Assembly (NCBI RefSeq): GCF_000230715.2
Contig: NC_019792.1
Location: 496,001 to 560,000 of the forward strand
Origin: Natronobacterium gregoryi SP2
Lineage (GTDB): Archaea > Halobacteriota > Halobacteria > Halobacteriales > Natrialbaceae
Length of the DNA stretch: 64,000 nucleotides
Direction of reading: 5' to 3'
In this document: positions 1 to 64,000 of the stretch, in pieces
Layout: each line of letters starts with the position of its first letter
Numbering within the stretch: position 1 is the first letter of the stretch
Program-made: the position numbers and the translations under genes
Notes under the pieces: model-generated
Told to the model about the DNA's origin: nothing
The model's input: only the letters and a program-made list of their open reading frames with translations
Database searches by the model: none

Positions 1-990
1 GAGTTGATCGAGAGCGGGACGACGACCTGTATCGACCACCTCTCGGTCCACCATGCCGGAGAGGCATTCGAGGCAGCCCGCGATATGGGCATCCGCGGTC
101 GACTCGGCAAGGTGATGATGGACACGGACGCTCCGGAAGGGCTGCTCGAGGACACCGACGACACACTCGACGAGAGCGAGCGGCTCATCCAGCGGTATCA
201 CGGCGTCGAGGATGGCCGAATTCGGTACGCGCTGACGCCACGGTTCGCCGTCAGCTGTACCGAGGCGTGTCTCCGCGGCACTCGTCGGCTGGCCGACGAG
301 TACGACGGCGTCTACATCCACACTCACGCCAGCGAGAACCGTGACGAGGTCGCCACCGTCGAAGAAGAAACCGGACGACGAAACGTCCACTGGCTCGACG
401 AGGTCGGGTTGACGGGCGAAGACGTCGTCCTCGCTCACTGTGTCTGGACCGACGAGAGCGAACGAGAGCTGCTCGCGGAGACCGGAACTAACGTCACCTA
501 CTGTCCTTCTTCGAACATGAAACTGGCAAGCGGCGTCGCACCGATCCACGACTACCTCGACCGAGGGATCAACGTCGCGCTCGGCAACGACGGCCCGCCG
601 TGTAACAACACGCTCGATCCGTTCACCGAGATGCGACAGGCGAGTCTTCTCCAGAAAGTCGACCAACTCGAACCCCAGACACTGCCTGCCCGTACTGTCT
701 TCGAGATGGCGACGGTAAATGGCGCTCGAGCGGCAGGGTTCGACGCCGTCGGGCAACTCCGTGAGGGCTGGAAAGCAGACATCGTCGGCCTCGAGACGGA
801 TCTCACGCGCGCAACGCCGATCCACGACGTGCTCTCGCATCTCGTCTTCGCGGCCCACGGCGACGACGTGCAGTTCACGATGGTCGACGGCGAGGTTCTG
901 ATGGCCGACGGAGACGTTCTCGTCGCCGACGCCGACGCGATCCGCGACCGAGCACGCGAGTGTGCGGCCGCACTCGAGGTCGCCCCCTGA
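1..990 (+). CDS. Amidohydrolase family deaminase (S-adenosylhomocysteine / 5'-deoxyadenosine deaminase type), 5'-truncated
   Basis: The reading frame is open from base 1, so the N-terminus, including the first metal-binding His-x-His, lies outside the window. What remains is the C-terminal three quarters of a metal-dependent TIM-barrel hydrolase of the MtaD/SsnA-like family. Visible landmarks are YIHTHASEN (metal His and substrate contacts), VVLAHCVW (second metal His), the family motif TYCPSSNMKLASG, and LGNDGPPCNN with the catalytic Asp. Known members deaminate adenosine moieties such as S-adenosylhomocysteine, methylthioadenosine or 5'-deoxyadenosine. Which substrate is used here cannot be read from the sequence. 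A TTG at base 4 is only an internal codon. Confidence 0.88.
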   Translation, partial: ELIESGTTTCIDHLSVHHAGEAFEAARDMGIRGRLGKVMMDTDAPEGLLEDTDDTLDESERLIQRYHGVEDGRIRYALTPRFAVSCTEACLRGTRRLADEYDGVYIHTHASENRDEVATVEEETGRRNVHWLDEVGLTGEDVVLAHCVWTDESERELLAETGTNVTYCPSSNMKLASGVAPIHDYLDRGINVALGNDGPPCNNTLDPFTEMRQASLLQKVDQLEPQTLPARTVFEMATVNGARAAGFDAVGQLREGWKADIVGLETDLTRATPIHDVLSHLVFAAHGDDVQFTMVDGEVLMADGDVLVADADAIRDRARECAAALEVAP

Positions 991-1034
991 CAACGCGCTC
1001 TGCCGAACTACCCTTCGACGATCGACGTTTTCAG

Positions 1035-1229
1035 TCAGAAGCCGAACGTCCCGGCAAGATCGACGGTTAGATCTAGCGACTTGACGATCTTGTAGCCGAG
1101 ATAGATCCCGACGATCCCCATCAGTCCCGGTAGTTCCGGGGGTGCTGGGATCGGCACGTCGAACAACGCGAAGAAACCACCAGTTATCGCCCCAGTAACG
1201 AGTCCGAGAAAGACGAGTTCGTAATTCAT
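1035..1229 (-). CDS. XapX domain small membrane protein
   Basis: A 64-residue protein starting at the ATG on the minus strand at 1229. An upstream in-frame extension exists but looks like non-coding sequence. It has two hydrophobic segments, one beginning LVFLGLVTGAITGGFFALF and one around LMGIVGIYLGYKIV, separated by the proline-rich loop VPIPAPPELPG. The spacing and the P-x-PPELPG-x-x-GI pattern match XapX (DUF1427) proteins, which are tiny inner-membrane proteins of unknown function. Gene neighbours give no clue about its job. Confidence 0.75.
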   Translation of the reverse strand: MNYELVFLGLVTGAITGGFFALFDVPIPAPPELPGLMGIVGIYLGYKIVKSLDLTVDLAGTFGF

Positions 1230-1384
1230 ATCGGTCAACGGGGCGGCGCGAACGAAAAGTCTCCGATTCCAGAACTCACTCGAGTACTCCCGAGACAACG
1301 CCTCGAGAGTGCCCGATCCTGCCGCCACATTTCGACTATCGTCGACACTTAACTTTATTATTGTCGAACCGATGAACGTGTCGT

Positions 1385-1618
1385 ATGCAACCGACTGCGG
1401 AATCTGTTCCGGAGCGGAACGTATCGATTCCCAACGACCTCGAGTCGCCGCGTGCAAAACTCGTCTACCTCTACCTCGCAGCACACGGGGACTGTCAGGC
1501 CGACAGACTCTGTACAGACCTCGAGCTATCGAAAAGTACCGTGCTCTCGATTACAAGTACGCTCAGAAAGCGAGGCCACCTGGAGCGACGAGACGGCCAG
1601 TACGAGCTCACCCACTAG
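1385..1618 (+). CDS. Small winged helix-turn-helix protein
   Basis: A 77-residue protein that is essentially one winged-helix domain. A first helix (SPRAKLVYLYLAAHG) is followed by a turn and the recognition helix (LSKSTVLSITSTLRKRG) and a short wing (HLERRDGQYELTH). This is the MarR/TrmB-like arrangement common among haloarchaeal small regulators. No sensor domain is present. The AT-rich stretch ACTTAACTTTATTATTG at about 1347-1363 lies at a distance expected for a TATA region before the ATG at 1385. The target is unknown. Confidence 0.7.
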   Translation: MQPTAESVPERNVSIPNDLESPRAKLVYLYLAAHGDCQADRLCTDLELSKSTVLSITSTLRKRGHLERRDGQYELTH

Positions 1619-1868
1619 TACTCCGCCAAGCGTCGACTGCTGCGTGAACCCAGACGACTGCATTCGGTTTCACTCATCCGTTCAGGCTTGCCAAAACACT
1701 AGTGGCGGGCCAAGCCTGCACTGATGGGTCGAATCTGGCGGTGTCGCTCGATTCGACCCGTCAGTCGACGGTTGGGACGGTACTAGATCGAACCGACCGA
1801 CACGACCTGGTTCGACCCAACAGTGGAGGCTTGGGCTGTTGCTATGAGGATGGATTCGCCCGTCGTGT
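1619..1868. repeat. Intergenic region with nested inverted repeats
   Basis: This 250-bp gap between two convergent genes has no ORF I can support, but it is rich in inverted repeats. Bases 1710-1734 and 1810-1834 form a 25-bp inverted repeat with 22 matches. The inner copy 1722-1734 pairs with 1751-1763 as a 13-bp stem with one G-U pair and a 16-base loop. A third pair, AGGCTTG at 1684-1690 and CAAGCCT at 1711-1717, lies at the left. The motif TTCGACCC occurs twice on this strand and once inverted. It may be a decayed mobile element, an RNA, or a bidirectional terminator. Confidence 0.6.
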
Positions 1869-2681
1869 TCAGAGTTCGATCCGTTCGACGAGCTGTTCGT
1901 GGTTCTCGTTCGTGTTGACGGCGACGATCCGGATTTCGTCCTCGAGCCCGGAGTCGCGGAGTTTCGCCTTCAACAGATTGTCGACCTGGTAGACGCCAGC
2001 GGCGTTCGTCATCGCAATCTCGACCATCACCGGCCGGGTGTCGCCCTCGTGAAGGGAGACACGCTCGATAGCCTGACTCGAGAGCGTGTTGATCCCACGA
2101 CCACCGTGTTCGTAGGGAATACGTGAGCGGCCACTCTCCATGTCCAGCGCGTCGGCCACGCGGATGACGCCGGCTTCGGTCGTCAGCGGCGTCTCGGCGG
2201 TGTGATGGCAGAGAATTGCGTGCAACACTTCGCCTTTAACCCGGACGGTTTCGGCGACGTCGTAGAACTCCGGGAGAACGCGGTCGAGGATGTCAGCCGC
2301 AAGCGGAATCGAATAATAGACGTGCTCGTCACGGTGGACCACGTGGCCGACATCGTGTAGCGTCGCCGCGAGTGCGACGATTACCGCCTCGTCTTCCTCC
2401 TCGAGACCCTGCTGTTCGGCGTGGAATCCGACGCCACCCTCCTTCAGGAGGTCGTAAAGACACAGCGCGCGGTTGCGAACGATTTCGATGTGTTTCGTGC
2501 CGTGATCGTTGTACTGCATCCGGTCGACCGCGTTGACGTTCTGTGCCTCGAGATAGGTCTGAATCTCCTCGTCGTCTTCGACGAACTCGAGGATGCGATT
2601 TAGTTTCTCGTCGGGGAAGGCGTGGTCGTCGTCGGGCGCGTAGACGCGACGAGCATCGTCGGTGGCGGCAGCATCGCTCAT
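1869..2681 (-). CDS. HD domain phosphohydrolase
   Basis: A 270-residue protein starting at the ATG on the minus strand at 2681; longer in-frame extensions upstream are not supported. Metal-ligand landmarks of the HD superfamily appear in order: HGTKH (residues 60-64), the HD pair in TLHDVGH (H109, D110, with H113), CHH (H159, H160) and DALD (D177 to D180). Haloarchaeal relatives are annotated as HD-domain metal-dependent phosphohydrolases, often acting on nucleotides, but the substrate is not known. The C-terminal 80 residues form a separate small domain. A T-rich run about 20 bp upstream of the start could serve as the promoter element. Confidence 0.85.
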   Translation of the reverse strand: MSDAAATDDARRVYAPDDDHAFPDEKLNRILEFVEDDEEIQTYLEAQNVNAVDRMQYNDHGTKHIEIVRNRALCLYDLLKEGGVGFHAEQQGLEEEDEAVIVALAATLHDVGHVVHRDEHVYYSIPLAADILDRVLPEFYDVAETVRVKGEVLHAILCHHTAETPLTTEAGVIRVADALDMESGRSRIPYEHGGRGINTLSSQAIERVSLHEGDTRPVMVEIAMTNAAGVYQVDNLLKAKLRDSGLEDEIRIVAVNTNENHEQLVERIEL

Positions 2682-2829
2682 AGACGAATCTCGGTTGCCG
2701 CCCAAAAAAACTCTGCGGGGGTCGGGAAACGAGACTCGGCGGTCGGGCCCCAGGCCGATTCTGCTCGTCGGTGACGGTGCAACTACGACCCATCGTGCAG
2801 TGACGGGCCCACCGCGGCGACAGGTCGGC

Positions 2830-3309
2830 TCAAGTCGCGTCTTCCGCTGCAACCTCGACTTCGGCGTACTCCGGTTCGACTCCCGGGTCGTCGCTACTCC
2901 AGGCGTACGTAACCTCGCCGTCGCCATCGATCACGAACACCGAGCGCTTTGCGACGCCGTAGACGCCGAGATCGTCGAAGTCCATCTCGACGCTGTACTC
3001 GTCGACGACCGTCTTATTGAGGTCGCTGATAAGTCCGAACTCGAGGTCGTTTTGCGCACGGAATTCGTTGAGCGTAAACGGCGAGTCGCGGCTGACACCG
3101 TAGACGGTCGCGTCGACGTTGTCGAAGGCCGACAGGCGATCCTGGAACGTACACATCTCCTCTGTGCAGACGCTCGTGAACGCGCCGGGGAAAAAGGCGA
3201 GGACGATCGGTGCCTCGTCCTTGAGTCGATCCGACAGCGTGAACGAGTCGATGTCGCCGTTGGCAAGCGGTGCGGTGAAGTCGGGCGCGGTATCTCCTGT
3301 GTTTACCAT
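2830..3309 (-). CDS. Peroxiredoxin (AhpC/TSA family)
   Basis: A 159-residue thioredoxin-fold peroxidase. The peroxidatic motif P-x3-T-x2-C is present as PGAFTSVC, with P41, T45 and C48. A second Cys at 53 could be the resolving residue, and R74 is in the expected conserved position. It should reduce hydrogen peroxide or organic peroxides in the cytoplasm, recycled by a thiol donor. The length and the EEMC motif are like Bcp/AhpE-type single-domain enzymes. It lies upstream of the HD protein on the same strand and is divergent from tatA across a 123-bp promoter region. Confidence 0.92.
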   Translation of the reverse strand: MVNTGDTAPDFTAPLANGDIDSFTLSDRLKDEAPIVLAFFPGAFTSVCTEEMCTFQDRLSAFDNVDATVYGVSRDSPFTLNEFRAQNDLEFGLISDLNKTVVDEYSVEMDFDDLGVYGVAKRSVFVIDGDGEVTYAWSSDDPGVEPEYAEVEVAAEDAT

Positions 3310-3399
3310 CGAAGGCTAGTTCTAGGCAGAAAGGAAAGACAGTTTCGTTCACGGATAGGTGTGTCGTGGACTCTTGTTCAACTGAGCGGTCCAAAAAGG

Positions 3400-3407
3400 T
3401 TATAATT
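3400..3407 (+). promoter_or_regulatory. TATA box for tatA
   Basis: TTATAATT lies 26-33 bp before the tatA ATG at 3433. That is the spacing expected when transcription starts at or next to the start codon (a leaderless haloarchaeal mRNA). This supports ATG 3433 over the TTG at 3406, which would lie inside the TATA box. Confidence 0.65.
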
Positions 3408-3432
3408 GCCAGCGGGTAAGCCACGCATAGAG

Positions 3433-3720
3433 ATGGTAGTCGAAATCGCACCGCTGTTCGCCCCCATCCCAGGGGGTCCGGAACTCCTGATCATCCTCTT
3501 CATCGCCATCCTGCTGTTCGGGGCCAACAAGATCCCGAAGCTGGCACGGTCGACCGGCGAAGCCATGGGCGAATTCCAGAAGGGACGTGAAAAGGTCGAA
3601 ACGGAACTCGATGAAATGCGCGAAAGTGACTTCGAAGATCTCGACGAGAACGACGAGGACTTCGTCGACACCGAACCCGTCACCAGCGCCGAAGAGGAGA
3701 CCGAAACGGAACCCAACTAA
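3433..3720 (+). CDS. tatA: Twin-arginine translocase TatA/E family subunit
   Basis: A 95-residue protein with the Hcf106/TatA plan: a short N-terminus ending in a GGPELLIILFIAILLFG membrane segment, then the KIPKLARSTGEAMGEFQKG amphipathic helix, then a highly acidic tail. In haloarchaea most secreted proteins use the Tat route, and TatA forms the membrane pore for folded substrates. One Tat client is visible in this window, the molybdoenzyme at 54768. No tatC is seen nearby. ATG 3433 was chosen because of the TATA box spacing. Confidence 0.93.
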   Translation: MVVEIAPLFAPIPGGPELLIILFIAILLFGANKIPKLARSTGEAMGEFQKGREKVETELDEMRESDFEDLDENDEDFVDTEPVTSAEEETETEPN

Positions 3721-3730
3721 CAAGCCTTCT

Positions 3731-3803
3731 GGGCGTGTGGCCTAGCGGAGAGGGCAGAAGGTTCCTAACCTTCTGATCGTGGGTTCGAATCCCGCCACGC
3801 CCG
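3731..3803 (+). tRNA. tRNA-Arg (anticodon CCT)
   Basis: The full cloverleaf can be drawn. The 7-bp acceptor GGGCGTG (3731-3737) pairs with CACGCCC (3796-3802), with discriminator G3803. The anticodon stem GAAGG/CCTTC (3757-3761 and 3769-3773) holds the loop TTCCTAA, with anticodon CCT at 3764-3766. The T arm carries TTCGAAT. No CCA is encoded, as usual in archaea, and no intron is present. A short T run follows directly and may end transcription. Confidence 0.95.
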
Positions 3804-3865
3804 TTTTCGTGCCACGAGCGAACGCGAGTGGCCGGAAACGGATCGTGCAGGATTCGAACTAGAGA

Positions 3866-3916
3866 GCGGCGAGCGAAGCGCGGTCTCGCCATCGGGTTCG
3901 AACCCCGTCGCGCCGA
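3866..3916 (+). other. tRNA-like remnant downstream of tRNA-Arg
   Basis: About 65 bp after the tRNA gene there is a 6-bp hairpin, GGCGAG/CTCGCC (3868-3873 and 3885-3890). It is followed by a T-arm-like stem-loop CGGG-TTCGAAC-CCCG (3893-3907) and TCGCGCC. Together they resemble the 3' half of a tRNA, but no matching 5' half is found. This could be a decayed tRNA or a trace of an integration event at the tRNA-Arg 3' end. Confidence 0.35.
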
Positions 3917-3974
3917 CGCCCGAGCAGAACCGACTCGAGTGCCGGCCCTCGAGTCCACTCTTTCGGGACTCGAG

Positions 3975-5198
3975 TCACCGATTCGGCTCGCCGAACCGGG
4001 TCAGCGGCTCGAGTTCGTCTTTGTTTACGTCCTCGAACGCAGCACGTGCGATGACGCGGCGATGGACTTCGTCGGCCCCGTCGACGATGCGGAACTGTCG
4101 GACGGCCTCGTAGAAGTCCGACAGCGGGAGGTCCTTGCCGATGCCGTTTGCGCCACAGCACTGGACCGCGAGGTCGATCGCGTCCTGGGTGGCGTTCGCG
4201 GTGAACACCTTGCACATCGAGACGGGGACGCGGGCTTCGTTGCCAGCGGCGATTCGATCGGCGGCGTCCCGGATCGCGGTCCGGGCGACGTGGAGTCGGG
4301 TTTCGGCGTCGGCGATGCGGTGGCGAAGCGACTGTTTCTCCGAGAGCGTCGAGTCAAAGCCCTGGCGTTCGCTCGTGTAGGCTTTCGCGATCTCGAGTGC
4401 GCGCTGGGCCATCCCCGAGTAGCGCATACAGTGTGTCAGGCGCGCGGGCCCGAGACGCGCCTGTGCGTGGACGAAACCCTGGTTCTGCTCGCCGAGCAGG
4501 TGTTCCTCGGGGACACGGACGTTGTCGTACACGATCTCGGCGTGGGAGATGCCGTGACTCGAGCCGCCCATGTGGGGCACGTCGCGGACGACCCCGACGC
4601 CGTCGGCGTCGGCGGGGACGAGAAAGAGCGAACAGCCTTCGTAGGGATGGACGTCTTCGTCGGTTCGTGCGAGGACGATCAGGACGTCGGCGTCGAGTCC
4701 CTGGGTCGTCCACCACTTGTGGCCGTCGATGACCCACTCGTCGCCGTCTTTCTCCGCAGTAGTCTGGATCATCTTCGGGTCCGAACCGGCTCCCTGCATC
4801 GGCTCGGTCATCGAGAACCCGGATGTGATCTCGCCGGCGACCAGCGACTCGAGGTAAGTTTCCTTCTGGAGGTCGTCGCCGGCCATCTCGAGCAGGTGCA
4901 TGTTCCCCTCGTCGGGGGCGTCGACGCGCATCGCGACCGGGCCGAGGATGCTCCGGCCGGCTTCCTCGAACACCGGAAGCGAGTCCCGGAAGCCAAGTCC
5001 CATCCCGCCGTACTCCTCGGGTATCTGTGGCGCGTAGATGTCGTACTCGCGGGCGGCGTCTCGCAGTTCCGCGACGGTGCCACTCGAGATCGGGACGCCG
5101 CCGGCGCGGTCGCGCTCTCGCGGGAGGACGATGTCTTCCATCAATTCGCGGGCACGGTCGGCAACGTCCCGTGCTCGTTCCGAGTCAGCGTACTGCAT
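3975..5198 (-). CDS. Acyl-CoA dehydrogenase family protein
   Basis: A 407-residue flavoprotein of the acyl-CoA dehydrogenase superfamily, which introduces a trans-2 double bond into acyl-CoA during fatty acid or branched-chain breakdown. The N-terminal alpha-helical domain is followed by the FAD/substrate segment FSMTEPMQGAGSDP, the GHKWWTTQG strand, the central beta domain, and the C-terminal helical domain with QCCGANGIGKDLPL and the terminal GADEVHRRVIAR motif. That C-terminal signature is typical of the ACAD10/11-like branch. It stands alone with no other beta-oxidation genes around it. The chain length it prefers cannot be told. Confidence 0.9.
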   Translation of the reverse strand: MQYADSERARDVADRARELMEDIVLPRERDRAGGVPISSGTVAELRDAAREYDIYAPQIPEEYGGMGLGFRDSLPVFEEAGRSILGPVAMRVDAPDEGNMHLLEMAGDDLQKETYLESLVAGEITSGFSMTEPMQGAGSDPKMIQTTAEKDGDEWVIDGHKWWTTQGLDADVLIVLARTDEDVHPYEGCSLFLVPADADGVGVVRDVPHMGGSSHGISHAEIVYDNVRVPEEHLLGEQNQGFVHAQARLGPARLTHCMRYSGMAQRALEIAKAYTSERQGFDSTLSEKQSLRHRIADAETRLHVARTAIRDAADRIAAGNEARVPVSMCKVFTANATQDAIDLAVQCCGANGIGKDLPLSDFYEAVRQFRIVDGADEVHRRVIARAAFEDVNKDELEPLTRFGEPNR

Positions 5199-5571
5199 AC
5201 GATCCAGTTGTAGTTCGCGACAGGTATAGCTTCTTACTGCCAGCTGAACGTAGAACCACAGAAATAGCTAACATTGTATGCCGAATATTTGTCTGCGAGT
5301 ACAATAATTGCGATTCTGGGGGCTCGTGGAAACAGCCTGGACTCACTCAACAGAAGTTATTTTCACACAGCCTGTCTATTATACGATCTCGAGACTAGTT
5401 GTTGGGTGAGTTATAGTATCCGCATCGTAGCTAATGGAAATTTCTGTAGGCCCGATTGACAACGGGGAATAAAGCACGTCTCAGGCCTGGAAGAGCGTGT
5501 TTCAGTTTCCGTTATCAGATGTGGTAATGGTTACGTGACCTTTTTGAAGGCCGAGTCGTTGGTTGAATTCA
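5199..5571. promoter_or_regulatory. AT-rich intergenic promoter region between divergent genes
   Basis: This 373-bp gap is noticeably richer in A and T than its surroundings and contains no ORF with coding character. It separates the acyl-CoA dehydrogenase from the oppositely oriented pilus operon. The stretch CCTTTTTGAAGG at 5539-5550 ends 21 bp before the pilB ATG and is the best candidate for its TATA element. Otherwise I see no repeat or RNA gene. Confidence 0.4.
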
Positions 5572-8500
5572 ATGGCTACTGACGAGGCCGACCAGTCGGA
5601 CGCCGGCGACATCTCAGAGGGCGAGGCGTCCGACGCTGCGTCGGAGGCGGAACGAACCCCCAAAGACGAGGTGGAGCCACAGTCGTCGGTCCGTCCCGGA
5701 GAGTACACGTGGGCTGACTTCATGGAAGAGTCCGGCTACGCCGACGAAGTGTCCACGCTGTATCCCGACGACCCCCACAGTGGAGACCAGCTCGGCCTCG
5801 AAACCGGCGAAGAGATCGACCCCGATCCGCCCAGTGGGGACGACTGGGACGCCGTCTCGTTCGACCCGGCAAGCTACCTCGGTCACCACCCGGACGACAT
5901 CGAGAGTTACGTGCTTCCGACCGCCGGTGACAATCACGACCTGCTCGAGGCGGAGTTTCTCGAGTACGTCGATCCGGAGACGACCCCGGTCGTCAAAGAC
6001 GTCTGGACGTGGGAACACTACAAGTGGGAGTACTACTACGAGGACGACGGGAGTAGACCCCGCGATGTCGGTGGCGAAATCGTCCCGCACGAACCGGAAG
6101 CGACGCTCGGGTTCGATCCTGACGAGATCGAAGGCCGACTCGAGAAAGCGAGTGACGCCGCGACGAAGCTCGCGGAGGTCGTCGACGAGCGGACGGTGAA
6201 CGTCCAGGAAGACGTCGACGAAGACGAGTTCTTCTCGACTGCGACTGGTGCGACCACGCTCGCGAACCGCTACGACCTCGAGAAGGCGGTGCCACTCGAG
6301 AAAAAGCGTCACTTTCAGGAACTCGAGCGGTACTGGGTGAACAAACCCTACGCCTACGTCGTCATCTTCCACTCCGAGAAGGAAAACGAGAAAAAGTACT
6401 ACGTGATCGAGCCATACCTCAACGAGATCGAAGGAGAACTACAGGAGTTTCTTTCGGGAAAGCTCCGAAAGACAATCAAGTACTCCGACGAGGGGGTCAA
6501 AGAGAAAGCCGGCGAGGAAGGCAGACGCGACGTCATCGAGGAAGAGACACGGAACCTGTTGAAACGGTACGACCTCTTCGAGGACGCCACTGACGGGGCC
6601 GGAGTTACGGAACGTGGCCTCCTTGCTACCATCAAGGGGCTACTGAACGACGAAGAAGACGTCGAGATCGAAGCCAACCCCGACGAACTCGAGGGGATCA
6701 CGGTCCGGCCGGAGCCGGTGGTTCTCGAGGAGGACCCGGATACGTTAAACGAGTACCAGGTCGAGAAGCTGTTGTACCTGCTCAAGCGGAATTTCATCGG
6801 CTACGAACGCATCGACGGTATCAAACACGACATCAACGTCGAGGACATCTCCTGTGACGGCTACAACTCGCCGGTCTTCGTCTACCATTCGGAGTACGAG
6901 CAGATTATCTCGAACGTCTACCACGGCGAGGACGAACTCGACGACTTCGTCGTCAAACTCGCCCAGCGCTCCGGGAAGGGGATCAGCAAACGACTCCCGC
7001 AGGTCGACGCGACCTTGCCCGACGGCTCGCGGGCGCAGTTGACGCTTGGCAAGGAAGTCTCGGATCACGGAACCAACTACACGATCCGCCAGTTCAAAGA
7101 CGTCCCATTCACCCCAATCGACCTCATCAACTGGAACACCTTCTCGCTGGACGAGATGGCGTTTCTCTGGCTCTGTATCGAGAACCACAAGAGTCTGATC
7201 TTCGCCGGTGGAACCGCCTCGGGGAAGACGACCTCGTTGAACGCCGTCTCGCTGTTTATTCCCTCGAGCGCGAAAATCGTCTCCATCGAGGACACCCGCG
7301 AGGTCGAACTGCCACAGCGAAACTGGATCGCTAGCGTCACCCGTCCCTCGTTCTCCGACGACGAACAGGGCGATGTCGACGAGTTCGACCTGCTCGAGGC
7401 TGCACTGCGTCAACGGCCCGATTACATCGTGATGGGTGAGATCCGTGGCGAGGAAGGGCGGACGCTGTTCCAGGTCATGTCGACGGGCCACACCACCTAC
7501 ACGACCTTCCACGCCGACTCCGTCGACGAGGTGCTCAAACGGTTCACGACGGACCCGATCAACGTCTCGAAGACGATGTTCACGGCGCTCGATCTCGTCT
7601 CGATCCAGACCCAGACGAGAGTCCAGGGACAGAAGGTCCGTCGGAACAAGTCCCTGACCGAGATCAACCACTACGAGGCCGAACACGACGAGATCAACGT
7701 CCAGGACGTCTACCAGTGGCAGGCAGAAACCGACGAGTTTCTCAAGATGGGCGACTCGAACACCTTAGAAGAGATCCAGTTCGACCGCGGCTGGAGCCGC
7801 GAGAAACTCGAGCGGGAACTGTTCAAACGCAAAGTCATCCTCGCCTACCTCATCAAGAACGGCCTGAACACCTACGCGGAGGTCGCCGCGACGGCACAGG
7901 CGTTCATCAACGACCCGGACACGATCCTCACGCTCGTCGCCAACGGCCAGCTCGAGGATAGTCTCCAGGACCTCCGGGAGATGGAGAGCGTCCTCATCGA
8001 CGTCGATCCGGAGAAAGAAGAACTCGTCCCGCGCCCGGAAGCAGGCTCCAAAGTCGAACGCACTGCGACGAACGTTCTAGAGCGTGCCGAAGAGTCGCTG
8101 TTCGAACAGTACCGCGGCGAAGTACCGACCGGTCTCGCGAGCGCACTCGGAGACGTCGAAGCCGAGCACGAAATCGAAGTCGGTGCCGAGAGCGACGACG
8201 AAACGGGTGGTGGTGACGGCGTCGCCGAGACGGACGACTGGACGCCGTCGGCAGACGTCACTGGCGTCGGCGCAGACGACGCGGTCGGACGCGACACCGA
8301 CGTCGACGGTTCGCCGGCGTGGCTGGCCGACGACAGCGGTTTCGACGTCGGAACGGACGAAGGCGACGCGACGACGACCGCCGCCGACCCGGACGAAACC
8401 GAGACGGGACTCGTTACCGCCTCGGAGTCGAACGCCTCGACAGAGCGAAAGCCGGTCGTCGACGGCTTCAACATGGCGACTGCAGATCGCGAGACCGACG

Positions 8501-9336
8501 ATGACTCGACCGACACCGCTGGGCCGACTGACGCTGTCGACCAGGGCGCGGCCGGACCCGGGCCGGAACCGGAGTCGGCCCGTGGGCCGTCTGCCGACAC
8601 CGACGATCCGGACTCTGTGCCCTCGGACGAGCCCGACGACGAGGACTTCGCCGGCCTGTTCGACGACATCGACGAGACGCTCGACGAGATCAACGAGATG
8701 GAACCGACCGAGTTGGACGAGCCAAACGACACGACCGGCGACGACCAGCCGGTGTTCTCCGTGACAGAGCATGGGTTCGGATCGACGTCCGGTTCCGACA
8801 CGAGCGACGGCGAAGACTCCACGAAAGACGACGAGAAGCCGATCGAGCGTTCCTCGACCGCCAATGAGAACGAAACTGCGAACCGAGAGCTGCCTGCGAT
8901 CGACGCCGACGAAGACGCGACCACGGAAGACGACCTGGAATCTCACACCGACGATGCTGTAACAGCTAGCTTCGACGAGGAACGGCTCTCGAGCAGTGAC
9001 GGGGCGATCGACGACGAGCACAGCGATCGAACGTCCGGGGCGAACGATCGCGAGCGCGATCCGCCGACGATCGAACTCGGGGATGGCGAGCACGAGAACG
9101 ACGGGAGTGCCGGCGACGTGGCGTCGGAAGAGAGCGAGGACGGGGCGTCGATCTTCGAAAGCGATGCCGAGAGCGGGTCGTCGTCGCTTTTCAGTGAGGA
9201 CGACGCGGCCGAGTCGTCCGGTGAGGGAGAGTCGCTGTTCGATAAACGCCAGTCTCCGCCCGATAGCGATTCGATATTCGACGCTGCCGACGAAGACACC
9301 CACGACGGACACACCGACGAGGACACCGACGCATGA
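5572..9336 (+). CDS. pilB: Type IV pilus/type II secretion ATPase (PilB/GspE-like) with long acidic tail
   Basis: A 1254-residue secretion NTPase starting at ATG 5572. Residues about 1-520 are the archaeal N-terminal domains. The RecA-like motor follows, with Walker A GGTASGKTT near residues 546-554, an Asp box VSIEDTREVELP, Walker B YIVMGEIRGEE near 617-627, and the His box STGHTTYTTFHAD. The ATPase core ends near residue 820. The last 430 residues are an extremely acidic, Ser/Thr/Asp-rich low-complexity tail with no recognisable domain. The motor would power assembly of a type IV pilus-like structure together with the PilC-type protein whose ATG overlaps this stop codon. The tail may be a solubility adaptation or a partner-binding region. 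Confidence 0.92.
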   Translation: MATDEADQSDAGDISEGEASDAASEAERTPKDEVEPQSSVRPGEYTWADFMEESGYADEVSTLYPDDPHSGDQLGLETGEEIDPDPPSGDDWDAVSFDPASYLGHHPDDIESYVLPTAGDNHDLLEAEFLEYVDPETTPVVKDVWTWEHYKWEYYYEDDGSRPRDVGGEIVPHEPEATLGFDPDEIEGRLEKASDAATKLAEVVDERTVNVQEDVDEDEFFSTATGATTLANRYDLEKAVPLEKKRHFQELERYWVNKPYAYVVIFHSEKENEKKYYVIEPYLNEIEGELQEFLSGKLRKTIKYSDEGVKEKAGEEGRRDVIEEETRNLLKRYDLFEDATDGAGVTERGLLATIKGLLNDEEDVEIEANPDELEGITVRPEPVVLEEDPDTLNEYQVEKLLYLLKRNFIGYERIDGIKHDINVEDISCDGYNSPVFVYHSEYEQIISNVYHGEDELDDFVVKLAQRSGKGISKRLPQVDATLPDGSRAQLTLGKEVSDHGTNYTIRQFKDVPFTPIDLINWNTFSLDEMAFLWLCIENHKSLIFAGGTASGKTTSLNAVSLFIPSSAKIVSIEDTREVELPQRNWIASVTRPSFSDDEQGDVDEFDLLEAALRQRPDYIVMGEIRGEEGRTLFQVMSTGHTTYTTFHADSVDEVLKRFTTDPINVSKTMFTALDLVSIQTQTRVQGQKVRRNKSLTEINHYEAEHDEINVQDVYQWQAETDEFLKMGDSNTLEEIQFDRGWSREKLERELFKRKVILAYLIKNGLNTYAEVAATAQAFINDPDTILTLVANGQLEDSLQDLREMESVLIDVDPEKEELVPRPEAGSKVERTATNVLERAEESLFEQYRGEVPTGLASALGDVEAEHEIEVGAESDDETGGGDGVAETDDWTPSADVTGVGADDAVGRDTDVDGSPAWLADDSGFDVGTDEGDATTTAADPDETETGLVTASESNASTERKPVVDGFNMATADRETDDDSTDTAGPTDAVDQGAAGPGPEPESARGPSADTDDPDSVPSDEPDDEDFAGLFDDIDETLDEINEMEPTELDEPNDTTGDDQPVFSVTEHGFGSTSGSDTSDGEDSTKDDEKPIERSSTANENETANRELPAIDADEDATTEDDLESHTDDAVTASFDEERLSSSDGAIDDEHSDRTSGANDRERDPPTIELGDGEHENDGSAGDVASEESEDGASIFESDAESGSSSLFSEDDAAESSGEGESLFDKRQSPPDSDSIFDAADEDTHDGHTDEDTDA

Positions 9337-11390
9337 GCCTCGAAACAGACAGTAACCGTACCGATAGAGGCAGTGGCACAGACGGGTTCGGCGACGCGTT
9401 TTATCCACTGTACGATCGTCTGTTCCACGAGGACAGCGAGTTCGTTGCCGACGTAGAGACCAAACTCGCCCAAGCCCGAATGACCGACACCGTCGAGCTC
9501 TACCTCTCGAGGGCGCTCGGCGTCGGGTTTATCAGCGGATTGGCACTGTGGCTGATCGGCCTCACGCTGGGATACGGTATCTTCGCGACCGGGCTCGTCA
9601 CCGTCGATGCGTTCGGGATGCCGATCCAGAACCAGACGCTCGTCGAAATCGTCGAAACACTTCGCGTCCCGGCGCTGGTCTTTTGTACCGGGCTCGTCTT
9701 CGGGACGGTCGGCTTCACAGTCGGGTTTGGATCGCTCGCCGCGATCCCCTACTCGCGTGCTTCGGCTCGTAAACGCGAGATCAACATGCTGTTGAGCGAC
9801 TCCGTCTCCTTTATGTACGCACTGTCGGTCGGCGGCCTGAACCAACTCGAGATCATCGAGGCGATGGCCGAGGCCGACGACACTTACGGCGAGGTCGCAA
9901 AGGAGTTCCAGAGTATCGTCAACGAGACCGACTACTTCGATGTCGACTACCGGACAGCGATCCGGAAGCAGGCTCTCGAGACGCCAAGCGACGAACTCTC
10001 GCAGTTCCTGACGGACATGCTCTCGATCGTCAACAGCGGCGGTGACATGGAGAACTTCCTCGAGGACAAGAAAGAAAAGCACATGCGCACCGCCAAACAG
10101 GAACAGGAACTGACTCTCGAGACACTCGAGTTGTTCGGCGAGATGTACATGACGCTGTCGCTGTTCCCGCTTCTGTTGATTATCATCATGGTCGTCATGC
10201 AGATGATCCCGCAGGCGGCTGTGAGCAACGAGATGTTGTATCTGACGGTCTATGCGTTGATCCCGCTTCTCGGCCTCGGGTTTCTCGTCTTGGTTTCGAC
10301 GGTCAAACACGACGAACCTGGTGACGGCTACCTGTCGATGGGGGGGTCGGAGACGCGAGCCGAAACGGGGAAAAGCGGCGTTCTCGATCTCGGACTCGTC
10401 GAGCAGTACACCGGCGGTCACAGCGTTTTCTCCCGGATCAAGAACCGCGAGGGGACCCACGAGACGATCGAGGTCTTGTGTCGGCCCCACGTCTTCTTCC
10501 GTGACAACCCGCTGCTTACCCTCGCGATCACGGTTCCGGCATCGCTCGTCATCGTCGCGACAGTCATGATGGCCGGACGAGTGCCGACCTCCTGGAATGG
10601 GATGGTCGCCAACCCCATCTGGGGAACGTTCGTCTACGTCTACGTCCCGTTGTACGTTATCGCGATTCCGCTCGCGATCTTTCGGGAGTGGAACGTCCGT
10701 CACCGAACTGCCGTCGTCAACCAACTTTCCGAAGACCTTCGCAAACTCTCGAGTGCGAACGACACCGGGATGACGCTGCTCGAGTCGCTCAAATCCGTCG
10801 CGGACACGACGAACGGCCGACTCGCCCGCGAGTTCGAGATGATGCACACGAAGGTCAACTACGGGACGAGTCTGAAAGCGGCGCTCATCGAGTTCAACAA
10901 CAAGTACCACATCCCGCGGCTCGCCCGGACGACGCGACTCATCACGGAGGCCCAGGAGGCGTCGAACCAGATCACCGACGTGCTCCGGACGGCCGCTCGC
11001 GCCAGCGAGAATCACGACGACATCGAACGCGAGCGCAAGTCACGGACTCGGATGCAGGTCGTCATCATCATCATGACGTTCATGACGGTGCTTGCGGTGA
11101 TCGCGATTCTCAAGACGCAGTTCATCGACACGATGGCCGGCTTAGAAGCCGGTGGAACCGCCGATACGGCCGATGCGGGTAGCGGCGGAGGCGAACTCGC
11201 GGAGGCCGACCTGAGTGACAACGTCGACGTCGACATGTTGTCTGTTCTTTTCTTCCACGCCGTGACCTTACAGGGAATCATCTCCGGATTCATCTGTGGC
11301 TACATCCGCGACGCGAACATACTCAGCGGCCTGAAGTACGCGGTTGCACTGGCGACGATCGCACTCGTTGGCTGGTCACTGGTGGCTTGA
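9333..11390 (+). CDS. pilC: Type II secretion system F family membrane protein (PilC-like)
   Basis: A 685-residue polytopic membrane protein overlapping the ATPase stop by 4 bp (ATGA), so the two are translationally coupled. It carries two T2SSF-type repeats. The first is around residues 145-300 (SVSFMYALSVGGLNQLEIIEAM) and the second around 450-590 (LSEDLRKLSSANDTGMTLLESL). Each is followed by pairs of membrane helices such as LSLFPLLLIIIMVVMQMI and VVIIIMTFMTVLAVIAIL. It would be the membrane platform that the PilB motor drives to assemble pilin subunits. The double F domain is typical of archaeal versions. Confidence 0.92.
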   Translation: MSLETDSNRTDRGSGTDGFGDAFYPLYDRLFHEDSEFVADVETKLAQARMTDTVELYLSRALGVGFISGLALWLIGLTLGYGIFATGLVTVDAFGMPIQNQTLVEIVETLRVPALVFCTGLVFGTVGFTVGFGSLAAIPYSRASARKREINMLLSDSVSFMYALSVGGLNQLEIIEAMAEADDTYGEVAKEFQSIVNETDYFDVDYRTAIRKQALETPSDELSQFLTDMLSIVNSGGDMENFLEDKKEKHMRTAKQEQELTLETLELFGEMYMTLSLFPLLLIIIMVVMQMIPQAAVSNEMLYLTVYALIPLLGLGFLVLVSTVKHDEPGDGYLSMGGSETRAETGKSGVLDLGLVEQYTGGHSVFSRIKNREGTHETIEVLCRPHVFFRDNPLLTLAITVPASLVIVATVMMAGRVPTSWNGMVANPIWGTFVYVYVPLYVIAIPLAIFREWNVRHRTAVVNQLSEDLRKLSSANDTGMTLLESLKSVADTTNGRLAREFEMMHTKVNYGTSLKAALIEFNNKYHIPRLARTTRLITEAQEASNQITDVLRTAARASENHDDIERERKSRTRMQVVIIIMTFMTVLAVIAILKTQFIDTMAGLEAGGTADTADAGSGGGELAEADLSDNVDVDMLSVLFFHAVTLQGIISGFICGYIRDANILSGLKYAVALATIALVGWSLVA

Positions 11391-11391
11391 G

Positions 11392-11934
11392 ATGATTCGA
11401 GAACACACTCGAGACGGCACGAACGCTCGAGAACGCGCGTCTGAATCGACGAGTCCGTCACGGGAGCGAGCACAGACGGCCCAGGACTTTGCGGTCGGGA
11501 TCGGGATCTTCATCCTGGCGATCGCCTTCGTCTTTGCCTTCCTGCCGTCGGTCGTCACTCCCTACGACACTGCAACAGGTGGTGCGGAGACGGCACAAGC
11601 AGACCGGGTCGCGGACCTGCTCGTCGAGGCCCTCTCGACGGAGTCGCCAAACGAGATAGATGGTGACGATCTGAGCGACTATGCAGACATGGGAGACAAA
11701 GAGTTGGCCGGGACGTTCGGCCTGCGGACGGCCGACGAGGGTGTCCTCGTCGATCACGTGAACGTCACCGTTCAGGAACTCGACCGAACGCCGACAGGGG
11801 AGATAGACGGCATCGGAACCGTCTACGAGGATCAACCGGCAGCGAGTGCCGCACGTATCGTCACGATCGAGGGCGGAGTCGGCGACGGACTCGAGGAGAA
11901 CACCCCCTATCGACTCGTCGTGAGGGTCTGGTGA
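11392..11934 (+). CDS. Pilin-like single-TM protein 1 (haloarchaeal DUF7287-type)
   Basis: A 180-residue protein with a charged N-terminus ending in Gln-Asp, then one hydrophobic helix FAVGIGIFILAIAFVFAFLP, then an acidic extracytoplasmic domain. Start ATG 11392 follows the pilC stop by one base. The layout of a short charged leader, a helix and a soluble domain is that of type IV pilin-like proteins, but the classical prepilin peptidase site is not clear. Its place directly after pilC is conserved in haloarchaea as I recall it. The DUF number is from memory. It is probably a minor pilin or an accessory of the PilB/PilC machine. Confidence 0.7.
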   Translation: MIREHTRDGTNARERASESTSPSRERAQTAQDFAVGIGIFILAIAFVFAFLPSVVTPYDTATGGAETAQADRVADLLVEALSTESPNEIDGDDLSDYADMGDKELAGTFGLRTADEGVLVDHVNVTVQELDRTPTGEIDGIGTVYEDQPAASAARIVTIEGGVGDGLEENTPYRLVVRVW

Positions 11935-11938
11935 TAGC

Positions 11939-12574
11939 ATGCCGGGAAAACACGTCCATCGAAACGCGGATCGTGGGCAGGCCTACACTCTCGAGGGCTT
12001 TATCGGCGCGATGATCGTCCTGATGGCCGTCCTGCTCGCGTTACAGTCGGTCGTGATCACGCCGACGACAGGTGGGGCCACAGACCGTGCCGTCCAGGCA
12101 CAGATCCAGCAGGAGATCCAAGACGCCCTCGTCGTCGCGTCTGCGGCGGAGGAAGACGACCTCTCGTACATGCTGCGATACTGGGACGGCGAGGGTGCTT
12201 TCAACGGGACCGAACAGAGTGGTCCGGGTCAAGAAGTCTACGACGTGGAGACGTTCGGCGAGACGTTCGCGCTCGGCGAGATACTGTCCGACCGGTTTGC
12301 CGAGGACGGCCACAGCTACAACGTCGAACTACGGTATCCGACCGACGACGGCGAGTACGGCAACCAGACGCTCGTCTACCAGGGTAGCCCGGCCCCGGAC
12401 GCTGTGACGGCGAGTTATACGGTCACGCTGTATGACAACCAGACCGTCACTTCGGACGAAAGTGACGGGTCTCTTCGCGGGAACGTTGCTGCAGACTCGG
12501 AGACAATTCCGGACAAATACGATGCTACCTCGTCCCTGTACAACGTCGTCGAAGTGCGGGTGATCCTATGGTAG
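11939..12574 (+). CDS. Pilin-like single-TM protein 2 (haloarchaeal DUF7288-type)
   Basis: A 211-residue protein. The N-terminal leader ends in DRGQAYTLEGF and runs into the helix IGAMIVLMAVLLALQSVVI. The Glu four residues after the Gly-Gln-Ala segment resembles the conserved Glu of type IV pilins. The rest is a hydrophilic, presumably exported domain with several Asn-x-Thr/Ser sites. It follows the previous gene after 4 bp and overlaps the next by 7 bp, so it belongs to one operon with pilB and pilC. It is a candidate minor pilin. The family number is from memory. Confidence 0.7.
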   Translation: MPGKHVHRNADRGQAYTLEGFIGAMIVLMAVLLALQSVVITPTTGGATDRAVQAQIQQEIQDALVVASAAEEDDLSYMLRYWDGEGAFNGTEQSGPGQEVYDVETFGETFALGEILSDRFAEDGHSYNVELRYPTDDGEYGNQTLVYQGSPAPDAVTASYTVTLYDNQTVTSDESDGSLRGNVAADSETIPDKYDATSSLYNVVEVRVILW

Positions 12575-13011
12575 AGAGACGTCGTGACCACACGCGCGGC
12601 CAACTCATCCTCGTCGGTGCGATCGCGCTTGCGTTCATCATTCTCGGCGTCATCGTGGTGTTCAACGGCGTTCTCTACACGGAGACGATATCGTCGGGCG
12701 AGACGAGCCAAAGTGGAGCCACCGAGGAAGTGACTGGTCTCGAGATCGAGCAAAGCGTCGGGTGTTTGCTCGAGAAAAGCGACACGAGCACCGAACTGGA
12801 GGCAGAAGTCGACGATCTGAACGACGCGTATCGTGCTCTCACTGCTCACTCGAGTCCGGCAGTGACGAGTATCGAGATAACTGACGCGGATTACGACCCG
12901 GGCGATGGAGAGTCGGTAAACGTGACAATTACGTACGATTCACACGACTTCAGTTACAGCCAGACGAGAGAAATCGGACCAACGGACGAGAACTGTCCGG
13001 ATGACTCATGA
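12568..13011 (+). CDS. Pilin-like single-TM protein 3 (haloarchaeal DUF7261-type)
   Basis: A 147-residue protein with the leader MVERRRDHTRGQ followed by the hydrophobic helix LILVGAIALAFIILGVIVVF and a small acidic domain containing two cysteines (C70-region GCLLEK and the C-terminal NCPDDS). The RGQ junction before the helix is shared with the preceding protein. It overlaps its upstream neighbour by 7 bp and its downstream neighbour by 4 bp. The two Cys could form a disulfide outside the cell, which would suit a small pseudopilin. Function is inferred from position and layout only. Confidence 0.7.
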   Translation: MVERRRDHTRGQLILVGAIALAFIILGVIVVFNGVLYTETISSGETSQSGATEEVTGLEIEQSVGCLLEKSDTSTELEAEVDDLNDAYRALTAHSSPAVTSIEITDADYDPGDGESVNVTITYDSHDFSYSQTREIGPTDENCPDDS

Positions 13012-13490
13012 TCGGGAACACCGCTGAACGTGGCGTCTCGGTCGCCGTCACGCACGTCCTCACGATCGGTATCACGACGATACTCATCGGGATGCTGTTG
13101 ATGGGGGCCAGTGCGATGCTCGAGTTCGAGACGGAGCGGTCCGCGGAGAGTTCGCTGGAGACCATCGGCGAACGACTCGCTGGAGAGGTTTCGAACGTCG
13201 ATCGAATGGCAAACAAGGACGACGATTCAGTGGCGATGGCTGCCGACCACCCGCGGCAGGTCGCAAATACGGGGTATATGGTGACTCTGTTACCGGAGTC
13301 GGAGTGTAGCGATGCGCCGCTGCTTACCGAGCCGACCGACTGTCTGCGACTGGTGGCCGACGATCACGACGTGACCGTCCACGTCCCACTGGTCGTCGAG
13401 GCGGACGTCGAGAAAAGCGATGCGACCGGCGGTCCGATAACAGTCGCCCACGAAGACGGCAATATCAGCATCGAGAGTGAGCGGCGATGA
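13008..13490 (+). CDS. Pilin-like single-TM protein 4 (haloarchaeal DUF7266-type)
   Basis: A 160-residue protein. The leader MIGNTAERGVSVAVTH precedes a hydrophobic helix TIGITTILIGMLLMGASAML, and the rest is a beta-rich looking acidic domain with a Cys pair (SECSDAPLL and TDCLRL). The arginine-Gly-Val-Ser start resembles archaeal prepilin processing sites of the R-G-V-S type. It overlaps both neighbours by 4 bp, so expression is tightly coupled. It is proposed as a minor pilin of the same machine. Confidence 0.7.
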   Translation: MIGNTAERGVSVAVTHVLTIGITTILIGMLLMGASAMLEFETERSAESSLETIGERLAGEVSNVDRMANKDDDSVAMAADHPRQVANTGYMVTLLPESECSDAPLLTEPTDCLRLVADDHDVTVHVPLVVEADVEKSDATGGPITVAHEDGNISIESERR

Positions 13491-14305
13491 CGGGAGCAAC
13501 GGACACCACGACTGGCCGCTTCGGTGGGGACGACCGGGCAGTCTCCGAGGTGGTCGCGTTCGTTCTCGTTTTTGGAGTTATCCTCACGTCGGTCGCGCTT
13601 CTGTCTGTCACCGGATTCCAGGCGATGGACGGCTATCAGGAGGCCGAACAGGTGGCAAACGCCGAGCGTGCGATGGACGCGCTCACGGAAAACGTCAACG
13701 ACGTGCTGCGGTACGACGGGATCGACCGACGGCACGGCGAACTGACGCTCCGTGAAGGGACCGTCACGGCGGGCAGTTCCGGGACTGTGGTGAACGTCTC
13801 CGTCGGCGGCGATCCGATCGGTGACGACAAGCCGTTCTCCGAAATCGCCACCGAAGACGGGGCGTTCGATGTCGGTGAGTTCGCGTACCACTACGAGTCG
13901 GAGACGATCGCGTACGAAGCCGGCGGACTCGTCAGAGCCGACGACACCGGCAGTGTTCTCCTCGAGGACCCGCTTCTGACGTGTCGGGACGATACCGCGG
14001 TCGTTACGCTCGCAGTTGTCGACTCACAGAATCGCTCTATCCAGAGTCACGACGGACTCGGAGTAACTGTGGTCGAAACCGACCCCGACCGTCACACGCG
14101 CATCGTAGACGTCACCGGCGATGCCAACGTCTCGATCGGTATCGACGACACCGAATACGAGCGGGCGTGGCACGGGGCTGTCTCTGCTGGTGACTGGGAC
14201 GTCGAAGAACACGGTGGGTACGATCCGGACGACGGCGACGTAATCGGCGTCTGTAACGCCGACCGAGCCGTCGTTACGGTCGTCGAAATCGACGTCCGGT
14301 ACTAA
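13487..14305 (+). CDS. Archaeal type IV pilin-like protein 5 (DUF7289-type)
   Basis: A 272-residue protein and the clearest pilin of the set. GDDRAVSEVVAFVLVFGVIL is the standard haloarchaeal D-R-A-V-S-x-V-x-A pilin N-terminus, where the peptidase would cut after the Arg and leave a hydrophobic assembly helix. The remaining 230 residues form an acidic domain with two Cys (LLTCRDD and VCNADRA). It is larger than typical major PilA proteins, so it may be a minor or tip pilin. It is the last gene of the operon. Its stop abuts the convergent gene at 14306 with no gap. Confidence 0.78.
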   Translation: MTGATDTTTGRFGGDDRAVSEVVAFVLVFGVILTSVALLSVTGFQAMDGYQEAEQVANAERAMDALTENVNDVLRYDGIDRRHGELTLREGTVTAGSSGTVVNVSVGGDPIGDDKPFSEIATEDGAFDVGEFAYHYESETIAYEAGGLVRADDTGSVLLEDPLLTCRDDTAVVTLAVVDSQNRSIQSHDGLGVTVVETDPDRHTRIVDVTGDANVSIGIDDTEYERAWHGAVSAGDWDVEEHGGYDPDDGDVIGVCNADRAVVTVVEIDVRY

Positions 14306-15490
14306 TTACGCAGTCTCGTCGCCCCAGTCGCCGGTCAACATCGCCCGCAACCCGGCTCGAGCGGCGAGCGCCTTCGCACGCCGAGCACGCGTGGGCACGT
14401 CCCCAGCGGTCTCGAGATAGCAGCCATTCGAGAGCGCTCGCGGAGCGTCCATCGAGGTGCCGTCGGCACGGGTTGGCTCGTCGTTCAGGACGGTCTTGCC
14501 GTCGTCACCTGGACCCCAGGGAAGGTTGACGCCCGAGAGGCCACGCTCGAAGAGGTACTCCGCGGTCGCGAGGAGTGCCTGGCTAGAACTCGAGTGGCCG
14601 ATAGCACCGATCGATCCGCGATCGTTGAAAAACCGGACGACGTACTCGCCGTCTTCGCCGTCGCGTTCGCCCGTGGCGTCGTCGATTCGTTCGCGTTCGT
14701 CAGCGTCTCCGTCGGAATCATCCACGCGGTCGGCAGCAGATTCGTCAGCGTCGTCGGCTACGGGCGTGCATCGAGTCGCCGGGTCGCTGTCGCCGTCGTT
14801 CTCTCGAGTGGTGTTCGCGTCCTCGAACGTGAGAGTGGGTCCGGCGGCGTCCGACGAGAGCGTCGAGATCAATTCGGCGACGAACTGGTCCGTGGCCGAG
14901 TCGAACGTCGCTGCGTGCGTCTCGTCAGCGTCGACGACGGCAGACAGTTCGTTGCTGATCGCGTCGACGAGCGCTGTTCGCTCGACGGCGAGCTGGCGGC
15001 CGACGAACGATCGGTCGGCACGCTCGAGGCGCTTCGCGACGACGGGTCGCGAGTAGTGGGCGAGTGTCGACTCGTACTCCGCTAGTTCGGACCGATGAAA
15101 AGCTAGCTGGGCGATGGCGGCTCGCTCACTGCCCGCAAACAGGAGGTACTCTCTGCCATTCGTGTACATTCCGCGATCGACCCCCGTCGACGCCATCGCG
15201 TCTCGAACGGCGTTCGCTCGCGACGATACCAGCGACTCGTCGGCGGATTCGACGGCGACGAAAACGGACGGCACTCCCTCGATCGACGCGACGTACTCGA
15301 GAGTGGTGTCAGCGATAGCGTAGTCGGTCACACAGTCGTCGCCAACGGCCCAGCCCAGCACCTCGAGCAGGGGCTCGACGAGCCAGCGGCGGGTTGCTCT
15401 CCGAGTCGCTGGCGGCGAAGTATCGACGACAGCCTGTGACCGGGCAAGATACGAGCGACAGTCGAGAGCGTCGGTCCGAGACTCAGTCAT
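14306..15490 (-). CDS. Restriction-endonuclease-fold protein with degenerate active site (HsdR-N-like), unknown function
   Basis: A 394-residue protein I do not recognise as a named family. Residues about 30-125 follow the pattern of the HsdR N-terminal/type IV restriction nuclease fold: RRWLVEPLLEVLGW, then a strand with D/E near LEYVAS, a strand SVFVAVESADE, and the closing GMYTNGREYLLF strand. In active relatives the third element ends in E-x-K. Here the Lys position is Ser, so catalysis is doubtful. The middle (about 235-285) is an acidic linker. The C-terminus (YVVRFFNDRGSIGAIG onward) looks like a small separate domain. It lies 30 bp after cheR on the same strand. Confidence 0.55.
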   Translation of the reverse strand: MTESRTDALDCRSYLARSQAVVDTSPPATRRATRRWLVEPLLEVLGWAVGDDCVTDYAIADTTLEYVASIEGVPSVFVAVESADESLVSSRANAVRDAMASTGVDRGMYTNGREYLLFAGSERAAIAQLAFHRSELAEYESTLAHYSRPVVAKRLERADRSFVGRQLAVERTALVDAISNELSAVVDADETHAATFDSATDQFVAELISTLSSDAAGPTLTFEDANTTRENDGDSDPATRCTPVADDADESAADRVDDSDGDADERERIDDATGERDGEDGEYVVRFFNDRGSIGAIGHSSSSQALLATAEYLFERGLSGVNLPWGPGDDGKTVLNDEPTRADGTSMDAPRALSNGCYLETAGDVPTRARRAKALAARAGLRAMLTGDWGDETA

Positions 15491-15520
15491 CGATCGGTGT
15501 CTCCTGGCGTCACGCGAGCG

Positions 15521-16336
15521 TTAGCGTCCCGAGTCGGAATCGTGCTGGTAGATCCGGAGCCGGGCGTCGTAGACGGAGAACGCGGACTTCAGCGTCGGTG
15601 GAATCGTCTCTGCTTTCCCGATCACGAGATAGCCGCCGGGCCGCAACGACTCGGCGATCACCTCGAGCATGGAGCGTTTGTACTCGTTGTCGATGTAGAT
15701 GAAGAGGTTTCGGCAGACGACGAGGTCGAACCCGGACTTCGGATCGTCGTTGATCAGGTCGTGCCGTTCGAAACTGGCGGTCCCCTGGACGTCATCCGCG
15801 ATGCGGTAGGTACGGTCATCCCGATCCACGTACCGGGAGTAGTCGTCGAGAAAAGAGAGTTGGTCGTCCATATCGGCCGTCCGTGACTCTTCGTAGACGC
15901 CTTCGCGGGCCGTCTCGAGGGCTGGCTCGCTGATGTCGGTTCCCAGGATGTCGATCCGGGACTCGTCGATTCCGTCGACGTCGTGAGCGAGCATCGCAAG
16001 CGAGTACGGCTCGCGCCCGTCGGCACACGCGGCACTCCAGACGTCGACACTGCTTTTCTCGTCCGAAAGCGTCTCGAGGACGTCGGCGATGCCCGACCAG
16101 ACGTCGGGATTGCGGAAGAAACCGGTGACGTTGATGCTCATCGCCTCGAGTAGTGCCTCCTGTTCGTCCGGTTCGTCCTGCAGAACGGACAGATACTCCG
16201 CGTAGCTGTCGCTCCCGGTTCGTCGCATCCGGGAGGAAACCCGCCGATCTAGATAGCTGTCGTTGTAGTGGCTCGTTGCGAACTGTAGTTCGTTCTCGAC
16301 GAACGAAAGAAGTTCGTCGAAAGGATCGTCAGTCAT
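15521..16336 (-). CDS. cheR: Chemotaxis receptor methyltransferase CheR
   Basis: A 271-residue SAM-dependent methyltransferase that methylates glutamates of chemoreceptors. The helical N-terminal domain carries RRVSSRMRRTG and INVTGFFRNPDVW (the receptor-binding and FFR signature). The catalytic domain has WSAACADGREPYSLAML (SAM motif I), DILGTDIS, and VVCRNLFIYI. ATG 16336 was chosen because it overlaps the cheD stop region by 8 bp. The ORF extends further upstream, but that part lies over cheD in another frame. It is the last che gene of the operon. Confidence 0.95.
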   Translation of the reverse strand: MTDDPFDELLSFVENELQFATSHYNDSYLDRRVSSRMRRTGSDSYAEYLSVLQDEPDEQEALLEAMSINVTGFFRNPDVWSGIADVLETLSDEKSSVDVWSAACADGREPYSLAMLAHDVDGIDESRIDILGTDISEPALETAREGVYEESRTADMDDQLSFLDDYSRYVDRDDRTYRIADDVQGTASFERHDLINDDPKSGFDLVVCRNLFIYIDNEYKRSMLEVIAESLRPGGYLVIGKAETIPPTLKSAFSVYDARLRIYQHDSDSGR

Positions 16337-16847
16337 ATTTTCTCGTTTCTCCGCTTTCGTTGGCCGACCTGACCACGAGCGCCCCCGTCCCGGGCGTAAA
16401 CTCGACAGTCCGCCCCGTTTCGCCGCCGACGTCTTCGGCAACGAGTGGAACACCGAGTCTCTCGAGTTCGTCTTTCGCCGCAACGACGTTGCGTTGCCCG
16501 ACCCCGTCGCCAAAACTGTCGAATTCGAACATGTCGCTCCCTCCAGCTATCTTTGCTTCGACGGACGTATAACTGGCACCATTTTCGACCATGCGTCGGA
16601 GCAGCGCACGGATCGCAGTATTCGCGTACTTGCCTGGCTTGCGATCGCTGTTCTCGGCGGCGTCGCCATCTGGCAACATCGCGTGTGCGAGTCCGCCAAT
16701 CTCCGTCTCGGGGTCGTAGAGTGCGATCGCGAGACACGAGCCAAGCCCGTAGGACGTGAGCGTGTCGTCGCCCTCGCTGACCGTAATCTCCGAGATACCA
16801 ACCCGTGCTGGCGACGGGATACCTGGTTCTGTTCCGTACGTCTTCAT
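16329..16847 (-). CDS. cheD: Chemoreceptor glutamine deamidase CheD
   Basis: A 172-residue CheD. The catalytic Cys lies in GLGSCLAIALYD (C38) and the His in GGLAHAMLP (H55), followed by the family segment RKPGKYANTAIRALL. CheD deamidates Gln residues of chemoreceptors and in many systems binds CheC and raises its CheY-P phosphatase activity. The neighbouring cheC genes on the same transcript fit that partnership. It overlaps the double CheC gene by 4 bp and cheR by 8 bp. Confidence 0.95.
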   Translation of the reverse strand: MKTYGTEPGIPSPARVGISEITVSEGDDTLTSYGLGSCLAIALYDPETEIGGLAHAMLPDGDAAENSDRKPGKYANTAIRALLRRMVENGASYTSVEAKIAGGSDMFEFDSFGDGVGQRNVVAAKDELERLGVPLVAEDVGGETGRTVEFTPGTGALVVRSANESGETRKYD

Positions 16848-18103
16848 GCGTTATCGACTTCCTGAAATTCGGCCGTCGTCGGTTCCTCCTCGACTCGGTC
16901 GACATCGAGATCGTTCAACGCTCGTTCGAGGTCGGCCTCGTTGGGAATCGCGTACACTTCACAATCAATGTCCCGGCCGTCGGCCGTGATGATGGTGTCG
17001 AAAACGAACGCGAACTCCTGCTGTGAGCCGAGCTGGACGACAACCGGATCAACCGCTGCGGCACCGATATCGTGGATAAACTCCGGCGTCGAGTGATCGA
17101 TCGTCGTGTCCAGTACGTTCGCCCACCCGTCTAAAAATCCGCTTGCCATGATGTTTCCGAGCTCCGTGATCGCGCTCGTTTCCATCTCGTCGAACTCTCC
17201 AGGATCGCCGTCCACTCCGTCGGCCACGGTCGGCACCATCGCGTCGACGATCTTCCGTGCCGACCGCTCGTCGAACAGAAAAACCAGATAGCCACTTGGC
17301 ACGCCGTCGAACTCGAAGGCGACGCCGACGAGTTGTTCGTCGGGAACCGACTGTGGAATCGCCTCGAGTGAGACGAAGTTCAGCCGTCGGATCTCGACGC
17401 TGGTTTCGATTCCAGTCAGCGTCGTCGCGGTGGTGGCAATCTCTTTGGCTCCACGCTCTGCCATCCGGTCGAACCCCTCGAGTTTATCGTAGGCAATGCC
17501 GTCACTGGTCCGGAGCCGATCGAGTAGCGCCGACATCGAACGATGGGTCGGGAAGAGATAGTGGCTGAACCCGACCTCCGTGTCGACGGTCTCGATCCGA
17601 CTCTGGAAGAGCAACGCGAGGTCGTTCTCCTGGCCGGGACCCGCCGTCTCGTCGACGTCGTTGAAAAACTGGTCGGCCGATTCGTCGATGACGAGTTCGG
17701 GCGTCGAGACATCGATGACACTCTCCAAGACATCGGCCCAACCGTCGACGAACCCACTGTTCATGATGTGGCCAACCTCGGTCACAGCACTGCGGGTCAT
17801 CTCGTCGAACGCTGCTGTTTCGGGCTCCGAAACGATCGTATCGACGATCCGGAGCGCCGCTTCGCGCTCGAAGACGATCACCGAGTACCCCTCGATTGCA
17901 CCGTCTAGGTCGACGCGAATGCCGACCTTTTCGGTCGAGTCGTCGAACGCCTGGCAGATTTCACTGCCACGCATGAAATTGAGCTTCGTGACGCCGACTT
18001 GCGTCTCGACATCGGTCATATGCGTCAGCCGCCCTGCAGCGAGCCCGGCACCTTCTCTTGCCATCCGATAGAACGTCCCGAGTGCGTTGACGTCGAGTTT
18101 CAT
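16844..18103 (-). CDS. cheC: CheC-like CheY-P phosphatase/adaptor with two tandem CheC domains
   Basis: A 419-residue protein made of two copies of the CheC fold, about residues 1-200 and 210-410. Each half contains the characteristic active-site helix. In half one it reads EMTRSAVTEVGHIMNSGFVDGW and in half two EMETSAITELGNIMASGFLDGW. The acidic residue and the Asn expected for phosphatase activity (E...N) are present in both helices. Halobacterial chemotaxis operons carry several CheC paralogues, some of which connect signalling to the archaellum. It overlaps the single-domain CheC gene by 4 bp. Confidence 0.9.
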   Translation of the reverse strand: MKLDVNALGTFYRMAREGAGLAAGRLTHMTDVETQVGVTKLNFMRGSEICQAFDDSTEKVGIRVDLDGAIEGYSVIVFEREAALRIVDTIVSEPETAAFDEMTRSAVTEVGHIMNSGFVDGWADVLESVIDVSTPELVIDESADQFFNDVDETAGPGQENDLALLFQSRIETVDTEVGFSHYLFPTHRSMSALLDRLRTSDGIAYDKLEGFDRMAERGAKEIATTATTLTGIETSVEIRRLNFVSLEAIPQSVPDEQLVGVAFEFDGVPSGYLVFLFDERSARKIVDAMVPTVADGVDGDPGEFDEMETSAITELGNIMASGFLDGWANVLDTTIDHSTPEFIHDIGAAAVDPVVVQLGSQQEFAFVFDTIITADGRDIDCEVYAIPNEADLERALNDLDVDRVEEEPTTAEFQEVDNA

Positions 18104-18705
18104 GTCGTTTTGACGTCAATATCGTTGACCAGTTCGACGAACGCTTCGACGTCGGGGAACGCGTAGATTTCGGCTTCGATCTGGTAGCTCGGCACCGTCA
18201 GTTCCGAGTCGAAAAACAACGCGAGGTCGTCCCCGTCGAGACTCGCCGTCCGAGTGACGACTTCGCCAGCGGGTGCATACACCAACTGCGGGGCAGCGAT
18301 GTCGATGACCCGCCCGAGCACGTCTGCCCAGCCGTCGATGAAGCCGTTTGCCATCATCGTCCCCATCTCCTCGACTGCACTTCGTGCCATCTTCCCGGAG
18401 ACGTCCGTCAGGTCGTCGACGACGTCGTCGAGCATGATCGCCGTGATCTTCTTTGCGCTCTCCTCAGGAAAAAGGATAAGGATGTGACCACGTGGCGGGT
18501 CCTGCAACCGAACCCGGACGCCGACGCGATTCTCGTCGTCTAACTGCCGCTCGAGATCCAAGACGTCGACAAAGTTCGTCTTGGTTACCTCCATCCGGGC
18601 GTGTTGGCCGGTCAGTTTGCTCATGTTGTCGGCGACGCCGTTCGTTCCAACTTTCGCCATTTCGTTTACGAAACTTAGCTTGCGAATGTCAACTTTCGTC
18701 GTCAT
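18100..18705 (-). CDS. cheC: CheC family protein, single domain
   Basis: A 201-residue CheC. The active-site helix reads RSAVEEMGTMMANGFIDGWADVL, keeping the Glu and Asn of CheY-P phosphatases, though with MMAN in place of IMNS. It should act on phosphorylated CheY in the cytoplasm, probably together with CheD. A weak similarity between its first 60 residues and those of the downstream double CheC suggests tandem duplication within the operon. It is separated from cheA by 41 bp. Confidence 0.92.
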   Translation of the reverse strand: MTTKVDIRKLSFVNEMAKVGTNGVADNMSKLTGQHARMEVTKTNFVDVLDLERQLDDENRVGVRVRLQDPPRGHILILFPEESAKKITAIMLDDVVDDLTDVSGKMARSAVEEMGTMMANGFIDGWADVLGRVIDIAAPQLVYAPAGEVVTRTASLDGDDLALFFDSELTVPSYQIEAEIYAFPDVEAFVELVNDIDVKTT

Positions 18706-18746
18706 GTGTTTTCCATAGCTGAGCTGCTAGTGCACGTTCGATTCCA

Positions 18747-21700
18747 TCAGAGCGTCGCTACGTCGAGTATCGTGACGACCTTGCCACGGCCACGAACCGT
18801 CGCACCGCTGAGGCCAGGAATGCCGCCCATAAAGCCCTCGAAGGGCTTGACGACGACTTCCTGCTGGCCTTGCACGCGGTCACAGCCGAGCGCGACCTGC
18901 CGGACGTCGTCACGCACGCGAACGAGCATCCGTTCTTCCGCGGTCGACTCGAGCGATTCGAACTCCTCCTCGAGCCAGCGAACGGGAGACTCGTCGTCGC
19001 CGTCCGCGAGGACGGGGGTTCCGTCGACCGTCTCGACCGCGCGGGCCGATTCGATGTCCTGCACGACTTTCGTCGGGAGACCGAACTCCCGGCCACCACA
19101 CTCGACGAACAGGACGTCTTCGATCGCGACCGAGACCGGAAGCGTCATCGTGACAGTCGTCCCGCCGCCGGGGTCGCTGTCGATCCGGACGCTTCCATCG
19201 AGGTCCTCGACCGTCCGCTTGACCACGTCCATACCGACGCCACGGCCGCTGACGTCGGTTACCTCGCTCGCCGTCGAGAACCCAGGATGGAACGCGAGGT
19301 CGTACGTGGCTTCGTCGTCCATCGCAGCGGCTTCCGATTCCTCGAGAATGTCTGCTTCGACGGCTTCGGAGCGCAGACGATCCGGAGACAGTCCGGCCCC
19401 ATCGTCCGAGACCGTTATTGTCACTCGATCACGACTCTGGGTGGCAGTCACCTCGACTGTTCCCTCCCGGGGCTTCCCCGCTTGCTCGCGGCTGTCTGGT
19501 GATTCGATCCCGTGATCAACCGCGTTTCGCACCAGATGCACCAGCGGATCTCCGATCCGCTCCAGAATGCTCCGGTCGAGTTCCACGTCCTCGCCGCTCA
19601 ACTCGAGGATGACCTCTTTTTCCTGCTCGCGAGCTACGTCCCGAACCACCCGTGGGAGCCGGCTGACAGCCGTCTCGAGGGGGACGAGTCGGACGTCCAT
19701 CACGGTCTCCTGGAGCGCGGTGGTCAGCTCCGAGAGGTCGTCGAGTTCCGGCTCGAGTTCAGAGAAGTCCTCGCCGGTCTCGGCTGCGTTGTGGAGTCGA
19801 ACGCGCGTCGTCACGAGTCCCTCGACGAGTGTCCGGAGTTCGTCGATCCGGTCGACGTCGACCCTCACCGACTGGTCGCCATCCGCAGGATCGGTGGCTC
19901 CAGATCTATCCGCCGACTCCGGAACTGTCAACTCCGGAACCTCGAGTGCTGGCTCGTCGACGACCCGTTCCGGCTCGACGTCTATCGCCGCCGAGCCGGT
20001 TTCGCTCGCCGTCTCACCCGGGGCAAACGGGTTGCTGTCGCCTTCGAGCGCGATATCCGTCGCCTCGAAGGACTCCTCGAGATCTATCTCGTCGATTACG
20101 TCGGTCTCGTCGACCACGTCGGAACCGTCACCGCCAGTGTCCGAACGGGACGACGCTTCCCGAAGCTCCGACCCGAAGTTGAAACCACCAGTGTCGTCGG
20201 GCTCCGATTCCGCGTCGACAGGGGAAACTGCTCCGTCGTCGGTCGCTCCGTCGTCGACAGCCGCGGTCGACTCCTCCTCGGCGATGCCATCGTCTGGCCC
20301 GCCAGAGAGACCGTCGTCGGTACCGAACTCCGCGCCGTCGTCACCGAACGCGTCGACGTCGTCGATAGTCGCGTCGACTGTCTCACCGAACTGGTCGCCC
20401 TCGAGCGAGACATCGCCAAACTGGTTGCCCTCGAGCGAGACATCGCCAAACTGGTTGCCCTCGAGCGAGACGTCGTCAAACTGGTCGCCCTCGAGCGAGA
20501 CATCGCCAAACTGGTCGCCCTCGAGCGAGACGTCGCCAAACTGGTCGTCGTACTCGTCGGCCGGCACGTCGAAGCCGACGTCTGTCTCGGGGTCGGACTC
20601 GAAACTTGTCTCTGGCTGCTCGCCGAACTCGACGTTGAACGCTGGCTCTTCCGTACAGTCGGCGACCGACTCCTCGGGCGGCAGGTCGTTCACTTCTGGT
20701 TCGCAGTCGTCCTCGTCTATTTCTCGTCGTGACGACTCGTCGGCCTCGTCGGCTGCTCCCGAGTCGGCCACGGCAGCCGTATCCGACGCCACGCTCGAGG
20801 GGGTGTCGCCCTCGAGTGTCGGCGGCTCCGAATCGTCCAACTCGCTCGCAGTCACGGAGTCAGCGGCTACCGCGTCGGCGCTCTCTGTGCCGTCCTCGCT
20901 CTCGAGACCGTCGTCTTCGGGTTCGGACGCCGATTCCGGCTCTCCAGAATCCGTCGGCTCGGTCGCTGGGTCCGAAACGTGGTCCGCTACGTTGGAGCCG
21001 TCGTCTCGGGCTTCGAGGAACGAGCCATCGTCGTCGGCTGCATCACCGAGGAGTTCGTCCATCCCGACCTCTTCGTCGTCGAACTCGTCGAACTCGAGGT
21101 CGGCGAGTTCCTCCTGCAGTTCGTCGAAGCCAACCATCTCGACTTCAGCTTGCAGTTCCGAGAAAACCTCGTTTGCGTCGTCGACTGTGCCGTCTTCGGA
21201 ATCTGTCTCCGACGCTGTCTCGGCGTCGTCTATCACCTGGTCGGTTTCGGCGGCCGCTCGTGGCTCGCCGTCGTCTCCCTCGTCGGCGTCCGCCAGCAGA
21301 TCGTCGAACGCCCCGGCGTCGCCCATCTCGTCGAAGGCCCCGAGATCGTCGTCGTCCGCGATGTCTGCTGCTCTCTCGTCCAGGTCGTCGAACTCGTCGA
21401 ACTCCGCGAGCAGTTCGTCGACCTCGAGTTGTCGTGCCTGGTCGGGGTCGACACCGTCGCCAGGGGCCGTTCCTGACACGAGGTCGTCGAGAGAGTCCTC
21501 GTGTGTCGTTTGCGTCCCGGCCGCGAACCGATCAGTAACCGTGACGATCTCGAAGTCGTGTACCTCCGCGACCGGGTCGAGTCCGGACGCGATCGCCGAC
21601 TCACCGACCGGGCTGGCGAAGACGGCGTCGAACGCGCCGCCGTAGTCGCCGTCGTCGATCACTGACCGTGGCGGGTCGGTGCCGAGCAACTCGAACGCGT

Positions 21701-22235
21701 CGATCAAAGCCTCGACGACGAGCCTCCCGTCGTTTACCCCGTCCTCGATCTCGGCCGTCGAAATGCGCACGAGATACATCTCGTGATCGTCGTTCGACGG
21801 CCCCTCGAGACCCGCGATGACGTCGTCGATCTCGCTCTCTGTGGGTGGCTGGATCGCGACTGGACCCTCGAGGTGTTCCCGGAGCGCACCGATCGTATCG
21901 GCAGGGTCCGTCTCGATCTCGCCGTAGCGATCGAGGTCGTCGATCAGTCGCTCTAAGTCGTCGACGGCCTCGAAGACGTCGTCCATCAACTCCATCGAGA
22001 CCGCTATCTCGCCCGCACGGACCGCATCAAGTACGTCTTCGATCGCGTGTGCAAGATCGGTCGCTGCCTCGAGCCCGGCCGCACCGCAGTTGCCCTTGAG
22101 CGTGTGAGCGATGCGGAAGACGTCCGTGATCGTCTCCTCGTCGTCTGGGCTGTGCTCGAGGGCCAGCAACGCGTTGTTCAGTTCCGTAATTCGTTCTTCG
22201 CTCTCCTGGACGAAGTCGGTCCAGTGGTCAGTCAT
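18747..22235 (-). CDS. cheA: Chemotaxis histidine kinase CheA with very long acidic linker
   Basis: A 1162-residue CheA, far longer than the usual 650-700. The P1 phosphotransfer domain holds the phosphorylated His at about residue 44 (AHTLKGNCGA). A P2-like domain follows at about 150-255. Residues about 260-755 are a low-complexity, Asp/Glu-rich linker that includes a perfect-register 10-residue repeat. The last 400 residues are P3 (DQSVRVDVDRIDELRTLVEG), the P4 ATPase (HLVRNAVDHGIE, DDGAGL, GRGVGMDVV, GGGTTVT) and the P5 CheW-like domain. It phosphorylates CheY and CheB in response to receptors. ATG 22235 overlaps cheB by 8 bp. Confidence 0.95.
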   Translation of the reverse strand: MTDHWTDFVQESEERITELNNALLALEHSPDDEETITDVFRIAHTLKGNCGAAGLEAATDLAHAIEDVLDAVRAGEIAVSMELMDDVFEAVDDLERLIDDLDRYGEIETDPADTIGALREHLEGPVAIQPPTESEIDDVIAGLEGPSNDDHEMYLVRISTAEIEDGVNDGRLVVEALIDAFELLGTDPPRSVIDDGDYGGAFDAVFASPVGESAIASGLDPVAEVHDFEIVTVTDRFAAGTQTTHEDSLDDLVSGTAPGDGVDPDQARQLEVDELLAEFDEFDDLDERAADIADDDDLGAFDEMGDAGAFDDLLADADEGDDGEPRAAAETDQVIDDAETASETDSEDGTVDDANEVFSELQAEVEMVGFDELQEELADLEFDEFDDEEVGMDELLGDAADDDGSFLEARDDGSNVADHVSDPATEPTDSGEPESASEPEDDGLESEDGTESADAVAADSVTASELDDSEPPTLEGDTPSSVASDTAAVADSGAADEADESSRREIDEDDCEPEVNDLPPEESVADCTEEPAFNVEFGEQPETSFESDPETDVGFDVPADEYDDQFGDVSLEGDQFGDVSLEGDQFDDVSLEGNQFGDVSLEGNQFGDVSLEGDQFGETVDATIDDVDAFGDDGAEFGTDDGLSGGPDDGIAEEESTAAVDDGATDDGAVSPVDAESEPDDTGGFNFGSELREASSRSDTGGDGSDVVDETDVIDEIDLEESFEATDIALEGDSNPFAPGETASETGSAAIDVEPERVVDEPALEVPELTVPESADRSGATDPADGDQSVRVDVDRIDELRTLVEGLVTTRVRLHNAAETGEDFSELEPELDDLSELTTALQETVMDVRLVPLETAVSRLPRVVRDVAREQEKEVILELSGEDVELDRSILERIGDPLVHLVRNAVDHGIESPDSREQAGKPREGTVEVTATQSRDRVTITVSDDGAGLSPDRLRSEAVEADILEESEAAAMDDEATYDLAFHPGFSTASEVTDVSGRGVGMDVVKRTVEDLDGSVRIDSDPGGGTTVTMTLPVSVAIEDVLFVECGGREFGLPTKVVQDIESARAVETVDGTPVLADGDDESPVRWLEEEFESLESTAEERMLVRVRDDVRQVALGCDRVQGQQEVVVKPFEGFMGGIPGLSGATVRGRGKVVTILDVATL
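20401..20550 (-). repeat. 30-bp in-frame tandem repeat inside cheA
   Basis: Five 30-bp units begin at 20401, 20431, 20461, 20491 and 20521, with a partial sixth at 20386-20400. They encode QFGDVSLEGD-like decapeptides in the CheA linker. Units differ by only one to four bases, so the array is young or kept uniform by slippage. There are no spacers, so this is not a CRISPR. Confidence 0.93.
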
Positions 22236-23430
22236 CGGTTTCACCTTCCGTGTTCGCGGCCGCACGGTCGTTTGCCGGTCGAACGGTACACGCGTCGACG
22301 ATCGCCGCCGCGATGGCGTCGCCGCGCACGACCTCGTCGACGCAGCCGGTCGCTATCGCCTGACAGGGGATGTCAAATACCTGACTCGTCGCTTCGTCTT
22401 GGGCGATCGTGTGGCCACCGACGGCGTCGACGGCCTCGATCCCGGCAGCACCATCACCGCCCATTCCAGAGAGGACGACGCCACAGAGTGGCCCCGTGAC
22501 AGTCTCGGCCGCAGTCTCCATCGTGACGTCGATCGACGGCTGGACGCCTCTCGTTTGCTCGTCGTCGAGTCGAACGCGAAGGCCGCGGCCGTCGTGGTCG
22601 ACGACCTCGAGATCAGCGTCACCGGGTGCGACGACGGCCTCGCCGGGCGAGAGCCACTCATCCTCGGTCGCCTCTCGAACCGGATACTCACTTACTGTAT
22701 CGAGTCGGTCGGCGAATCGGCCGGTAAACGTCGCGGGCATATGCTGGACGATCAGTACCGTCGCATCGAGGGCGGCCGGAAGCCGCTCGAGTAGGCGTTC
22801 GGCGATCTTCGGGCCGCCGGTGGATGCGCCGACGACGACGATCGACTCGAGGAGCGTGGTCCCCTCGACCGGGACCGTCGTCACGTCGTCCGGCCGGGAC
22901 GACGTCTGATCGCGGCGACTGTCGGTCCGCGTCGACGGAACCGTGGCGTTTGCTGTGTCGTTCCGGCGGAGTGACGTTTGGCCACCCGTCACCGGCTGGG
23001 CCACACGCGCGGTCGCAGCGGTTCGAGCCAGCGCGAGCGACGACGCATCGACCGTCTCGAGGTCGCCGACCGCCTCGACGACATCCGCAACGAATCTGCC
23101 GTGGAGACCGGCTACAGGCTGCTCGAGATAGCTGACGACGTCGCGTGCAACGCCCTCCAGGAGCGAGTCCGCCGTCTCTTCGGGAAGTTCGTCACACAAC
23201 AGGAGGACTGGCGTGGGATTTATCGTCATAATCCGTTCGATCGCGTCGACGGCGTCTCCGTCCGGGAGAGTCGTCTTCAGGGTCACGACGTCGGGGTCGA
23301 TCGCGTCGATTCGTTCGAGGGCGTCTCGTCCACTCGCTGCGAGTTTGACCTCGTAGCCGACGTCGGCGAGCGCGTTGCCGAGGACTGTCCGCGTGGACGC
23401 AGCGTCGTCGACAACGAGTATTCGCGTCAT
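22228..23430 (-). CDS. cheB: Chemotaxis methylesterase CheB with degenerate receiver domain
   Basis: A 400-residue CheB. The methylesterase half (about 195-385) keeps the full catalytic triad: S203 in GASTGG, H230 in QHMP and D326 in GMGGDG. It removes methyl groups from chemoreceptors, opposing CheR. The N-terminal receiver keeps the acidic pair D8-D9, but the phospho-accepting Asp is replaced by K52 (VVTLKTTLP). The Ser/Thr of strand 4 is C79, and the usual Lys before Pro is Gln (YLEQP). It therefore probably cannot be activated by phosphorylation. It overlaps cheY by 4 bp and cheA by 8 bp. Confidence 0.93.
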   Translation of the reverse strand: MTRILVVDDAASTRTVLGNALADVGYEVKLAASGRDALERIDAIDPDVVTLKTTLPDGDAVDAIERIMTINPTPVLLLCDELPEETADSLLEGVARDVVSYLEQPVAGLHGRFVADVVEAVGDLETVDASSLALARTAATARVAQPVTGGQTSLRRNDTANATVPSTRTDSRRDQTSSRPDDVTTVPVEGTTLLESIVVVGASTGGPKIAERLLERLPAALDATVLIVQHMPATFTGRFADRLDTVSEYPVREATEDEWLSPGEAVVAPGDADLEVVDHDGRGLRVRLDDEQTRGVQPSIDVTMETAAETVTGPLCGVVLSGMGGDGAAGIEAVDAVGGHTIAQDEATSQVFDIPCQAIATGCVDEVVRGDAIAAAIVDACTVRPANDRAAANTEGETDD

Positions 23431-23789
23431 GCCGCGACGACGTCCGTAAGCGCCTTTCTGACGCTGGGTTCCTCGAACGGCTTCGTCACGTATCCGTCCG
23501 CGCCGGCCTTGACGGCCAGTTTCATCTTCTCCCGCTGGCCGACGCTCGTACACATGATGACCTGTGCACTGGGGTCGATCTTCTTGATGGCTGCCGTCGC
23601 CTTGATACCGTTGCACTTGGGCATCACGATGTCCATCATGACGATGTCGGGCTCGCGTTCTTTGTACAGTTTCACGGCTTCGGCACCGTTAGACGCCTCA
23701 CCGACGATGCGGTAATCCTCTTCGAGGATCTGACGCAGTAGATTCCGCATAAAATGTGAGTCGTCAACGATGAGCACCCCTGTCGACAT
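23427..23789 (-). CDS. cheY: Chemotaxis response regulator CheY
   Basis: A 120-residue single receiver domain, first gene of the che operon. All key residues are present: D9 and D10, phospho-accepting D53 in MMDIVMP, T81 and K103 in TKPF. It receives phosphate from CheA and passes the signal to the motility motor, in archaea through CheF-type adaptors. No cheF or archaellum gene is in this window. It overlaps cheB by 4 bp. Confidence 0.96.
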   Translation of the reverse strand: MSTGVLIVDDSHFMRNLLRQILEEDYRIVGEASNGAEAVKLYKEREPDIVMMDIVMPKCNGIKATAAIKKIDPSAQVIMCTSVGQREKMKLAVKAGADGYVTKPFEEPSVRKALTDVVAA

Positions 23790-23912
23790 TCAGTAGTACA
23801 CCAAATTTCTGTAGAGATACGATTACCATAAATGCTGTCTCCCGATTATCAGACGTGATAAGTGGTGAATAGATCCGTGAAACGGCGGCGAGCGCGCCTG
23901 TGGCGCGAACGG
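23790..23912 (-). promoter_or_regulatory. Promoter region of the che operon
   Basis: This AT-rich gap precedes cheY on the minus strand. The sequence ATTTATGG (minus strand, about 23836-23829) lies some 40-47 bp before the cheY ATG. It is the best TATA candidate, giving a short 5' leader of roughly 15 nt. The assignment is by spacing only. Confidence 0.4.
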
Positions 23913-24581
23913 CTACCGGGCGAGTGACTGGGTGGCTCTCGGACTCGACGCCAGCAAGAGTTTGTGGACGGCGACGAGCGGCGTTCCCTCGACGACGATC
24001 CGATGGCCGTCGTTCGCAACACCGACAGAGCGACCCGCTCCGCCGTCGAGCGACTCGAGCGACGACTCTCTCGCGTGCGATCCCGGCCGACGCTCGCGTT
24101 CGAGCACGGCGTCGACGAGCGGATGCTCGAGTACGTCTCCCGAGAACTCGCTTTCCGCAACGTTGTCTTCGTCGAAGACGTTCGATTCCGGAACGGAATC
24201 GACGCCGAGCACGTCGTCGACGCGAATCGCCGCTGCCTGCTGGTCGGCGGGCTGGTCGAAGACGAGTAACTGGTCGCTATCGGTGCTGACGGTCGCGGGC
24301 GGGAAGTAAACCGACGGATCGATCACTGCCGTAATCTCGCCACGGAGATCGACGACGCCCTCGATCGCGTCGGGAGCACGCGGGACCGCCGTCGGCTCGT
24401 CCTGAAGCGCCGTCGTCGTTCTGACGTCGTCGACCGGGACTGCAAACCGGTGGTCACCGACCTCGAACACGACGGCGCGTACGTGATCCTCACGATCCTC
24501 GGAACCGCTCGAATCCTGTTGGTTCCGATCTCGGCCGTCCTCGAGGTCGATTCCAAGCAGTTTGTCGGGGAGCTCCGGCAT
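23913..24581 (-). CDS. cheW: CheW-type chemotaxis adaptor
   Basis: A 222-residue protein whose core (about residues 33-115) is a CheW domain: AVVFEVGDHRFAVPVDDV, then IEGVVDLRGEITAVIDP, the most conserved CheW motif. CheW couples chemoreceptors to CheA in the membrane arrays. It has an acidic N-terminal extension and a C-terminal extension after about residue 165, longer than the usual 150-residue CheW. It lies 123 bp upstream of cheY on the same strand, so it may be transcribed separately or with the operon. Confidence 0.88.
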   Translation of the reverse strand: MPELPDKLLGIDLEDGRDRNQQDSSGSEDREDHVRAVVFEVGDHRFAVPVDDVRTTTALQDEPTAVPRAPDAIEGVVDLRGEITAVIDPSVYFPPATVSTDSDQLLVFDQPADQQAAAIRVDDVLGVDSVPESNVFDEDNVAESEFSGDVLEHPLVDAVLERERRPGSHARESSLESLDGGAGRSVGVANDGHRIVVEGTPLVAVHKLLLASSPRATQSLAR

Positions 24582-24642
24582 GGTTTCGTTCGTCTATCCG
24601 AGCCCAGGTACAAAAACGTTCACTGGTGAAAAAAGATTGCTA

Positions 24643-25419
24643 CTATCTAAGTCCCGGTGGTGGCCCGTCGTCGGAGTCGTCGTCGATGTCGATGTCTAAC
24701 CCCATCTCTTCGCGTTGCTCTTGTAGCTGCTTGACCTGGCGATAGTAGTAGCCGGCTCCAGCACCGCCAAGTAGCAAGACGACCACGACCAGTCCTGCAA
24801 ACAGGGGGACATCGCGGGTGAGATAGTACCGGAGCGCGACCGTACTATCGACAGTCTCCCACGCCAGGTGTTCTTGATCGTCGACGACCTCGCGCTCGTA
24901 GCCGCCAGGGTTGACGTCGCCAAACAGGAAGTTCGACGTCCGGTACCCCTCAGGGAGCGTTACCTCGTACGAGCCATCGACGTAGGCCGGAATCTGGAAC
25001 GTTCGACTGCCGGAACCCCCGGAGAACGCGACGGTGCCGTTGCCGTCGGGAACCCGGACCACCGTACTCGAGCGGCTCTGATCGACCTCGAGTTCGGACC
25101 CTTTCAGCTCCGTCCCGTTGTCGGGATACCAGTACCTGACGCCGTGGACATCGAGCGCCCGGTCGCGGTAGAACGAAGACCGGTACAGCGACAACTCTTC
25201 TGTCTCGTTTAGATCGTAGACGGCACGGAACTCGCCGTTGGTGATCATCCCGGCGTCGTCGATCGAGATCGCCACGTCGGCGTCGCTGTCACGGAGGTCG
25301 TCGTACTCCGCCTCACGGTCGAGTTCTTCGTCCGGGACGCCGCCGAAGATCGCCGTACAACCAGCTAACCCGACCAGCAGGACGACCGCGATCGAGGCGA
25401 GAACGAGACGACGATTCAT
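24643..25419 (-). CDS. DUF5803 family membrane-anchored lipoprotein
   Basis: A 258-residue protein. The signal peptide MNRRLVLASIAVVLLVGLAGC ends in the lipobox L-A-G-C, predicting a diacylglyceryl-type lipid anchor. A beta-rich exported domain follows, then a second membrane helix near the C-terminus (FAGLVVVVLLLGGAGAGYYY), a charged coiled segment and an acidic tail. As I recall, this matches DUF5803, a haloarchaeal family of unknown function that often sits next to DUF2110 and tfe, as here. ATG 25419 was chosen over a GTG five codons upstream because it starts one base after the upstream stop. Confidence 0.82.
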   Translation of the reverse strand: MNRRLVLASIAVVLLVGLAGCTAIFGGVPDEELDREAEYDDLRDSDADVAISIDDAGMITNGEFRAVYDLNETEELSLYRSSFYRDRALDVHGVRYWYPDNGTELKGSELEVDQSRSSTVVRVPDGNGTVAFSGGSGSRTFQIPAYVDGSYEVTLPEGYRTSNFLFGDVNPGGYEREVVDDQEHLAWETVDSTVALRYYLTRDVPLFAGLVVVVLLLGGAGAGYYYRQVKQLQEQREEMGLDIDIDDDSDDGPPPGLR

Positions 25420-25420
25420 G

Positions 25421-26092
25421 TTACGGAACGACACAGCGCAGTTCTGCAGGGAGATACTCTCCGACGCTCGCCAACAGCCCCGGCGGGTCGGTGTCTTCGG
25501 TACAGACGACGCTCTGCTCGAGCAGACCGAGTCGCTCGACCGTGACGTAGTCCTGGGCGTGGCCGGCGCGATTCAGCGTCGCACGAACCTCGGCTCGGGT
25601 CGCGCTGTTGACGTTGAGCCGGCCGTCGCCGCGCGTCCAGTCGTAGAGCCGGTCGCGTTCTTCGTCCGAGAGCCGGGAGTCGCCGTCATCGGCGTAGACG
25701 AACTGCAGCGGCATGTGCTGGACCAGCCCGTATCGCTCGCGAAGTTGGCTCGGCGCTCCCGGACCGAGCCCGAGTTCGTCGGTCGGGATTCGGACCGGCT
25801 GGCCGGCGTCGAGCACGATGCCGTCCTCGTCCCACGAATCGAGGGTTCCGACGTAGGTCTCGCCGTCCTCCAGGTCGGGAACAATCTCGCCGAACTCCTC
25901 GCGGAGGACGTTGCGCGCGACGGTCGCGTCGTCACCTTCGATCGTCACCGAGGGGAAGTCGTCGTGTCGAACGCCGAGTTCGTACTCGACGGCTAGCTCG
26001 CCGATCTCGTTGTCGACGAGCGAGCGCAGCGAATCCAGCGACCGCTCGCGGGCATCACCCTCGACGTAGAGTTTGGTTGCAAGTACGACCAT
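25421..26092 (-). CDS. DUF2110 family protein
   Basis: A 223-residue protein matching the archaeal DUF2110 family. It begins MVVLATKLYVEGDARERSLDSLRSLV and has a central motif VRIPTDELGLGPGAP. The C-terminal part contains a helix-hairpin-like stretch (LNVNSATRAEVRATLNRAGHAQDYVTVERLGLLE), which suggests nucleic-acid contact. It abuts tfe with no spacing, and that linkage is conserved in haloarchaea. The role is unknown, but the context points to transcription or RNA metabolism. Confidence 0.85.
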   Translation of the reverse strand: MVVLATKLYVEGDARERSLDSLRSLVDNEIGELAVEYELGVRHDDFPSVTIEGDDATVARNVLREEFGEIVPDLEDGETYVGTLDSWDEDGIVLDAGQPVRIPTDELGLGPGAPSQLRERYGLVQHMPLQFVYADDGDSRLSDEERDRLYDWTRGDGRLNVNSATRAEVRATLNRAGHAQDYVTVERLGLLEQSVVCTEDTDPPGLLASVGEYLPAELRCVVP

Positions 26093-26617
26093 TTAGGCGT
26101 CCGCGTCTATGTTGAGTTCCTCCTCGAGCGACTCGAGGCGGTCGTGCATCGATCCGATGAGTCGGTCGTTGTCCATCGACTCGAGTGGCGACCCACACTC
26201 GGGACACTCGAAGCCGAAGTCCATTGCCTCGCCGAACTCGAAGCGGATCGAACAGATCTCACAGAGGTAGAACTCGTGGTTGCGTTCGTACTCCTCGCGT
26301 TGCTCGAGCGCGTCGTAGAGCCGGTGCATCTCGTCTTCTAGGTTCTCCGGGATGTTGTCGTACTCGAAGGTCCAGAGATACGTCAACCAACCCGAGTCCT
26401 CGTCGCGCAGCCGGCGGTAGCTGGCGAGGTCGTTCTCGTAGAGAATAAACAGCGCGCGTCGCACGTCGTTCAGCTCGAGATCGAGCTCCTCGGACAGCTC
26501 CTCGTCGGTCACTTCCCCGTCAGGCGGTGCCGCGGCGACGGGCATCCCCTTGGGACCGACCAGCTCGTGCAAGTACTTCTGGACGACCGGATCCTCGAGC
26601 AGGTCCTCAAAAGCCAT
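26093..26617 (-). CDS. tfe: Transcription initiation factor TFE alpha subunit
   Basis: A 174-residue archaeal homologue of the TFIIE alpha N-terminal half. Residues about 1-85 form the winged helix that contacts the RNA polymerase clamp and promoter DNA (VTDEELSEELDLELNDVRRALFILY, then LASYRRLRD). Residues 117-144 are a zinc ribbon with C119, C122, C138 and C141. A short acidic coiled tail follows. TFE helps open promoters and stabilises the initiation complex with TBP and TFB. It is the first gene of the tfe-DUF2110-DUF5803 group. Confidence 0.96.
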   Translation of the reverse strand: MAFEDLLEDPVVQKYLHELVGPKGMPVAAAPPDGEVTDEELSEELDLELNDVRRALFILYENDLASYRRLRDEDSGWLTYLWTFEYDNIPENLEDEMHRLYDALEQREEYERNHEFYLCEICSIRFEFGEAMDFGFECPECGSPLESMDNDRLIGSMHDRLESLEEELNIDADA

Positions 26618-26699
26618 TACCTATGCGTAACGCCATGTGGCCATTAAGTCTTTTGAGCGAAGACTGGCGGACGTGACACCTGCCACTCTCGCCTGCAGG

Positions 26700-26966
26700 T
26701 CAACCGTCGTTTCCGCTGGTGTCTCCCTCTCCGACTGCCCACTCGAGGGTGACGGTGACTTCCTCACGATCGCCGCCGAGCATCGGCGATCGTTCTTCGA
26801 CCTCGATCCCGTACTCGAGGGTTCTACTCGGCGACAGCGTCAGCATCTTGTTCCCAACCTGAACGTCCGCGGTGGAATCGTTTCGGAGTTCGCGAGCGAG
26901 TTCCTGCAGCAGATCTGCGGCCTCCTCGCGTGGGAGTTCGTCACCGAATTTCGTCGTTTCGCTCAT
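26700..26966 (-). CDS. amphi-Trp domain-containing protein
   Basis: An 88-residue protein starting at ATG 26966. The sequence shows the amphi-Trp plan: a helical N-terminus (REEAADLLQELARELRND), a beta pair with ADVQVGNKMLTLSPSRTLEYGIEVEER, and the closing strand REEVTVTLEWAVGEGD with the conserved Trp. This small domain is widespread in haloarchaea and bacteria, often in stress-linked settings, with no proven function. The longer upstream frame overlaps trm56 and is rejected. Confidence 0.8.
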   Translation of the reverse strand: MSETTKFGDELPREEAADLLQELARELRNDSTADVQVGNKMLTLSPSRTLEYGIEVEERSPMLGGDREEVTVTLEWAVGEGDTSGNDG

Positions 26967-27027
26967 ACGTACGTCTGCCACGAACGGACGGAAATAGGTT
27001 GGCTGGGCACTGTCAGGCACGGGAGGA

Positions 27028-27570
27028 CTACTCCTCGAGCGACTCGACCTGCTTTCCGGTCTCCATCGGCACGACGCGGCGGTCGGCATCTTCCCAGTCG
27101 GCCTCGAGTTGTTCGCCTTCGAACAGTCGATCGAGAAAGACCGCGAGACCGGCAACCTCGGAGTGTGGCTGGTTGGTGACGCCGACGTTCCAGTCCGCCT
27201 CCTCGTAGACGTCGAAAGAGACCTTTTCGGAGCCAACGACGAGCAAGAGTGGTTCCCCGCCACGGTGGGCAGTTCGGATCTCGTCCTCGACATCCTGGAC
27301 GCGTTCGCCGTACATCGTCAGGTGGACGATACGACCGTCCCAGTTCCGGATGACCGCCTTCGGCGAGTCCGTCAGTTCGGCCTCGAAGGGGCCACCGAAC
27401 CGGTCGGTGATATCCGCGACGGTCTCGAGGGGGCCGCCGGCGTTGTCGGGGAATATCACGCGGTCCGCACCGAGTGCACGCCCCGTCAGGCCGACGTGAG
27501 TCGTCATGCGGTCGTCGCGGCCGGGACGGTGACCCAACCGGAGAACGGCGACCGCTGGCGTGTCGTGCAT
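27028..27570 (-). CDS. trm56: tRNA (cytidine(56)-2'-O)-methyltransferase
   Basis: A 180-residue SPOUT-fold enzyme. It methylates the 2'-hydroxyl of C56 in the T loop of archaeal tRNAs, using SAM. The start AVLRLGHRPGRDDRMTTHVGLTGRALGA is the signature of Trm56, and LLLVVGSEKV and WNVGVTNQPHSEVAGLAVFLDRL form the knotted SAM site. ATG 27570 is preferred to a GTG two codons upstream. It is a conserved archaeal housekeeping gene and stands alone. Confidence 0.94.
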   Translation of the reverse strand: MHDTPAVAVLRLGHRPGRDDRMTTHVGLTGRALGADRVIFPDNAGGPLETVADITDRFGGPFEAELTDSPKAVIRNWDGRIVHLTMYGERVQDVEDEIRTAHRGGEPLLLVVGSEKVSFDVYEEADWNVGVTNQPHSEVAGLAVFLDRLFEGEQLEADWEDADRRVVPMETGKQVESLEE

Positions 27571-27660
27571 GCCCACTCTTTCCGCCGGTGTCCATATGTG
27601 GCGTTCGGTTCGGCCGCTCGCGACGGTAGCCTTTTTGGGGCTGGTTGCGAACCGAGGCGT

Positions 27661-27915
27661 ATGACGAGCGAGGGGACAGGCGACGGCGATTCGGCCGTCG
27701 GGAACGTCCGACAGTGGATCGAGACCGCACGAGAAGAGAAGTGGGGGCTGTTCGTCGACCTCGTGTTCGCCATCGCCTGGGTGACGATGGTCGAGATTAT
27801 TTTCCAGGTCCTCGAGGGTCCCGGCTGGGCGTACTACGTGCTGATGGTCTCCGGTATCGTCGCCTACTTCGGGCTGTTCTGGAACCTCGAGCTAGCGAAG
27901 CAAGGACGGCAGTGA
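27661..27915 (+). CDS. Small two-helix membrane protein, unknown
   Basis: An 84-residue protein with a charged N-terminus (about 30 residues) and two membrane helices: LFVDLVFAIAWVTMVEIIF and a second within YYVLMVSGIVAYFGLFW. I do not recognise a named family. It is divergent from trm56 with 90 bp between starts. Its TGA stop is the left edge of the first palindromic element described in the findings. Confidence 0.65.
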   Translation: MTSEGTGDGDSAVGNVRQWIETAREEKWGLFVDLVFAIAWVTMVEIIFQVLEGPGWAYYVLMVSGIVAYFGLFWNLELAKQGRQ

Positions 27916-27991
27916 TACGGACGACGGCAGGTCGTGTCGGGCCTCTCCACAGAGCTGGTTGTGTTGCCGAAACGTCGGTACGGCCCGTGAT
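27913..27991. repeat. Palindromic element copy 1 (diverged)
   Basis: It starts with TGA, the stop codon of the upstream gene, followed by TACGGAC, and ends at a TGA (27989-27991) shared with copy 2. The left terminus matches the family but the right arm is degraded, so this copy is uncertain. Confidence 0.4.
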
Positions 27992-28074
27992 ACGGTTTGC
28001 TGTCCGTTATTTTCGGCGCGACCGCGAGCCCGCCTGCGGTCGCGCTGATACATCGGTACAGCAGTCCGTATGAG
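27989..28074. repeat. Palindromic element copy 2
   Basis: Eighty-six bases with TGA at both ends in the same orientation. The left arm begins TACGGTTTGCTGT and the right arm ends ACAGCAGTCCGTA. An inner 10-bp perfect stem, GCGCGACCGC/GCGGTCGCGC, has a 10-base loop. Confidence 0.85.
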
Positions 28075-28109
28075 ACAGTGGTCGGACCGCAGGCCGGCAG
28101 TCGGACTCA

Positions 28110-28580
28110 CTACTCGTCTTCTGTGCGGATGTCGACGACCAATACCGGTGTTTTCGTGGTTCGAAGCGTTCGTTCGGCGACGCTGCCGAGCAAGGCACGC
28201 CGGACGCCGGTTCGACCGGCAGATCCCATCACGACCAGGTCGATGTCGTTGTCTTTCGTGTATCGATCGATCTGTCGGTGGGGCTGACCGGCAGTGACCT
28301 GTTCGACGATGGAAACGTCGAGATCGTGCTCGTTTGCCTGTTGTGTGACGACGCCCATCGCCTTCGTTGCCTCTTCCTGCAGCTCGGGCATCTCGCCGAA
28401 ATGGCCTTCTCTGAGCCGTTCGACCTGTTCGGTGCCGAGGCTGACGTCGATCGCTGCGGTGTCGATGACGTACATCGTGTGCAACTCGGCACCGTACGTG
28501 GAGGCGATGTCCAGTGCGTGGTCGATGGCGGCCTCTGCGACTTCGCTACCGTCTGTCGGGACGAGTATCTTCTCGTACAT
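28110..28580 (-). CDS. Universal stress protein UspA family
   Basis: A 156-residue UspA-fold protein: first strand MYEKILVPTDGSEVAEAAIDHAL, and the ATP-binding G-x2-G-x9-G-S motif as GSAGRTGVRRALLGS. Such proteins bind ATP and are linked to stress survival or to regulation of partner transporters. It lies 2 bp downstream of the symporter gene on the same strand. That is a common arrangement in haloarchaea, where a UspA is paired with a transporter. Confidence 0.93.
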   Translation of the reverse strand: MYEKILVPTDGSEVAEAAIDHALDIASTYGAELHTMYVIDTAAIDVSLGTEQVERLREGHFGEMPELQEEATKAMGVVTQQANEHDLDVSIVEQVTAGQPHRQIDRYTKDNDIDLVVMGSAGRTGVRRALLGSVAERTLRTTKTPVLVVDIRTEDE

Positions 28581-28582
28581 AG

Positions 28583-30268
28583 TTAGTCGTCTGTAGTGGT
28601 GCCGCCGTCGGCGGCGACGTCTTCGGCAGCGTCCATCTTGTCCATCGGCTTTGGACTGTGGCACTGCCGGACGAGGCGCTTGACGTGCTCCGGTGGACTC
28701 TCTGTCACCAGCGATACGACGATGATGACGGCGAAGACGACCGGAACGCCCACGAGGGCCGAACCGAGTCCCGGAACGTACGCTGCGAGCGTGGTGGAGA
28801 ATGCACCTTCGACGCCGGTGTACATCGGGATCGCAGTGTCGTTTGCGATCGCACCGAACGAGACGAGGATGCCAACGAGCATCCCCGCGATTGCACCTTC
28901 TTGGGTGGCGTTTTCCCACCAGAGTCCGAGGAAAAACACCGGGAAGAACACGCAGGCTGCGATGGCAAACGACATTGCGACCAGTTCACCGATCAGCGCC
29001 GGCGGATTGAGTGCGATGAGCGTAACCAGAATGCCGATCACGAGGATCGTGGTCCGGCCGACCGCCATCTGCTCGCGCTGAGTCGCCTCGGTCTTGTACA
29101 GGTTCGTGTAGATGTCGTGAGCCGCGGCGGACGACGCCGAGACGAACAGCCCGGCAGTCGTCGCGAGCGCGGCTGCGACCGCGCCGGCGGCGACGATGCC
29201 GACCAGCCACTCGGGCATGTCCGCGAGCTGGACGGTCAATGCGACCAGTGCATCACCGTCGGCACCAGGCATGTTCATGAACGTATCTTCGGCACCCGCA
29301 GTCACGGCCGTCTCGTCACCGCTCACCGGCTCCTCGTACAGCAGACCACCGAACACGGCGTAGGTCGCGGTGCCCCAGTACAGCAGGCAGATGAAGAACA
29401 GTCCCCAGACGGTCGACCAGCGCGCCGTACGCTCGTTGTCGACCGTGTAGAACCGCACGAGGACGTGTGGCAACCCACAGGTCCCGAGGATCAGGCTGAC
29501 GACCAGCGCCATCCACATGTAGAAACTCTCCGCGGCGAACGGCTCGGCGAACTGAGCGTGGAACTCCTCGATGAGCAGTTCCGTCTGTGCTCCGGCCTCG
29601 AGGTACGGCATGACCGTCGACCAGCCCTGTGACCAGCCGACCACGTAGAGGCCAAGCAGGAACGCGAGGATGAGGATGACGTACTGCAACGCCATGTTCT
29701 TCGTCGCTCCCAGCATCCCCGAGAGCGCGACGTAGACGATCGTGACGCCCATGAACAGGATCACGCCGGCCTCGTAGGAGAGGCCGAGGATGTACTGGGC
29801 CATCAGTCCCATCCCGCTGCCCTGACCGATCGCGTAGACGAACGCGATCACGAGCGTGACGAACGCCGCGATACCGCGTGCGTAGTTGGAGTAGAATCTG
29901 TCACCGACGAAGTCCGGTGCCGTGTACTTACCGAATCGACGGAACTGTGCGGCCATGAAGATGAGCAGGATGAAGTACCCCGTCGTCCAGCCGACGACGA
30001 ATCCGAGCCCGTAGTAGCCTGCCGTCGCGATCAGCGCGGCGACGCCGAGATACGACGCGGCGCTCATCCAGTTTGCACCGATCGCCATCCCGTTCTCGAT
30101 GGCACCGATCGAACGACCAGCGACCCAGAGGTCGTCGACCGCCGCGACGCGGAAGAAGTATCCGACGCCGAGGAACAGCACCATCATCGCGACGATAGTC
30201 AGCGCCGGAATCGCCTTGAACCCGATGTCGACTGCCGTCTCGTACTGGAGTGTGACCGGCTCTATCAT
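28583..30268 (-). CDS. Sodium:solute symporter (SSS family, VC_2705/ActP-like)
   Basis: A 561-residue polytopic membrane protein with about 13 hydrophobic helices. The sequence IGAIENGMAIGANWMSAASYLGVAAL resembles the Na-binding start of SSS transporters, and later segments (GNM...VTIVYVALSGMLGATK; FVSASSAAAHDIYTN) match the acetate/solute symporter branch. A four-bp overlap couples it to the DUF4212 small subunit upstream. An acs gene lies further upstream, so acetate or a similar short organic acid is a likely substrate. That is inference from context. Confidence 0.9.
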   Translation of the reverse strand: MIEPVTLQYETAVDIGFKAIPALTIVAMMVLFLGVGYFFRVAAVDDLWVAGRSIGAIENGMAIGANWMSAASYLGVAALIATAGYYGLGFVVGWTTGYFILLIFMAAQFRRFGKYTAPDFVGDRFYSNYARGIAAFVTLVIAFVYAIGQGSGMGLMAQYILGLSYEAGVILFMGVTIVYVALSGMLGATKNMALQYVILILAFLLGLYVVGWSQGWSTVMPYLEAGAQTELLIEEFHAQFAEPFAAESFYMWMALVVSLILGTCGLPHVLVRFYTVDNERTARWSTVWGLFFICLLYWGTATYAVFGGLLYEEPVSGDETAVTAGAEDTFMNMPGADGDALVALTVQLADMPEWLVGIVAAGAVAAALATTAGLFVSASSAAAHDIYTNLYKTEATQREQMAVGRTTILVIGILVTLIALNPPALIGELVAMSFAIAACVFFPVFFLGLWWENATQEGAIAGMLVGILVSFGAIANDTAIPMYTGVEGAFSTTLAAYVPGLGSALVGVPVVFAVIIVVSLVTESPPEHVKRLVRQCHSPKPMDKMDAAEDVAADGGTTTDD

Positions 30269-30675
30269 CGTTCACCTCCGTCAGTGGCTGCCTGTGTGCC
30301 AGTGCCAGACTCGTCTTCGGTCTCGTGTGTGATGCCGTACTTCTCGTCGAGTCGATCACGATACCAGGCGTAGACGGCCGACAGCACCAGTGCACCGGCC
30401 GGCGCGACGATCGCGGTCAGGAAGAAACTCAACGGGTAGCCGTCGAGAACCCGCGTTTCGAACATGAAGTCCGTCGCGAAGTAACTCGCGACCGCCGGAC
30501 CGAAGACGACCACGAGCCAGACCGCAAACAGCCCGAAGATCATCTTCAGGTTGTCCCGCATGAACGGCGTCGCGGGCTTGAAGAGGTTTATCTCCTTTTC
30601 GAGGTACTCGACCGACTGACCGCTCTCCGATACCGTGGCAGTGCCACCATCTGTCTCAGTGTTATCATTGACCAT
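30265..30675 (-). CDS. DUF4212 small subunit of the sodium:solute symporter
   Basis: A 136-residue protein with two membrane helices (MIFGLFAVWLVVVFGPAVAS and LSFFLTAIVAPAGALVLSAVYAWY) and an acidic tail. The conserved N-terminal phrase YLEKEINLFKPATPFMRDN is the DUF4212 signature. This family is encoded directly upstream of VC_2705-type symporters, as here with a 4-bp overlap. It is thought to be a small accessory subunit. Confidence 0.9.
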   Translation of the reverse strand: MVNDNTETDGGTATVSESGQSVEYLEKEINLFKPATPFMRDNLKMIFGLFAVWLVVVFGPAVASYFATDFMFETRVLDGYPLSFFLTAIVAPAGALVLSAVYAWYRDRLDEKYGITHETEDESGTGTQAATDGGER

Positions 30676-30747
30676 GGGTTATACCTGCAAGATTGTCACC
30701 AGTGTCGGTTGTCGAAATCATACGAAATCAGATTTATTTTCCGTCCG

Positions 30748-32718
30748 TTACTCCTGTACCTGCTGCTGGATCTCGTCGACGACCTCGGGGTTGCGAAGCG
30801 TCGACGTAGTACCCAGTTCGTTGCCACTCGCGATGTCCTCGAGCAGTCGGCGCATGATCTTGCCCGACCGCGTCTTGGGCAGTTCCGGCGTGAAAATGAT
30901 CTCCTCGGGTTTGGCGATCGGCCCGATCGAGTCGACGATCGAATCGACGACTGCCTCCTCGAGGGTTTCGCCGCCTTCGTAGCCGTCTTCGGGGATGGCG
31001 TAGACGTACACTGCTTCGCCCTTGATGTCGTGGTCGCCACCGACGACGGCGGCTTCGGCGACTCCTTCGACCCCGACTGCGGCGGACTCGATCTCCATCG
31101 TGCCCAGTCGGTGACCGGAGACGTTGACGACATCGTCCACGCGGCCGAGCACGGTTATGTAGCCGTCGTCGTCGATCTTCGCGCCGTCTTCTGGGAAGTA
31201 GACCCAGTCGTCGGCGTCGGGATCGGAGTACTCCTCCCAGTACTCGGCGACGAACCGGTCGTCGTTCCGGTAGAGCGTCCGGAGCATCCCGGGCCAGGGC
31301 TTTTGAACCGTGAGGTAGCCTGCTTTGCCGGCGTCGACTTCCTCACCGGTCGTATCGACGACCGTAGCGTCGATCCCAGGCAGCCCTGGACCGGCGGAGC
31401 CCGGCTTCATCTCGGCGATGCCCGGCAACGTCGTGATCATGTGGCCACCAGTCTCGGTCTGCCACCAAGTGTCGACAATCGGACACTCTTCGTTGCCGAT
31501 ATGCTCGTAGTACCACTTCCAGGCCCGCGGATTGATCGGCTCCCCGACCGTGCCGAGCAAGCGAAGCGAGGAGAGGTCGTAGCGCTCGGGATACTCGGTC
31601 CCCCACTTCATGAACGCCCGAATGGCCGTCGGCGCGGTGTAGAAGACATCGACGCGGTTTTTCTCGAGTATCTCCCAGAAGCGGTCTTTATCCGGATAGT
31701 CGGGCGTCCCCTCGTACATCACCGTCGTCGTCCCGAGTGACAGCGGCCCATAGAGGATATAAGAGTGGCCTGTAATCCAGCCGATGTCAGCCGAACACCA
31801 ATAGGTGTCCTCGGGCTCTAGGTCGAGCACCGAGTGACTCGTCCAGGCGGCATACGAGAGGTAGCCACCGGTGGTGTGTTTGACCCCCTTGGGCTTGCCC
31901 GTCGTCCCCGACGTGTACATCAAGAACAGCATGTCCTCGGCGTCCCGGGTGACTGGCTCGACCGTCTCACCGGCGTGTTCCTCGATCAGTTCGCCGTAGC
32001 CTTGCTGGCGTTCGGCAAGGGAGTGCTCGAGGTCGTCACCGAGCCGGTCGACGACGACCGTCTCGGTTTCGTGGTCGACGTCGTCGAGACCCTCGTTTGC
32101 CTTCGAGATGTGGTCGAGCGCGTCACCGCGCCGATAGTAGCCGTCACAGGTTACCAGGTACTCGCTGTCGGCGGCGTTCATCCGCGTCGCAAGCGCGTCC
32201 GCGGAGAAGCCAGCGAAGACGACGCTGTGTGGCGCACCGATCCGAGCACACGCCAGCATCGCAATCGGCAGCTCCGGGATCATCGGCATGTACATCGTGA
32301 CGACATCGTCCTCTTCGACACCCAGATCCCGCAACGCGGCCGCGAACTCGTCGACCTCGGTCAAGAGGTCGCCGTACGTGTACGTCCGCGTTTCACCCAG
32401 CTCGCCTTCCCACTTGATCGCGGCACGGTTTTTCGCCCCGTCCTCGACGTGTCTGTCGAGACAGTTGTACGAGGCGTTTAGCTTCCCGTCCGTGAACCAG
32501 CGGTAGGTCGGTGCCGCCGACTCGTCGAGGACCTCCTCGTAGGGCTCCTCCCAATCGAGACACTCCGCAGCGCGTTCCCAACACTCCGGCCAGTTCTCCT
32601 CGAACTCCTCGTAAATTCCCGGATCAGATACGTTTGCCTGCTCGACGAACGACTCGGGAGGCTCGAACGTCTCCTGTTCCTCGAGTCGTGCCTCGAGTTC
32701 GGCATCCTCCTGTGACAT
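30748..32718 (-). CDS. acs: Acetyl-CoA synthetase (first copy)
   Basis: A 656-residue adenylate-forming enzyme that makes acetyl-CoA from acetate, ATP and CoA through acetyl-AMP. The AMP-binding core is MYTSGTTGKPKGVKHTTGG. WWQTETGGHMITTLPG and the hinge region GRVDDVVNVSGHRLGT follow, and the C-terminal catalytic Lys is in PKTRSGKIMRR, the site of regulatory acetylation in bacterial Acs. ATG 32718 gives the standard Acs length; upstream in-frame sequence is non-coding. It lies just upstream of the DUF4212-symporter pair. Confidence 0.95.
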   Translation of the reverse strand: MSQEDAELEARLEEQETFEPPESFVEQANVSDPGIYEEFEENWPECWERAAECLDWEEPYEEVLDESAAPTYRWFTDGKLNASYNCLDRHVEDGAKNRAAIKWEGELGETRTYTYGDLLTEVDEFAAALRDLGVEEDDVVTMYMPMIPELPIAMLACARIGAPHSVVFAGFSADALATRMNAADSEYLVTCDGYYRRGDALDHISKANEGLDDVDHETETVVVDRLGDDLEHSLAERQQGYGELIEEHAGETVEPVTRDAEDMLFLMYTSGTTGKPKGVKHTTGGYLSYAAWTSHSVLDLEPEDTYWCSADIGWITGHSYILYGPLSLGTTTVMYEGTPDYPDKDRFWEILEKNRVDVFYTAPTAIRAFMKWGTEYPERYDLSSLRLLGTVGEPINPRAWKWYYEHIGNEECPIVDTWWQTETGGHMITTLPGIAEMKPGSAGPGLPGIDATVVDTTGEEVDAGKAGYLTVQKPWPGMLRTLYRNDDRFVAEYWEEYSDPDADDWVYFPEDGAKIDDDGYITVLGRVDDVVNVSGHRLGTMEIESAAVGVEGVAEAAVVGGDHDIKGEAVYVYAIPEDGYEGGETLEEAVVDSIVDSIGPIAKPEEIIFTPELPKTRSGKIMRRLLEDIASGNELGTTSTLRNPEVVDEIQQQVQE

Positions 32719-33070
32719 GATACACCCAACTAATATGCTACTACCATCGTAAAGCCGGACTCTAGTTGTACAAAATCGATCGGACACCGAGCTAGCCGAG
32801 TGGATTTTTCCAGTAACAAATCGAAGAATACTATGGCTTCGGAGCCGAATTCGCGGTCTGGCACGTGATGGCGCGATGTCAGGTAGCGCGGTGAGAGGGG
32901 GCAATCACGAGCCGTCCACGGCGGCATCTAGAAGCTTAGTAACGACGACCGACCACCGTTTCTCACCTCGAGCACCGATACGTAGCGCAGTTCGTCCGGA
33001 TTGCTGTACCGGTCTCCCGGTGTGGCCGCTTCGGAACGGTTGCACCGGCAACGACAGACAAGAACCCGTC
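32719..33070. promoter_or_regulatory. Intergenic region upstream of acs copy 1
   Basis: A gap of about 350 bp between the acs start and the stop of the Bat-like regulator, both on the minus strand. On the acs side the minus strand has an AT-rich stretch (AGCATATTAG around 32730-32740) close to the start codon that may serve as the promoter. The other end holds a palindromic element (32992-33073). I see no credible ORF. Confidence 0.4.
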
Positions 33071-33073
33071 TCA
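32992..33073. repeat. Palindromic element copy 3
   Basis: The left end is TCGTCCGGATTGCTGT (subtype with CCGG in place of ACGG). The inner stem is GTGTGGCCGCTT/ACGGTTGCACC-like, and the right end is CCCGTCTCA. The terminal TCA at 33071-33073 is the stop codon, read on the minus strand, of the Bat-like gene. Confidence 0.7.
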
Positions 33074-35281
33074 GCCGGTGTGACCGTCGCCGGCTCCCGC
33101 TGGAGTGTGGCCCTCGTCGTCGGCAGGGTCGTCGAAGAACGTCCGGAGCAGTTCGTGTTGGCCCTTGCGAAGGTGGTTGTGTAGCGTCGGGGAGGACACC
33201 CCCATCGCGTCTGCGATCTCCTCGGCGGTACTCTCGCGCGGCCAGTCGTAGTAGCCGCCGAAGTACGCCGCACGCAACGACGACACCTGCCGGTCAGTCA
33301 GGCGATCCTCGAGTCCCTCCCTGAATTCGCGGGCAGTCTGGACCGTCCGATCGCTCTCGCGTTTTCCAATCAGTTCCGAGTCGGGGAACGTGGCCCTGAA
33401 CCCACTGACGATCGTCCGGAGATCGGCGTCTGCCGCACATTCGGCCGTGATCGTTCCCCGCCCGTCCTCGACTGTCGCCGTACGGATGGTGACGCCGTAC
33501 TCCGACAGCGTCAACATCGGCGACGCACCGTCGACGACAAACTCGACGCGCCAGCCGTCTTCGTAGGTCTCGATGAGTCGATAGTCGGTGACTCGCTGCT
33601 CGTCTGCGGCGAGATCGAAGACGTCGGCCGGCGGCGCTCCTTCGAGTCGGAAGTAGTACAGTTGCGTCGACTCCGAAACCGGCACGACCGAGTCGAGTTC
33701 GAACCGACACTCGAGGCGATCCGAGACGTCGACGAAGAACGCCCGGTCGTCCCAACACTCGAGTTCGAACTCGACGACCTGATCCGAGAGCAAGAGGTTG
33801 CGCCGACGAACGGCCGTGATCGCGTAGCCGACCTGTCGGCCGATCGTCGCGAGCCAGGTGCGCTCGTCGGCGTCGAAGGCCACCTCGCGGTCGGTCGCGA
33901 CCGAGAGGGTGCCGTAGGTCGTCTCGCCATACTGGAGCGGGACGTGGGCGATGGCACCGTCGAAACTGTCGCCGTCGACCTCCGTGCTGGTACCGACGAC
34001 GTCGATCCCGTCCGTCAGCTCTGGCTCCCACTCTTCGGGCACGATGTCGTCGATAGCGACGGGATCGATCCCACTTGCAGCCCGCCACTCCCTGCGGCGA
34101 TCCACCATCGTCGTTCGATCGATCCAGGCGAACTCGTAGACGCCACCGTCGACCAGGGTCGCACAGGTCTCGGTCTCGACTTCCTCGTGGTCGTTTGCCT
34201 CCAGCAGCGCCCGAGTCAGGTCACGGTGACGGGTCGCCAGCGCGTACCGGCGGCCGAGTTCCTCGCGTCGCTCCCTGACGGCCTCGAGTTCGTCGTAGTA
34301 CGTAGAGACGTCGCGGACGAACAGTGCGAACCCGCAGTGGCGGCCACGGTCGTCTCGTAGAGGGGTGACGACCTCCGTCGCGCGAAACCGGGAGCCGTCC
34401 TCCCGAACGCGCCAACCCTCGGTCTCGTGTCCGGACTCCTCGAGAGCACTCGAGAGCGTTCGCTCCGGCGCTCCCGCCTCGACGGCCTCGTCGGTGTAAA
34501 ACGCCGAGACGTGCGTGCCGACGATCTCGCCGGCACGATAGCCAAACAACGTGGCACCGCTGCGGTTCCACCGGTCGACGTACCCATCCTCGTCGAGGCG
34601 AACGAGCGCGTACTGGTCGCTCGCTGCGAGCAACAGCCGAACGACGCTGTCGTCGCCGACTGCACCCCGACCGGACCGCGACTCCCCGCTTCGTGGGCCG
34701 GAGGGTCCTTCGACGGCCTCGAAGCTGTCTACGATCTCCGCCTCGGCCGGCTCGGGCAGGTATCGCTCGAGGGCCTCGAAACTCCGCCAGCCGCCGACGG
34801 CCTTGACGACCCGTGGATTGACGCCGTGTTCGGCGAGTGACCGGGACGCGAAGTAGTGTCGGAGATCTCCGGTCGAGACGTCGGCGAGCGCGGAGTCGTC
34901 GAACCGATCGCTCGCGCGATCGGCTACGTCGGAGACGAGCATCTGGAGCCGCCGTGGCGTCACGGAAAAGATTCGGTCCGCGGGCGAGAGCCCGTTGCTC
35001 CGTGCGTATCGGCGTAGCTCTCGCTCGACGTGTGTCGGTAGGTAAGCAGTTCGCTCGTCCTCGCGGTCGTCGGTCGCCGGCACGCGAACGAGGTATCGCG
35101 GCGGATCGATGCGAGCCTGGTCGACGTCATCGATCCGCAACCGGGCCAGTTCGGCCGGTCGGAGTCCGACCTCGCCACAGAGACGGACGACCAGTACCTC
35201 CCGATACGTCTCGGCAGCGTCGAGCAACGACTCGTACTGCCGACGGGAGAGGGCATCCATCGCTCCCTCCTCGAGACTCAT
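33071..35281 (-). CDS. Bat-like transcription regulator: integrase-fold, PAS, GAF and HTH-10 domains
   Basis: A 736-residue multidomain regulator. Residues about 1-175 have the tyrosine-recombinase fold (RLCGEVGLRPAELARLRIDDVD, DLRHYFASRSLAEHG, GGWRSFEALERYL), keeping two Arg, Trp and Tyr positions but not the usual His-x-x-Arg His. A PAS domain follows at about 195-310, a GAF domain at about 325-470, the Bat-associated domain at about 480-655, and the HTH-10 domain at the end (LTDRQVSSLRAAYFGGYYDWPRES, EEIADAMGVSSPTLHNHLRKGQ). Proteins of this layout sense light, oxygen or redox state and control gene expression. It lies between two acs genes, which it may regulate. ATG 35281 is preferred to the long upstream extension. 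Confidence 0.88.
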   Translation of the reverse strand: MSLEEGAMDALSRRQYESLLDAAETYREVLVVRLCGEVGLRPAELARLRIDDVDQARIDPPRYLVRVPATDDREDERTAYLPTHVERELRRYARSNGLSPADRIFSVTPRRLQMLVSDVADRASDRFDDSALADVSTGDLRHYFASRSLAEHGVNPRVVKAVGGWRSFEALERYLPEPAEAEIVDSFEAVEGPSGPRSGESRSGRGAVGDDSVVRLLLAASDQYALVRLDEDGYVDRWNRSGATLFGYRAGEIVGTHVSAFYTDEAVEAGAPERTLSSALEESGHETEGWRVREDGSRFRATEVVTPLRDDRGRHCGFALFVRDVSTYYDELEAVRERREELGRRYALATRHRDLTRALLEANDHEEVETETCATLVDGGVYEFAWIDRTTMVDRRREWRAASGIDPVAIDDIVPEEWEPELTDGIDVVGTSTEVDGDSFDGAIAHVPLQYGETTYGTLSVATDREVAFDADERTWLATIGRQVGYAITAVRRRNLLLSDQVVEFELECWDDRAFFVDVSDRLECRFELDSVVPVSESTQLYYFRLEGAPPADVFDLAADEQRVTDYRLIETYEDGWRVEFVVDGASPMLTLSEYGVTIRTATVEDGRGTITAECAADADLRTIVSGFRATFPDSELIGKRESDRTVQTAREFREGLEDRLTDRQVSSLRAAYFGGYYDWPRESTAEEIADAMGVSSPTLHNHLRKGQHELLRTFFDDPADDEGHTPAGAGDGHTG

Positions 35282-35408
35282 GCTTCGCGGTTTCTGGAGA
35301 AGCGAATATAATTGTACCGGCTGTTGTAGCAGAAAGGAGTGGATCGCGGCCCTGTGCCGAGACCACACACCCACAGACAGTTTCGCGCTATTTGAGTGTG
35401 CGAAGTCG

Positions 35409-37388
<1,980 letters not shown>

Positions 37389-37479
37389 GTATCTCGAACC
37401 GAAGACCGTCAGCCGAATAAACGTTCCTCCGGATCACGACGCTGGACGGCGATTCACCAGCGCGACCGAACGAACGCCA

Positions 37480-37980
37480 TCAGTCGACAGTCGAATCGAG
37501 GTCCGAAACGGACTCGTGCTCGCCGGACTCGAGATGACGGACGACGTACACGTCGTACCGCTGGTCGTTCGCGACGGGACTCCCGACGCTCGACTGTGGC
37601 GAGATCACCGATCCCGCGTTCTCCGAACCGATAAACACCACGCTCGTGCCAATCTCGGCAGCAACCCGGCGAATCTCACGAACGACGTTCGTCGTCGCGG
37701 TCGCCGTCGGCTCGTCGGACTGGACCTCTTCGACGCGAAACGTCGCCTCCGGTGCGACCTCGCGAGCGCGCGTTTCCATCCCCGTAGCGATCGCGTCCGA
37801 ATCGAACGGCTCACCCTGCGTGATCCAGCCCCGCTCCCGGGCGTACTCCGGATCGTCGGGGATAACAGTCAGGACGACGACCGATTCGTCGAGGAGGTCG
37901 CCGAACGTCGACGCCTTCTCGAGTGCCTTCGTCGCGAGCTGTGAACCGTCGAACGGAACGAGCAGTGACATATCCTTCAT
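37480..37980 (-). CDS. Universal stress protein UspA family (divergent)
   Basis: A 166-residue protein beginning MKDMSLLVPFDGSQLATKALEKA, a UspA first strand. The nucleotide-binding loop is altered: SENAGSVISPQSSVGSPVAN replaces the G-x2-G-x9-G-S motif, so ATP binding is doubtful. It may start at the second ATG (37971). It lies upstream of acs copy 2 on the same strand and may share its control. Confidence 0.75.
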   Translation of the reverse strand: MKDMSLLVPFDGSQLATKALEKASTFGDLLDESVVVLTVIPDDPEYARERGWITQGEPFDSDAIATGMETRAREVAPEATFRVEEVQSDEPTATATTNVVREIRRVAAEIGTSVVFIGSENAGSVISPQSSVGSPVANDQRYDVYVVRHLESGEHESVSDLDSTVD

Positions 37981-38204
37981 TGCGACGACCGTCAAAGTAA
38001 ACTTTCGGCTCCGGCGACGCGTTCGTCGGACAGCCTGGTGAATCGCCTCGGAGTCAAGCCCCGAGGCACTCGCTTTGCTCAACCCGTAGAAGACAACGGT
38101 GATGTCGGCTTTACCCACCTGTGAACAGCGGGTGGGCTTTCGCCTCGAAACTCTGTAACCGCGAACCGGCGTGTAGTTGACCGGTCGGCCGCCACAGACT
38201 CCTC

Positions 38205-38290
38205 TCATACGGTTTGCCGTCAGTCAGTGCCGGCGCGTCCGCGAGCCCGCCCGCGGTCGCGCCGGGACATCGGTACAGCAATCCGTCTCA
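38205..38290. repeat. Palindromic element copy 4
   Basis: Eighty-six bases flanked by TCA on both sides. The left arm starts TACGGTTTGCCGT and the right arm ends ACAGCAATCCGTC. The inner stem GCGCGTCCGC/GCGGTCGCGC has one mismatch and the loop GAGCCCGCCC. It shares its right TCA with copy 5. Confidence 0.88.
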
Positions 38291-38370
38291 GACGACCTCT
38301 TTCCGTCAGTGCCAGCACACCCGCGACCCGAATCGGCGACACCGGGGCGTCGGGACAGCGCCCAATCTCA
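38288..38370. repeat. Palindromic element copy 5 (diverged)
   Basis: Eighty-three bases between the TCA shared with copy 4 and the TCA shared with copy 6. Its right end GGGACAGCGCCCAATC keeps the ACAGC mark and its left end keeps GACG; the inner arms are eroded. Confidence 0.5.
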
Positions 38371-38452
38371 CACACCTTCCTGTAGTCAACTCCCGCCGAT
38401 CGCCAGAACGAGGTCGGCGATCAGCGGTAACTAGTTACAGCAAACCGTATCA
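38368..38452. repeat. Palindromic element copy 6
   Basis: Eighty-five bases between TCA trinucleotides. The inner stem CCGCCGATCGCC/GGCGATCAGCGG has one mismatch, and the right arm ends TTACAGCAAACCGTA. The last TCA (38450-38452) is the stop codon of the minus-strand uspA. Confidence 0.7.
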
Positions 38453-38905
38453 GTCGCCGGTCGACTCCGGCTCATGCTCGTCTTCCGCGACGACCACTAC
38501 TGGCCGATCGGTGAGCCTGACGACGCCGTCGACCGTCCCCCCCAACAACGCCCGCTTGAACGACGACCGGCCGCGAGCGCCGACGACGATCGCGTCCACG
38601 CCGTACTCGCCAGCAGCCTCGAGGATCTTCTCGTGTGGCACTCCCGACTCGACTGTCGTTTCGACCGAGAGGCCGACGTCGACCGCGGTCGACTCGAGGT
38701 CGGCAAGCACCGACTCTGCACGATCGATCCGTCGGCGTTTGGTCTCCGCTGGATCGACGATCGCGTTGTCGTACTCGGTTCGACTCTCGAGAACCGTGAT
38801 CCCGTACAGCGTGGCACCGAACTGGTCCGCAAGCTCGATCGCGTGCTCGACTGCGACACTCCCGGTCTCGCTCCCGTCGGTCGCGACGAGAATCGAGTCG
38901 TACAT
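38450..38905 (-). CDS. Universal stress protein UspA family
   Basis: A 151-residue UspA protein with MYDSILVATDGSETGSVAVEHAI and the intact nucleotide-binding motif GARGRSSFKRALLGGTVDGV. It is the third UspA in 11 kb. It is monocistronic as far as I can see. Its stop codon TGA is the right-hand trinucleotide of palindromic element copy 6, so the coding end and the element boundary coincide. Confidence 0.92.
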   Translation of the reverse strand: MYDSILVATDGSETGSVAVEHAIELADQFGATLYGITVLESRTEYDNAIVDPAETKRRRIDRAESVLADLESTAVDVGLSVETTVESGVPHEKILEAAGEYGVDAIVVGARGRSSFKRALLGGTVDGVVRLTDRPVVVVAEDEHEPESTGD

Positions 38906-39004
38906 GGGCGTATTTCGGCCGGGGGTGAAAAAGAAGTGTCCCCCCTGGCGACTCTTCGAGGCTCGTCGTACAGATTGCCAGACCGACGCGGTCCGACCGG
39001 GGTC

Positions 39005-39076
39005 CGTCTGCGATTACTGCCGATCGCCAGAATGGGGTCGGCGATCGGTGAGAAGTGACGACAGGAAACCGTATCA
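39005..39076. repeat. Palindromic element copy 7 (shortened)
   Basis: It contains GATTACTGCCGATCGCC and GGTCGGCGATCGG as inner arms, and ends GACAGGAAACCGTATCA. The final TCA (39074-39076) is the stop codon of the minus-strand gene. The left end is eroded. Confidence 0.6.
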
Positions 39077-39862
39077 ATCGTCCCTGTCCGGCATCGTCGA
39101 AAACCGCGCCAGTGCTTTCATATCCGTCCGGTCGGACGGCGACGGAGCCGTCGTCGAGTGACGAACGACGCCACGGGACGACCGACGGCCGTCGGAACCC
39201 AGGCGGTCGAAGAGACCATCCCCCTGCTCGTCTCCGGTTTCGTCACTCGGTTCCTCGTCGGCAGTTTCGGCTTCGTCCCCCTCGTCGGCCGACCCCGCTT
39301 CGTCCCTACTGGCTTCGCCGTCACCAGCTGTTACCTCTTCGAGTCGCTGCTGGATCTGCGTTACCTCGTCGCCAAACTCCGTGACGGTCTCGCGCATCGT
39401 CGAACGGAGTCGATCCTCGAGGCTGCCGTCTCCGTCAGGCTGCTCTCTTCCGGTCGCCTCTTCGCCGGCCGACGGCTCCGAACCCCTGCCAGATTTCGAT
39501 TCGCCAGCCGCTCGTAAGACCCCAATCACGTCGTCGATCTCCGCTTTGTCCGCCTGGTCAGCGAGGTTGCCGAGCCGCAAGAGTCGCTCGAGATGCTCGA
39601 CCGCCGCTGGCTCGCCCTCGACGATGGCCTCCGGAATCGAATCGGGTTCGGAACCGTCCGGGAGCATCTCGAGTCCGACAGCCTCGAGGAGTACCTCTGG
39701 CTCCGTGGACTCGAGGAGGTCACTCGCTCGCGTTGCTGTCTCTACGAGGTCACCGGCCTCTCCGTTCGTCTCGGTCGGCCCGGCGACGACCGCCTCGCTC
39801 GCCGCGTCGGCCGCGTTCAGTATCTCGGTCACCCGATCTCGAACGTCGTCTGTTACTGTCAC
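39074..39862 (-). CDS. Acidic hypothetical protein, fourth gene of the acidic operon
   Basis: A 262-residue protein that I do not recognise. GTG 39862 is preferred to a GTG 13 codons upstream because GAGGAGG (minus strand) precedes it at 6 bp. Residues 1-125 look like an ordered helical domain (LLESTEPEVLLEAVGLEMLP, AAVEHLERLLRLGNLADQ). The middle is rich in Glu and Asp, and the end (DMKALARFSTMPDRDD) is less acidic. It sits 52 bp after the SAP-like protein on the same strand and probably belongs to its transcript. Confidence 0.6.
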   Translation of the reverse strand: MTVTDDVRDRVTEILNAADAASEAVVAGPTETNGEAGDLVETATRASDLLESTEPEVLLEAVGLEMLPDGSEPDSIPEAIVEGEPAAVEHLERLLRLGNLADQADKAEIDDVIGVLRAAGESKSGRGSEPSAGEEATGREQPDGDGSLEDRLRSTMRETVTEFGDEVTQIQQRLEEVTAGDGEASRDEAGSADEGDEAETADEEPSDETGDEQGDGLFDRLGSDGRRSSRGVVRHSTTAPSPSDRTDMKALARFSTMPDRDD

Positions 39863-39914
39863 TGTTTTCCTCCTCGTTTCTGGAGTCGGTTCGACAAACA
39901 CCGCGAGCCGGCAC

Positions 39915-40625
39915 CTATCCGGCGTCTGCAGTCTGCTCTTCCTCGTCGCTCTCGTCCCCCTCGCTCTCCGTCACCGTCTCGATGATCCGTTCGGTCATCT
40001 CCTCCCGGCTAAGGTTCGCCTTCACGCCGACATCTTTCGCAACGGACTGGAGATCCTGATAGGACATGACCCCGAGAAAGTCCTCGAGCGTGTCACGCCG
40101 GAGGTCCTCGAGGTCCCCGGGTGCGGGACTGTCGGCTTCGTCTTCCACTCTCGACTCGTCGGCTTGCTCTTCGCCTTCCGCATCGGCTTCTCCCTCACCG
40201 TCTTCGATCTCGTCTTCGCCTTCCGCGTCGACTGCTCGCTCGCTCGCTTTCTCGTCGCCCTCGAGGACCTCCTCGAGATCCGTCTCCTCCGTAACCACCT
40301 CGACCAGCGACTGGAGGGAATCGCTGACGCTGCCGTCCTCGAAGATCGCGCTGACGCCCGACCGGACCGCTGCCCCGACCTCGGATCGAAGGTCGATCTC
40401 GTCGTCGGTCTCGAGTGCCTGCGAGAAAGTCTCGTGGAGTTCGCGTCCGATCGACGTGCCGAGTTCACGCCCGGCGCGTTCGCCGAACTGGCGACCGACG
40501 GCCGCACCGATCTCGCCGCCGTCGAGTTCGTCCTCGATGCTGCCATCGCCGACCAGTCCGGAGACGCCGACCTGGTCGCTGACCTCGTCGGCGACGGCCT
40601 GTTTCAGTCCCGGCCCCTCACTCAT
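39915..40625 (-). CDS. Acidic protein with glycine-zipper segment and C-terminal SAP/Rho-N-like motif
   Basis: A 236-residue protein. Residues about 37-62 (GGEIGAAVGRQFGERAGRELG) have glycines every four residues, a glycine-zipper-like helix that can pack against membranes or other helices. A long Glu/Asp-rich linker follows. The C-terminal 45 residues (LEDFLGVMSYQDLQSVAKDVGVKANLSREEMTERI, in two short helices) resemble a SAP or Rho-N motif, which often binds nucleic acids. It overlaps the upstream gene by 8 bp. Function unknown. Confidence 0.62.
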   Translation of the reverse strand: MSEGPGLKQAVADEVSDQVGVSGLVGDGSIEDELDGGEIGAAVGRQFGERAGRELGTSIGRELHETFSQALETDDEIDLRSEVGAAVRSGVSAIFEDGSVSDSLQSLVEVVTEETDLEEVLEGDEKASERAVDAEGEDEIEDGEGEADAEGEEQADESRVEDEADSPAPGDLEDLRRDTLEDFLGVMSYQDLQSVAKDVGVKANLSREEMTERIIETVTESEGDESDEEEQTADAG

Positions 40626-41139
40626 CGCTCTCGCCCTCGTCTTCGGACTCGTCTACCTGTCGCTCGCTCGCTTCTTCTTCGTCGTCTTCATCAGTTTCGC
40701 CGCCGTCTTCGGCGTTCTCTTTTTCCGACTCGTCTTCTCCCTCATCTTCGCTCTCGTCCGCGATTGCGTCTTCCTCCGCAGTTTCCCCGTCACTCTCCTC
40801 CTCGGCTGTCTCCCCGTCTTCGTCTGCCGTCTCGTCTTCCGCCGTTTCGTCTGTCTCGTCGCTCCCCACCAACTCCTCGAGTGCGATCTCGCCGATCGTT
40901 CGCCCGATCCGCTCGCCGAATTTCCGTCCGACGACCGCGCCAATTAGTCCGCCAAGCGCCTCGCCGAGCGACTGCTCTTCGCTGATCTCGTCCTCCCAGC
41001 GGGTGCCCTCGACAAGTTCGTCGACATCGATGTTCTCGGTCACCTTCTGGAAGTCGACCCGCTCGACGAGCGACTCCGAGTCTGTCCCCGTCTGCGATTC
41101 GCCATCCGCTTCTGACGCTGTTGTTGCTGTCTCACTCAT
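40618..41139 (-). CDS. Acidic protein with glycine-zipper segment
   Basis: A 173-residue protein. Its conserved core (about residues 50-90) reads LGEALGGLIGAVVGRKFGER and IGRTIGEIALEELVG, again a glycine-zipper pattern closely similar to the next gene product, which suggests a pair of paralogues or partners. The second half is almost only Glu, Asp, Thr, Ser and Gly. It overlaps the upstream gene by 4 bp (ATGA) and the downstream gene by 8 bp. I cannot assign a function. Confidence 0.62.
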   Translation of the reverse strand: MSETATTASEADGESQTGTDSESLVERVDFQKVTENIDVDELVEGTRWEDEISEEQSLGEALGGLIGAVVGRKFGERIGRTIGEIALEELVGSDETDETAEDETADEDGETAEEESDGETAEEDAIADESEDEGEDESEKENAEDGGETDEDDEEEASERQVDESEDEGESDE

Positions 41140-42329
41140 AGTTCGGCCTCCGTTTCTGCCGGCTCTTCGTCGGTCTCCGATTCTTCGATCCCCGACTCGA
41201 GTTGGTCGATCAACGCCTGGAGTGTCTCGCGAACGACCGTCGCCACGATCGCCTCGATGGGCAGGTTCGGAACGAACCCGGCCAGCCGGTCTTTCACCCA
41301 CTCGGTCGCGGACGAGAGGCTCCCTCGAAGCCAGCCTCCAGCCCTGGAGAACAAGCCACCGTCGGCCCCAGCCGCTTTTTCGTCCATGTCCTCTGTCTCC
41401 GCTTTGCCTCTCTTTGCTGGTGACCCACCACGACCGAACAGGCGACCGACCACCCGCTTTGGCGCGGTAAGAACCGTCATAGCGCCGTCTTTGAGCCGAT
41501 CGATCAGTCCGATGACCCACTCTTTTGGCTTGCCCAGGAGTGACGTCACCGTGTCCAGGACAGCACGGGGGCCGTCCAGCAACCCCGACACGGCTGACAG
41601 GAGATTCCCGAGCAAGTTGTTCTCGCCCGGCCGAGCCGACACGTCGAGCGTTACCGCGTCGAGGTTGACCTCCAGACCGAGCAGATCGAGAAACAGCCCA
41701 TCGAGATCGAGGTGGAGGACACCAGCGGTCTCGTCGCTTTCGTAGACGTCGTCGGCGTCCTCGACGTGGTACTCACCGTCTTCCTCGCTTTCGTCTCCGT
41801 CCTCTCTCTCACCGTCTTCCTCGCTTTCGTCTCCGTCCTCTCTCTCACCGTCTTCCTCGCTTTCGTCTCCGTCCTCTCTCTCACCGTCTCCCTCGCTTTC
41901 GTCTCCGCCCTCTCTCTCACCGTCTCCCTCGCTTTCGTCTCCGCCCCCTCTCTCACCGTCTTCCTCGCTTTCGTCTCCGCCCCCTCTCTCACCGTCTTCC
42001 TCGCTTTCGTCTCCGTCCTCTCTCTCACCGTCTCCCTCGCTTTCGTCTCCGCCCCCTCTCTCACCTTCTTTCGCCTCCGTTTCCGCTTTGCCTTCCGTCT
42101 CTTCGTCTGCCTCCGTTTCCTCGTCACTTCTGAGTTCTTCCCGTGTTTCGTTCTCGCTCGCACCGTCGTCACTCTCGGTTTCGTCCGCCCGCTCGGCCGC
42201 TGCTCGACCGCCGTCGGTCAGGACTCGAGTCGTCGATCGATCACGTCGGCCGGGGCGACTCGCGCTGGCGTCGACCTCGCCGGGACTCACACGCTCGTCA
42301 ATCCCCTCACCGTCTGATCCCGCTGTCAT
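41136..42329 (-). CDS. Acidic repeat protein with beta-type LLGLEVNLD motif, first gene of the acidic operon
   Basis: A 397-residue protein from ATG 42329. Residues about 91-186 are eight 12-residue repeats of the type GDESEEDGERED. Next comes a hydrophobic, patterned segment VLHLDLDGLFLDLLGLEVNL followed by DVSARPGENNLLGNLLSAVSGLLDG. As I recall, this alternating motif ending in NLLGNLL recurs in putative surface proteins of haloarchaea and actinobacteria. The C-terminal 150 residues contain amphipathic helices (FSRAGGWLRGSLSSATEWVKDRL). No signal peptide is seen. It leads an operon of four acidic proteins and may be part of a multi-protein assembly. Confidence 0.65.
   Translation of the reverse strand: MTAGSDGEGIDERVSPGEVDASASRPGRRDRSTTRVLTDGGRAAAERADETESDDGASENETREELRSDEETEADEETEGKAETEAKEGERGGGDESEGDGEREDGDESEEDGERGGGDESEEDGERGGGDESEGDGEREGGDESEGDGEREDGDESEEDGEREDGDESEEDGEREDGDESEEDGEYHVEDADDVYESDETAGVLHLDLDGLFLDLLGLEVNLDAVTLDVSARPGENNLLGNLLSAVSGLLDGPRAVLDTVTSLLGKPKEWVIGLIDRLKDGAMTVLTAPKRVVGRLFGRGGSPAKRGKAETEDMDEKAAGADGGLFSRAGGWLRGSLSSATEWVKDRLAGFVPNLPIEAIVATVVRETLQALIDQLESGIEESETDEEPAETEAEL
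41773..42060 (-). repeat. 36-bp in-frame tandem repeat (eight units)
   Basis: Eight contiguous 36-bp units starting at 41773, 41809, 41845, 41881, 41917, 41953, 41989 and 42025. They encode 12-residue acidic repeats and differ only at a few positions (GTC/GCC, CTC/CCC). No spacers are present. High uniformity suggests recent slippage or gene conversion. Confidence 0.95.
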
Positions 42330-42438
42330 TATTCGGCAAGACGGACGCGAGACAGCGTTGTGGTGGTTTGGCTTGCGTGTGCGATCCTGGCGCACGAACA
42401 CGGCCAGAAACAGCTATCCGGACGAAACTGGATGAGAG

Positions 42439-43743
42439 TCAGCCGACGACTGCCTCGAGAAACCGGTCGAACGCCCCGCTTTCGGGATGAACGTGCGCGT
42501 AAGTGGCCAGTGACTCGTACCCGAGCAATCCGTCGTGGTCGCCGTCGATGCCGTCGCCACGAACCGTCTCGAAAGCGAAGCGGGCGTCGCCGTCGACGTC
42601 GATACTCGAGTAGTGAAACTCGTGGCCTCGAACCGTCTCGCCGGCGTCGGCAGTCAGCGTCGATCGTGCTGTCTCGAGTTCGACGTGATCGAGCGCCTGA
42701 TACCGGTCGTGCATCGTCACGTCCGCCGGCAGGATACCGGCCATCTCGTGGCGGTCGCCCTTGGCGGTCGTCAGCGACCGACTCATCGCCATCAGACCGC
42801 CACACTCGCCGAAGATCGGGAGCCCGTCGCTCGCCCGATCGCCGAGTTCGGCGAGCGTATCCGACGACTCGAGGGCGTCCGCGTGTAGTTCGGGATAGCC
42901 ACCGGGGAGGTAGACGCCGTCGCAGTCGGGGACGGGATCGCCCACGACCGGCGAGAACGTCACGACCTCACCTCGCTCGCGGAACCGCTCGACGGTCGCA
43001 GGATACCGGAAACAAAAGGCGGCGTCGCTGGCGACGGCGACGGTGGCGTCGACGGGCTCTGGGAGTTCCGTGGCCGCAGGTTCCGGGGGTGCAGACGCGA
43101 CATCGCCGAGCCGCTCGGCCTCGAGCGTCTCGGCGGCTTCCCGCAACGCCTCCCGTGGCAACGCCGCCTCCTCGCCCATCTCGAGGCCGAGATGGCGGTC
43201 CGGAATCTCGAGGGCGGGGTTCGGCGGGATTCGTCCGAAGTACTCGAGGCCGTCGGGCAGTGCTTCCCGAATACCTTCCTCGTGGCGGCCGCCGTGGGCC
43301 TGCTGGGCGACGACGCCCGCGACATCGATATCGCGATCGATCGCACCGGCGTACTCGCGGAATCCGAGCGCGGTTGCGCCGACGCTCTCCATCCCCGCGC
43401 TGGCGTCGATCACCAGCACGACGGGGAGGTCGAGCGTCTCCGCGACCATCGCCGTACTCGAGCCGTCGCCGTCGTACAGCCCCATGACGCCCTCGACGAC
43501 ACAGACGTCGCCCTCGCCACGGGCGTAGTTGCGTCGAACGCCGGTCTCGCCCTCGAGCCACAGGTCGAGCGTCCGCGACGGCCGGTCAGCGATCGCTCCG
43601 TGGTGGCTCGGATCGATGAAGTCCGGCCCCGCCTTCGCGGGTTGGATGTCGTAACCGGCGTCCTCGAGGGCCTGGATAACCGCGAGCGTCGCGACGGTCT
43701 TGCCGACGCCGGAACTGACACCGGCGAGAACGAACCCTTGCAT
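42439..43743 (-). CDS. cbiA: Cobyrinate a,c-diamide synthase
   Basis: A 434-residue enzyme of the cobalamin pathway. It amidates the a and c side chains of (hydrogeno)cobyrinate using glutamine and ATP. The N-terminal dethiobiotin-synthetase-like domain has the P loop AGVSSGVGKTVATLAV and KAGPDFIDPSHH. The C-terminal class I glutamine amidotransferase domain has the catalytic Cys in IFGECGGLM and a His in RGHEFHYSSI. Other cob/cbi genes are not in the window, so this gene is separated from the main pathway cluster. It could serve B12 synthesis or salvage. Confidence 0.94.
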   Translation of the reverse strand: MQGFVLAGVSSGVGKTVATLAVIQALEDAGYDIQPAKAGPDFIDPSHHGAIADRPSRTLDLWLEGETGVRRNYARGEGDVCVVEGVMGLYDGDGSSTAMVAETLDLPVVLVIDASAGMESVGATALGFREYAGAIDRDIDVAGVVAQQAHGGRHEEGIREALPDGLEYFGRIPPNPALEIPDRHLGLEMGEEAALPREALREAAETLEAERLGDVASAPPEPAATELPEPVDATVAVASDAAFCFRYPATVERFRERGEVVTFSPVVGDPVPDCDGVYLPGGYPELHADALESSDTLAELGDRASDGLPIFGECGGLMAMSRSLTTAKGDRHEMAGILPADVTMHDRYQALDHVELETARSTLTADAGETVRGHEFHYSSIDVDGDARFAFETVRGDGIDGDHDGLLGYESLATYAHVHPESGAFDRFLEAVVG

Positions 43744-43797
43744 TCGTATTTGTATTCGTACAAGTGAACTTGAAGCCGTCGGTGGCAGCCTCGAGCG
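43744..43797 (-). promoter_or_regulatory. Promoter/operator region of cbiA
   Basis: Before the cbiA ATG the minus strand carries a near-repeated CGAATACAAATACGAATG stretch and, further up, the dyad CAAGT-n2-ACTTG at 43761-43772. The dyad lies 18-29 bp before the start codon, where it would overlap the core promoter. I see no cobalamin riboswitch. The role of the dyad is a guess. Confidence 0.3.
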
Positions 43798-43851
43798 GTG
43801 TCGATCACCGACGAACTTAACCGCTCGAATCGTCTACTGCGGGTCCCGCAG

Positions 43852-44004
43852 ATGACCGACGACACAGCACACCACCTCCGCGAGGCGCTTCGTCACCTCG
43901 AGGCGGCCCGGGACGGAGACCTCAGAAAGACTCACGATGTCGCCCTCGAGCAGGTATCGAACACCGTCGGATCGGTCCTGCAGGAGTATACAGAAGATCA
44001 GTAG
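43852..44004 (+). CDS. Small conserved-looking hypothetical protein
   Basis: A 50-residue helical protein from ATG 43852 (MTDDTAHHLREALRHLEAARDG then LRKTHDVALEQVSNTVGSVL). An in-frame upstream TTG-type start would add 18 residues, but CTTAACC at about 43816 lies where a TATA element would be expected for the ATG. The heptad-like spacing of Leu, Ala and Val suggests a helical hairpin. I do not recognise the family. Confidence 0.55.
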   Translation: MTDDTAHHLREALRHLEAARDGDLRKTHDVALEQVSNTVGSVLQEYTEDQ

Positions 44005-44129
44005 CGGGATTTTCGGCTCCATCGAGAACGCGTCGACAGTCGGCCGCGTAGCGTCGCGGCCGCCGATCGGATACCAATATCCATTTGAATGACCTAGCTC
44101 CTTCTCCGACAGGAGAGTATGAACCGAGT

Positions 44130-45737
44130 ATGAGTGGGGAGCAAACGGACGACATCGAGCGGACTGCTGATGAGGGGATCGAGTACGGAATCGACGACCG
44201 GCCGCCGCTAGGTGAGTCGACGGTGCTTGGCATCCAGCACTACTTGACGATGATCGGTGCGAACATCGCGGTGCCGCTGATTCTGGCGGACGCGATGGGG
44301 ATGCCAGGCGACATTACGGCGCAGTTCGTCGGGACCTTCTTCGTCGTTTCGGGGATCGCGACGCTGGCACAGACGACGTTCGGGAACCGGTATCCGATCG
44401 TCCAGGGAGCGCCGTTCTCGATGCTCGCACCGGCACTTGCCATCGTCGCCGTCGTGACCACGGGTGGCGTGGCGGGACAACCGGACTGGCAGGCAGCCCT
44501 CTTGCAGTTACAGGGTGCGATCATCGTCGCCGCGGCGGTCCAGGTGCTGATGGGGTATTTCGGTCTGGTCGGCAAACTCCAGCGGTTCCTGTCGCCGGTC
44601 GTCATCGCACCGACGATCGCACTGATCGGGCTGTCACTTTTCGATGCAGGCCAGATCACGTCGCCCGATCAAAGCTGGTGGTTGCTCGGACTGACGCTCG
44701 TGTTGATCGTCCTGTTCTCGCAGTATCTCGACCTCAAGCACAAGGCGTTTCGGCTGTACCCGGTCATTCTGGCGATAGCGATCGCCTGGCTTCTCGCCGC
44801 CGTCATGTCGTGGATGGATCTCCTGGTGGGCGACCACCCCGGCTACGTCCCGCTCGGCGAGGTCACCGACGCATCACTCCTCTTGCCGATCTATCCGTTC
44901 CAGTGGGGCGTTCCGGAGTTTACGACCGCGTTTATCATCGGAATGTTCGCCGGCGTGCTCGCTTCGATCGTCGAGAGCATCGGTGACTACTACGCCGTTG
45001 CAAACCTGACCGGCTCGGCAGCACCCAGCGAGCGACGCATCAACCACGGGATCGGGATGGAAGGCCTGATGAACATCTTCTCGGGGATCATGGGCACCGG
45101 TGGCTCGACCTCGTACTCCGAGAACGTCGGCGCGATCGGCCTGACCGGCGTCGCCTCCCGGTACGTCGTCCAGATCGGGGCACTCGTCATGCTGGTCGCC
45201 GGCTTCGTCGGTTACTTCGGCCAGGTGATCGCGACGATCCCCGACCCGATCGTCGGCGGCCTCTTTATCGCCATGTTCGCCCAGATCGTCGCCGTCGGCA
45301 TAGGAAACCTCCGACACGTCGATCTCGACTCCTCGAGGAACGTCTTCGTCATCGGCTTTGCCCTGTTCGTCGGGCTGGCGATCCCCGAATACATGGCCAA
45401 CTTCGAGAACACGCTCGTGTTCCGTGACGCAGTCGGCATCGAGGCGACGCTCGCGCCGCTGCTCGGGATGGAACTGATCGCCGGCACCGCCCTCGCAGGC
45501 TGGCTCGAGGCCACCGCGCTCGCGGTCGTCGATACCGTCTTCATCATCGGCTCGACGGGGATGGCGATCGGTGGCCTCGCAGCGCTTTTCCTCGACAACA
45601 CGATCCCTGGCACGCGGGAGGAACGCGGTCTCGCTCAGTGGGATCGACTCACCGAAGACGACAGCGAGTTCGAACCGTTCTGGGAACGGTGGGCCGATTC
45701 CGACGACACCCCAAGCGAAACTACCCGCGAGAGCTGA
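44130..45737 (+). CDS. NCS2 family nucleobase (uracil/xanthine) permease
   Basis: A 535-residue membrane protein with 12-14 helices from ATG 44130, preceded by AGGAGAG. Family landmarks are LGIQHYLTMIGANIAVPLIL near the start, the conserved NRYPIVQGAPFSMLAP loop, ESIGDYYAVANLTGSAAPS with the key Glu of NCS2 carriers, and GMEGLMNIFSGIMGTGGSTSYSENVG, the signature motif. It imports uracil, xanthine or a similar base with protons or sodium. Its TGA stop is the left trinucleotide of palindromic element copy 8. Confidence 0.93.
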   Translation: MSGEQTDDIERTADEGIEYGIDDRPPLGESTVLGIQHYLTMIGANIAVPLILADAMGMPGDITAQFVGTFFVVSGIATLAQTTFGNRYPIVQGAPFSMLAPALAIVAVVTTGGVAGQPDWQAALLQLQGAIIVAAAVQVLMGYFGLVGKLQRFLSPVVIAPTIALIGLSLFDAGQITSPDQSWWLLGLTLVLIVLFSQYLDLKHKAFRLYPVILAIAIAWLLAAVMSWMDLLVGDHPGYVPLGEVTDASLLLPIYPFQWGVPEFTTAFIIGMFAGVLASIVESIGDYYAVANLTGSAAPSERRINHGIGMEGLMNIFSGIMGTGGSTSYSENVGAIGLTGVASRYVVQIGALVMLVAGFVGYFGQVIATIPDPIVGGLFIAMFAQIVAVGIGNLRHVDLDSSRNVFVIGFALFVGLAIPEYMANFENTLVFRDAVGIEATLAPLLGMELIAGTALAGWLEATALAVVDTVFIIGSTGMAIGGLAALFLDNTIPGTREERGLAQWDRLTEDDSEFEPFWERWADSDDTPSETTRES

Positions 45738-45820
45738 TACGGACTGTTGTCCCGATGTACCGACGCGATCCCAGGACTGGTCACGGTCGCGCCGGAACCG
45801 ACTGACACCGGTCCGTGTGA
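45735..45820. repeat. Palindromic element copy 8
   Basis: Eighty-six bases with TGA at both ends. The left one is the stop codon of the NCS2 permease. The left arm TACGGACTGTTGTC matches the inverse of the right end GACACCGGTCCGTG. The inner arms (CGACGCGATC/GGTCGCGCCG) are imperfect. Confidence 0.8.
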
Positions 45821-45886
45821 CCGTTCGCTCGTGTTTCCACGTTGCGACGGATACCCAGAGAGCTAAACGTCGCCGCCCCGCAGACG

Positions 45887-46723
45887 ATGACGATGACGAC
45901 CCTTCCACTCGAGGACGGTTCCCTCTGGTACGAGGTCCACGGTGACGGCGAGACCACACTGGTGTTCGTCCACGGCGGCTGGCTGAACGGCCGCACCTGG
46001 AAGCCACAGGTCGAGCACTTCGCCGACGACTACCGAGTCGTCACGCTCGACGTGCGTGGCCACGGGAACACCGGGTCGACCGACGCCGACGAGTATTCGA
46101 TCGAACTGTTCGCAGACGACCTCGAGACGCTGCTTTCACATCTCGAGAACGACGAGAAACCGATTCTCTGTGGGCTCTCGCTCGGATCGATGATCCTCCA
46201 GGAGTACCTGTCTCGCCACCCCGACCGGGCGGCAGGTGTGATTCTCGGGGGCGCGGTGCGGTCGATGCCGCCAGTCGACGTCCCACGGGGACTCGAGCCG
46301 TTTTTCTCGCCGATGCCGGCGCTTTCGACGTCGCTGTCGATGACTGGCCCACAGTCGACTTTTCGATCGCTGCTGTACTCGATTCGGGCGACGACGGGCG
46401 AACAGTGGCTGTCGGTCGATCCGGACGTCCGGGCAGCGGCGATGGAGGCCGTCGGCGAAATCTCTCGCACGGAGTTTCGGAAGGTCTTCGAGGCGCTCTT
46501 TCGATACGATCCGCCGGAGCTAGCCGACGTTGGAACGCCGACGCTGGTCGTCCACGGCGACCAGGAAGCACCGCCGGTCAAACGACAGGGACAGGTGATC
46601 GCGTCGACGGTCGAGGACGGGCGACACCTCGTCCTGTCGGAGTCGGGTCATCTCGTCAATCAGGACCGGCCGCGAGCGTTCAACGACGTCAGCGCGAAGT
46701 TCGTGGGCAGTCTCGCGGTGTAG
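45887..46723 (+). CDS. Alpha/beta hydrolase
   Basis: A 278-residue alpha/beta-hydrolase-fold protein from ATG 45887 (a second ATG lies two codons on). The oxyanion HGG motif is in LVFVHGGWLNGRTW, the nucleophile Ser in LCGLSLGSMI, the acid in VVHGDQE, and the catalytic His in SESGHLVNQ. The fold covers esterases, lactonases and C-C hydrolases, so the substrate is open. A possible TATA-like GCTAAAC lies about 25 bp before the start. It appears to be monocistronic. Confidence 0.88.
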   Translation: MTMTTLPLEDGSLWYEVHGDGETTLVFVHGGWLNGRTWKPQVEHFADDYRVVTLDVRGHGNTGSTDADEYSIELFADDLETLLSHLENDEKPILCGLSLGSMILQEYLSRHPDRAAGVILGGAVRSMPPVDVPRGLEPFFSPMPALSTSLSMTGPQSTFRSLLYSIRATTGEQWLSVDPDVRAAAMEAVGEISRTEFRKVFEALFRYDPPELADVGTPTLVVHGDQEAPPVKRQGQVIASTVEDGRHLVLSESGHLVNQDRPRAFNDVSAKFVGSLAV

Positions 46724-46860
46724 GGGCGTACGTTCGGGCGTTCCAGACAGTCACTCACGCCGTGACAACAATTTTTGGCGACAAAGTCAACTCTCCGGGG
46801 ACACGATTGCGTTGCGTCACCGCGGCGTGGTACTAACTGTCCTTTCGGACTCGAGAACCT

Positions 46861-47535
46861 ATGAGCAGTCACAGCCCGGATACGGGGTTCGACGCGGCGA
46901 GCGTCGCGCCGATGAGCGAGCGGTGGTCCAGCATCTCGAAACACGTTCTGAACAGCTACGTCGAGGCGAACAACGCGCTCCTCGCGACGATGGGAGTGTC
47001 ACCATCGACCTCGACCGGGTCGGAACCGGAGCGGAAAGCCGAGACTGCGTCGGAACCTCCGGTGACCGAACTCTCCTTTGGCGACGAGACGTGGCTGATG
47101 GAACGATCGACCGACGAGGACGACGATCTCGGCGTCGGAGACTACGTCCGCTTTACCAAACCGATCGCGGACGCCGACGTTTCCGCGTTCGCGACCGCTT
47201 CGGGCGATACGAACCGACTCCACCTTGAGGAGGCATTCGCGGACGGGACGCAGTTCGACGGCCGCATCGCACACGGAACGCTCGTCGCTGGGACGATCAG
47301 CGCTGCACTGGCTCGTTTCCCCGGCGTGACGGTCTACCTCTCCCAGGACCTCGAGTTTCTCGCACCCGTCGAGATCGGCGACACTGTGACCGCAGAGTGT
47401 GAGATCCTCGAGACGCTGGGCGACGACCGATACCGCCTTCGGACGCAGGTGTCGGCTGCACCAGCCGACGGCGAGGGCCAAACGGTGATCGACGGCGAAG
47501 CCGTCGTCGCGATCACGCCGGCACCGGACGGGTAG
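46861..47535 (+). CDS. MaoC-like (R)-specific enoyl-CoA hydratase, PhaJ type
   Basis: A 224-residue protein. The C-terminal 140 residues are a hot-dog-fold MaoC domain with the catalytic Asp and His in FATASGDTNRLHLEEAFA, and RIAHGTLVAGTISAAL. The N-terminal 70 residues (WSSISKHVLNSYVEANNALLATMG) form a helical extension typical, as I recall, of haloarchaeal PhaJ-like proteins. It would hydrate trans-2-enoyl-CoA to (R)-3-hydroxyacyl-CoA and so supply PHA synthesis or lipid metabolism. PHA synthase genes are not in this window. Confidence 0.85.
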   Translation: MSSHSPDTGFDAASVAPMSERWSSISKHVLNSYVEANNALLATMGVSPSTSTGSEPERKAETASEPPVTELSFGDETWLMERSTDEDDDLGVGDYVRFTKPIADADVSAFATASGDTNRLHLEEAFADGTQFDGRIAHGTLVAGTISAALARFPGVTVYLSQDLEFLAPVEIGDTVTAECEILETLGDDRYRLRTQVSAAPADGEGQTVIDGEAVVAITPAPDG

Positions 47536-47660
47536 CGACGAGCGCGGAGACACCCGACTCGCATCGGCCGGGCGACCCTGCAGGACCACGATGACGACCC
47601 GGGACTGCGAGTCGGACGCAACGGTCGGTCTGGAGACTGCTGGCGATGCAGCTTTGAGGG

Positions 47661-48120
47661 ACGTCCGTCGACGACTTGCTCACGTTCGAGCGACTGGGTC
47701 ACGCGGGCGTTCGTATCGAAACCGACGGCAGAACGGTCGTCTACGTCGCTCCCTGGGGCGACGTGCTCGAGGGCGCGCTGGGGGACGGCGACGCCGTGTT
47801 CGTCACTCGTGACGACTTCGATCACTACGATGTCAGCGCGATCGAGGCCGTCTCCGCGAACGGCGCAACGGTCGCCGTCTACGAGGCAGTCAACACGACG
47901 ACCCTCGAACGAGAAGTCGTCGACCAGCCCTCCGACGATGAGACGACGGCCGAGGGCCACGATGGATCGACACGAGGCCGCCGACTTCACGCACAGCGTC
48001 GATCCAGAGCTGGGACTGTCGGTCCACTCCGACACGTTCGATCCCATCGCAATCGATGCCGGCGCGTTCGTGGAGAGACTCGAGAACGAAGGGATACACG
48101 TCGAACTGTTCTGGGAGTGA
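47661..48120 (+). pseudogene. Decayed MBL-fold metal-dependent hydrolase
   Basis: Two pieces of one MBL-fold protein lie in different frames. The first (VDDLLTFERLGHAGVRIETDGRTVV to REVVDQPSD, about 47667-47940) has no proper start codon, and its metal motif reads TRDDFDHYD where THDDFDHYD is expected. The second (TMDRHEAADF to HVELFWE, about 47962-48120) resumes in the -1/+2 frame. The roughly 80 residues that normally lie between them are missing. So the gene suffered a frame-shifting internal deletion and start loss and should be inactive. Confidence 0.75.
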
Positions 48121-48221
48121 GCACATCGATCCATTGGCGCATCCGTCTGGCGCGTGATCGGGCCGGCGGGGTCTAGCGGTCGGTTGGCGACTCGAGGGCG
48201 GGGCCTAGCGGACGGTCGTGG

Positions 48222-48326
48222 TCAGCAGTCGTCCTCGTCGTCTTCTTCGACCGAGGCGATCGCGTCTGCGACCTCCGAATCGGTCGCTTCGGACGGCTGC
48301 TCGTCGGTTGGAGTCTCGTCGCTCAT
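48222..48326 (-). CDS. Possible 34-residue acidic peptide
   Basis: A short ORF from ATG 48326 encoding MSDETPTDEQPSEATDSEVA and a terminal EEDDEDDC. Its composition fits a haloarchaeal protein, but the small size and the ease of making acidic ORFs in this GC-rich DNA keep it doubtful. No domain is seen. It lies between the MBL pseudogene and a double palindromic element. Confidence 0.3.
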   Translation of the reverse strand: MSDETPTDEQPSEATDSEVADAIASVEEDDEDDC

Positions 48327-48402
48327 CGGGGCGTTACTACATGGCGTCGACGATTCAATGTTGGCGTCGGTTTCGATCGCTGCAACTCGCGGCCGCGGTC
48401 GC

Positions 48403-48485
48403 TCGTCCGGGTTGCTGTCCGCCATTTCTGGTGTGGCCGCGCCCGAAGCGGTTGTACCGGAGTATCGGTACAGCATTCCGTCTCA
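48403..48485. repeat. Palindromic element copy 9
   Basis: It starts TCGTCCGGGTTGCTGT (same CCGG subtype as copy 3) and ends TACAGCATTCCGTC-TCA. The right TCA is shared with copy 10. The inner arms are GTGTGGCCGC and GCGGTTGTACC. Confidence 0.75.
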
Positions 48486-48568
48486 TACGGATTACTGTAC
48501 CGATTTACCGGCGCAACCGCCGCCCGGGTCGCGGTTGTGCCGGAAATGACTTACAGTGAACCGTCTCA
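48483..48568. repeat. Palindromic element copy 10
   Basis: Eighty-six bases with TCA on both sides and the best hairpin of the family. Outer arms are TACGGATTACTGT and ACAGTGAACCGTC. The inner 13-bp stem CCGGCGCAACCGC/GCGGTTGTGCCGG has one G-U pair. The right TCA is the stop codon of the minus-strand flavoprotein gene. Confidence 0.92.
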
Positions 48569-49918
48569 GTCGTCCGCGAGTTTCCCGTTGAGGACCTTCG
48601 CTGCGGTAAGAATCGGGTCCCAGACTGGACTAAACGGCGGTGCGTACGCCAGATCGAGATTCTGGAGTTCCGGAACGGTTAGTTCGGCGTGGAGTGCGGT
48701 CGCCACCGTATCGATTCGCTTGGTCCCTTCCTCACCGACGAGGCTGGCACCGAGGACGCGTTCGCTCTCGCGGTCGGCGACCAGCGTCACCGCGAGGTCG
48801 GTCGCTCCGGGATAGTAGTGGGGGCGCGTGGGTGCTTCGATGGTTACCGAGAGAGGAGCGAAGCCGGCCTCTCGTGCACGCTCCGAGTCGACGAGACCGG
48901 TTCGGGCCGCACCCAGGTCGAACGCCTTGACGATCGCCGTTCCCGCCGTCCCGCCGGTCGGCGTCGGGTCGCCCGCGACAGTCGTCCCGATTGCCCGTCC
49001 TGCACGGTTCGCGGTCAGCGCGAGCGGGACGTGATCGGGGTCGCCGGTGACGACGTTCGTCGCTTCGGCGCAGTCGCCCGCCGCGAACACGTTCTCGGCG
49101 TTCGTCCGCCCGTACTCGTCGGTCGCGATAGCGCCCGTCGGTCCGAGTTCGATCCCGGCCGCCTCGGCCAGTTCGACGCTCGGTGCGACGCCGACGCCGA
49201 CGACGACGAGTTCCGCCGGAGACGAGCCGTCTTCGAGGTCGACGCGTTCGACCCGATCGTCGCCCGAAAAGCCCTGGACTGCGGTCTCGAGGTGGAGGTC
49301 GACGCCTTGGTCGCGGAGGTGGTCCTCGACGGTCCGGGCCGTCTCCTCCCCGAACGGTTGGAGCGTCCGGGGGAGCATCTCGAAGATCGAAACGTCGACG
49401 CCACGTTCGACGAGCGCCTCGGCCATCTCGATGCCGACGTAGCCCCCGCCGACGATCGCGGCAGTCTCGGGGTCGCGTTCGGTGACGTAGCTTTCGATCG
49501 CGTCGGCCTCGTCCATGCTCCGGAGCGTGAACACGCCCTCGAGGTCGACGCCGTCGAACGGCGGTTCGATCGCGCGTGCACCGGTTCCGATCAGCAGTGT
49601 TCCGTACGGCTGTTCGAATCGGTCGCCGTCGGCGTCGACAGTGACGGTCTTCGCCTCCCGGTCGATTGCCACGACCTCGTGACCCGTCCGGAGGTCGACG
49701 TCGCGTTGCTCGCGGAACTCCTCGGGCGTCACCGCCACGAGGTCTTCGAGTTCCTCGACGGTCCCTTTCACGTGATACGGCATCCCACAGGCCGCATACG
49801 AGACCCACTCGCCTCTCTCGAAGACGATCACCTCGAGATCGGGGTCTTCGCGTTTCGCCTTGCTTGCGGCGCTCATTCCGGCTGCGTCGCCACCGACGAT
49901 GACGAAGGGGTCGTCCAT
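48566..49918 (-). CDS. FAD-dependent pyridine nucleotide-disulfide oxidoreductase (CoA-disulfide reductase-like)
   Basis: A 450-residue flavoprotein from ATG 49918. The N-terminal FAD motif is FVIVGGDAAGMSAASKAKR. The single active-site Cys is C44 in SYAACGMPY, the hallmark of the CoA-disulfide reductase/NADH oxidase/persulfide reductase branch. The NAD motif is AAIVGGGYVGIEMAEAL, and VFAAGDCAEA precedes the C-terminal dimer domain. Relatives reduce CoA disulfide, CoA persulfide or polysulfide. Its place next to dsrE, tusA and persulfide dioxygenase genes favours a role in sulfane-sulfur metabolism. Confidence 0.88.
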   Translation of the reverse strand: MDDPFVIVGGDAAGMSAASKAKREDPDLEVIVFERGEWVSYAACGMPYHVKGTVEELEDLVAVTPEEFREQRDVDLRTGHEVVAIDREAKTVTVDADGDRFEQPYGTLLIGTGARAIEPPFDGVDLEGVFTLRSMDEADAIESYVTERDPETAAIVGGGYVGIEMAEALVERGVDVSIFEMLPRTLQPFGEETARTVEDHLRDQGVDLHLETAVQGFSGDDRVERVDLEDGSSPAELVVVGVGVAPSVELAEAAGIELGPTGAIATDEYGRTNAENVFAAGDCAEATNVVTGDPDHVPLALTANRAGRAIGTTVAGDPTPTGGTAGTAIVKAFDLGAARTGLVDSERAREAGFAPLSVTIEAPTRPHYYPGATDLAVTLVADRESERVLGASLVGEEGTKRIDTVATALHAELTVPELQNLDLAYAPPFSPVWDPILTAAKVLNGKLADD

Positions 49919-50026
49919 ACGGGACGTACGGCGGCCACCGAGTAAAGTATTTCGCAATATACACAATTCCATCTGGCTGCCGATTCGACCGGAGCGAGTG
50001 CGACCCAGGACACAGTTCGGTCGCGA

Positions 50027-50602
50027 CTAGACCAGTAGCTGGACGTCCGATTCGGCCATGTGTTGGAGTGCGGTCGCCGCGCCGACGCCGGTAACGACGC
50101 CGTCGTAGAAGTCGTCCTCGTCGTAGTCCATCAGGTCGATCGTCATCTGACAGGCCTGGAGTTCGACGCCCTGGTCGACCGAAAGGTCGATCAACTCCTC
50201 GATGGTGGCCGTATCGTTGTCGTCGATCTTCTTCTCCATCAGCTTCGTCGCCATTGCGTCCATTCCGGGCAGTGCCGCGAGCGCGTTCGGCATCGGCATG
50301 TTCGGGTTACCGACGGCGCTCAGTTTGAGGCTCTTGGAGTTTTCCTCGTGGAGGATGTCCAGCCCCCAGAACGTATGGAAGACGACGACATCCCAGTCGA
50401 AAGCAGCGGCCGTACTCGCGAGAATCAAGGGTGGATACGCCATATCCAGGGTCCCCTTGGTAGCGATGATCGTCATCTTCTTGCCGCCGTCGTCGTCTGT
50501 CTCAGCGACCGACTCCTCGAGTTCGTCGACTCGATCGCGAAGTTCCTGTAGCTCCGCGGCGTCGAACTCGTCGGTCGATGACGTTTGCGTGTCCGTGCTC
50601 AT
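50027..50602 (-). CDS. DsrE/DsrF/DrsH-like sulfur carrier protein
   Basis: A 191-residue protein with an acidic coiled N-terminus (LQELRDRVDELEESVAE) and a DsrE-like domain: KMTIIATKGTLDMAYPPLILAS, VVFHTFWGLDILHE, and the Cys segment GVELQACQMTIDLMDYDEDD. DsrE proteins carry sulfur as cysteine persulfide between enzymes. It lies one base downstream of tusA on the same strand, a standard DsrE-TusA pair of sulfur-trafficking modules. Confidence 0.9.
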   Translation of the reverse strand: MSTDTQTSSTDEFDAAELQELRDRVDELEESVAETDDDGGKKMTIIATKGTLDMAYPPLILASTAAAFDWDVVVFHTFWGLDILHEENSKSLKLSAVGNPNMPMPNALAALPGMDAMATKLMEKKIDDNDTATIEELIDLSVDQGVELQACQMTIDLMDYDEDDFYDGVVTGVGAATALQHMAESDVQLLV

Positions 50603-50603
50603 G

Positions 50604-50849
50604 TTACGCTGTTTTTTCGACGTAGTGCGTGTAGACGTCGTCCCCCTCGACTTGCTCGAGAAGTTCGACTCCGTTCGTCCCTGTTGCCCAGCCCTGGATG
50701 TCGCTCATGCTACCCGAGTCGGTCGCGACGACCTCTAGCACGTCGCCTGTCTCGAGGTCGTCGATCGCTTGCTTGGTTTTGACGACGGGCATCGGGCAGG
50801 ACTGTCCTTTTACGTCGAGCGTCTCCGTGGTGTCGTATTCCGAACTCAT
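50604..50849 (-). CDS. tusA: TusA/SirA family sulfur carrier
   Basis: An 81-residue protein with the TusA motif GQSCPMPVVKTKQAID. C18 is the persulfide-carrying residue. The fold is the usual two-layer TusA sandwich. It would accept sulfane sulfur from a rhodanese or cysteine desulfurase and hand it to DsrE-like or other partners. It is the first gene of the minus-strand pair and is divergent from the persulfide dioxygenase gene across a 253-bp AT-rich control region. Confidence 0.93.
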   Translation of the reverse strand: MSSEYDTTETLDVKGQSCPMPVVKTKQAIDDLETGDVLEVVATDSGSMSDIQGWATGTNGVELLEQVEGDDVYTHYVEKTA

Positions 50850-51102
50850 AGGTTATCTGTGTGCTCTATATTGGAGCTATCACACAATATTGACTACATC
50901 TATAAAAACGTGTCGGTTATTGTCCCCATACTGAAAAACCGTTATCCGAAGGGAATCGTCGCTCGTGTCTTAGCAGGGTTAAAAAGTGTTACGCGTGTAT
51001 CTGTACCGAACCAGGTTGCAGGACCAGATATAATATTGTGCTTTTTAGGGAATACTATGCAAACTCTTAAGTGTGGTCGACCGGTACACGAAACTGTACA
51101 AC
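50850..51102. promoter_or_regulatory. AT-rich divergent control region with CAATATTG dyads
   Basis: The gap between tusA and the rhodanese-MBL gene contains the perfect palindrome CAATATTG at 50885-50892 and TAATATTGTG at 51031-51040. The 9-mers CACAATATT (50883-50891) and AATATTGTG (51032-51040) are inverted copies. A related CTATATTGG is at 50868-50876. CTTTTTAGG and CTTAAG just upstream of 51103 are candidate core promoter elements. A similar CAATATACACAATT lies at 49954-49969, just before the flavoprotein start, so a shared regulator of the sulfur genes is possible. Confidence 0.5.
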
Positions 51103-52296
51103 ATGGACGATATGGACTTTCCAACACCGGACGTCGACGTCGAATCGGTGACGCCGGACGAACTGAAATCCCAGATCGATTCCGGTGACGAAGTCACGAT
51201 CCTCGACACTCGTATGGAATCCGACTACGACGAGTGGCGGATCGACGGAGCAAACGTCGAGTCGATCAACGTTCCCTACTTCGAGTTCCTCGAGGACGAG
51301 ATCGACGACGATGTCCTCGAGCGCGTTCCGAACGACCGCGACATAACGGCCCTCTGTGCGAAGGGTGGTGCAAGCGAGTACGTCGCGGGTGCGCTGAAAG
51401 AGCGTGACTACGACGTCGATCACCTCGAGGACGGGATGAACGGGTGGGCACGCATTTACGAGGCCGTCGAAGTCGAGCGCTACGACGGCCCCGGCACGCT
51501 CTTGCAGTACCAGCGTCCCTCCTCGGGCTGTCTCGGCTACTTCGTCTACGACGACGGCGACGCAGCCGTGATCGATCCGCTCCGTGCGTTCACGGACCAC
51601 TACCTCGAGGACGCCGAGAAACTCGGCGTCGACCTGCAGTACGCGATCGACACGCACGTCCACGCGGATCACATCTCGGGGGTTCGTACACTCGCCGCGG
51701 CGGGCGTCGAGGGCGTCATCCCCGAGGCGTCGGTTGATCGCGGCGTCACCTACGCCGACGAGACGACGTTGGTCGAGGACGGCGACGAGTTCCAGGTTGG
51801 CGACGCCACCATCGAGACGATCGCCACGCCCGGCCACACCTCCGGGATGACGTCGTACCTGATCGGCGACTCGCTGCTCGCCTCCGGCGACGGCTTGTTC
51901 GTCGAGAGCGTCGCCCGACCCGACTTAGAGGAAGGCGACGACGGCGCGCCCGAGGCCGCCACACAGCTCTACGAGTCGCTCCAGGAGCGCGTGCTCACTC
52001 TGCCCGACGACACGCTGATCGGCGGCGCTCACTACAGCGACGCAGCCGAACCCGCTGCGGACGGCACCTACACGGCACCGATCGGCCAGCTCGAGGCGGA
52101 GATGGACGCCCTGACGATGGACGAAGGCGAGTTCGCCGAACTGATCCTCTCGGACATGCCGCCCCGACCGGCAAACTACGAGGAGATCATCCCGACGAAT
52201 CTCGGCCAGCAAGAGGCGACCGACGACGAGGCGTTCGAACTCGAACTCGGTCCGAACAACTGCGCCGCCAGCCAGGAGTCGCTGGCGGGTGACTGA
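51103..52296 (+). CDS. Rhodanese-MBL fusion, persulfide dioxygenase-like
   Basis: A 397-residue fusion from ATG 51103. Residues about 10-120 are a rhodanese domain with the active Cys at C85 (ALCAKGGA). Residues about 130-330 are an MBL domain of the ETHE1/BlhD class with THVHADH (H185, H187, D189, H190) and PGHTSGM, a mononuclear iron site in relatives. The usual order is reversed compared with many bacterial fusions. It should pass persulfide sulfur from the rhodanese to the dioxygenase, releasing sulfite. It leads the plus-strand unit that continues into two sulfur-transport genes. Confidence 0.9.
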   Translation: MDDMDFPTPDVDVESVTPDELKSQIDSGDEVTILDTRMESDYDEWRIDGANVESINVPYFEFLEDEIDDDVLERVPNDRDITALCAKGGASEYVAGALKERDYDVDHLEDGMNGWARIYEAVEVERYDGPGTLLQYQRPSSGCLGYFVYDDGDAAVIDPLRAFTDHYLEDAEKLGVDLQYAIDTHVHADHISGVRTLAAAGVEGVIPEASVDRGVTYADETTLVEDGDEFQVGDATIETIATPGHTSGMTSYLIGDSLLASGDGLFVESVARPDLEEGDDGAPEAATQLYESLQERVLTLPDDTLIGGAHYSDAAEPAADGTYTAPIGQLEAEMDALTMDEGEFAELILSDMPPRPANYEEIIPTNLGQQEATDDEAFELELGPNNCAASQESLAGD

Positions 52297-52313
52297 CACG
52301 ACTCACCAGCCGA

Positions 52314-52871
52314 ATGGTAACTGAACTCTTCGCACCCGCGCTGTACGAGGCCCTGTTCCCCGCCGGCATCAGCCGGTACGCCGTCGGTGGACTGCTCGTC
52401 GGTCTCGGTGCCGTCGTCATCTACCTCGGCACCGGCATTCCCGCAGGGGCGAGTACGTTCCTCGAGTCGACGCTGTCGTACGTCTCCGACCAGTCGCGGT
52501 TCCAGCGGTACGTCAGTTCGCGGGACTGGCGGGTCGTCTTCACGCTCGGCATCGTCGCCGGCGCGTTCGGCTACGCGCTGACCTTCCAGTCCGGCCTGGT
52601 CTCGAGCGGCCTCTACGAGTCGGGAACGACCGGGCAACTGTACGATGTCGCCGGGTTCTCGTTCTGGTCGACCGACGTCCAGCCCTGGCGGCTGTTCATC
52701 GGCGGTGTGCTCGTCGGGATCGGCACCCGAATCGGCAAGGGCTGTACCTCGGGCCACGGCGTCTGTGGCGTCGGCTCGGGCTCGAAGACGTCGATCGTCG
52801 GCGTGATTACCTTCTTGATCGTGGCGATCGGAACGGCCCAGGTCGTCATGGCACTGGGGGTGAGTCCGTGA
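52314..52871 (+). CDS. YeeE/YedE family sulfur transporter, first half
   Basis: A 185-residue membrane protein with four to five helices. The motif IGKGCTSGHGVCGVGSGS carries the paired Cys of YeeE/YedE transporters, which pass thiosulfate or sulfane sulfur through the membrane by thiol relay. Single-chain relatives are about 350-400 residues, so this protein and the next probably form one functional unit. It starts 18 bp after the rhodanese-MBL stop, in the same operon. Confidence 0.9.
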   Translation: MVTELFAPALYEALFPAGISRYAVGGLLVGLGAVVIYLGTGIPAGASTFLESTLSYVSDQSRFQRYVSSRDWRVVFTLGIVAGAFGYALTFQSGLVSSGLYESGTTGQLYDVAGFSFWSTDVQPWRLFIGGVLVGIGTRIGKGCTSGHGVCGVGSGSKTSIVGVITFLIVAIGTAQVVMALGVSP

Positions 52872-52926
52872 GCGAGAGCCGATCGGGGGAAGGGTCTCAA
52901 AAATGCGAACGAGGAGGTGACGACCC

Positions 52927-53397
52927 GTGAGCAGCATGAGCCAGCAACGTCATCCCCTGTTCGTGCCGCTGATCTTCGTCGGCGGTCTGATCTTCGGCTT
53001 CGGCCTCGGGTTCAGCCACATGGCCCGACCCGAAGTCGTTCTGAACTTCCTGCAGTTCGAGGATTTCGGACTGCTGTTCGTCATGGGTGGAGCCGCGGTC
53101 GTCACCGGTATCGCGTTTGCGCTGGTTCCGCGGCTGTTCGACCGTGCACCGCTGACTGGCGACACCTACGGCCGACGACTGAAGTCGTTCGACCGTAACG
53201 TCCTGATCGGCGGTGCGATCTTCGGCGTCGGCTGGGGGTTGTCGGGGATCTGTCCCGGTGCAGCCTACGCCAGCCTCGGCGTCGGCAACGTCACGATCCT
53301 GTGGGCACTGGCCGGGATGTTCGTCGGCGCGTACCTCCAGGGCTACTGGCGTAGTCAACGTGCCACCTCGAGGACGACGCCCACGGGTGCCGACTGA
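52927..53397 (+). CDS. YeeE/YedE family sulfur transporter, second half
   Basis: A 156-residue membrane protein with four helices and the second signature WGLSGICPGAAYASLG, with one Cys. GTG 52927 is preferred over ATG 52936 because GGAGGTGA ends about 8 bp before it. With the preceding gene it makes a split YeeE/YedE transporter, feeding sulfane sulfur or thiosulfate to the neighbouring TusA, DsrE and rhodanese proteins. Its TGA stop is the left trinucleotide of palindromic element copy 11. Confidence 0.88.
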   Translation: MSSMSQQRHPLFVPLIFVGGLIFGFGLGFSHMARPEVVLNFLQFEDFGLLFVMGGAAVVTGIAFALVPRLFDRAPLTGDTYGRRLKSFDRNVLIGGAIFGVGWGLSGICPGAAYASLGVGNVTILWALAGMFVGAYLQGYWRSQRATSRTTPTGAD

Positions 53398-53478
53398 TGC
53401 GGATTGCTGTACTGATGTACCGGTGGAACCGCTTCGGGTCGCGGTTGCACCGGAACTGACGTACAGTAAACCGTCTGA
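53395..53478. repeat. Palindromic element copy 11
   Basis: Eighty-four bases with TGA at both ends; the left TGA is the YeeE-like stop codon. Outer arms are TGCGGATTGCTGTAC and GTACAGTAAACCGTC. The inner stem ACCGGTGGAACCGC/GCGGTTGCACCGG is nearly complete. Confidence 0.9.
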
Positions 53479-53592
53479 TATGAGGGGGGTAGTAACCGAC
53501 TGCAACCCGACGGACTCGAACGTATTCGGCCGTGTTTCTATCCGGTGGGAAGAAGCAACAAGTGATTACCTCCGGGGCCATTAGCATCACTC

Positions 53593-54255
53593 ATGAGCCC
53601 ACGGGCTTTCGCCGAGGGGACGGAGACCGAGAGCCATGGAGCAATCGATCGGTTGGAGGAACAGTCGCTCCGGGTCGTCCTCAAAATCATCCGTGGCGGG
53701 TCGTGTTTTATAGACGGACTCGAGGGTGACGTCGTCGACGTAGACGTCCGACTCGAGGACGGGCACTGTCATTGTGACGTCTCGGTTCGAACGGACGACG
53801 ACGGCGTCGAACGGATCGAAACGAGGTACGCCTCGAGCGAAATTTGTGCGCACTGTCCGGGGGCCGTCTTCTCCGATCACGGTTGTATCCCGCGGTATCT
53901 CGGCGTCGGCGACGGCTGGTTCGTCGTCGAGACGTACGCAGCCGACACCGACACTGTCTCCTCGCTGGTCGAGGACGTTCGAGCGGTCTGTGATCGGGTC
54001 ATCGTCAAGAGTCTCGTCTCGACCGAGCGTGGCGAACACGACGACGTCTGTACGATCGACGTCTCGCCACTGACGCCGAAACAACGCGAGGCCGTCCACC
54101 ACGCCGTCGAGGCTGGCTACTACGATCCCGCTACACAGGTCCCACTCGAAGACGTCGCTGCGAAACTCGAGATCTCCCCGTCGGCACTCTCTCAGCGTCT
54201 TCGCCGCGCCGAAAGTAACATTATGCGACAGGTTTCGGAGGACGGCGACGACTGA
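53593..54255 (+). CDS. HTH-10 family regulator with Cys-rich sensor region
   Basis: A 220-residue regulator. The C-terminal 60 residues are an HTH-10 (bacterio-opsin activator type) domain: LTPKQREAVHHAVEAGYYD then LEDVAAKLEISPSALSQRLRRAE. The N-terminal part has eight or so cysteines (GGSCF, GHCHCDV, EICAHC, DHGCIP, AVCDR, DDVCTI), an unusual density that suggests a thiol, metal or FeS sensor. It sits between the sulfur genes and the molybdoenzyme operon and most likely controls one or both, like the DmsR-type regulators next to haloarchaeal dms operons. Confidence 0.85.
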   Translation: MSPRAFAEGTETESHGAIDRLEEQSLRVVLKIIRGGSCFIDGLEGDVVDVDVRLEDGHCHCDVSVRTDDDGVERIETRYASSEICAHCPGAVFSDHGCIPRYLGVGDGWFVVETYAADTDTVSSLVEDVRAVCDRVIVKSLVSTERGEHDDVCTIDVSPLTPKQREAVHHAVEAGYYDPATQVPLEDVAAKLEISPSALSQRLRRAESNIMRQVSEDGDD

Positions 54256-54334
54256 GACGGATTACTGTACCGATTTACCGGCGCAACCGCCGTCCGGCGA
54301 TCGTGCTGATAACGCACTCCCATCATCCGTACGA
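54253..54334. repeat. Palindromic element copy 12
   Basis: It begins with TGA, the stop codon of the HTH-10 gene, then GACGGATTACTGTACCGATT and the inner arm CCGGCGCAACCGC, identical to copy 10. The right half is eroded and ends CATCCGTACGA. Confidence 0.75.
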
Positions 54335-54570
54335 CTCGTTCGACCCAGTCGAATCTCCGAAGTCGACTCGCTCGAGGAAAGCACGGTGACGTTCGTGGTG
54401 GTGACGAGTCGCTCGCGCTGGCGACGAACCGGACGACGGCAACGGCTCGACCCGATTTCTCTCGTCTCCGTCAGCCGACGGTGACGGCCACTCGAGTCCG
54501 AATTTCCGGCCGTTCGTCGGTAGAATCGATCGCGACGACGACTGGTGTCTGCCCAATTCGACCGGATCGC
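54335..54570. other. Intergenic stretch upstream of the molybdoenzyme promoter
   Basis: I see no credible gene here. A minus-strand ORF at 54323-54583 has no family resemblance and runs across a TATA box and the repeat. The stretch ends at the promoter of the operon. Confidence 0.4.
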
Positions 54571-54578
54571 TTATAAAA
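54571..54578 (+). promoter_or_regulatory. TATA box of the molybdoenzyme operon
   Basis: TTATAAAA is a near-ideal haloarchaeal TATA box. Transcription should start about 25 bp later, near 54600, leaving roughly 40 nt of leader before the small ORF at 54643. Confidence 0.7.
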
Positions 54579-54642
54579 CCCAATTTGGTTCAGAGTCGGT
54601 CCTACTGCGCTGTCGCCACTCGACCTAGACGGAGGAAACAGT

Positions 54643-54771
54643 ATGCGACGGCACTCACAGGACCGGCACGAACTGTCGGACAGGACGGTACGATCGCCCT
54701 GTCACGAACCGGAATCGGCCGGAACTGACGCCCCCAGTTTCGAGCAGCGAGTGGAGGTGACCGACTCGTGA
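54643..54771 (+). CDS. Small leader ORF coupled to the molybdoenzyme catalytic gene
   Basis: A 42-residue ORF from ATG 54643 with the ribosome-binding site GGAGGA 7 bp before it. It lies 65 bp after a strong TATA box. Its TGA overlaps the GTG start of the catalytic subunit gene (GTGA, 4 bp). The product is hydrophilic and Arg/His-rich at the start (MRRHSQDRHELSDR) and has one Cys. It may be a leader peptide for translational coupling, a small chaperone, or a relic. I do not recognise it. Confidence 0.55.
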   Translation: MRRHSQDRHELSDRTVRSPCHEPESAGTDAPSFEQRVEVTDS

Positions 54772-57068
54772 GCGAACGCGAGCGTTCCGGTGGGTTCGAC
54801 CTCACCCGCCGGAGTGTGCTACAGACGGCGGGAGCTGCCGCCGTCGCGACGAGCCTCGGCGGTTGTCTCTCCGGCGGCGACGACCCGGCAGCCGAGTCGG
54901 ACATCGCAGAAGAGACCGCCTACGGCAACTGCTGGATGTGCCATCACGCCTGTGGCCAGCAGTTGACCGTTCGCGACGGGACGGCAGTCGACATCACCGG
55001 CGTCGACGAGCACCCACGTGGTAGTGCTGGCCCCGGAACGGACGGAACGCTCTGTCCCAAAGGACAGAGCGAACTCGAGAAGCTGTACGACCCAGATCGG
55101 ATCACGCAGCCGTACATCCGCGAGGACGGCGACCTTCGGGAAGCCGACTGGGACGAGGCCTTCGAATACGCGGCCCGACGGCTCGAGGAGTTCGACGAGG
55201 AACACGGCGCTGAGACGTTCCTCGACGCGACGAGTTGGTCGACGACGAATGTCCACAGTTACTTCTGGGGAAACCTCTATGGCACGCCGGAGCGCATCGG
55301 TCGTGGCCGACACGTCTGCTTCGGCGGCCCACACCTGAGCGGGAACCTGATGGGACTGGGGACGAATATGCGGTTCGTCGACTACCAGCACTCCGACTAT
55401 ATCATCGCGTGGGGTCGGAACGTCTTCGAGTCGTTCGCCGGTCAGTGGGAACCAAAGGGAGTCCTCGAGGCGCTCGACGATGGGGCGACGCTGGTCGTAG
55501 TCGATCCCCAGCACACGCCGACGGCCCAGAAAGCCGATCACTGGCTCCCGATCGAGCCGCGAACTGACGGCGCTCTCGCGCTCGCGATGGGGCACGTAAT
55601 CGTCGAAGAAGAACTGTACGACGAGGCGTTCGTCGAGGAACAGACCCACGGCTTCGACGCCTATCGAGAAGCCGTCGACGACAAGACGCCAGAGTGGGCC
55701 GAAGACGTGACCGGGATCGACGCGGGCCTCATCCGCGAGATCGCGATTGGATTCGCAGAGGCGGCACCGGCAGCGGGGATCGCGGCCTGGACTGGCGTCG
55801 GCCAGTACGCCGAATCCCAGAAGGCCTCTCAGAACATCTTTGCGCTACACGGACTCGTCGGCAACATCGATCGTCCCGGCGGATTCCGGATGTGGCAAGG
55901 ACCGCCGCTGCAGCCGAATCCGTTCGAGGAGCGTGGTATCGACCTGCCGACCAACGCGGCCGAGGAGACGCCGGCACTTCGCAAATACGACGAATACGAC
56001 GAGTACCCGTTCCGGCACACGACCGGAATCGGCCACACCGTGGTCCCAGAGATGGTCGACAACGGCCACATCATGGGGATGGTCAACCACTACGACAACC
56101 CGCTCACCGACGGCTCGACGCAGGCGTGGCTCGAGGCCATCGAACAGATGGACCTCGTGATCACGATCGACGCCTACTGGAACGAACTCACCAGAAACGC
56201 CGACATCGTCTTCCCGGAGGCGATTCAGCTCGAGAAGGATACGCTGATCGACTACGCGCCAAGCTGGAGTGCGTACGAGGATCGAACGTGGCTGACCGCT
56301 TCGCGTGCGGTTCACGAGCCGATGGGTGAGTGCAAGTCGGGCTACGAGATCTACAGGGGGCTGGCCGAAGAGTTGGGCTGGGGCGAGTACTTCCCCTGGG
56401 AGGACGAGGCCGAGTACAGCGACGACCTGCTGGCGAACGTCGACTACACGTTCGACGAAATTGCCGACCAGAACTTCGTCCTGCTAGACGAGTTCGAGTA
56501 CGAGCAGTGGGAAGACGGCGGTTTCCCCACGGCGACCGGGAAGTTCCAGTTCGACCTGGACGAGGAAGGCGGCTACGCCCAATCCGCCGAGGAGCTCGGA
56601 ATCGATACTGCCCCCGAGTGGATTCCGCCGGGGACCTGGGGCGAAGAACCCGACGACGAGTACCCGCTGCACTTCTACGACACCCGCAGCGTGTTCTTCT
56701 CGTTCGGGGCCGACCAGCCACTCGAGCACCTTCAGGAACAGTACGCTCGAAAACACGACCTCGAGAACACCGAGTACCGGGGGAATTACCTCGTTATCAA
56801 CCCACGTGACGCCGAAGAACGCGGCATCGAGACCGGCGACATGGTCACCGTCGAAGCGCGTGCGGGCGAGGCTGACGACGAGGCGATGGCGTACGTCAGC
56901 GAACGAACGCGTCCCGGCTTCGTCACCGCGGAGTTCGGCTTCGGGACCGGAAACAGTCACGAAGAGGGGATGAACACCATGACAGTTCACGACATGCAAC
57001 ACGATCCAGTTTCGTCCCAGGTTGACAGGCACTTGGCCGCCGAGGTACGGAAGAACGGAGGTGACTGA
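54768..57068 (+). CDS. Tat-exported molybdopterin oxidoreductase catalytic subunit (DMSO/polysulfide reductase family)
   Basis: A 766-residue enzyme from GTG 54768. The N-terminus holds a twin-Arg signal (LTRRSVLQTAGAAAVATSL) ending in the lipobox LGGC (C33), so it is a Tat-dependent lipoprotein facing the outside. The 4Fe-4S site is C55, C58, C62 and C96. C184 in RHVCFGGPHLSGN is the probable Mo ligand. The molybdopterin-binding C-terminal domain ends with TVEARAGEADDEAMAYV. Family members reduce DMSO, TMAO, polysulfide, thiosulfate or tetrathionate. The adjoining sulfur cluster favours a sulfur substrate, but this is not settled by sequence. Confidence 0.92.
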   Translation: MSERERSGGFDLTRRSVLQTAGAAAVATSLGGCLSGGDDPAAESDIAEETAYGNCWMCHHACGQQLTVRDGTAVDITGVDEHPRGSAGPGTDGTLCPKGQSELEKLYDPDRITQPYIREDGDLREADWDEAFEYAARRLEEFDEEHGAETFLDATSWSTTNVHSYFWGNLYGTPERIGRGRHVCFGGPHLSGNLMGLGTNMRFVDYQHSDYIIAWGRNVFESFAGQWEPKGVLEALDDGATLVVVDPQHTPTAQKADHWLPIEPRTDGALALAMGHVIVEEELYDEAFVEEQTHGFDAYREAVDDKTPEWAEDVTGIDAGLIREIAIGFAEAAPAAGIAAWTGVGQYAESQKASQNIFALHGLVGNIDRPGGFRMWQGPPLQPNPFEERGIDLPTNAAEETPALRKYDEYDEYPFRHTTGIGHTVVPEMVDNGHIMGMVNHYDNPLTDGSTQAWLEAIEQMDLVITIDAYWNELTRNADIVFPEAIQLEKDTLIDYAPSWSAYEDRTWLTASRAVHEPMGECKSGYEIYRGLAEELGWGEYFPWEDEAEYSDDLLANVDYTFDEIADQNFVLLDEFEYEQWEDGGFPTATGKFQFDLDEEGGYAQSAEELGIDTAPEWIPPGTWGEEPDDEYPLHFYDTRSVFFSFGADQPLEHLQEQYARKHDLENTEYRGNYLVINPRDAEERGIETGDMVTVEARAGEADDEAMAYVSERTRPGFVTAEFGFGTGNSHEEGMNTMTVHDMQHDPVSSQVDRHLAAEVRKNGGD

Positions 57069-57070
57069 GC

Positions 57071-57718
57071 ATGGGCGAACAGTGGCTGTTCTACTTCGAT
57101 CCGAACCGATGTATCGGCTGTCACGCCTGTTCGGTCGCCTGCAAGCAACGACACGACCTGGAGGCCGACGCCGACGACTGGCGGACGGTTACCCACGTCT
57201 CGAAGGGGGAGTATCCCGACTTCGAGCAGGTGCCGGTGTCGATGTCGTGTATGCACTGTCACGACTCTCCTTGCGAGTCGGTTTGTCCAGCGAACGCGAT
57301 CGAGAAACGAGAGGAGGACGGCATCGTGACGGTCAACCGCGATCGGTGTATCGGCTGTCACTACTGTGCGTGGGCCTGTCCTTACGGCGCGCCGACGTAC
57401 GACGACACGGGGCTGATGTCGAAGTGTAACCTCTGTCTCGGCGAGGGCCCGGGCGGCGGCCACGGTCAACCCGAACGCAAGACGCCCGAAGAAGGTGGCT
57501 CGGAACCAGCCTGTGTCGCCGACTGCGTCGGTGACGCGATCAAGGCCGGGCCCAAGAGCGAAGTCATGGCCGAAGCGTCGGACCGCGCGGCCGAGCGCTT
57601 CGAGGCAGGAGCCTACGAGGGTCGAGTCATCGTCGAACCGATGGAAGAAGACGCCGACATCGCGGAGTCGATCCGTGAGGGTGAGACAGCTAGTGGGACC
57701 GTCACGTACGAAGGGTGA
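57071..57718 (+). CDS. 4Fe-4S electron-transfer subunit of the molybdoenzyme
   Basis: A 215-residue ferredoxin-like subunit with four cubane sites. Cys clusters are CIGCHACSVAC, CMHCHDSPCESVC, CIGCHYCAWAC, and KCNLC with ACVADC. This is the DmsB/PsrB/NrfC layout. It passes electrons from the membrane anchor to the catalytic subunit. It has no signal peptide of its own and would be co-exported with the Tat substrate. It starts 2 bp after the catalytic gene. Confidence 0.95.
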   Translation: MGEQWLFYFDPNRCIGCHACSVACKQRHDLEADADDWRTVTHVSKGEYPDFEQVPVSMSCMHCHDSPCESVCPANAIEKREEDGIVTVNRDRCIGCHYCAWACPYGAPTYDDTGLMSKCNLCLGEGPGGGHGQPERKTPEEGGSEPACVADCVGDAIKAGPKSEVMAEASDRAAERFEAGAYEGRVIVEPMEEDADIAESIREGETASGTVTYEG

Positions 57719-57724
57719 TTCCCG

Positions 57725-58804
57725 ATGTTCCCTGACACTACGATAGCGGTCGTCCTCGCCCAGGGGTTCGCCGAACCCTACTGGCTTCCGTCTGACTACT
57801 GGAGCGAGCTCTCGCTGCCAGTCTACCTGTTCCTGGCAGTCGTCGCCGGAGGCGGGTTCCTCACTGGCGTGACTGCCTCGCTGCTCGACTCGCGGACCGA
57901 CGCGGGCGGCCTCGAGGGAGAACTCTCGAGGTGGGGATTCTGGGTTGCGGTCGCCGGCGGTGCGGGGTCCGGGCTGGCGGTGCTCTCACACCAGGCGATA
58001 CTCCTCCGCGGACTGCTGTTCCCAATCTACATGCAGAACTTCGAGTCGTGGATGACCATCGGGACGTGGATTCTCGTTTCGCTGGTCGTCGTGTCCGTGG
58101 TCGCGCTAGTGTTTGCACTGTTCGGCGACGAGGCGTCTGCTCTCGAGGGAGCGAGTCTGTTCCCGCGTGCGATCGTCGCCAAACTGGGGCTGCTCGAGAC
58201 CGTCGACCGACTCGTCGATCGCGTGCGGCCGCCGAAGAACGGCCTCGTCGCGTTGTACGCCGTCGGAAGCGTGCTCGCACTGGCGACGGTGTACACCGGG
58301 TTCGAACTCGCGGTCGTCGAGACGGTGCCGCTGTGGAACATGCCCGTCGTGGTACCGGCGGCGTTCCTGCTGACTGGGCTCGCGTCGGGCGTGGGACTCG
58401 CAGTCGCGGTGACGGCGCTGTTCGCACGCGACGTCGACACCGTCATCGGGGGGTACGCCGTCGCGACCGGCCTGCTCTCCGCGTTGGGGCTTGCGTTCGT
58501 CTGGTACGGCTGGACCGAGATTGCGACCAGCGACGCACCAGCCGCGGCCGTAACCTACGTTGCACTCTCCGAGGGGAGTCTCGCCATCGGTTCCTGGCTC
58601 GTCGTCCTCGGGCTCGCAGTCGGCCTGCTTGCGGGACTTGGCGTCGGCGGCGCGACACTGGTCGACCGACGGTTGCCGCTTCTCGAGCGTGCTGCCGTGC
58701 CGGCGCTGGTCGGCTCTTTCGGGTTACTCGTGATCGGCAGCCTGGCGTTCCGGATCGTGATGCTGTACGGGGCACAGGAACATCCGGTGGTGGTCGTGGG
58801 ATGA
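57725..58804 (+). CDS. NrfD/PsrC-type membrane anchor subunit
   Basis: A 359-residue membrane protein with about nine helices. It begins EPYWLPSDYWSELSLPVYLFL and contains GGGFLTGV, AVLSHQAILLRG and the long hydrophobic repeats of the NrfD/DmsC family. It oxidises menaquinol and anchors the complex. The gene is 6 bp after the FeS subunit and overlaps the chaperone gene by 4 bp. Confidence 0.9.
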   Translation: MFPDTTIAVVLAQGFAEPYWLPSDYWSELSLPVYLFLAVVAGGGFLTGVTASLLDSRTDAGGLEGELSRWGFWVAVAGGAGSGLAVLSHQAILLRGLLFPIYMQNFESWMTIGTWILVSLVVVSVVALVFALFGDEASALEGASLFPRAIVAKLGLLETVDRLVDRVRPPKNGLVALYAVGSVLALATVYTGFELAVVETVPLWNMPVVVPAAFLLTGLASGVGLAVAVTALFARDVDTVIGGYAVATGLLSALGLAFVWYGWTEIATSDAPAAAVTYVALSEGSLAIGSWLVVLGLAVGLLAGLGVGGATLVDRRLPLLERAAVPALVGSFGLLVIGSLAFRIVMLYGAQEHPVVVVG

Positions 58805-59463
58805 CGTCCGCGACGACGCCCCCGTCCGCTGCGGATAGAAACGGCGAGATCGACGACCGGCGGACGCTCTCGGAACTGTACGCGCTGCTTGCGAAGTGCT
58901 TCGTCCACCCCGACGAACCGTTCCACCGCGCCGTGAGAAGCGGCGAGTTCGAGACGGCGGTTCGTGACCGCCTCGAGCGACTCGACTCGGACTCGACCCC
59001 GTCGCCGGCACCGTCGGCCGAGGAGAGCCACGCCGACCTCCGGAGAGCGTACTTGCAGACGTTCGAGGGGTTCGACGGGCCGTCGGCTCCGCCAGTCGAG
59101 TCGGTGTACGAGCCATGGTGGGACGGCAGGGAGCGCGAACTACTGTCCGGGCCGGCAGAAGCCGACGCCAAACGGCGGTTCGAAGCGATCGACGCCGACC
59201 GGCCCGACGCCTATCCGGCCGACCACCTCGCAGTGTTGCTCGAGTACGCGTCGCTCGCCCTCGAGGCCGAACGCGACGACGAGTACGCCGACTTCCACGC
59301 CCGTCACTTCGACTGGCTGTCTGCGTTTGCCGACCGCGTCACAGAGACCGCCGACGCTCCGTTCTACGAGTGGGCGGTCGAGGTTCTCGAGGTGGCAGTA
59401 CTGACTGCCAAACGGCGGTATCTCGACGGCGGGACGGCGTTCGACCGAGGTGAGCCGGGATGA
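58801..59463 (+). CDS. TorD/DmsD-family molybdoenzyme chaperone
   Basis: A 220-residue helical protein from ATG 58801 with the TorD fold: LSELYALLAKCFVHPDEPFHRAV, RRAYLQTFEGFDG, VYEPWW, and the conserved YPADHLAVLLEYASLAL. These chaperones bind the Tat signal of the Mo enzyme and help insert the cofactor before export. Longer in-frame extension upstream overlaps the anchor gene and is rejected. It overlaps its neighbours by 4 bp on each side. Confidence 0.9.
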   Translation: MTSATTPPSAADRNGEIDDRRTLSELYALLAKCFVHPDEPFHRAVRSGEFETAVRDRLERLDSDSTPSPAPSAEESHADLRRAYLQTFEGFDGPSAPPVESVYEPWWDGRERELLSGPAEADAKRRFEAIDADRPDAYPADHLAVLLEYASLALEAERDDEYADFHARHFDWLSAFADRVTETADAPFYEWAVEVLEVAVLTAKRRYLDGGTAFDRGEPG

Positions 59464-59840
59464 GCGCGACCGGTGTCGACCGGCAGTTCAAACTGACGCT
59501 GTCGTGGACGGAGCCGGGCGTCGGACACGATATCCTCGAGTGTCTGGCGACGGCGATCGGCGAGGACGCCGTGTCGATCGACGCAGCGGTCGGAGCCGGC
59601 GAAGTCGGGACGGCTCCTCGACAGTTGTCGATCGACGTCGGACCGGTGACGCGAAAGCAACTCGAGGCGGCCAGGGTGGCTGTCGAAGCTGGGTACTACG
59701 ATACGCCACGCCAGGCTCGGCTTGCCGACCTCGGGACGGAACTCGACATCTCCGAGTCGGCAGTCTCACAGCGCCTGGCGAACGTCGAACGCGCGTTGAT
59801 GGTGGCGCTTGCCGAGGCCGACGACGGCGAGAGACGGTGA
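59460..59840 (+). CDS. Short HTH-10 family regulator
   Basis: A 126-residue protein with an HTH-10 domain similar to the regulator at 53593: VTRKQLEAARVAVEAGYYD, then LADLGTELDISESAVSQRLANVE. It has only about 60 residues before the HTH and no Cys-rich region except one Cys. It ends the molybdoenzyme operon, so it may feed back on its transcription. Two HTH-10 proteins bracketing one operon suggests a two-step control. Confidence 0.85.
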   Translation: MSATGVDRQFKLTLSWTEPGVGHDILECLATAIGEDAVSIDAAVGAGEVGTAPRQLSIDVGPVTRKQLEAARVAVEAGYYDTPRQARLADLGTELDISESAVSQRLANVERALMVALAEADDGERR

Positions 59841-59962
59841 CAACCAGCCACGTTTCCGCTCTTCTCGTCGCTCTGTCTTCGTTACAGCCGATCTGGTGGC
59901 CGTCGGCGTCGATGCGACCGAAGACAGTCGCAGTCGCCCCGAGACGATCGGACGAGACCGTC

Positions 59963-60048
59963 TCAGACAGGTTGCTGTCAGTCAGTTCCGGCGCGACCGC
60001 AGGAGGACTCGCGGTCGCGCCGGTAGATCGGGACAGCAGTCCGTCTCA
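59963..60048. repeat. Palindromic element copy 13
   Basis: Eighty-six bases with TCA at both ends. The left arm is GACAGGTTGCTGTC and the right arm is GACAGCAGTCCGTC. The inner stem CCGGCGCGACCGC/GCGGTCGCGCCGG is a perfect 13 bp. The right TCA is the stop codon of the thioredoxin gene. Confidence 0.92.
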
Positions 60049-60483
60049 GGTGTATTGCTCGAGCAACTGCTCGAGTTGCCCCTTCGTCTGTGCGCCGACC
60101 ATCCGCTCGACCGGTTCACCGTCTGCGTAGAGAACCAGCGTCGGCACGCCCTGTGCCCCGAGTTGCTGGGCCAGTCGCTGATGGGCGTCGACGTCGACTT
60201 TTGCGACTGCAGCGTCCGTTTCGGCGGCCAGCGCCTCGATCGTTGGCTCGAGCATCTGGCAGGGCCCACACCAGTCGGCGTAACAGTCGACGAGGACGAC
60301 ATCGTGATCGTCGACGACGTTCTCTAAGTGACCCTGACCCGTGATACCGATCGGCTCGGCGGGAGTATCGGACGCGTCGGCGACCTCGGACGTGGCGAGT
60401 TCGCCGCCGTTCTCGAGTCGGTCTTGGAGCTCCTGTTTCTTCCGTTCGCGAATGCGGTGTCGTTCTTCGTCGAGATCAGTCAT
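60046..60483 (-). CDS. trxA: Thioredoxin with acidic/charged N-terminal extension
   Basis: A 145-residue thioredoxin. The active site is YADWCGPCQM (C72, C75), followed by the cis-Pro loop GVPTLVLY. The first 45 residues (DEERHRIRERKKQELQDRLENGG) are a charged helix not present in bacterial thioredoxin. It reduces protein disulfides or peroxiredoxin. ATG 60483 is chosen because the upstream extension is non-coding. An ACTATTTT stretch about 35 bp upstream on its strand may be the promoter. Confidence 0.93.
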   Translation of the reverse strand: MTDLDEERHRIRERKKQELQDRLENGGELATSEVADASDTPAEPIGITGQGHLENVVDDHDVVLVDCYADWCGPCQMLEPTIEALAAETDAAVAKVDVDAHQRLAQQLGAQGVPTLVLYADGEPVERMVGAQTKGQLEQLLEQYT

Positions 60484-60818
60484 ACAAATCCGTACACGCT
60501 CGAGTGACAAAATAGTTGTGTGGTACAGGTTCAATACTGTCTGCAGGTCTAGGCAGATTAGAAGCGAGAAAGCGATCTCGAGACGAAAAGCGAGCGCAGA
60601 ATAGACTCTTTCTTGCAATTCAGGGGCCAACGGTCGGTACGGGATGTCACACCGACGCGATCGAACGGGTAGACGCCCTCGAAGCCCCGTCGCGATATCG
60701 TTTCTGTTCTCGTGAGAACCTACTCGAGCTTGTATCACGGTCGAACCTGCGAGGGCAGGAGCCGGTACGAACGTTCCAAACCGAACCGCTTACCCACCGG
60801 CGGCCGATACCGGCCCGT
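60484..60818. other. Divergent intergenic region, no gene seen
   Basis: This 335-bp gap between trxA and the ABC transporter genes contains promoter-like AT stretches near the trxA side (60500-60540). There is no ORF or repeat I can support. Several GAGA/CTCGAG-rich short dyads are present but not distinctive. Confidence 0.4.
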
Positions 60819-61796
60819 ATGGAAGCCGTTGTCGAGGCGATAGACCTCGAGCGGAGGTACGGGGAGACCGTCGCATTGGCGGGGGCATCAATGACCGTCG
60901 AACGAGGGGAAGTGTTCGGACTGATCGGTCCGAACGGGGCAGGAAAGACGACGCTCGTCCGTGCGTTGACGGGGACGACCGAGCCCGATGCGGGATCGGC
61001 ACGCGTCCTTGGTACGAAGCCGAACGCAGTCGACCGTGATCGGCTGGGCGTGCTCCCACAGGACTTCTCGCCTCCGGACAGGCTCACCGCCCGCGAACTG
61101 ATCGATTACTACGCCGGCCTGTACGACGACGCCCGCGATCCGGACGACGTCCTCGCCGCCGTCGGACTCGCCGACGCTGACGACACGTGGTACGAGAACC
61201 TCTCGGGCGGACAACAGCGTCGTGCCTGTGTCGGCTCGATCCTCGTCAACGACCCCGACGTACTCTTTCTCGACGAACCGACGACCGGCATCGACCCCGC
61301 CGGTCGACGAACCATCTGGACTCTCGTCGAAGAGCTCGCTGCCGGAGGGACGACCGTCGTCCTCACCACCCACGACATGGCCGAAGCCGAACACCTCGCC
61401 GACCGCGTCGGCCTGCTCGCAGAGGGCCAGATCGTCGCCCACGGGTCGCCCGACGAACTCGTCGCCGAACACGGCGGCTCGAGTCGACTCACGGTCGAAA
61501 CGACAGCCGGGGCCGACGCCTTCGGCGACCTCGAGTATCCAGTCGAGCAGGCAGCGCCCAGTCATCGATCGACACGGATGGACACAGTCGTCGTCCGTGG
61601 CGTCATGCCCGCGGAGATCTCCACCGTCGTCGACTATCTCGAGGCCCGCGACCTCGAGTACACGGGACTGACCTGGGCCGAGCCCGACCTCGAGGACGTC
61701 TACCTCGAGCTTGCAGACGACGCGGAACGAGATCGGACGGCAAACACCGAGGATCGAACGGCGACCACGACCCTGAACGTGGGTGAGACGGCGTGA
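60819..61796 (+). CDS. ABC transporter ATP-binding protein (ABC-2/drug exporter type)
   Basis: A 325-residue ATPase from ATG 60819. Walker A is GPNGAGKTT (37-45), the signature ENLSGGQQRR, Walker B VLFLDEPTTG, and the H loop VLTTHDMAEAEHLADR. The C-terminal 90 residues (RLTVETTAGADAFGDLEY onward) form the usual DrrA-like extra domain. It drives export together with the permease encoded just downstream, which overlaps by 4 bp. The substrate is unknown. Confidence 0.93.
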   Translation: MEAVVEAIDLERRYGETVALAGASMTVERGEVFGLIGPNGAGKTTLVRALTGTTEPDAGSARVLGTKPNAVDRDRLGVLPQDFSPPDRLTARELIDYYAGLYDDARDPDDVLAAVGLADADDTWYENLSGGQQRRACVGSILVNDPDVLFLDEPTTGIDPAGRRTIWTLVEELAAGGTTVVLTTHDMAEAEHLADRVGLLAEGQIVAHGSPDELVAEHGGSSRLTVETTAGADAFGDLEYPVEQAAPSHRSTRMDTVVVRGVMPAEISTVVDYLEARDLEYTGLTWAEPDLEDVYLELADDAERDRTANTEDRTATTTLNVGETA

Positions 61797-62566
61797 GCAG
61801 GATTGGACGCATTCGTGCAGAGGCCGATACTGGCTGGCGATCGTTCGCCCGTCGGCGAACGGCGGTCTTTTTCACGTTCTTTTTCCCCGTCATCCTGATC
61901 GTTATCTTCGGTGCACTGGTTCGCACCGATCCGGCAGGCGACGGGCTGTTCGCCGAACCTGCTGGATACTACGTCCCCGGCTATCTGGCCGTCGTCGTCC
62001 TCTTTACGCCCCTGTCTCGGATGGGAAGCGAGGTCGCACGCCATCGTGAAGGCAACCGATTCGAAAAACTCGCGACGACGCCGCTGTCGAGGTGCGAGTG
62101 GCTGCTCGCTCAGACGATCGTCAACGCCGTTATCATCGGTCTCGCGGGACTGTTGATTCTCGTCCTCGTGCTCGCACTGACCGGAGCCGAGCTCGTCTTC
62201 TCCACCCTGCTCGTAGCATACGTCCTCGTTGGCGTGATCTGTTTCTGTGGCATCGGCGCGATGCTCGGCAGCTACACCGACTCGCGGGACGGTGCCGTCG
62301 CAGCCAGCAACGCGATCGCACTCCCGCTTTTGTTCCTCTCCGAGACGTTCGTCACGCTCGAACAACTGCCCGGCTGGTTCGAACCGCTCGTCAATCTCTC
62401 GCCGCTTACCTACTTCGCTCGCGGCGTCCGAGCAGCGACGTACCCCGACGCGACGACACCCGCCGTCGCGGGAGTCGATCCGACGATTGCCAACCTGGGA
62501 ATCCTGGTCGCACTGGCAGTCGTCGCGTTCGCACTCGGCGCGCGATCGATCCCCCGAACCGACTGA
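61793..62566 (+). CDS. ABC-2 type transporter permease
   Basis: A 257-residue membrane protein from GTG 61793 with six helices. It begins RIGRIRAEADTGWRSFARRRTA and contains the ABC-2 signature region FEKLATTPLSRCEWLLAQTIVN, and LPLLFLSETFVTLEQLPGW. It pairs with the upstream ATPase as a two-gene exporter. The stop lies one base before the end of the convergent histidine kinase gene. Confidence 0.93.
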   Translation: MSRIGRIRAEADTGWRSFARRRTAVFFTFFFPVILIVIFGALVRTDPAGDGLFAEPAGYYVPGYLAVVVLFTPLSRMGSEVARHREGNRFEKLATTPLSRCEWLLAQTIVNAVIIGLAGLLILVLVLALTGAELVFSTLLVAYVLVGVICFCGIGAMLGSYTDSRDGAVAASNAIALPLLFLSETFVTLEQLPGWFEPLVNLSPLTYFARGVRAATYPDATTPAVAGVDPTIANLGILVALAVVAFALGARSIPRTD

Positions 62567-62567
62567 C

Positions 62568-64000
62568 CTACTCGGTCGCTGCCGGCAAGGTAACGAAAAA
62601 CGTCGACCCCCCACCCGGTTCTGACTCGAGCCAGATCTCGCCGCCGTGCCGCTCGACGATCCGCTCACAGAGCGCAAGGCCGATACCACTGCCGGACTGT
62701 CCGACCGCGTGGAGTCGTTCGAACAGCTCGAAGATCCGATCGGCGTCGTCGGGCTCGATGCCGATCCCGTCGTCTTCGACCGAGATCACCCACTCGCCGT
62801 CGTCCCGAACGGCTGAGATTTCGACCCGCGGCGGCTCGTCGCCGCTGTATTCGATCGCGTTCGACAGCAGGTTCTGGAAGAGTTGCCGGAGCTGGTTACC
62901 GTCGCCCTCGACGCGCGGCAGTGACTCCGCGAGGATCTCGGCGTCGTGCTCTTCGATGGGAACCTCGAGGTCCCTGCGGACATCTGCGAGTACGTCGTCC
63001 AGCCCGACCGGTTCGAGCGGTTCGCCAGCGGTGTCGACCCGCGAGTACGCAAGCAGACCGTCGATCATCTCCCGCATCCGGTCGGCACCGTCGACAGCGT
63101 ACTCGATGAACTCCATCGCGTCGTCGTCTAACTGGTCAGCGTACCTGGTCTCGAGCAACTGGAGGTAACTCGAGACCATCCGAAGGGGCTCTTGCAGGTC
63201 GTGTGACGCAGCATAGGCGAACTGCTCGAGGCGTTCGTTGGACTCCTCGAGTCTGCGCTGGTATTCTCTGCGTTCGGTGATGTCGGTCAGGACGACGACG
63301 GCACGGGTTACGTTCCCGCACTCGTCTCTGATCGGCGTCCCGTGTTCCGTGATGATCCGCTGACTGCCGTCGGCCGTCTCGATCTCGTAGACGTTGGGAT
63401 CGACGACGGCCTCTCCCTCGAGAACCTGCACCATCGTCCACGCTTCGGGCTCGACGGGCGCACCCGAGTCAGCCCAGACTGCGTCGGCATTCTCGTACTC
63501 CACAACGGTTTCGGCATCGAAGACGTCTCTCCCCCAGATCTCTCTGGCCGTGTCGTTTGCCCGCAGCAGGGAGCCGTCGCCGTCCGCGACGACGACGCCG
63601 ACCGGCAACACGTCGAACAGCGTCTCGAGTTGCGTTCGCTGTTGCTCGGCCTCGAGTTCGGCCTGCTTACGCTCGGTGATGTCGGTCAACGCGCCGGAGA
63701 ACGTCTGTGGGTTCCCCCCTTCGTCGCACTCGACGTGACCGCGGGCGATCACCCACCTGATTTCGTCGTCGTCCCGAATGCGGTACTCGGCCTCGTACTC
63801 GCTACAACAGTCGAGAGCGTCTTCGATCTCGGCTCTTACGCGCTCGCGATCGGCTTCGTGGACTGACGCGAGCAACCGCTCGATCGAGACGCCGTCCCGT
63901 GCTGCTGCCGGATCGACCCCGAACGCCTTCGCAAACGCGGAACCGGTGACGAACTCGTCGGCAGGCACGTCCCACTCCCAGGTGCCGACCGCTCCAGCCT
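62568..64000 (-). CDS. PAS-domain sensor histidine kinase, 5'-truncated at the window edge
   Basis: The frame is open to base 64000, so the N-terminus is missing. The visible part, about 477 residues, has one PAS domain with AGVGTWEWD and ALTDITERKQAELE, and a second PAS (LFDVLPVGVVVADGDGSLLRAN to VVVLTDITERREYQ). The kinase core follows: H box YAASHDLQEPLRMVSSYLQ, N box QLFQNLLSNAIEYSG, G1 VEDDGIGIEP and G2 GSGIGLALCERIVERHGG. It would sense a cytoplasmic signal and phosphorylate a partner regulator that is not in view. Confidence 0.92.
   Translation of the reverse strand, partial: AGAVGTWEWDVPADEFVTGSAFAKAFGVDPAAARDGVSIERLLASVHEADRERVRAEIEDALDCCSEYEAEYRIRDDDEIRWVIARGHVECDEGGNPQTFSGALTDITERKQAELEAEQQRTQLETLFDVLPVGVVVADGDGSLLRANDTAREIWGRDVFDAETVVEYENADAVWADSGAPVEPEAWTMVQVLEGEAVVDPNVYEIETADGSQRIITEHGTPIRDECGNVTRAVVVLTDITERREYQRRLEESNERLEQFAYAASHDLQEPLRMVSSYLQLLETRYADQLDDDAMEFIEYAVDGADRMREMIDGLLAYSRVDTAGEPLEPVGLDDVLADVRRDLEVPIEEHDAEILAESLPRVEGDGNQLRQLFQNLLSNAIEYSGDEPPRVEISAVRDDGEWVISVEDDGIGIEPDDADRIFELFERLHAVGQSGSGIGLALCERIVERHGGEIWLESEPGGGSTFFVTLPAATE

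Follow-up and report, generated by a model that had tools for sequence, protein, structure and literature searches.

The three stacked repeats at 38205-38452 of the window (i.e. the whole 64,000-nt stretch of Natronobacterium gregoryi SP2 DNA that was analysed) very probably belong to a non-autonomous, MITE-like family that inserts at TSA (TGA or TCA), duplicates those 3 bp, lands often on TGA stop codons and stacks renewably at the same place. Judged on sequence, there is a target-site duplication, a preferred motif, a coincidence with stop codons and stacking by exactly 3 bp; the stacked members arose independently of one another, a congener has the empty site, and arrays are ordered from young to old.

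The members of the array lie head to tail on the plus strand. The first (38205-38290, a span that takes in both of its TCA copies) belongs to subfamily A and is 91% identical to the consensus. The second (38288-38370) is eroded, with 70% identity to the nearest subfamily consensus, and the third (38368-38452), closest to the gene, belongs to subfamily C with 81% identity. TCA at 38288-38290 and TCA at 38368-38370 are each common to two neighbours, and the outer trinucleotides (38205-38207 and 38450-38452) are also TCA. The arrangement of the copies, their single shared trinucleotides and their unequal divergence are as an earlier note on this DNA had described them.

That note did not mention that the outer target duplication TCA 38450-38452 is, on the minus strand, the TGA stop codon of a universal stress protein (USP) gene (38450-38905, minus strand; Pfam Usp, E 1.6e-30), which anchors the array. 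The orthologous stop codon is present in the congeneric genome G003, where the site has a single TCA as against the 248-bp array here. An additional decayed copy (38999-39076, minus strand, subfamily C-like; left end uncertain, 38999-39014) has a TCA at 39074-39076 that is the stop codon of the gene at 39074-39832.

The outer trinucleotide is the exact TGA stop of the adjoining gene in eight of the nine clusters in the window, and seven of these eight genes have Pfam domains. Minus-strand copies lie on the stop codons of a BAT/HTH_10 regulator gene (copy 32992-33073; gene 33071-35281), a permease gene (45735-45820; 44130-45737) and two further genes (53395-53478, gene 52936-53397; and 54253-54334, truncated or decayed, gene 53593-54255). 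A thioredoxin-like gene (60046-60483) has a plus-strand copy (59963-60048) at its stop codon. At the 45735 site the spacing of the aligned flanks is 56 bp in G003 and 57 bp here after subtraction of the element; the site in G003 is shorter by one element. As noted earlier, the two copies of another array, at 48403-48485 (plus strand, older) and 48483-48568 (minus strand, subfamily B, 96% of consensus, younger and gene-proximal), share TCA 48483-48485; TCA 48566-48568 is the stop codon of an oxidoreductase gene (48566-49918). A subfamily A copy at 27988-28073 (plus strand) has a TGA...TGA duplication. The earlier note had placed a shared TCA at 27989-27991. A shared trinucleotide is there, but it is TGA at 27988-27990, one position away, and the left partner, a decayed copy probably at ~27913-27990, was seen by eye only and was not scored by the profile.

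A search of 864 kb of this genome with profiles derived from the sequence gave 146 copies, and another 400 kb gave 55. Judged by a neighbouring gene, the genome's close relatives all fall within Natrialbaceae. The genome is one contig of 3,788,356 bp, of which the sampled stretches are about one third, so that the ~200 copies in 1.26 Mb extrapolate to ~600 in the chromosome. The consensus is 79-80 bp long and contains no gene, fitting the size and coding limits of a MITE (<500 bp, no coding capacity). As a MITE should be, the family is also dispersed, multi-copy and recently mobile, the youngest copies being 96-100% identical to the consensus and a congener having empty sites. The terminal inverted repeats are K-ACGGTTTRCTGT...ACAGYARYCCGT-M, with 13-bp ends, and the element is a near-complete palindrome. 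Subfamilies A, B and C have common ends (KACGGTTTRCTGT...ACAGYARYCCGTM) and different interiors, each of which still folds back, and the hairpin potential of the copies is strong (z -6 to -10 against shuffled sequences). Nothing in 27000-61000 of the window matched Rfam above the gathering score. Among plasmid records, full-length copies occur on Natrialbaceae plasmids and on two Haloarcula plasmids; phage records gave no convincing copy.

Flanking trinucleotides are equal in 72 of the 118 copies that have both ends, with 37 TGA/TGA and 33 TCA/TCA. The shared trinucleotide is a 3-bp target-site duplication of TSA. The earlier proposal of insertion at TGA/TCA thus holds for 70 of the 72 equal-flank copies, but the target is longer, approximately GAC-TGA-GAC. 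There are a few TTA duplications besides TSA, and the 3-bp TNA duplication expected for IS5/IS1031 or PIF-Harbinger elements is found. We rule out a 5-bp duplication that would take in the variable terminal base, since whether this base is T or G does not depend on the flank. We note separately that at its outer tip the element carries either T or G (at the opposite end A or C), a mixture explained neither by the flank nor by the duplication. Most syntenic sites in G003 are without the element; note that this comparison is between species, not strains. G003 and this genome have one copy in common (271348 of the sampled contig), so the family was already moving before the two species split. Nested insertions recur at the internal CTG-TCA-GTCAG of subfamily A, each with its own TCA, TGA or TTA duplication.

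The coincidence with stop codons was analysed in five stretches from four genomes, the expectation being the share of TGA stops among the available TSA sites. Gene starts and stops were taken from our own codon-usage gene finder, except for annotated plasmids. The profile missed 38288-38370, so automated cluster counts split that array in two; this member was added by hand where stated. Clusters lie exactly on a TGA stop in 46 of 129 cases in one stretch of this genome (expected 13.4, P 2e-14), and in 17 of 51 in a second (expected 4.2, P 4e-7). The corresponding figures are 15 of 22 in G021 (expected 4.1, P 5e-7), 4 of 5 in G020 (expected 0.7) and 5 of 8 in G003 (expected 0.9). In this genome (G000) and G021 together a cluster is found at 74 of 841 TGA stops, at 3 of 325 TAA stops and at none of 350 TAG stops; TAA and TAG make up nearly half of the stops in this genome, yet they are almost never hit. 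With database annotation, exact coincidence was seen in three of the six plasmid copies examined, at genes for an archease (Natrinema thermotolerans), a glycosyltransferase (Natronorubrum daqingense) and an FAD oxidoreductase (Natrialba magadii). As regards orientation, 13 of 15 stop-codon copies in G021 (L089-L108) face the same way relative to the gene, while in the window's genome the division is 25 to 21.

Reconstructed empty sites favour approximately GAC-TGA-GAC, both at stop codons and elsewhere. Sites matching all six flanking positions are occupied in 5 of 7 cases, and those matching none in 0 of 380. A few flanks are remnants of older copies, but an origin of the motif merely as such remnants was rejected, as it holds for some flanks only. 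GAC-TGA is a natural gene end in the acidic proteins of haloarchaea (an Asp codon followed by TGA), and GAC is among the commonest last codons in this genome.

There are 23 stacked junctions in the 1.26 Mb (21 detected by the profile and the two of the window triple), and all overlap by exactly 3 bp. Stacked pairs also occur in three other genera (G019, G021 and G024). In 864 kb, 17 junctions were detected in addition to the two of the window triple, where average site rates predict 6.6 and rates for each motif class predict 23. The duplicated trinucleotide does act as a fresh target, as the earlier note supposed, but the self-targeting it inferred can do without any dedicated self-recognition, the rate of stacking being predicted from the motif alone. 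Note that the motif rates derive from these very insertions; the agreement therefore shows consistency and is no independent test. A sharper test lies in the order of ages, since arrivals on the gene side should leave the youngest member nearest the gene. Of 13 stop-anchored arrays, 12 have their least diverged member in that position (P 0.0017). The sole exception is the array at 38205-38452, where the distal member is the best preserved, and so the last insertion was apparently on the side far from the gene.

Tandem duplication, slippage or the arrival of a ready-made dimer might also create arrays, and we infer that duplication of a unit containing one trinucleotide would likewise keep the exact sharing of 3 bp. 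The stacked partners are, however, less alike than random copies (mean identity 0.69, maximum 0.79, against 0.74). Only 3 of the 23 pairs are of the same subfamily, where 44% would be expected (P 0.002), the other 20 being mixed. Orientation is random (the same in 10 of 23 pairs) and divergence is strongly unequal within arrays. Taken with the empty site in G003, these features mean that the arrays grow by repeated insertion and not by tandem duplication, and we regard the latter as extremely unlikely. The earlier note had stated that its reading would fail if members of one array were more similar to each other than to copies at other loci; the identities show the reverse, and its inference of repeated insertions over time is sustained by the diverged partners, the mixed subfamilies and the empty site in G003. 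The shortage of same-subfamily pairs may stem from recombination that removed near-identical tandem or inverted neighbours, or from activity in waves. The copies could instead be hairpins maintained by the host at 3′ ends (terminators, mRNA stabilisers or REP-like sequences), with the placement at stop codons reflecting function. Their strong hairpin potential and frequent position at gene ends would suit such a role, but the majority of copies lie away from stops, some are situated between divergent genes, and the copies are flanked by a 3-bp duplication. Many are in an advanced state of decay, none matches an Rfam family in the region searched, and at most syntenic positions the congener has no copy. 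This origin is thus very improbable, while a secondary use of copies in some genes cannot be excluded.

The enrichment at stop codons could be mainly a matter of survival, with insertion at any TSA and purging of insertions in coding sequences and promoters, so that those at the 3′ ends of genes remain. The rates at motif-matched sites do fall with distance from the 3′ end, from 14% at stops to 6.6% at 1-30 nt and 2.6% beyond 120 nt, and no coding insertions were seen, as selection would leave. Yet stops are hit 2.4-fold more often than sites 1-60 nt downstream that match the motif equally well (Fisher P 0.004), and with the motif controlled the odds ratio against other intergenic sites is 3.8. 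Moreover the flanking motif is preferred away from stops too, and survival alone would yield neither the motif nor the order of ages. Survival close to the 3′ end therefore plays a part, given that the stop excess persists after control for the motif and that the rates drop further from the gene; that it is the main cause remains possible, if somewhat unlikely. Surviving copies alone cannot fully divide targeting from survival. The effect left at stops after motif control (2.4-fold; logit 1.47, interval 0.98-1.93) would also be expected if transposition were physically coupled to the termination of translation or transcription, stop codons being sensed as such. However, TAA and TAG stops are almost never hit, and the DNA motif together with survival can explain most of the effect; equal insertion into GACTGAGAC in non-transcribed DNA would be at odds with such coupling. 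We consider it highly improbable. More broadly, that the transposase has been selected to recognise the haloarchaeal gene 3′ end (Asp codon and TGA), or that insertion is coupled to termination itself, is a suggestion we make only tentatively and think unlikely. If true, stop codons would be a renewable safe harbour for a mobile element family, and either mode of targeting would be without description in the literature searched.

On our preferred reading, i.e. a MITE-like element with a target motif, the non-autonomous element inserts at TSA and copies those 3 bp. The preferred site, approximately GAC-TGA-GAC, is in a haloarchaeon most often a C-terminal Asp codon and a TGA stop. Since the duplicated 3 bp are then the stop codon, the host gene keeps the end of its reading frame. 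After insertion the gene-side copy reads GAC-TGA-(G/T)ACGG, again close to the preferred site; the rate of stacking would follow because most of the favoured right flank is already present in the end of the element (K-ACGG). The next element can then land on the gene side and push the earlier one away from the gene. By inference only, the insertions are the work of a DDE-type transposase supplied in trans, and those falling in coding DNA are purged by selection.

Neither the sampled 1.26 Mb nor a search of related genomes for the end patterns yielded a transposase or a longer autonomous copy bounded by these ends. None of the PF01609, PF13358, PF13610 and PF12762 transposase loci examined in this genome has these ends, and PF13586 is absent from it. 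Among the loci examined there is no transposase of the IS5/IS1031 or PIF-Harbinger type with matching ends, the PF01609 loci having other ends. Several candidates were rejected. Where long paired ends occur in the 1.26 Mb, they are explained by adjacent copies or by other repeats that have nested within; the lone ends repeated in G019 are part of a different repeat; and the candidates from G009 and G022 proved to be a gene that happens to lie between chance ends and a variant of 143 bp. The element works like a MITE, and its mobiliser was not identified in the set searched.

Tourist-like MITEs and PIF-Harbinger elements, and the IS5-related IS1031 group, have 3-bp TNA-type duplications, small palindromic forms and nested or adjacent insertions. 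The present family resembles them in all of these, but here the target is TSA with GAC flanks, stop codons are involved and no related transposase has been shown. MITEs of bacteria and archaea are short and gene-less, with terminal inverted repeats, a short target duplication and high copy number, and are presumed to be moved in trans (PMC10969869). The family shares all those features, but we could trace it to no parent transposon. That review uses none of the terms 'stop codon', 'tandem' and 'nested'. The small mobile repeats (SMR) of Haloquadratum walsbyi are 80-110 bp long, with inverted repeats unlike those of any known transposon, a strong target preference and an unknown mobiliser, and one is often inside another (PMC3119063). 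Both families are haloarchaeal, small and inverted-repeat, with strong target preference and unknown mobiliser, and in both, copies lie within other copies. However, the SMR were reported without target duplication and prefer IS605-type elements and their relatives (PMC3119063), whereas the present element duplicates 3 bp and prefers GAC-TGA and itself. In the open literature that was searched, most subscription papers lying outside it, neither this family nor targeting of stop codons by a MITE is described.

Mobile elements spare their host by finding safe sites. Here the site would be the stop codon, rebuilt by the insertion itself, and the same gene end could be reused repeatedly with the protein unchanged. 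The earlier claim that arrays can grow without hurting genes is thus upheld in a more specific form, the target often being the stop codon itself. The stop-anchored stacks would be a record of successive waves of transposition, the newest copy usually beside the gene. Users of Natrialbaceae genomes should be aware that at many gene 3′ ends the DNA directly from the stop codon is that of the element.

Some minor observations were made. A 143-bp version of subfamily B in G022 (L234-L238) has ~58 extra loop bases and occurs five times, which means that this composite has multiplied in its own right. Inside family copies at G000 C1:788040, 954239 and 2706917 (i.e. 292040 and 458239 of the sampled contig, and 146917 of the second stretch) lies a second small repeat (TACCGTCCCAACCGTCGACTGACGGGTCGAATCGAG...); one of these insertions has ACTAG at either side, as though it had duplicated 5 bp. 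In the window there are ~nine units of a 36-bp tandem repeat at 41700-42131 and 30-bp tandem repeats at 20359-20575, both probably coding. The stretches 30766-32410 and 35430-37077, 4.66 kb apart, are similar to one another, the second lying within an acyl-CoA synthetase-like gene.

Follow-up and report, generated by a model that had tools for sequence, protein, structure and literature searches.

Gas vesicles are minute flotation chambers made of protein, and GvpC, their usual reinforcing coat protein, is the customary handle for engineering them. For the cyanobacterial protein, a published account describes 33-residue repeats, one per four GvpA (PMC9994262). In the Halobacterium system, vesicles become extremely long when GvpI is deleted, and other Gvp proteins are oligomerised by GvpI (PMC4390858, PMC7688916). 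PMC4390858 describes Natrialbaceae and others as carrying gvp clusters without gvpC and forming no vesicles (Vac-), with cluster expression unknown; PMC3403918 also states the absence of gvpC from such clusters, which published reviews treat as unexplained. Here we describe a four-gene operon, P1 to P4, in a window of 64,000 nucleotides from Natronobacterium gregoryi SP2 (NC_019792.1, positions 496,001 to 560,000), which almost certainly belongs to gas vesicles as a hitherto undescribed component of the gvp gene set.

P1 to P4 are four acidic minus-strand open reading frames between 42329 and 39074 in window coordinates (Table 1). A sequence-only reading of this DNA had described four minus-strand genes, and its spacing of a 4 bp overlap, an 8 bp overlap and a 52 bp gap is correct. 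Its proposal of an undescribed multi-gene protein system, with helix-packing and SAP-like components, is borne out, and the system is conserved: all four genes keep one gene order in 14/14 same-family loci and in 52 of the 66 named loci, an arrangement that is more than chance. P1 matched no Pfam or NCBIfam family, and for P1 and P3 sequence comparison with the PDB yielded weak matches only. A scan of genome contigs with a single peptide pattern returned no bacterial P1 relative among its 66 loci, and a plasmid scan for P1 gave two records, both haloarchaeal. The literature searched, from which subscription papers are largely missing, contained no description of the operon.

Table 1. Coordinates (window positions) of the operon and its elements
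Feature	Position	Strand	Description
P1	41136..42329	(-)	397 aa; N-terminus acidic and variable, LLGL core conserved, C-terminus helical and amphipathic; candidate for a shell-associated protein with a GvpC-like role
P2	40618..41139	(-)	173 aa; glycine-zipper helical domain and acidic tail
P3	39915..40625	(-)	236 aa; P2-paralogous glycine-zipper domain, acidic linker, C-terminal SAP-like domain
P4	39074..39862	(-)	262 aa, GTG start; acidic; paralogous to the long GvpI encoded in gvpC-less clusters; C-terminal STxP motifs common to GvpI
Tandem array	41772..42070	(-)	36 bp, 8.3 copies, 95% matches; encodes the 12-residue acidic repeat of P1
P1 core	41532..41735	(-)	68 aa, contains LHLDLDGLFLDLLGLEVNLDAVTLDVSARPGENNLLGNLL; most conserved part of P1; source of profile A1
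P1 C-terminal helical region	41139..41531	(-)	11-residue amphipathic repeats in many relatives; window copy p 0.155
P3 glycine-zipper helix	40407..40520	(-)	model residues 36-73
P3 SAP/Rho-N-like helices	39954..40121	(-)	C-terminal; model residues 169-224
Conserved upstream element	42356..42378	(-)	ACGCAAGnnnAACCACCACAACG; 26 bp upstream of the start of P1

The distribution of the operon was followed in 213 haloarchaeal genomes that are at least 90% complete. Counts are based on the cores of P1 and P2; P3 was dropped as an operon marker, since ribosomal protein S3 is matched by its SAP-like end as well (L046, L050). Of 74 raw P1 profile matches, two (G103, G151) were left out as secreted-type proteins with the same core, giving 72 operon-type genomes. 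All 72 carry a GvpA-family gene, 22 genomes carry GvpA without P1 and 119 carry neither (Fisher 1.8e-37); operon-type P1 was thus found in none of the 119 GvpA-negative genomes of the sample. The association holds outside Natrialbaceae (29 both, 0 P1 only, 22 GvpA only, 116 neither; 6e-19), and operon-type P1 is present in all 43 gvp-positive Natrialbaceae sampled. The P2 core, found in 77 genomes including all 72 with P1, is accompanied by GvpA in 76 of them.

The relation to GvpC is one of exclusion. Among the 94 gvp genomes, none has both P1 and a strong GvpC match, 72 have P1 only, eight have GvpC only and 14 have neither (p 2.9e-6), so that P1 is missing from 8/8 genomes with strong GvpC. 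Because PF05465 misses the divergent GvpC of one genome (G010), which is homologous to classical GvpC (BLASTP 4e-11), the gap between gvpA and gvpN/O was considered as well: it measures at most 172 bp in 16/16 clusters of P1 genomes, leaving no room for gvpC, and 1.2-1.3 kb in 5/5 GvpC clusters. Like the GvpC of Halobacterium, whose strong matches are confined to gvp genomes in our sample, P1 is acidic, predicted to be helical and, in many copies, repeat-bearing. Unlike GvpC, it has an LLGL core and is not encoded between gvpA and gvpN/O, and homology was not detected: PF05465, the Halo_GVPC repeat, has no match in P1 to P4 or in any of 62 P1 C-termini. The presence of P1 to P4 in lineages without GvpC suggests that they may be its replacement, although the 14 genomes with neither indicate that a GvpC-less cluster can do without P1. 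We consider it best explained, with a probability of roughly 0.6, that P1 to P4 are gvp genes serving a gvpC-less haloarchaeal gas vesicle, as shell-associated and size-control proteins replacing GvpC; replacement of GvpC in the shell itself, taken as a separate claim, we rate at slightly below even odds.

P4 is related to a described Gvp protein. Compared with the long GvpI of gvp clusters (Nmag_0338/Htur_2370 type), it aligns over 236 columns with an hhalign probability of 99.7%, against at most 0.5% for ten other families and at most 0.1% for 10 shuffles, and it contains the C-terminal NPTAxSTxP ... STVP motif of GvpI. With three classical GvpI proteins the value is 75% (E 2.5e-5) and the tail alone is aligned; P4 does not have their basic N-terminus. 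The P4 profile misses the GvpI of its own genome in hmmsearch, whereas profile-versus-profile comparison detects the homology. By this comparison, P4 and the long GvpI encoded in gvpC-less gvp clusters are paralogues. It differs from GvpI in its position, being encoded in a separate operon rather than between gvpH and gvpJ; in Natrialbaceae its gene is outside the gvp cluster and exists in addition to that cluster's own GvpI, and the gvp cluster of N. gregoryi carries a long GvpI besides P4. The GvpI relationship also agrees with a reading in which the operon serves vesicle assembly and the control of length instead of forming a coat, and no GvpC substitute sits on the shell: P4 would double GvpI, P2 and P3 would form a scaffold gathering GvpH, GvpL and others, and P1 would nucleate or cap vesicles. 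The GvpI deletion phenotype and oligomerising activity (PMC4390858, PMC7688916) speak for it, as does Halocatena salina, where P1-P2 are inserted beside the gvpI-position gene. By itself, however, an assembly module leaves the mutual exclusion of P1 and GvpC unexplained, and we regard it as rather unlikely.

Physical linkage to gvp genes is found in other lineages. At most 9 kb separate gvp genes from the operon in eight of the 66 named loci, all among the 23 from outside Natrialbaceae, and in 15 of the 29 non-Natrialbaceae P1 genomes the distance from P1 to a GvpA-family gene is no more than 7 kb. In Halocatena salina, gvpH and the gvpI-position gene flank P1-P2, all three being annotated as 'hypothetical'; at two further loci (L092, L177), the complete P1 to P4 set adjoins gvp clusters. 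The operon is near gvp genes in 0/43 named Natrialbaceae loci and about 2.47 Mb from the gvp cluster in N. gregoryi; this distance would explain why P1 to P4 have been overlooked as gvp genes. It also fits, together with the operon's own promoter element, a structure or duty separate from gas vesicles that travels with gvp genes for ecological reasons. One genome (G019) is an exception: its gvp cluster has dwindled to a gvpJ/M remnant, yet P1 to P4 are retained, so that loss of gas vesicles need not entail loss of the operon, and a separate duty would accommodate this. Insertion inside gvp clusters of several families, the P4-GvpI homology and the lack of operon-type P1 in GvpA-negative genomes of the sample argue against it, and we hold it to be very improbable. 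On the same grounds, strict co-occurrence, insertion and P4 homology, the operon is not the free-standing system that the sequence-only reading had proposed. That reading would be refuted, in its own terms, if the proteins could clearly be assigned to a known structure, the gas vesicle being one example; such an assignment now largely holds, and its idea of a self-assembling complex stays plausible as part of a self-assembling structure tied to gvp genes, not as a stand-alone one.

The promoter element is conserved in 35/43 Natrialbaceae operon loci. The GvpC-less clusters and the operon could scarcely be relics of a lost flotation system, as the Vac- state of all such species according to the review (PMC4390858) and the decay in G019 might suggest, since open frames, gene order kept in 14/14 and 52/66 loci across many genera and the conserved promoter element speak for current use. 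As a common gvp signal the element was rejected: it occurs as a single copy in its own genome at up to 3 mismatches, with none near the gvp cluster, and at one further locus (L081) three 2-mismatch matches of its core were found, none at gvpA or gvpF starts.

If P1 to P4 do serve a gvpC-less gas vesicle, the ribbed shell would be built as usual by GvpA, J, M, N, O and F to L. P1, whose conserved core is hydrophobic and whose C-terminal helices are amphipathic, would lie on the shell surface, at the place of GvpC in Halobacterium; P2 and P3 would be helical bundles packed through glycine zippers, with the SAP-like end of P3 docking partners, and P4, as a second GvpI, would regulate vesicle length and the assembly of accessory proteins. 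Tentatively, and with odds somewhat short of even, this would amount to a second kind of haloarchaeal gas vesicle, in which four non-homologous proteins take over from GvpC as one module, P1 as the coat, P2 and P3 as a zipper scaffold and P4 as a second GvpI. Counting against the best explanation are the persistence of P1 to P4 in G019, the 14 gvp genomes with neither operon-type P1 nor strong GvpC, and the reviewed species with gvpC-less clusters, which have been reported without visible gas vesicles (PMC4390858). More speculatively, the GvpA shell may be changed by the module into a structure different from a large flotation vesicle, and this would account for such carriers. The operon provides candidate missing parts for gvpC-less clusters and, given its presence in all gvp-positive Natrialbaceae sampled, heterologous reconstitution with a complete gene set can be tried. 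Should an independent shell-binding system exist, gas-vesicle engineering would gain a new handle.

The acidic 12-residue repeat noted earlier in P1 is present as a 36-bp array but is not kept as a repeat; in the alignment, relatives have a variable acidic tract at the same place. The LLGLEVNLD/NLLGNLL segment was confirmed and coincides with the best-conserved part, the core, in which 16/70 columns are invariant among 19 aligned sequences. A likeness of this core to the GvpA beta-hairpin, prompted by LVGIEI/LLGLEV, was rejected (hhalign 0.2%). The C-termini show an 11-residue periodicity with a pooled z of 23, individually at p<0.01 in 31/61 copies; in the P1 of the window it does not reach significance (p 0.155), and most copies from outside Natrialbaceae are without it. 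Where present, the periodicity speaks for the best explanation, cyanobacterial GvpC having repeats of 33 residues. The AlphaFold model of this region is of low confidence (mean pLDDT 63). Further points against the best explanation are the lack of detectable homology of P1 to GvpA or the GvpC repeat, the non-significant periodicity in the window copy together with its absence from most non-Natrialbaceae copies, and an own gvp cluster without the promoter element.

The glycine-zipper pattern attributed to two of the products is real (P2 GAVVGRKFGERIGRTIG, P3 GAAVGRQFGERAGRELG). P2 and P3 align with an hhalign probability of 99.6% over 63 columns, compared with at most 0.1% for column-shuffled P2, and the P2 core profile matches P3 in the own genome (E 1.6e-6); on this alignment evidence they are paralogues, and the pattern in both reflects homology. 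P2 shares the GxxxG spacing of the glycine-zipper families PF13488 and PF05433, as does P3, but P2 scores 14.7 and 13.2 against cut-offs of 25 and 24.2. For the SAP/Rho-N-like end suggested for the third gene, the helices are confidently predicted (AlphaFold pLDDT block means 89-96), whereas the Pfam score stays under the cut-off (SAP_new25, E 0.051). The predicted fold may resemble the helix-extension-helix of SAP/Rho-N, with weak Foldseek matches including the Rho N-terminus and DEK (about 1 Å over 42 columns, E above 2; one at E 3.0, rmsd 1.1 Å), in a protein that differs by being very acidic. Rho_N is matched at E up to 0.01 by 2/53 P3 homologues.

A sequence-only reading had presented the four acidic minus-strand genes P1 to P4 as an undescribed, self-assembling and free-standing system. 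Its gene coordinates and spacings were borne out by re-reading of the sequence, which is part (496001-560000) of a closed haloarchaeal chromosome of 3.79 Mb, and its view of the system as undescribed and plausibly self-assembling was a good one. The operon is not free-standing, since we assign it with high confidence to the gas-vesicle (gvp) gene set. That it may take the place of GvpC, to which we give a probability of roughly 0.45, best fits the exclusion of GvpC, the anatomy of P1 and the homology to GvpI. None of the four products matched Pfam or NCBIfam above cut-off, where zipper and SAP models scored below their own cut-offs, and PHROGs yielded weak matches only.

Coordinates of the operon, its upstream element and genes at compared loci (L-numbers)
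Feature	Source	Position	Remark
Promoter-like element ACGCAAGnnnAACCACCACAACG	window	42356-42378	26 bp 5' of P1; strongly conserved in Natrialbaceae
P1	window	42329-41136	minus strand
P2	window	41139-40618	minus strand
P3	window	40625-39915	minus strand
P4	window	39862-39074	minus strand
Putative ribosomal protein S3 with SAP-like C-terminal extension	L046	7223-8170	MSYRELQLLAKDVGVKANLSREE
Putative ribosomal protein S3 with SAP-like C-terminal extension	L050	7236-8330	
Divergent GvpC (G010)	L082	11684-12931	
gvpJ/M remnant (G019)	L090	7088-7792	
P2-like zipper protein	L160	4632-5042	
P2-like zipper protein	L163	12246-12659	
P2-like zipper protein	L165	4877-5590	
P3-like zipper protein	L164	5756-6436	
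P3-like zipper protein	L167	9563-10279	
P3-like zipper protein	L169	8034-8672	
TAT-type secreted protein	L175	7357-7941	
TAT-type secreted protein	L176	6763-7401	

Among the first 61 related genomes, the C-terminal part of P1 was matched in 36, all of which carry GvpA-family genes, and P3 in 38 (some matches in other families being ribosomal protein S3); G010 and G057 have gvp genes and lack P1. Across an order-wide sample of 213 genomes, each at least 90% complete, profiles matched P1 in 74, GvpA in 94 and GvpC repeats in 11. The P1 matches in G103 and G151 were excluded because the proteins concerned share the core of P1 but are of the TAT-type secreted kind and do not come from the operon, as were three weak GvpC matches (G075, G081 and G096; E 4e-4 to 7e-4). 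P1 and GvpA then occurred together in 72 genomes, P1 alone in 0, GvpA alone in 22 and neither in 119 (p 1.8e-37; with all 74 matches kept 73, 1, 21 and 118, p 1.8e-36), and outside Natrialbaceae the counts were 29, 0, 22 and 116 (p 6e-19); these p-values ignore the relatedness of the genomes. The P2 core profile was positive in 77 of the 213 genomes, including all 72 with P1, and 76 of the 77 were GvpA-positive, the exception (G132) being a weak 25-residue match. As to that relatedness, gvp genomes were of mixed kinds within several single families (f4, f5, f6, f12, f17), and the three gvp-negative Natrialbaceae in the sample (G036, G083, G163) lacked P1 and P2 as well. An exception is G019, which keeps all four genes (L038); its gvp locus has decayed to a gvpJ/M remnant and a search of the genome for GvpF/L found none. 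Either its gvp genes were lost recently or the operon is used without vesicles.

All four genes were present, identically ordered, in each of the 14 same-family loci examined. A scan of genome contigs with the P1 core yielded 66 named loci, every one haloarchaeal, and at 52 of these the genes run P1-P2-P3-P4, with median spacings of -4, 44 and 48 bp. Leaving out one GvpH-like call (L120) and GvpI-like calls (L137, L154, L156), gvp genes lay within 9 kb at 8 of the 66, all among the 23 loci that are non-Natrialbaceae by name, and at 0 of the 43 Natrialbaceae loci. According to the profile-match and locus listings, P1 is at most 7 kb from a GvpA-family gene in 15 of the 29 non-Natrialbaceae P1 genomes of the larger sample. 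P1-P4 directly follow gas-vesicle genes in G048, from another family, while P1-P2 lie between gvpH and gvpJ in G041 and Halocatena and beside gvpO in G049 and Halalkalicoccus. The annotation of a Halocatena salina plasmid labels as 'hypothetical protein' each of the three genes that occupy the P1, P2 and gvpI positions amid its gvp operon. The window genome's own cluster is about 2.47 Mb from the operon and reads gvpM L K J I H G F, then A N O on the opposite strand; M, L, K, J, G, F, N and O were confirmed by Pfam and NCBIfam, gvpA was named from a PF00741 search, and H and the gvpI-position gene, with weak or no matches, from position. Allowing up to 4 mismatches, the element upstream of P1 was present in 35 of the 43 Natrialbaceae loci, and a limit of 5 recovered it at none of the 23 other loci (best of 20 shuffles per upstream region, 5 to 7 mismatches). 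No typical TATA box was noticed by eye near it. Because a search of the window's genome allowing 3 mismatches finds no second copy, the operon is apparently under a switch of its own.

Eight of the 94 gvp genomes carried strong GvpC, none of them together with P1 (P1 only 72, neither 14; p 2.9e-6). Because PF05465 overlooks the divergent GvpC of G010, a Natrialbaceae-family genome without the operon, which is homologous to a GvpC by BLASTP, we also measured the gap from gvpA to the next gvpN/gvpO. In clusters of P1 genomes this gap never exceeded 172 bp (16 of 16), and in clusters with GvpC it measured 1.2-1.3 kb (5 of 5). Most clusters seen in the 14 genomes with neither gene had no gvpC-sized gap, and a GvpC-less cluster is therefore not always accompanied by P1. 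The accessible part of PMC4390858 reports gvpC and gvpDE as absent from clusters of Halopiger, Haladaptatus, Natrinema, Natrialba and Natronobacterium; a conflicting table in the accessible part of PMC9501494 lists gvpACNO for these genera. The accessible text of PMC3403918 also describes a Natrialba magadii cluster without gvpC, containing a GvpI homologue that carries a long extension at its N-terminus, plus one additional gene, and holds no mention of P1-P4 that we found.

P1 comprises a variable acidic tract, a helical C-terminal part and, between them, a conserved LLGL core, which showed no homology to GvpA. The LLGL/LLGNLL core also occurs in the TAT-type secreted proteins of L175 and L176 and is thus a wider domain to which no function is assigned. 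Pooled over 61 testable copies (six more were not testable), the C-terminal part has an 11-residue periodicity (z 23, 12.5 and 5.3 at lags 11, 22 and 33), although the copies are related and the pooled z does not count independent events. It was individually significant in 31 of the 61 and not in the window's own copy. Such an amphipathic repeat is compatible with a helix lying on a surface. Three units equal one 33-residue repeat of cyanobacterial GvpC, each of which spans four GvpA (PMC9994262, accessible part), by analogy and not homology.

In profile comparisons, the long GvpI found in gvpC-less clusters gave a 236-column alignment with P4 at 99.7% (ten column shuffles 0.0-0.1%, ten other families at most 0.5%). 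A C-terminal motif is common to classical and long GvpI (98.9%) and less clear between classical GvpI and P4 (75%). In the Halobacterium system, GvpI is a binding partner of GvpH, and vesicles become very long when GvpI is deleted (PMC4390858, PMC7688916, accessible parts). The N-terminal zipper domain of P2 is shared by P3 (99.6%, against at most 0.1% for shuffles). A three-helix, SAP-like domain is predicted at the C-terminus of P3. The same SAP-like motif occurs in C-terminal extensions at L046 and L050 in other haloarchaea, in proteins that we take to be ribosomal protein S3. By eye, the C-terminus of the divergent GvpC of G010 is also SAP-like. In P1-less genomes, short P2-like zipper proteins lie 3' of gvpM and end in a variant motif, for example LSDEELEELAGTLVDEL, and P3-like zipper proteins of P1-less gvp clusters adjoin a second GvpO-like gene.
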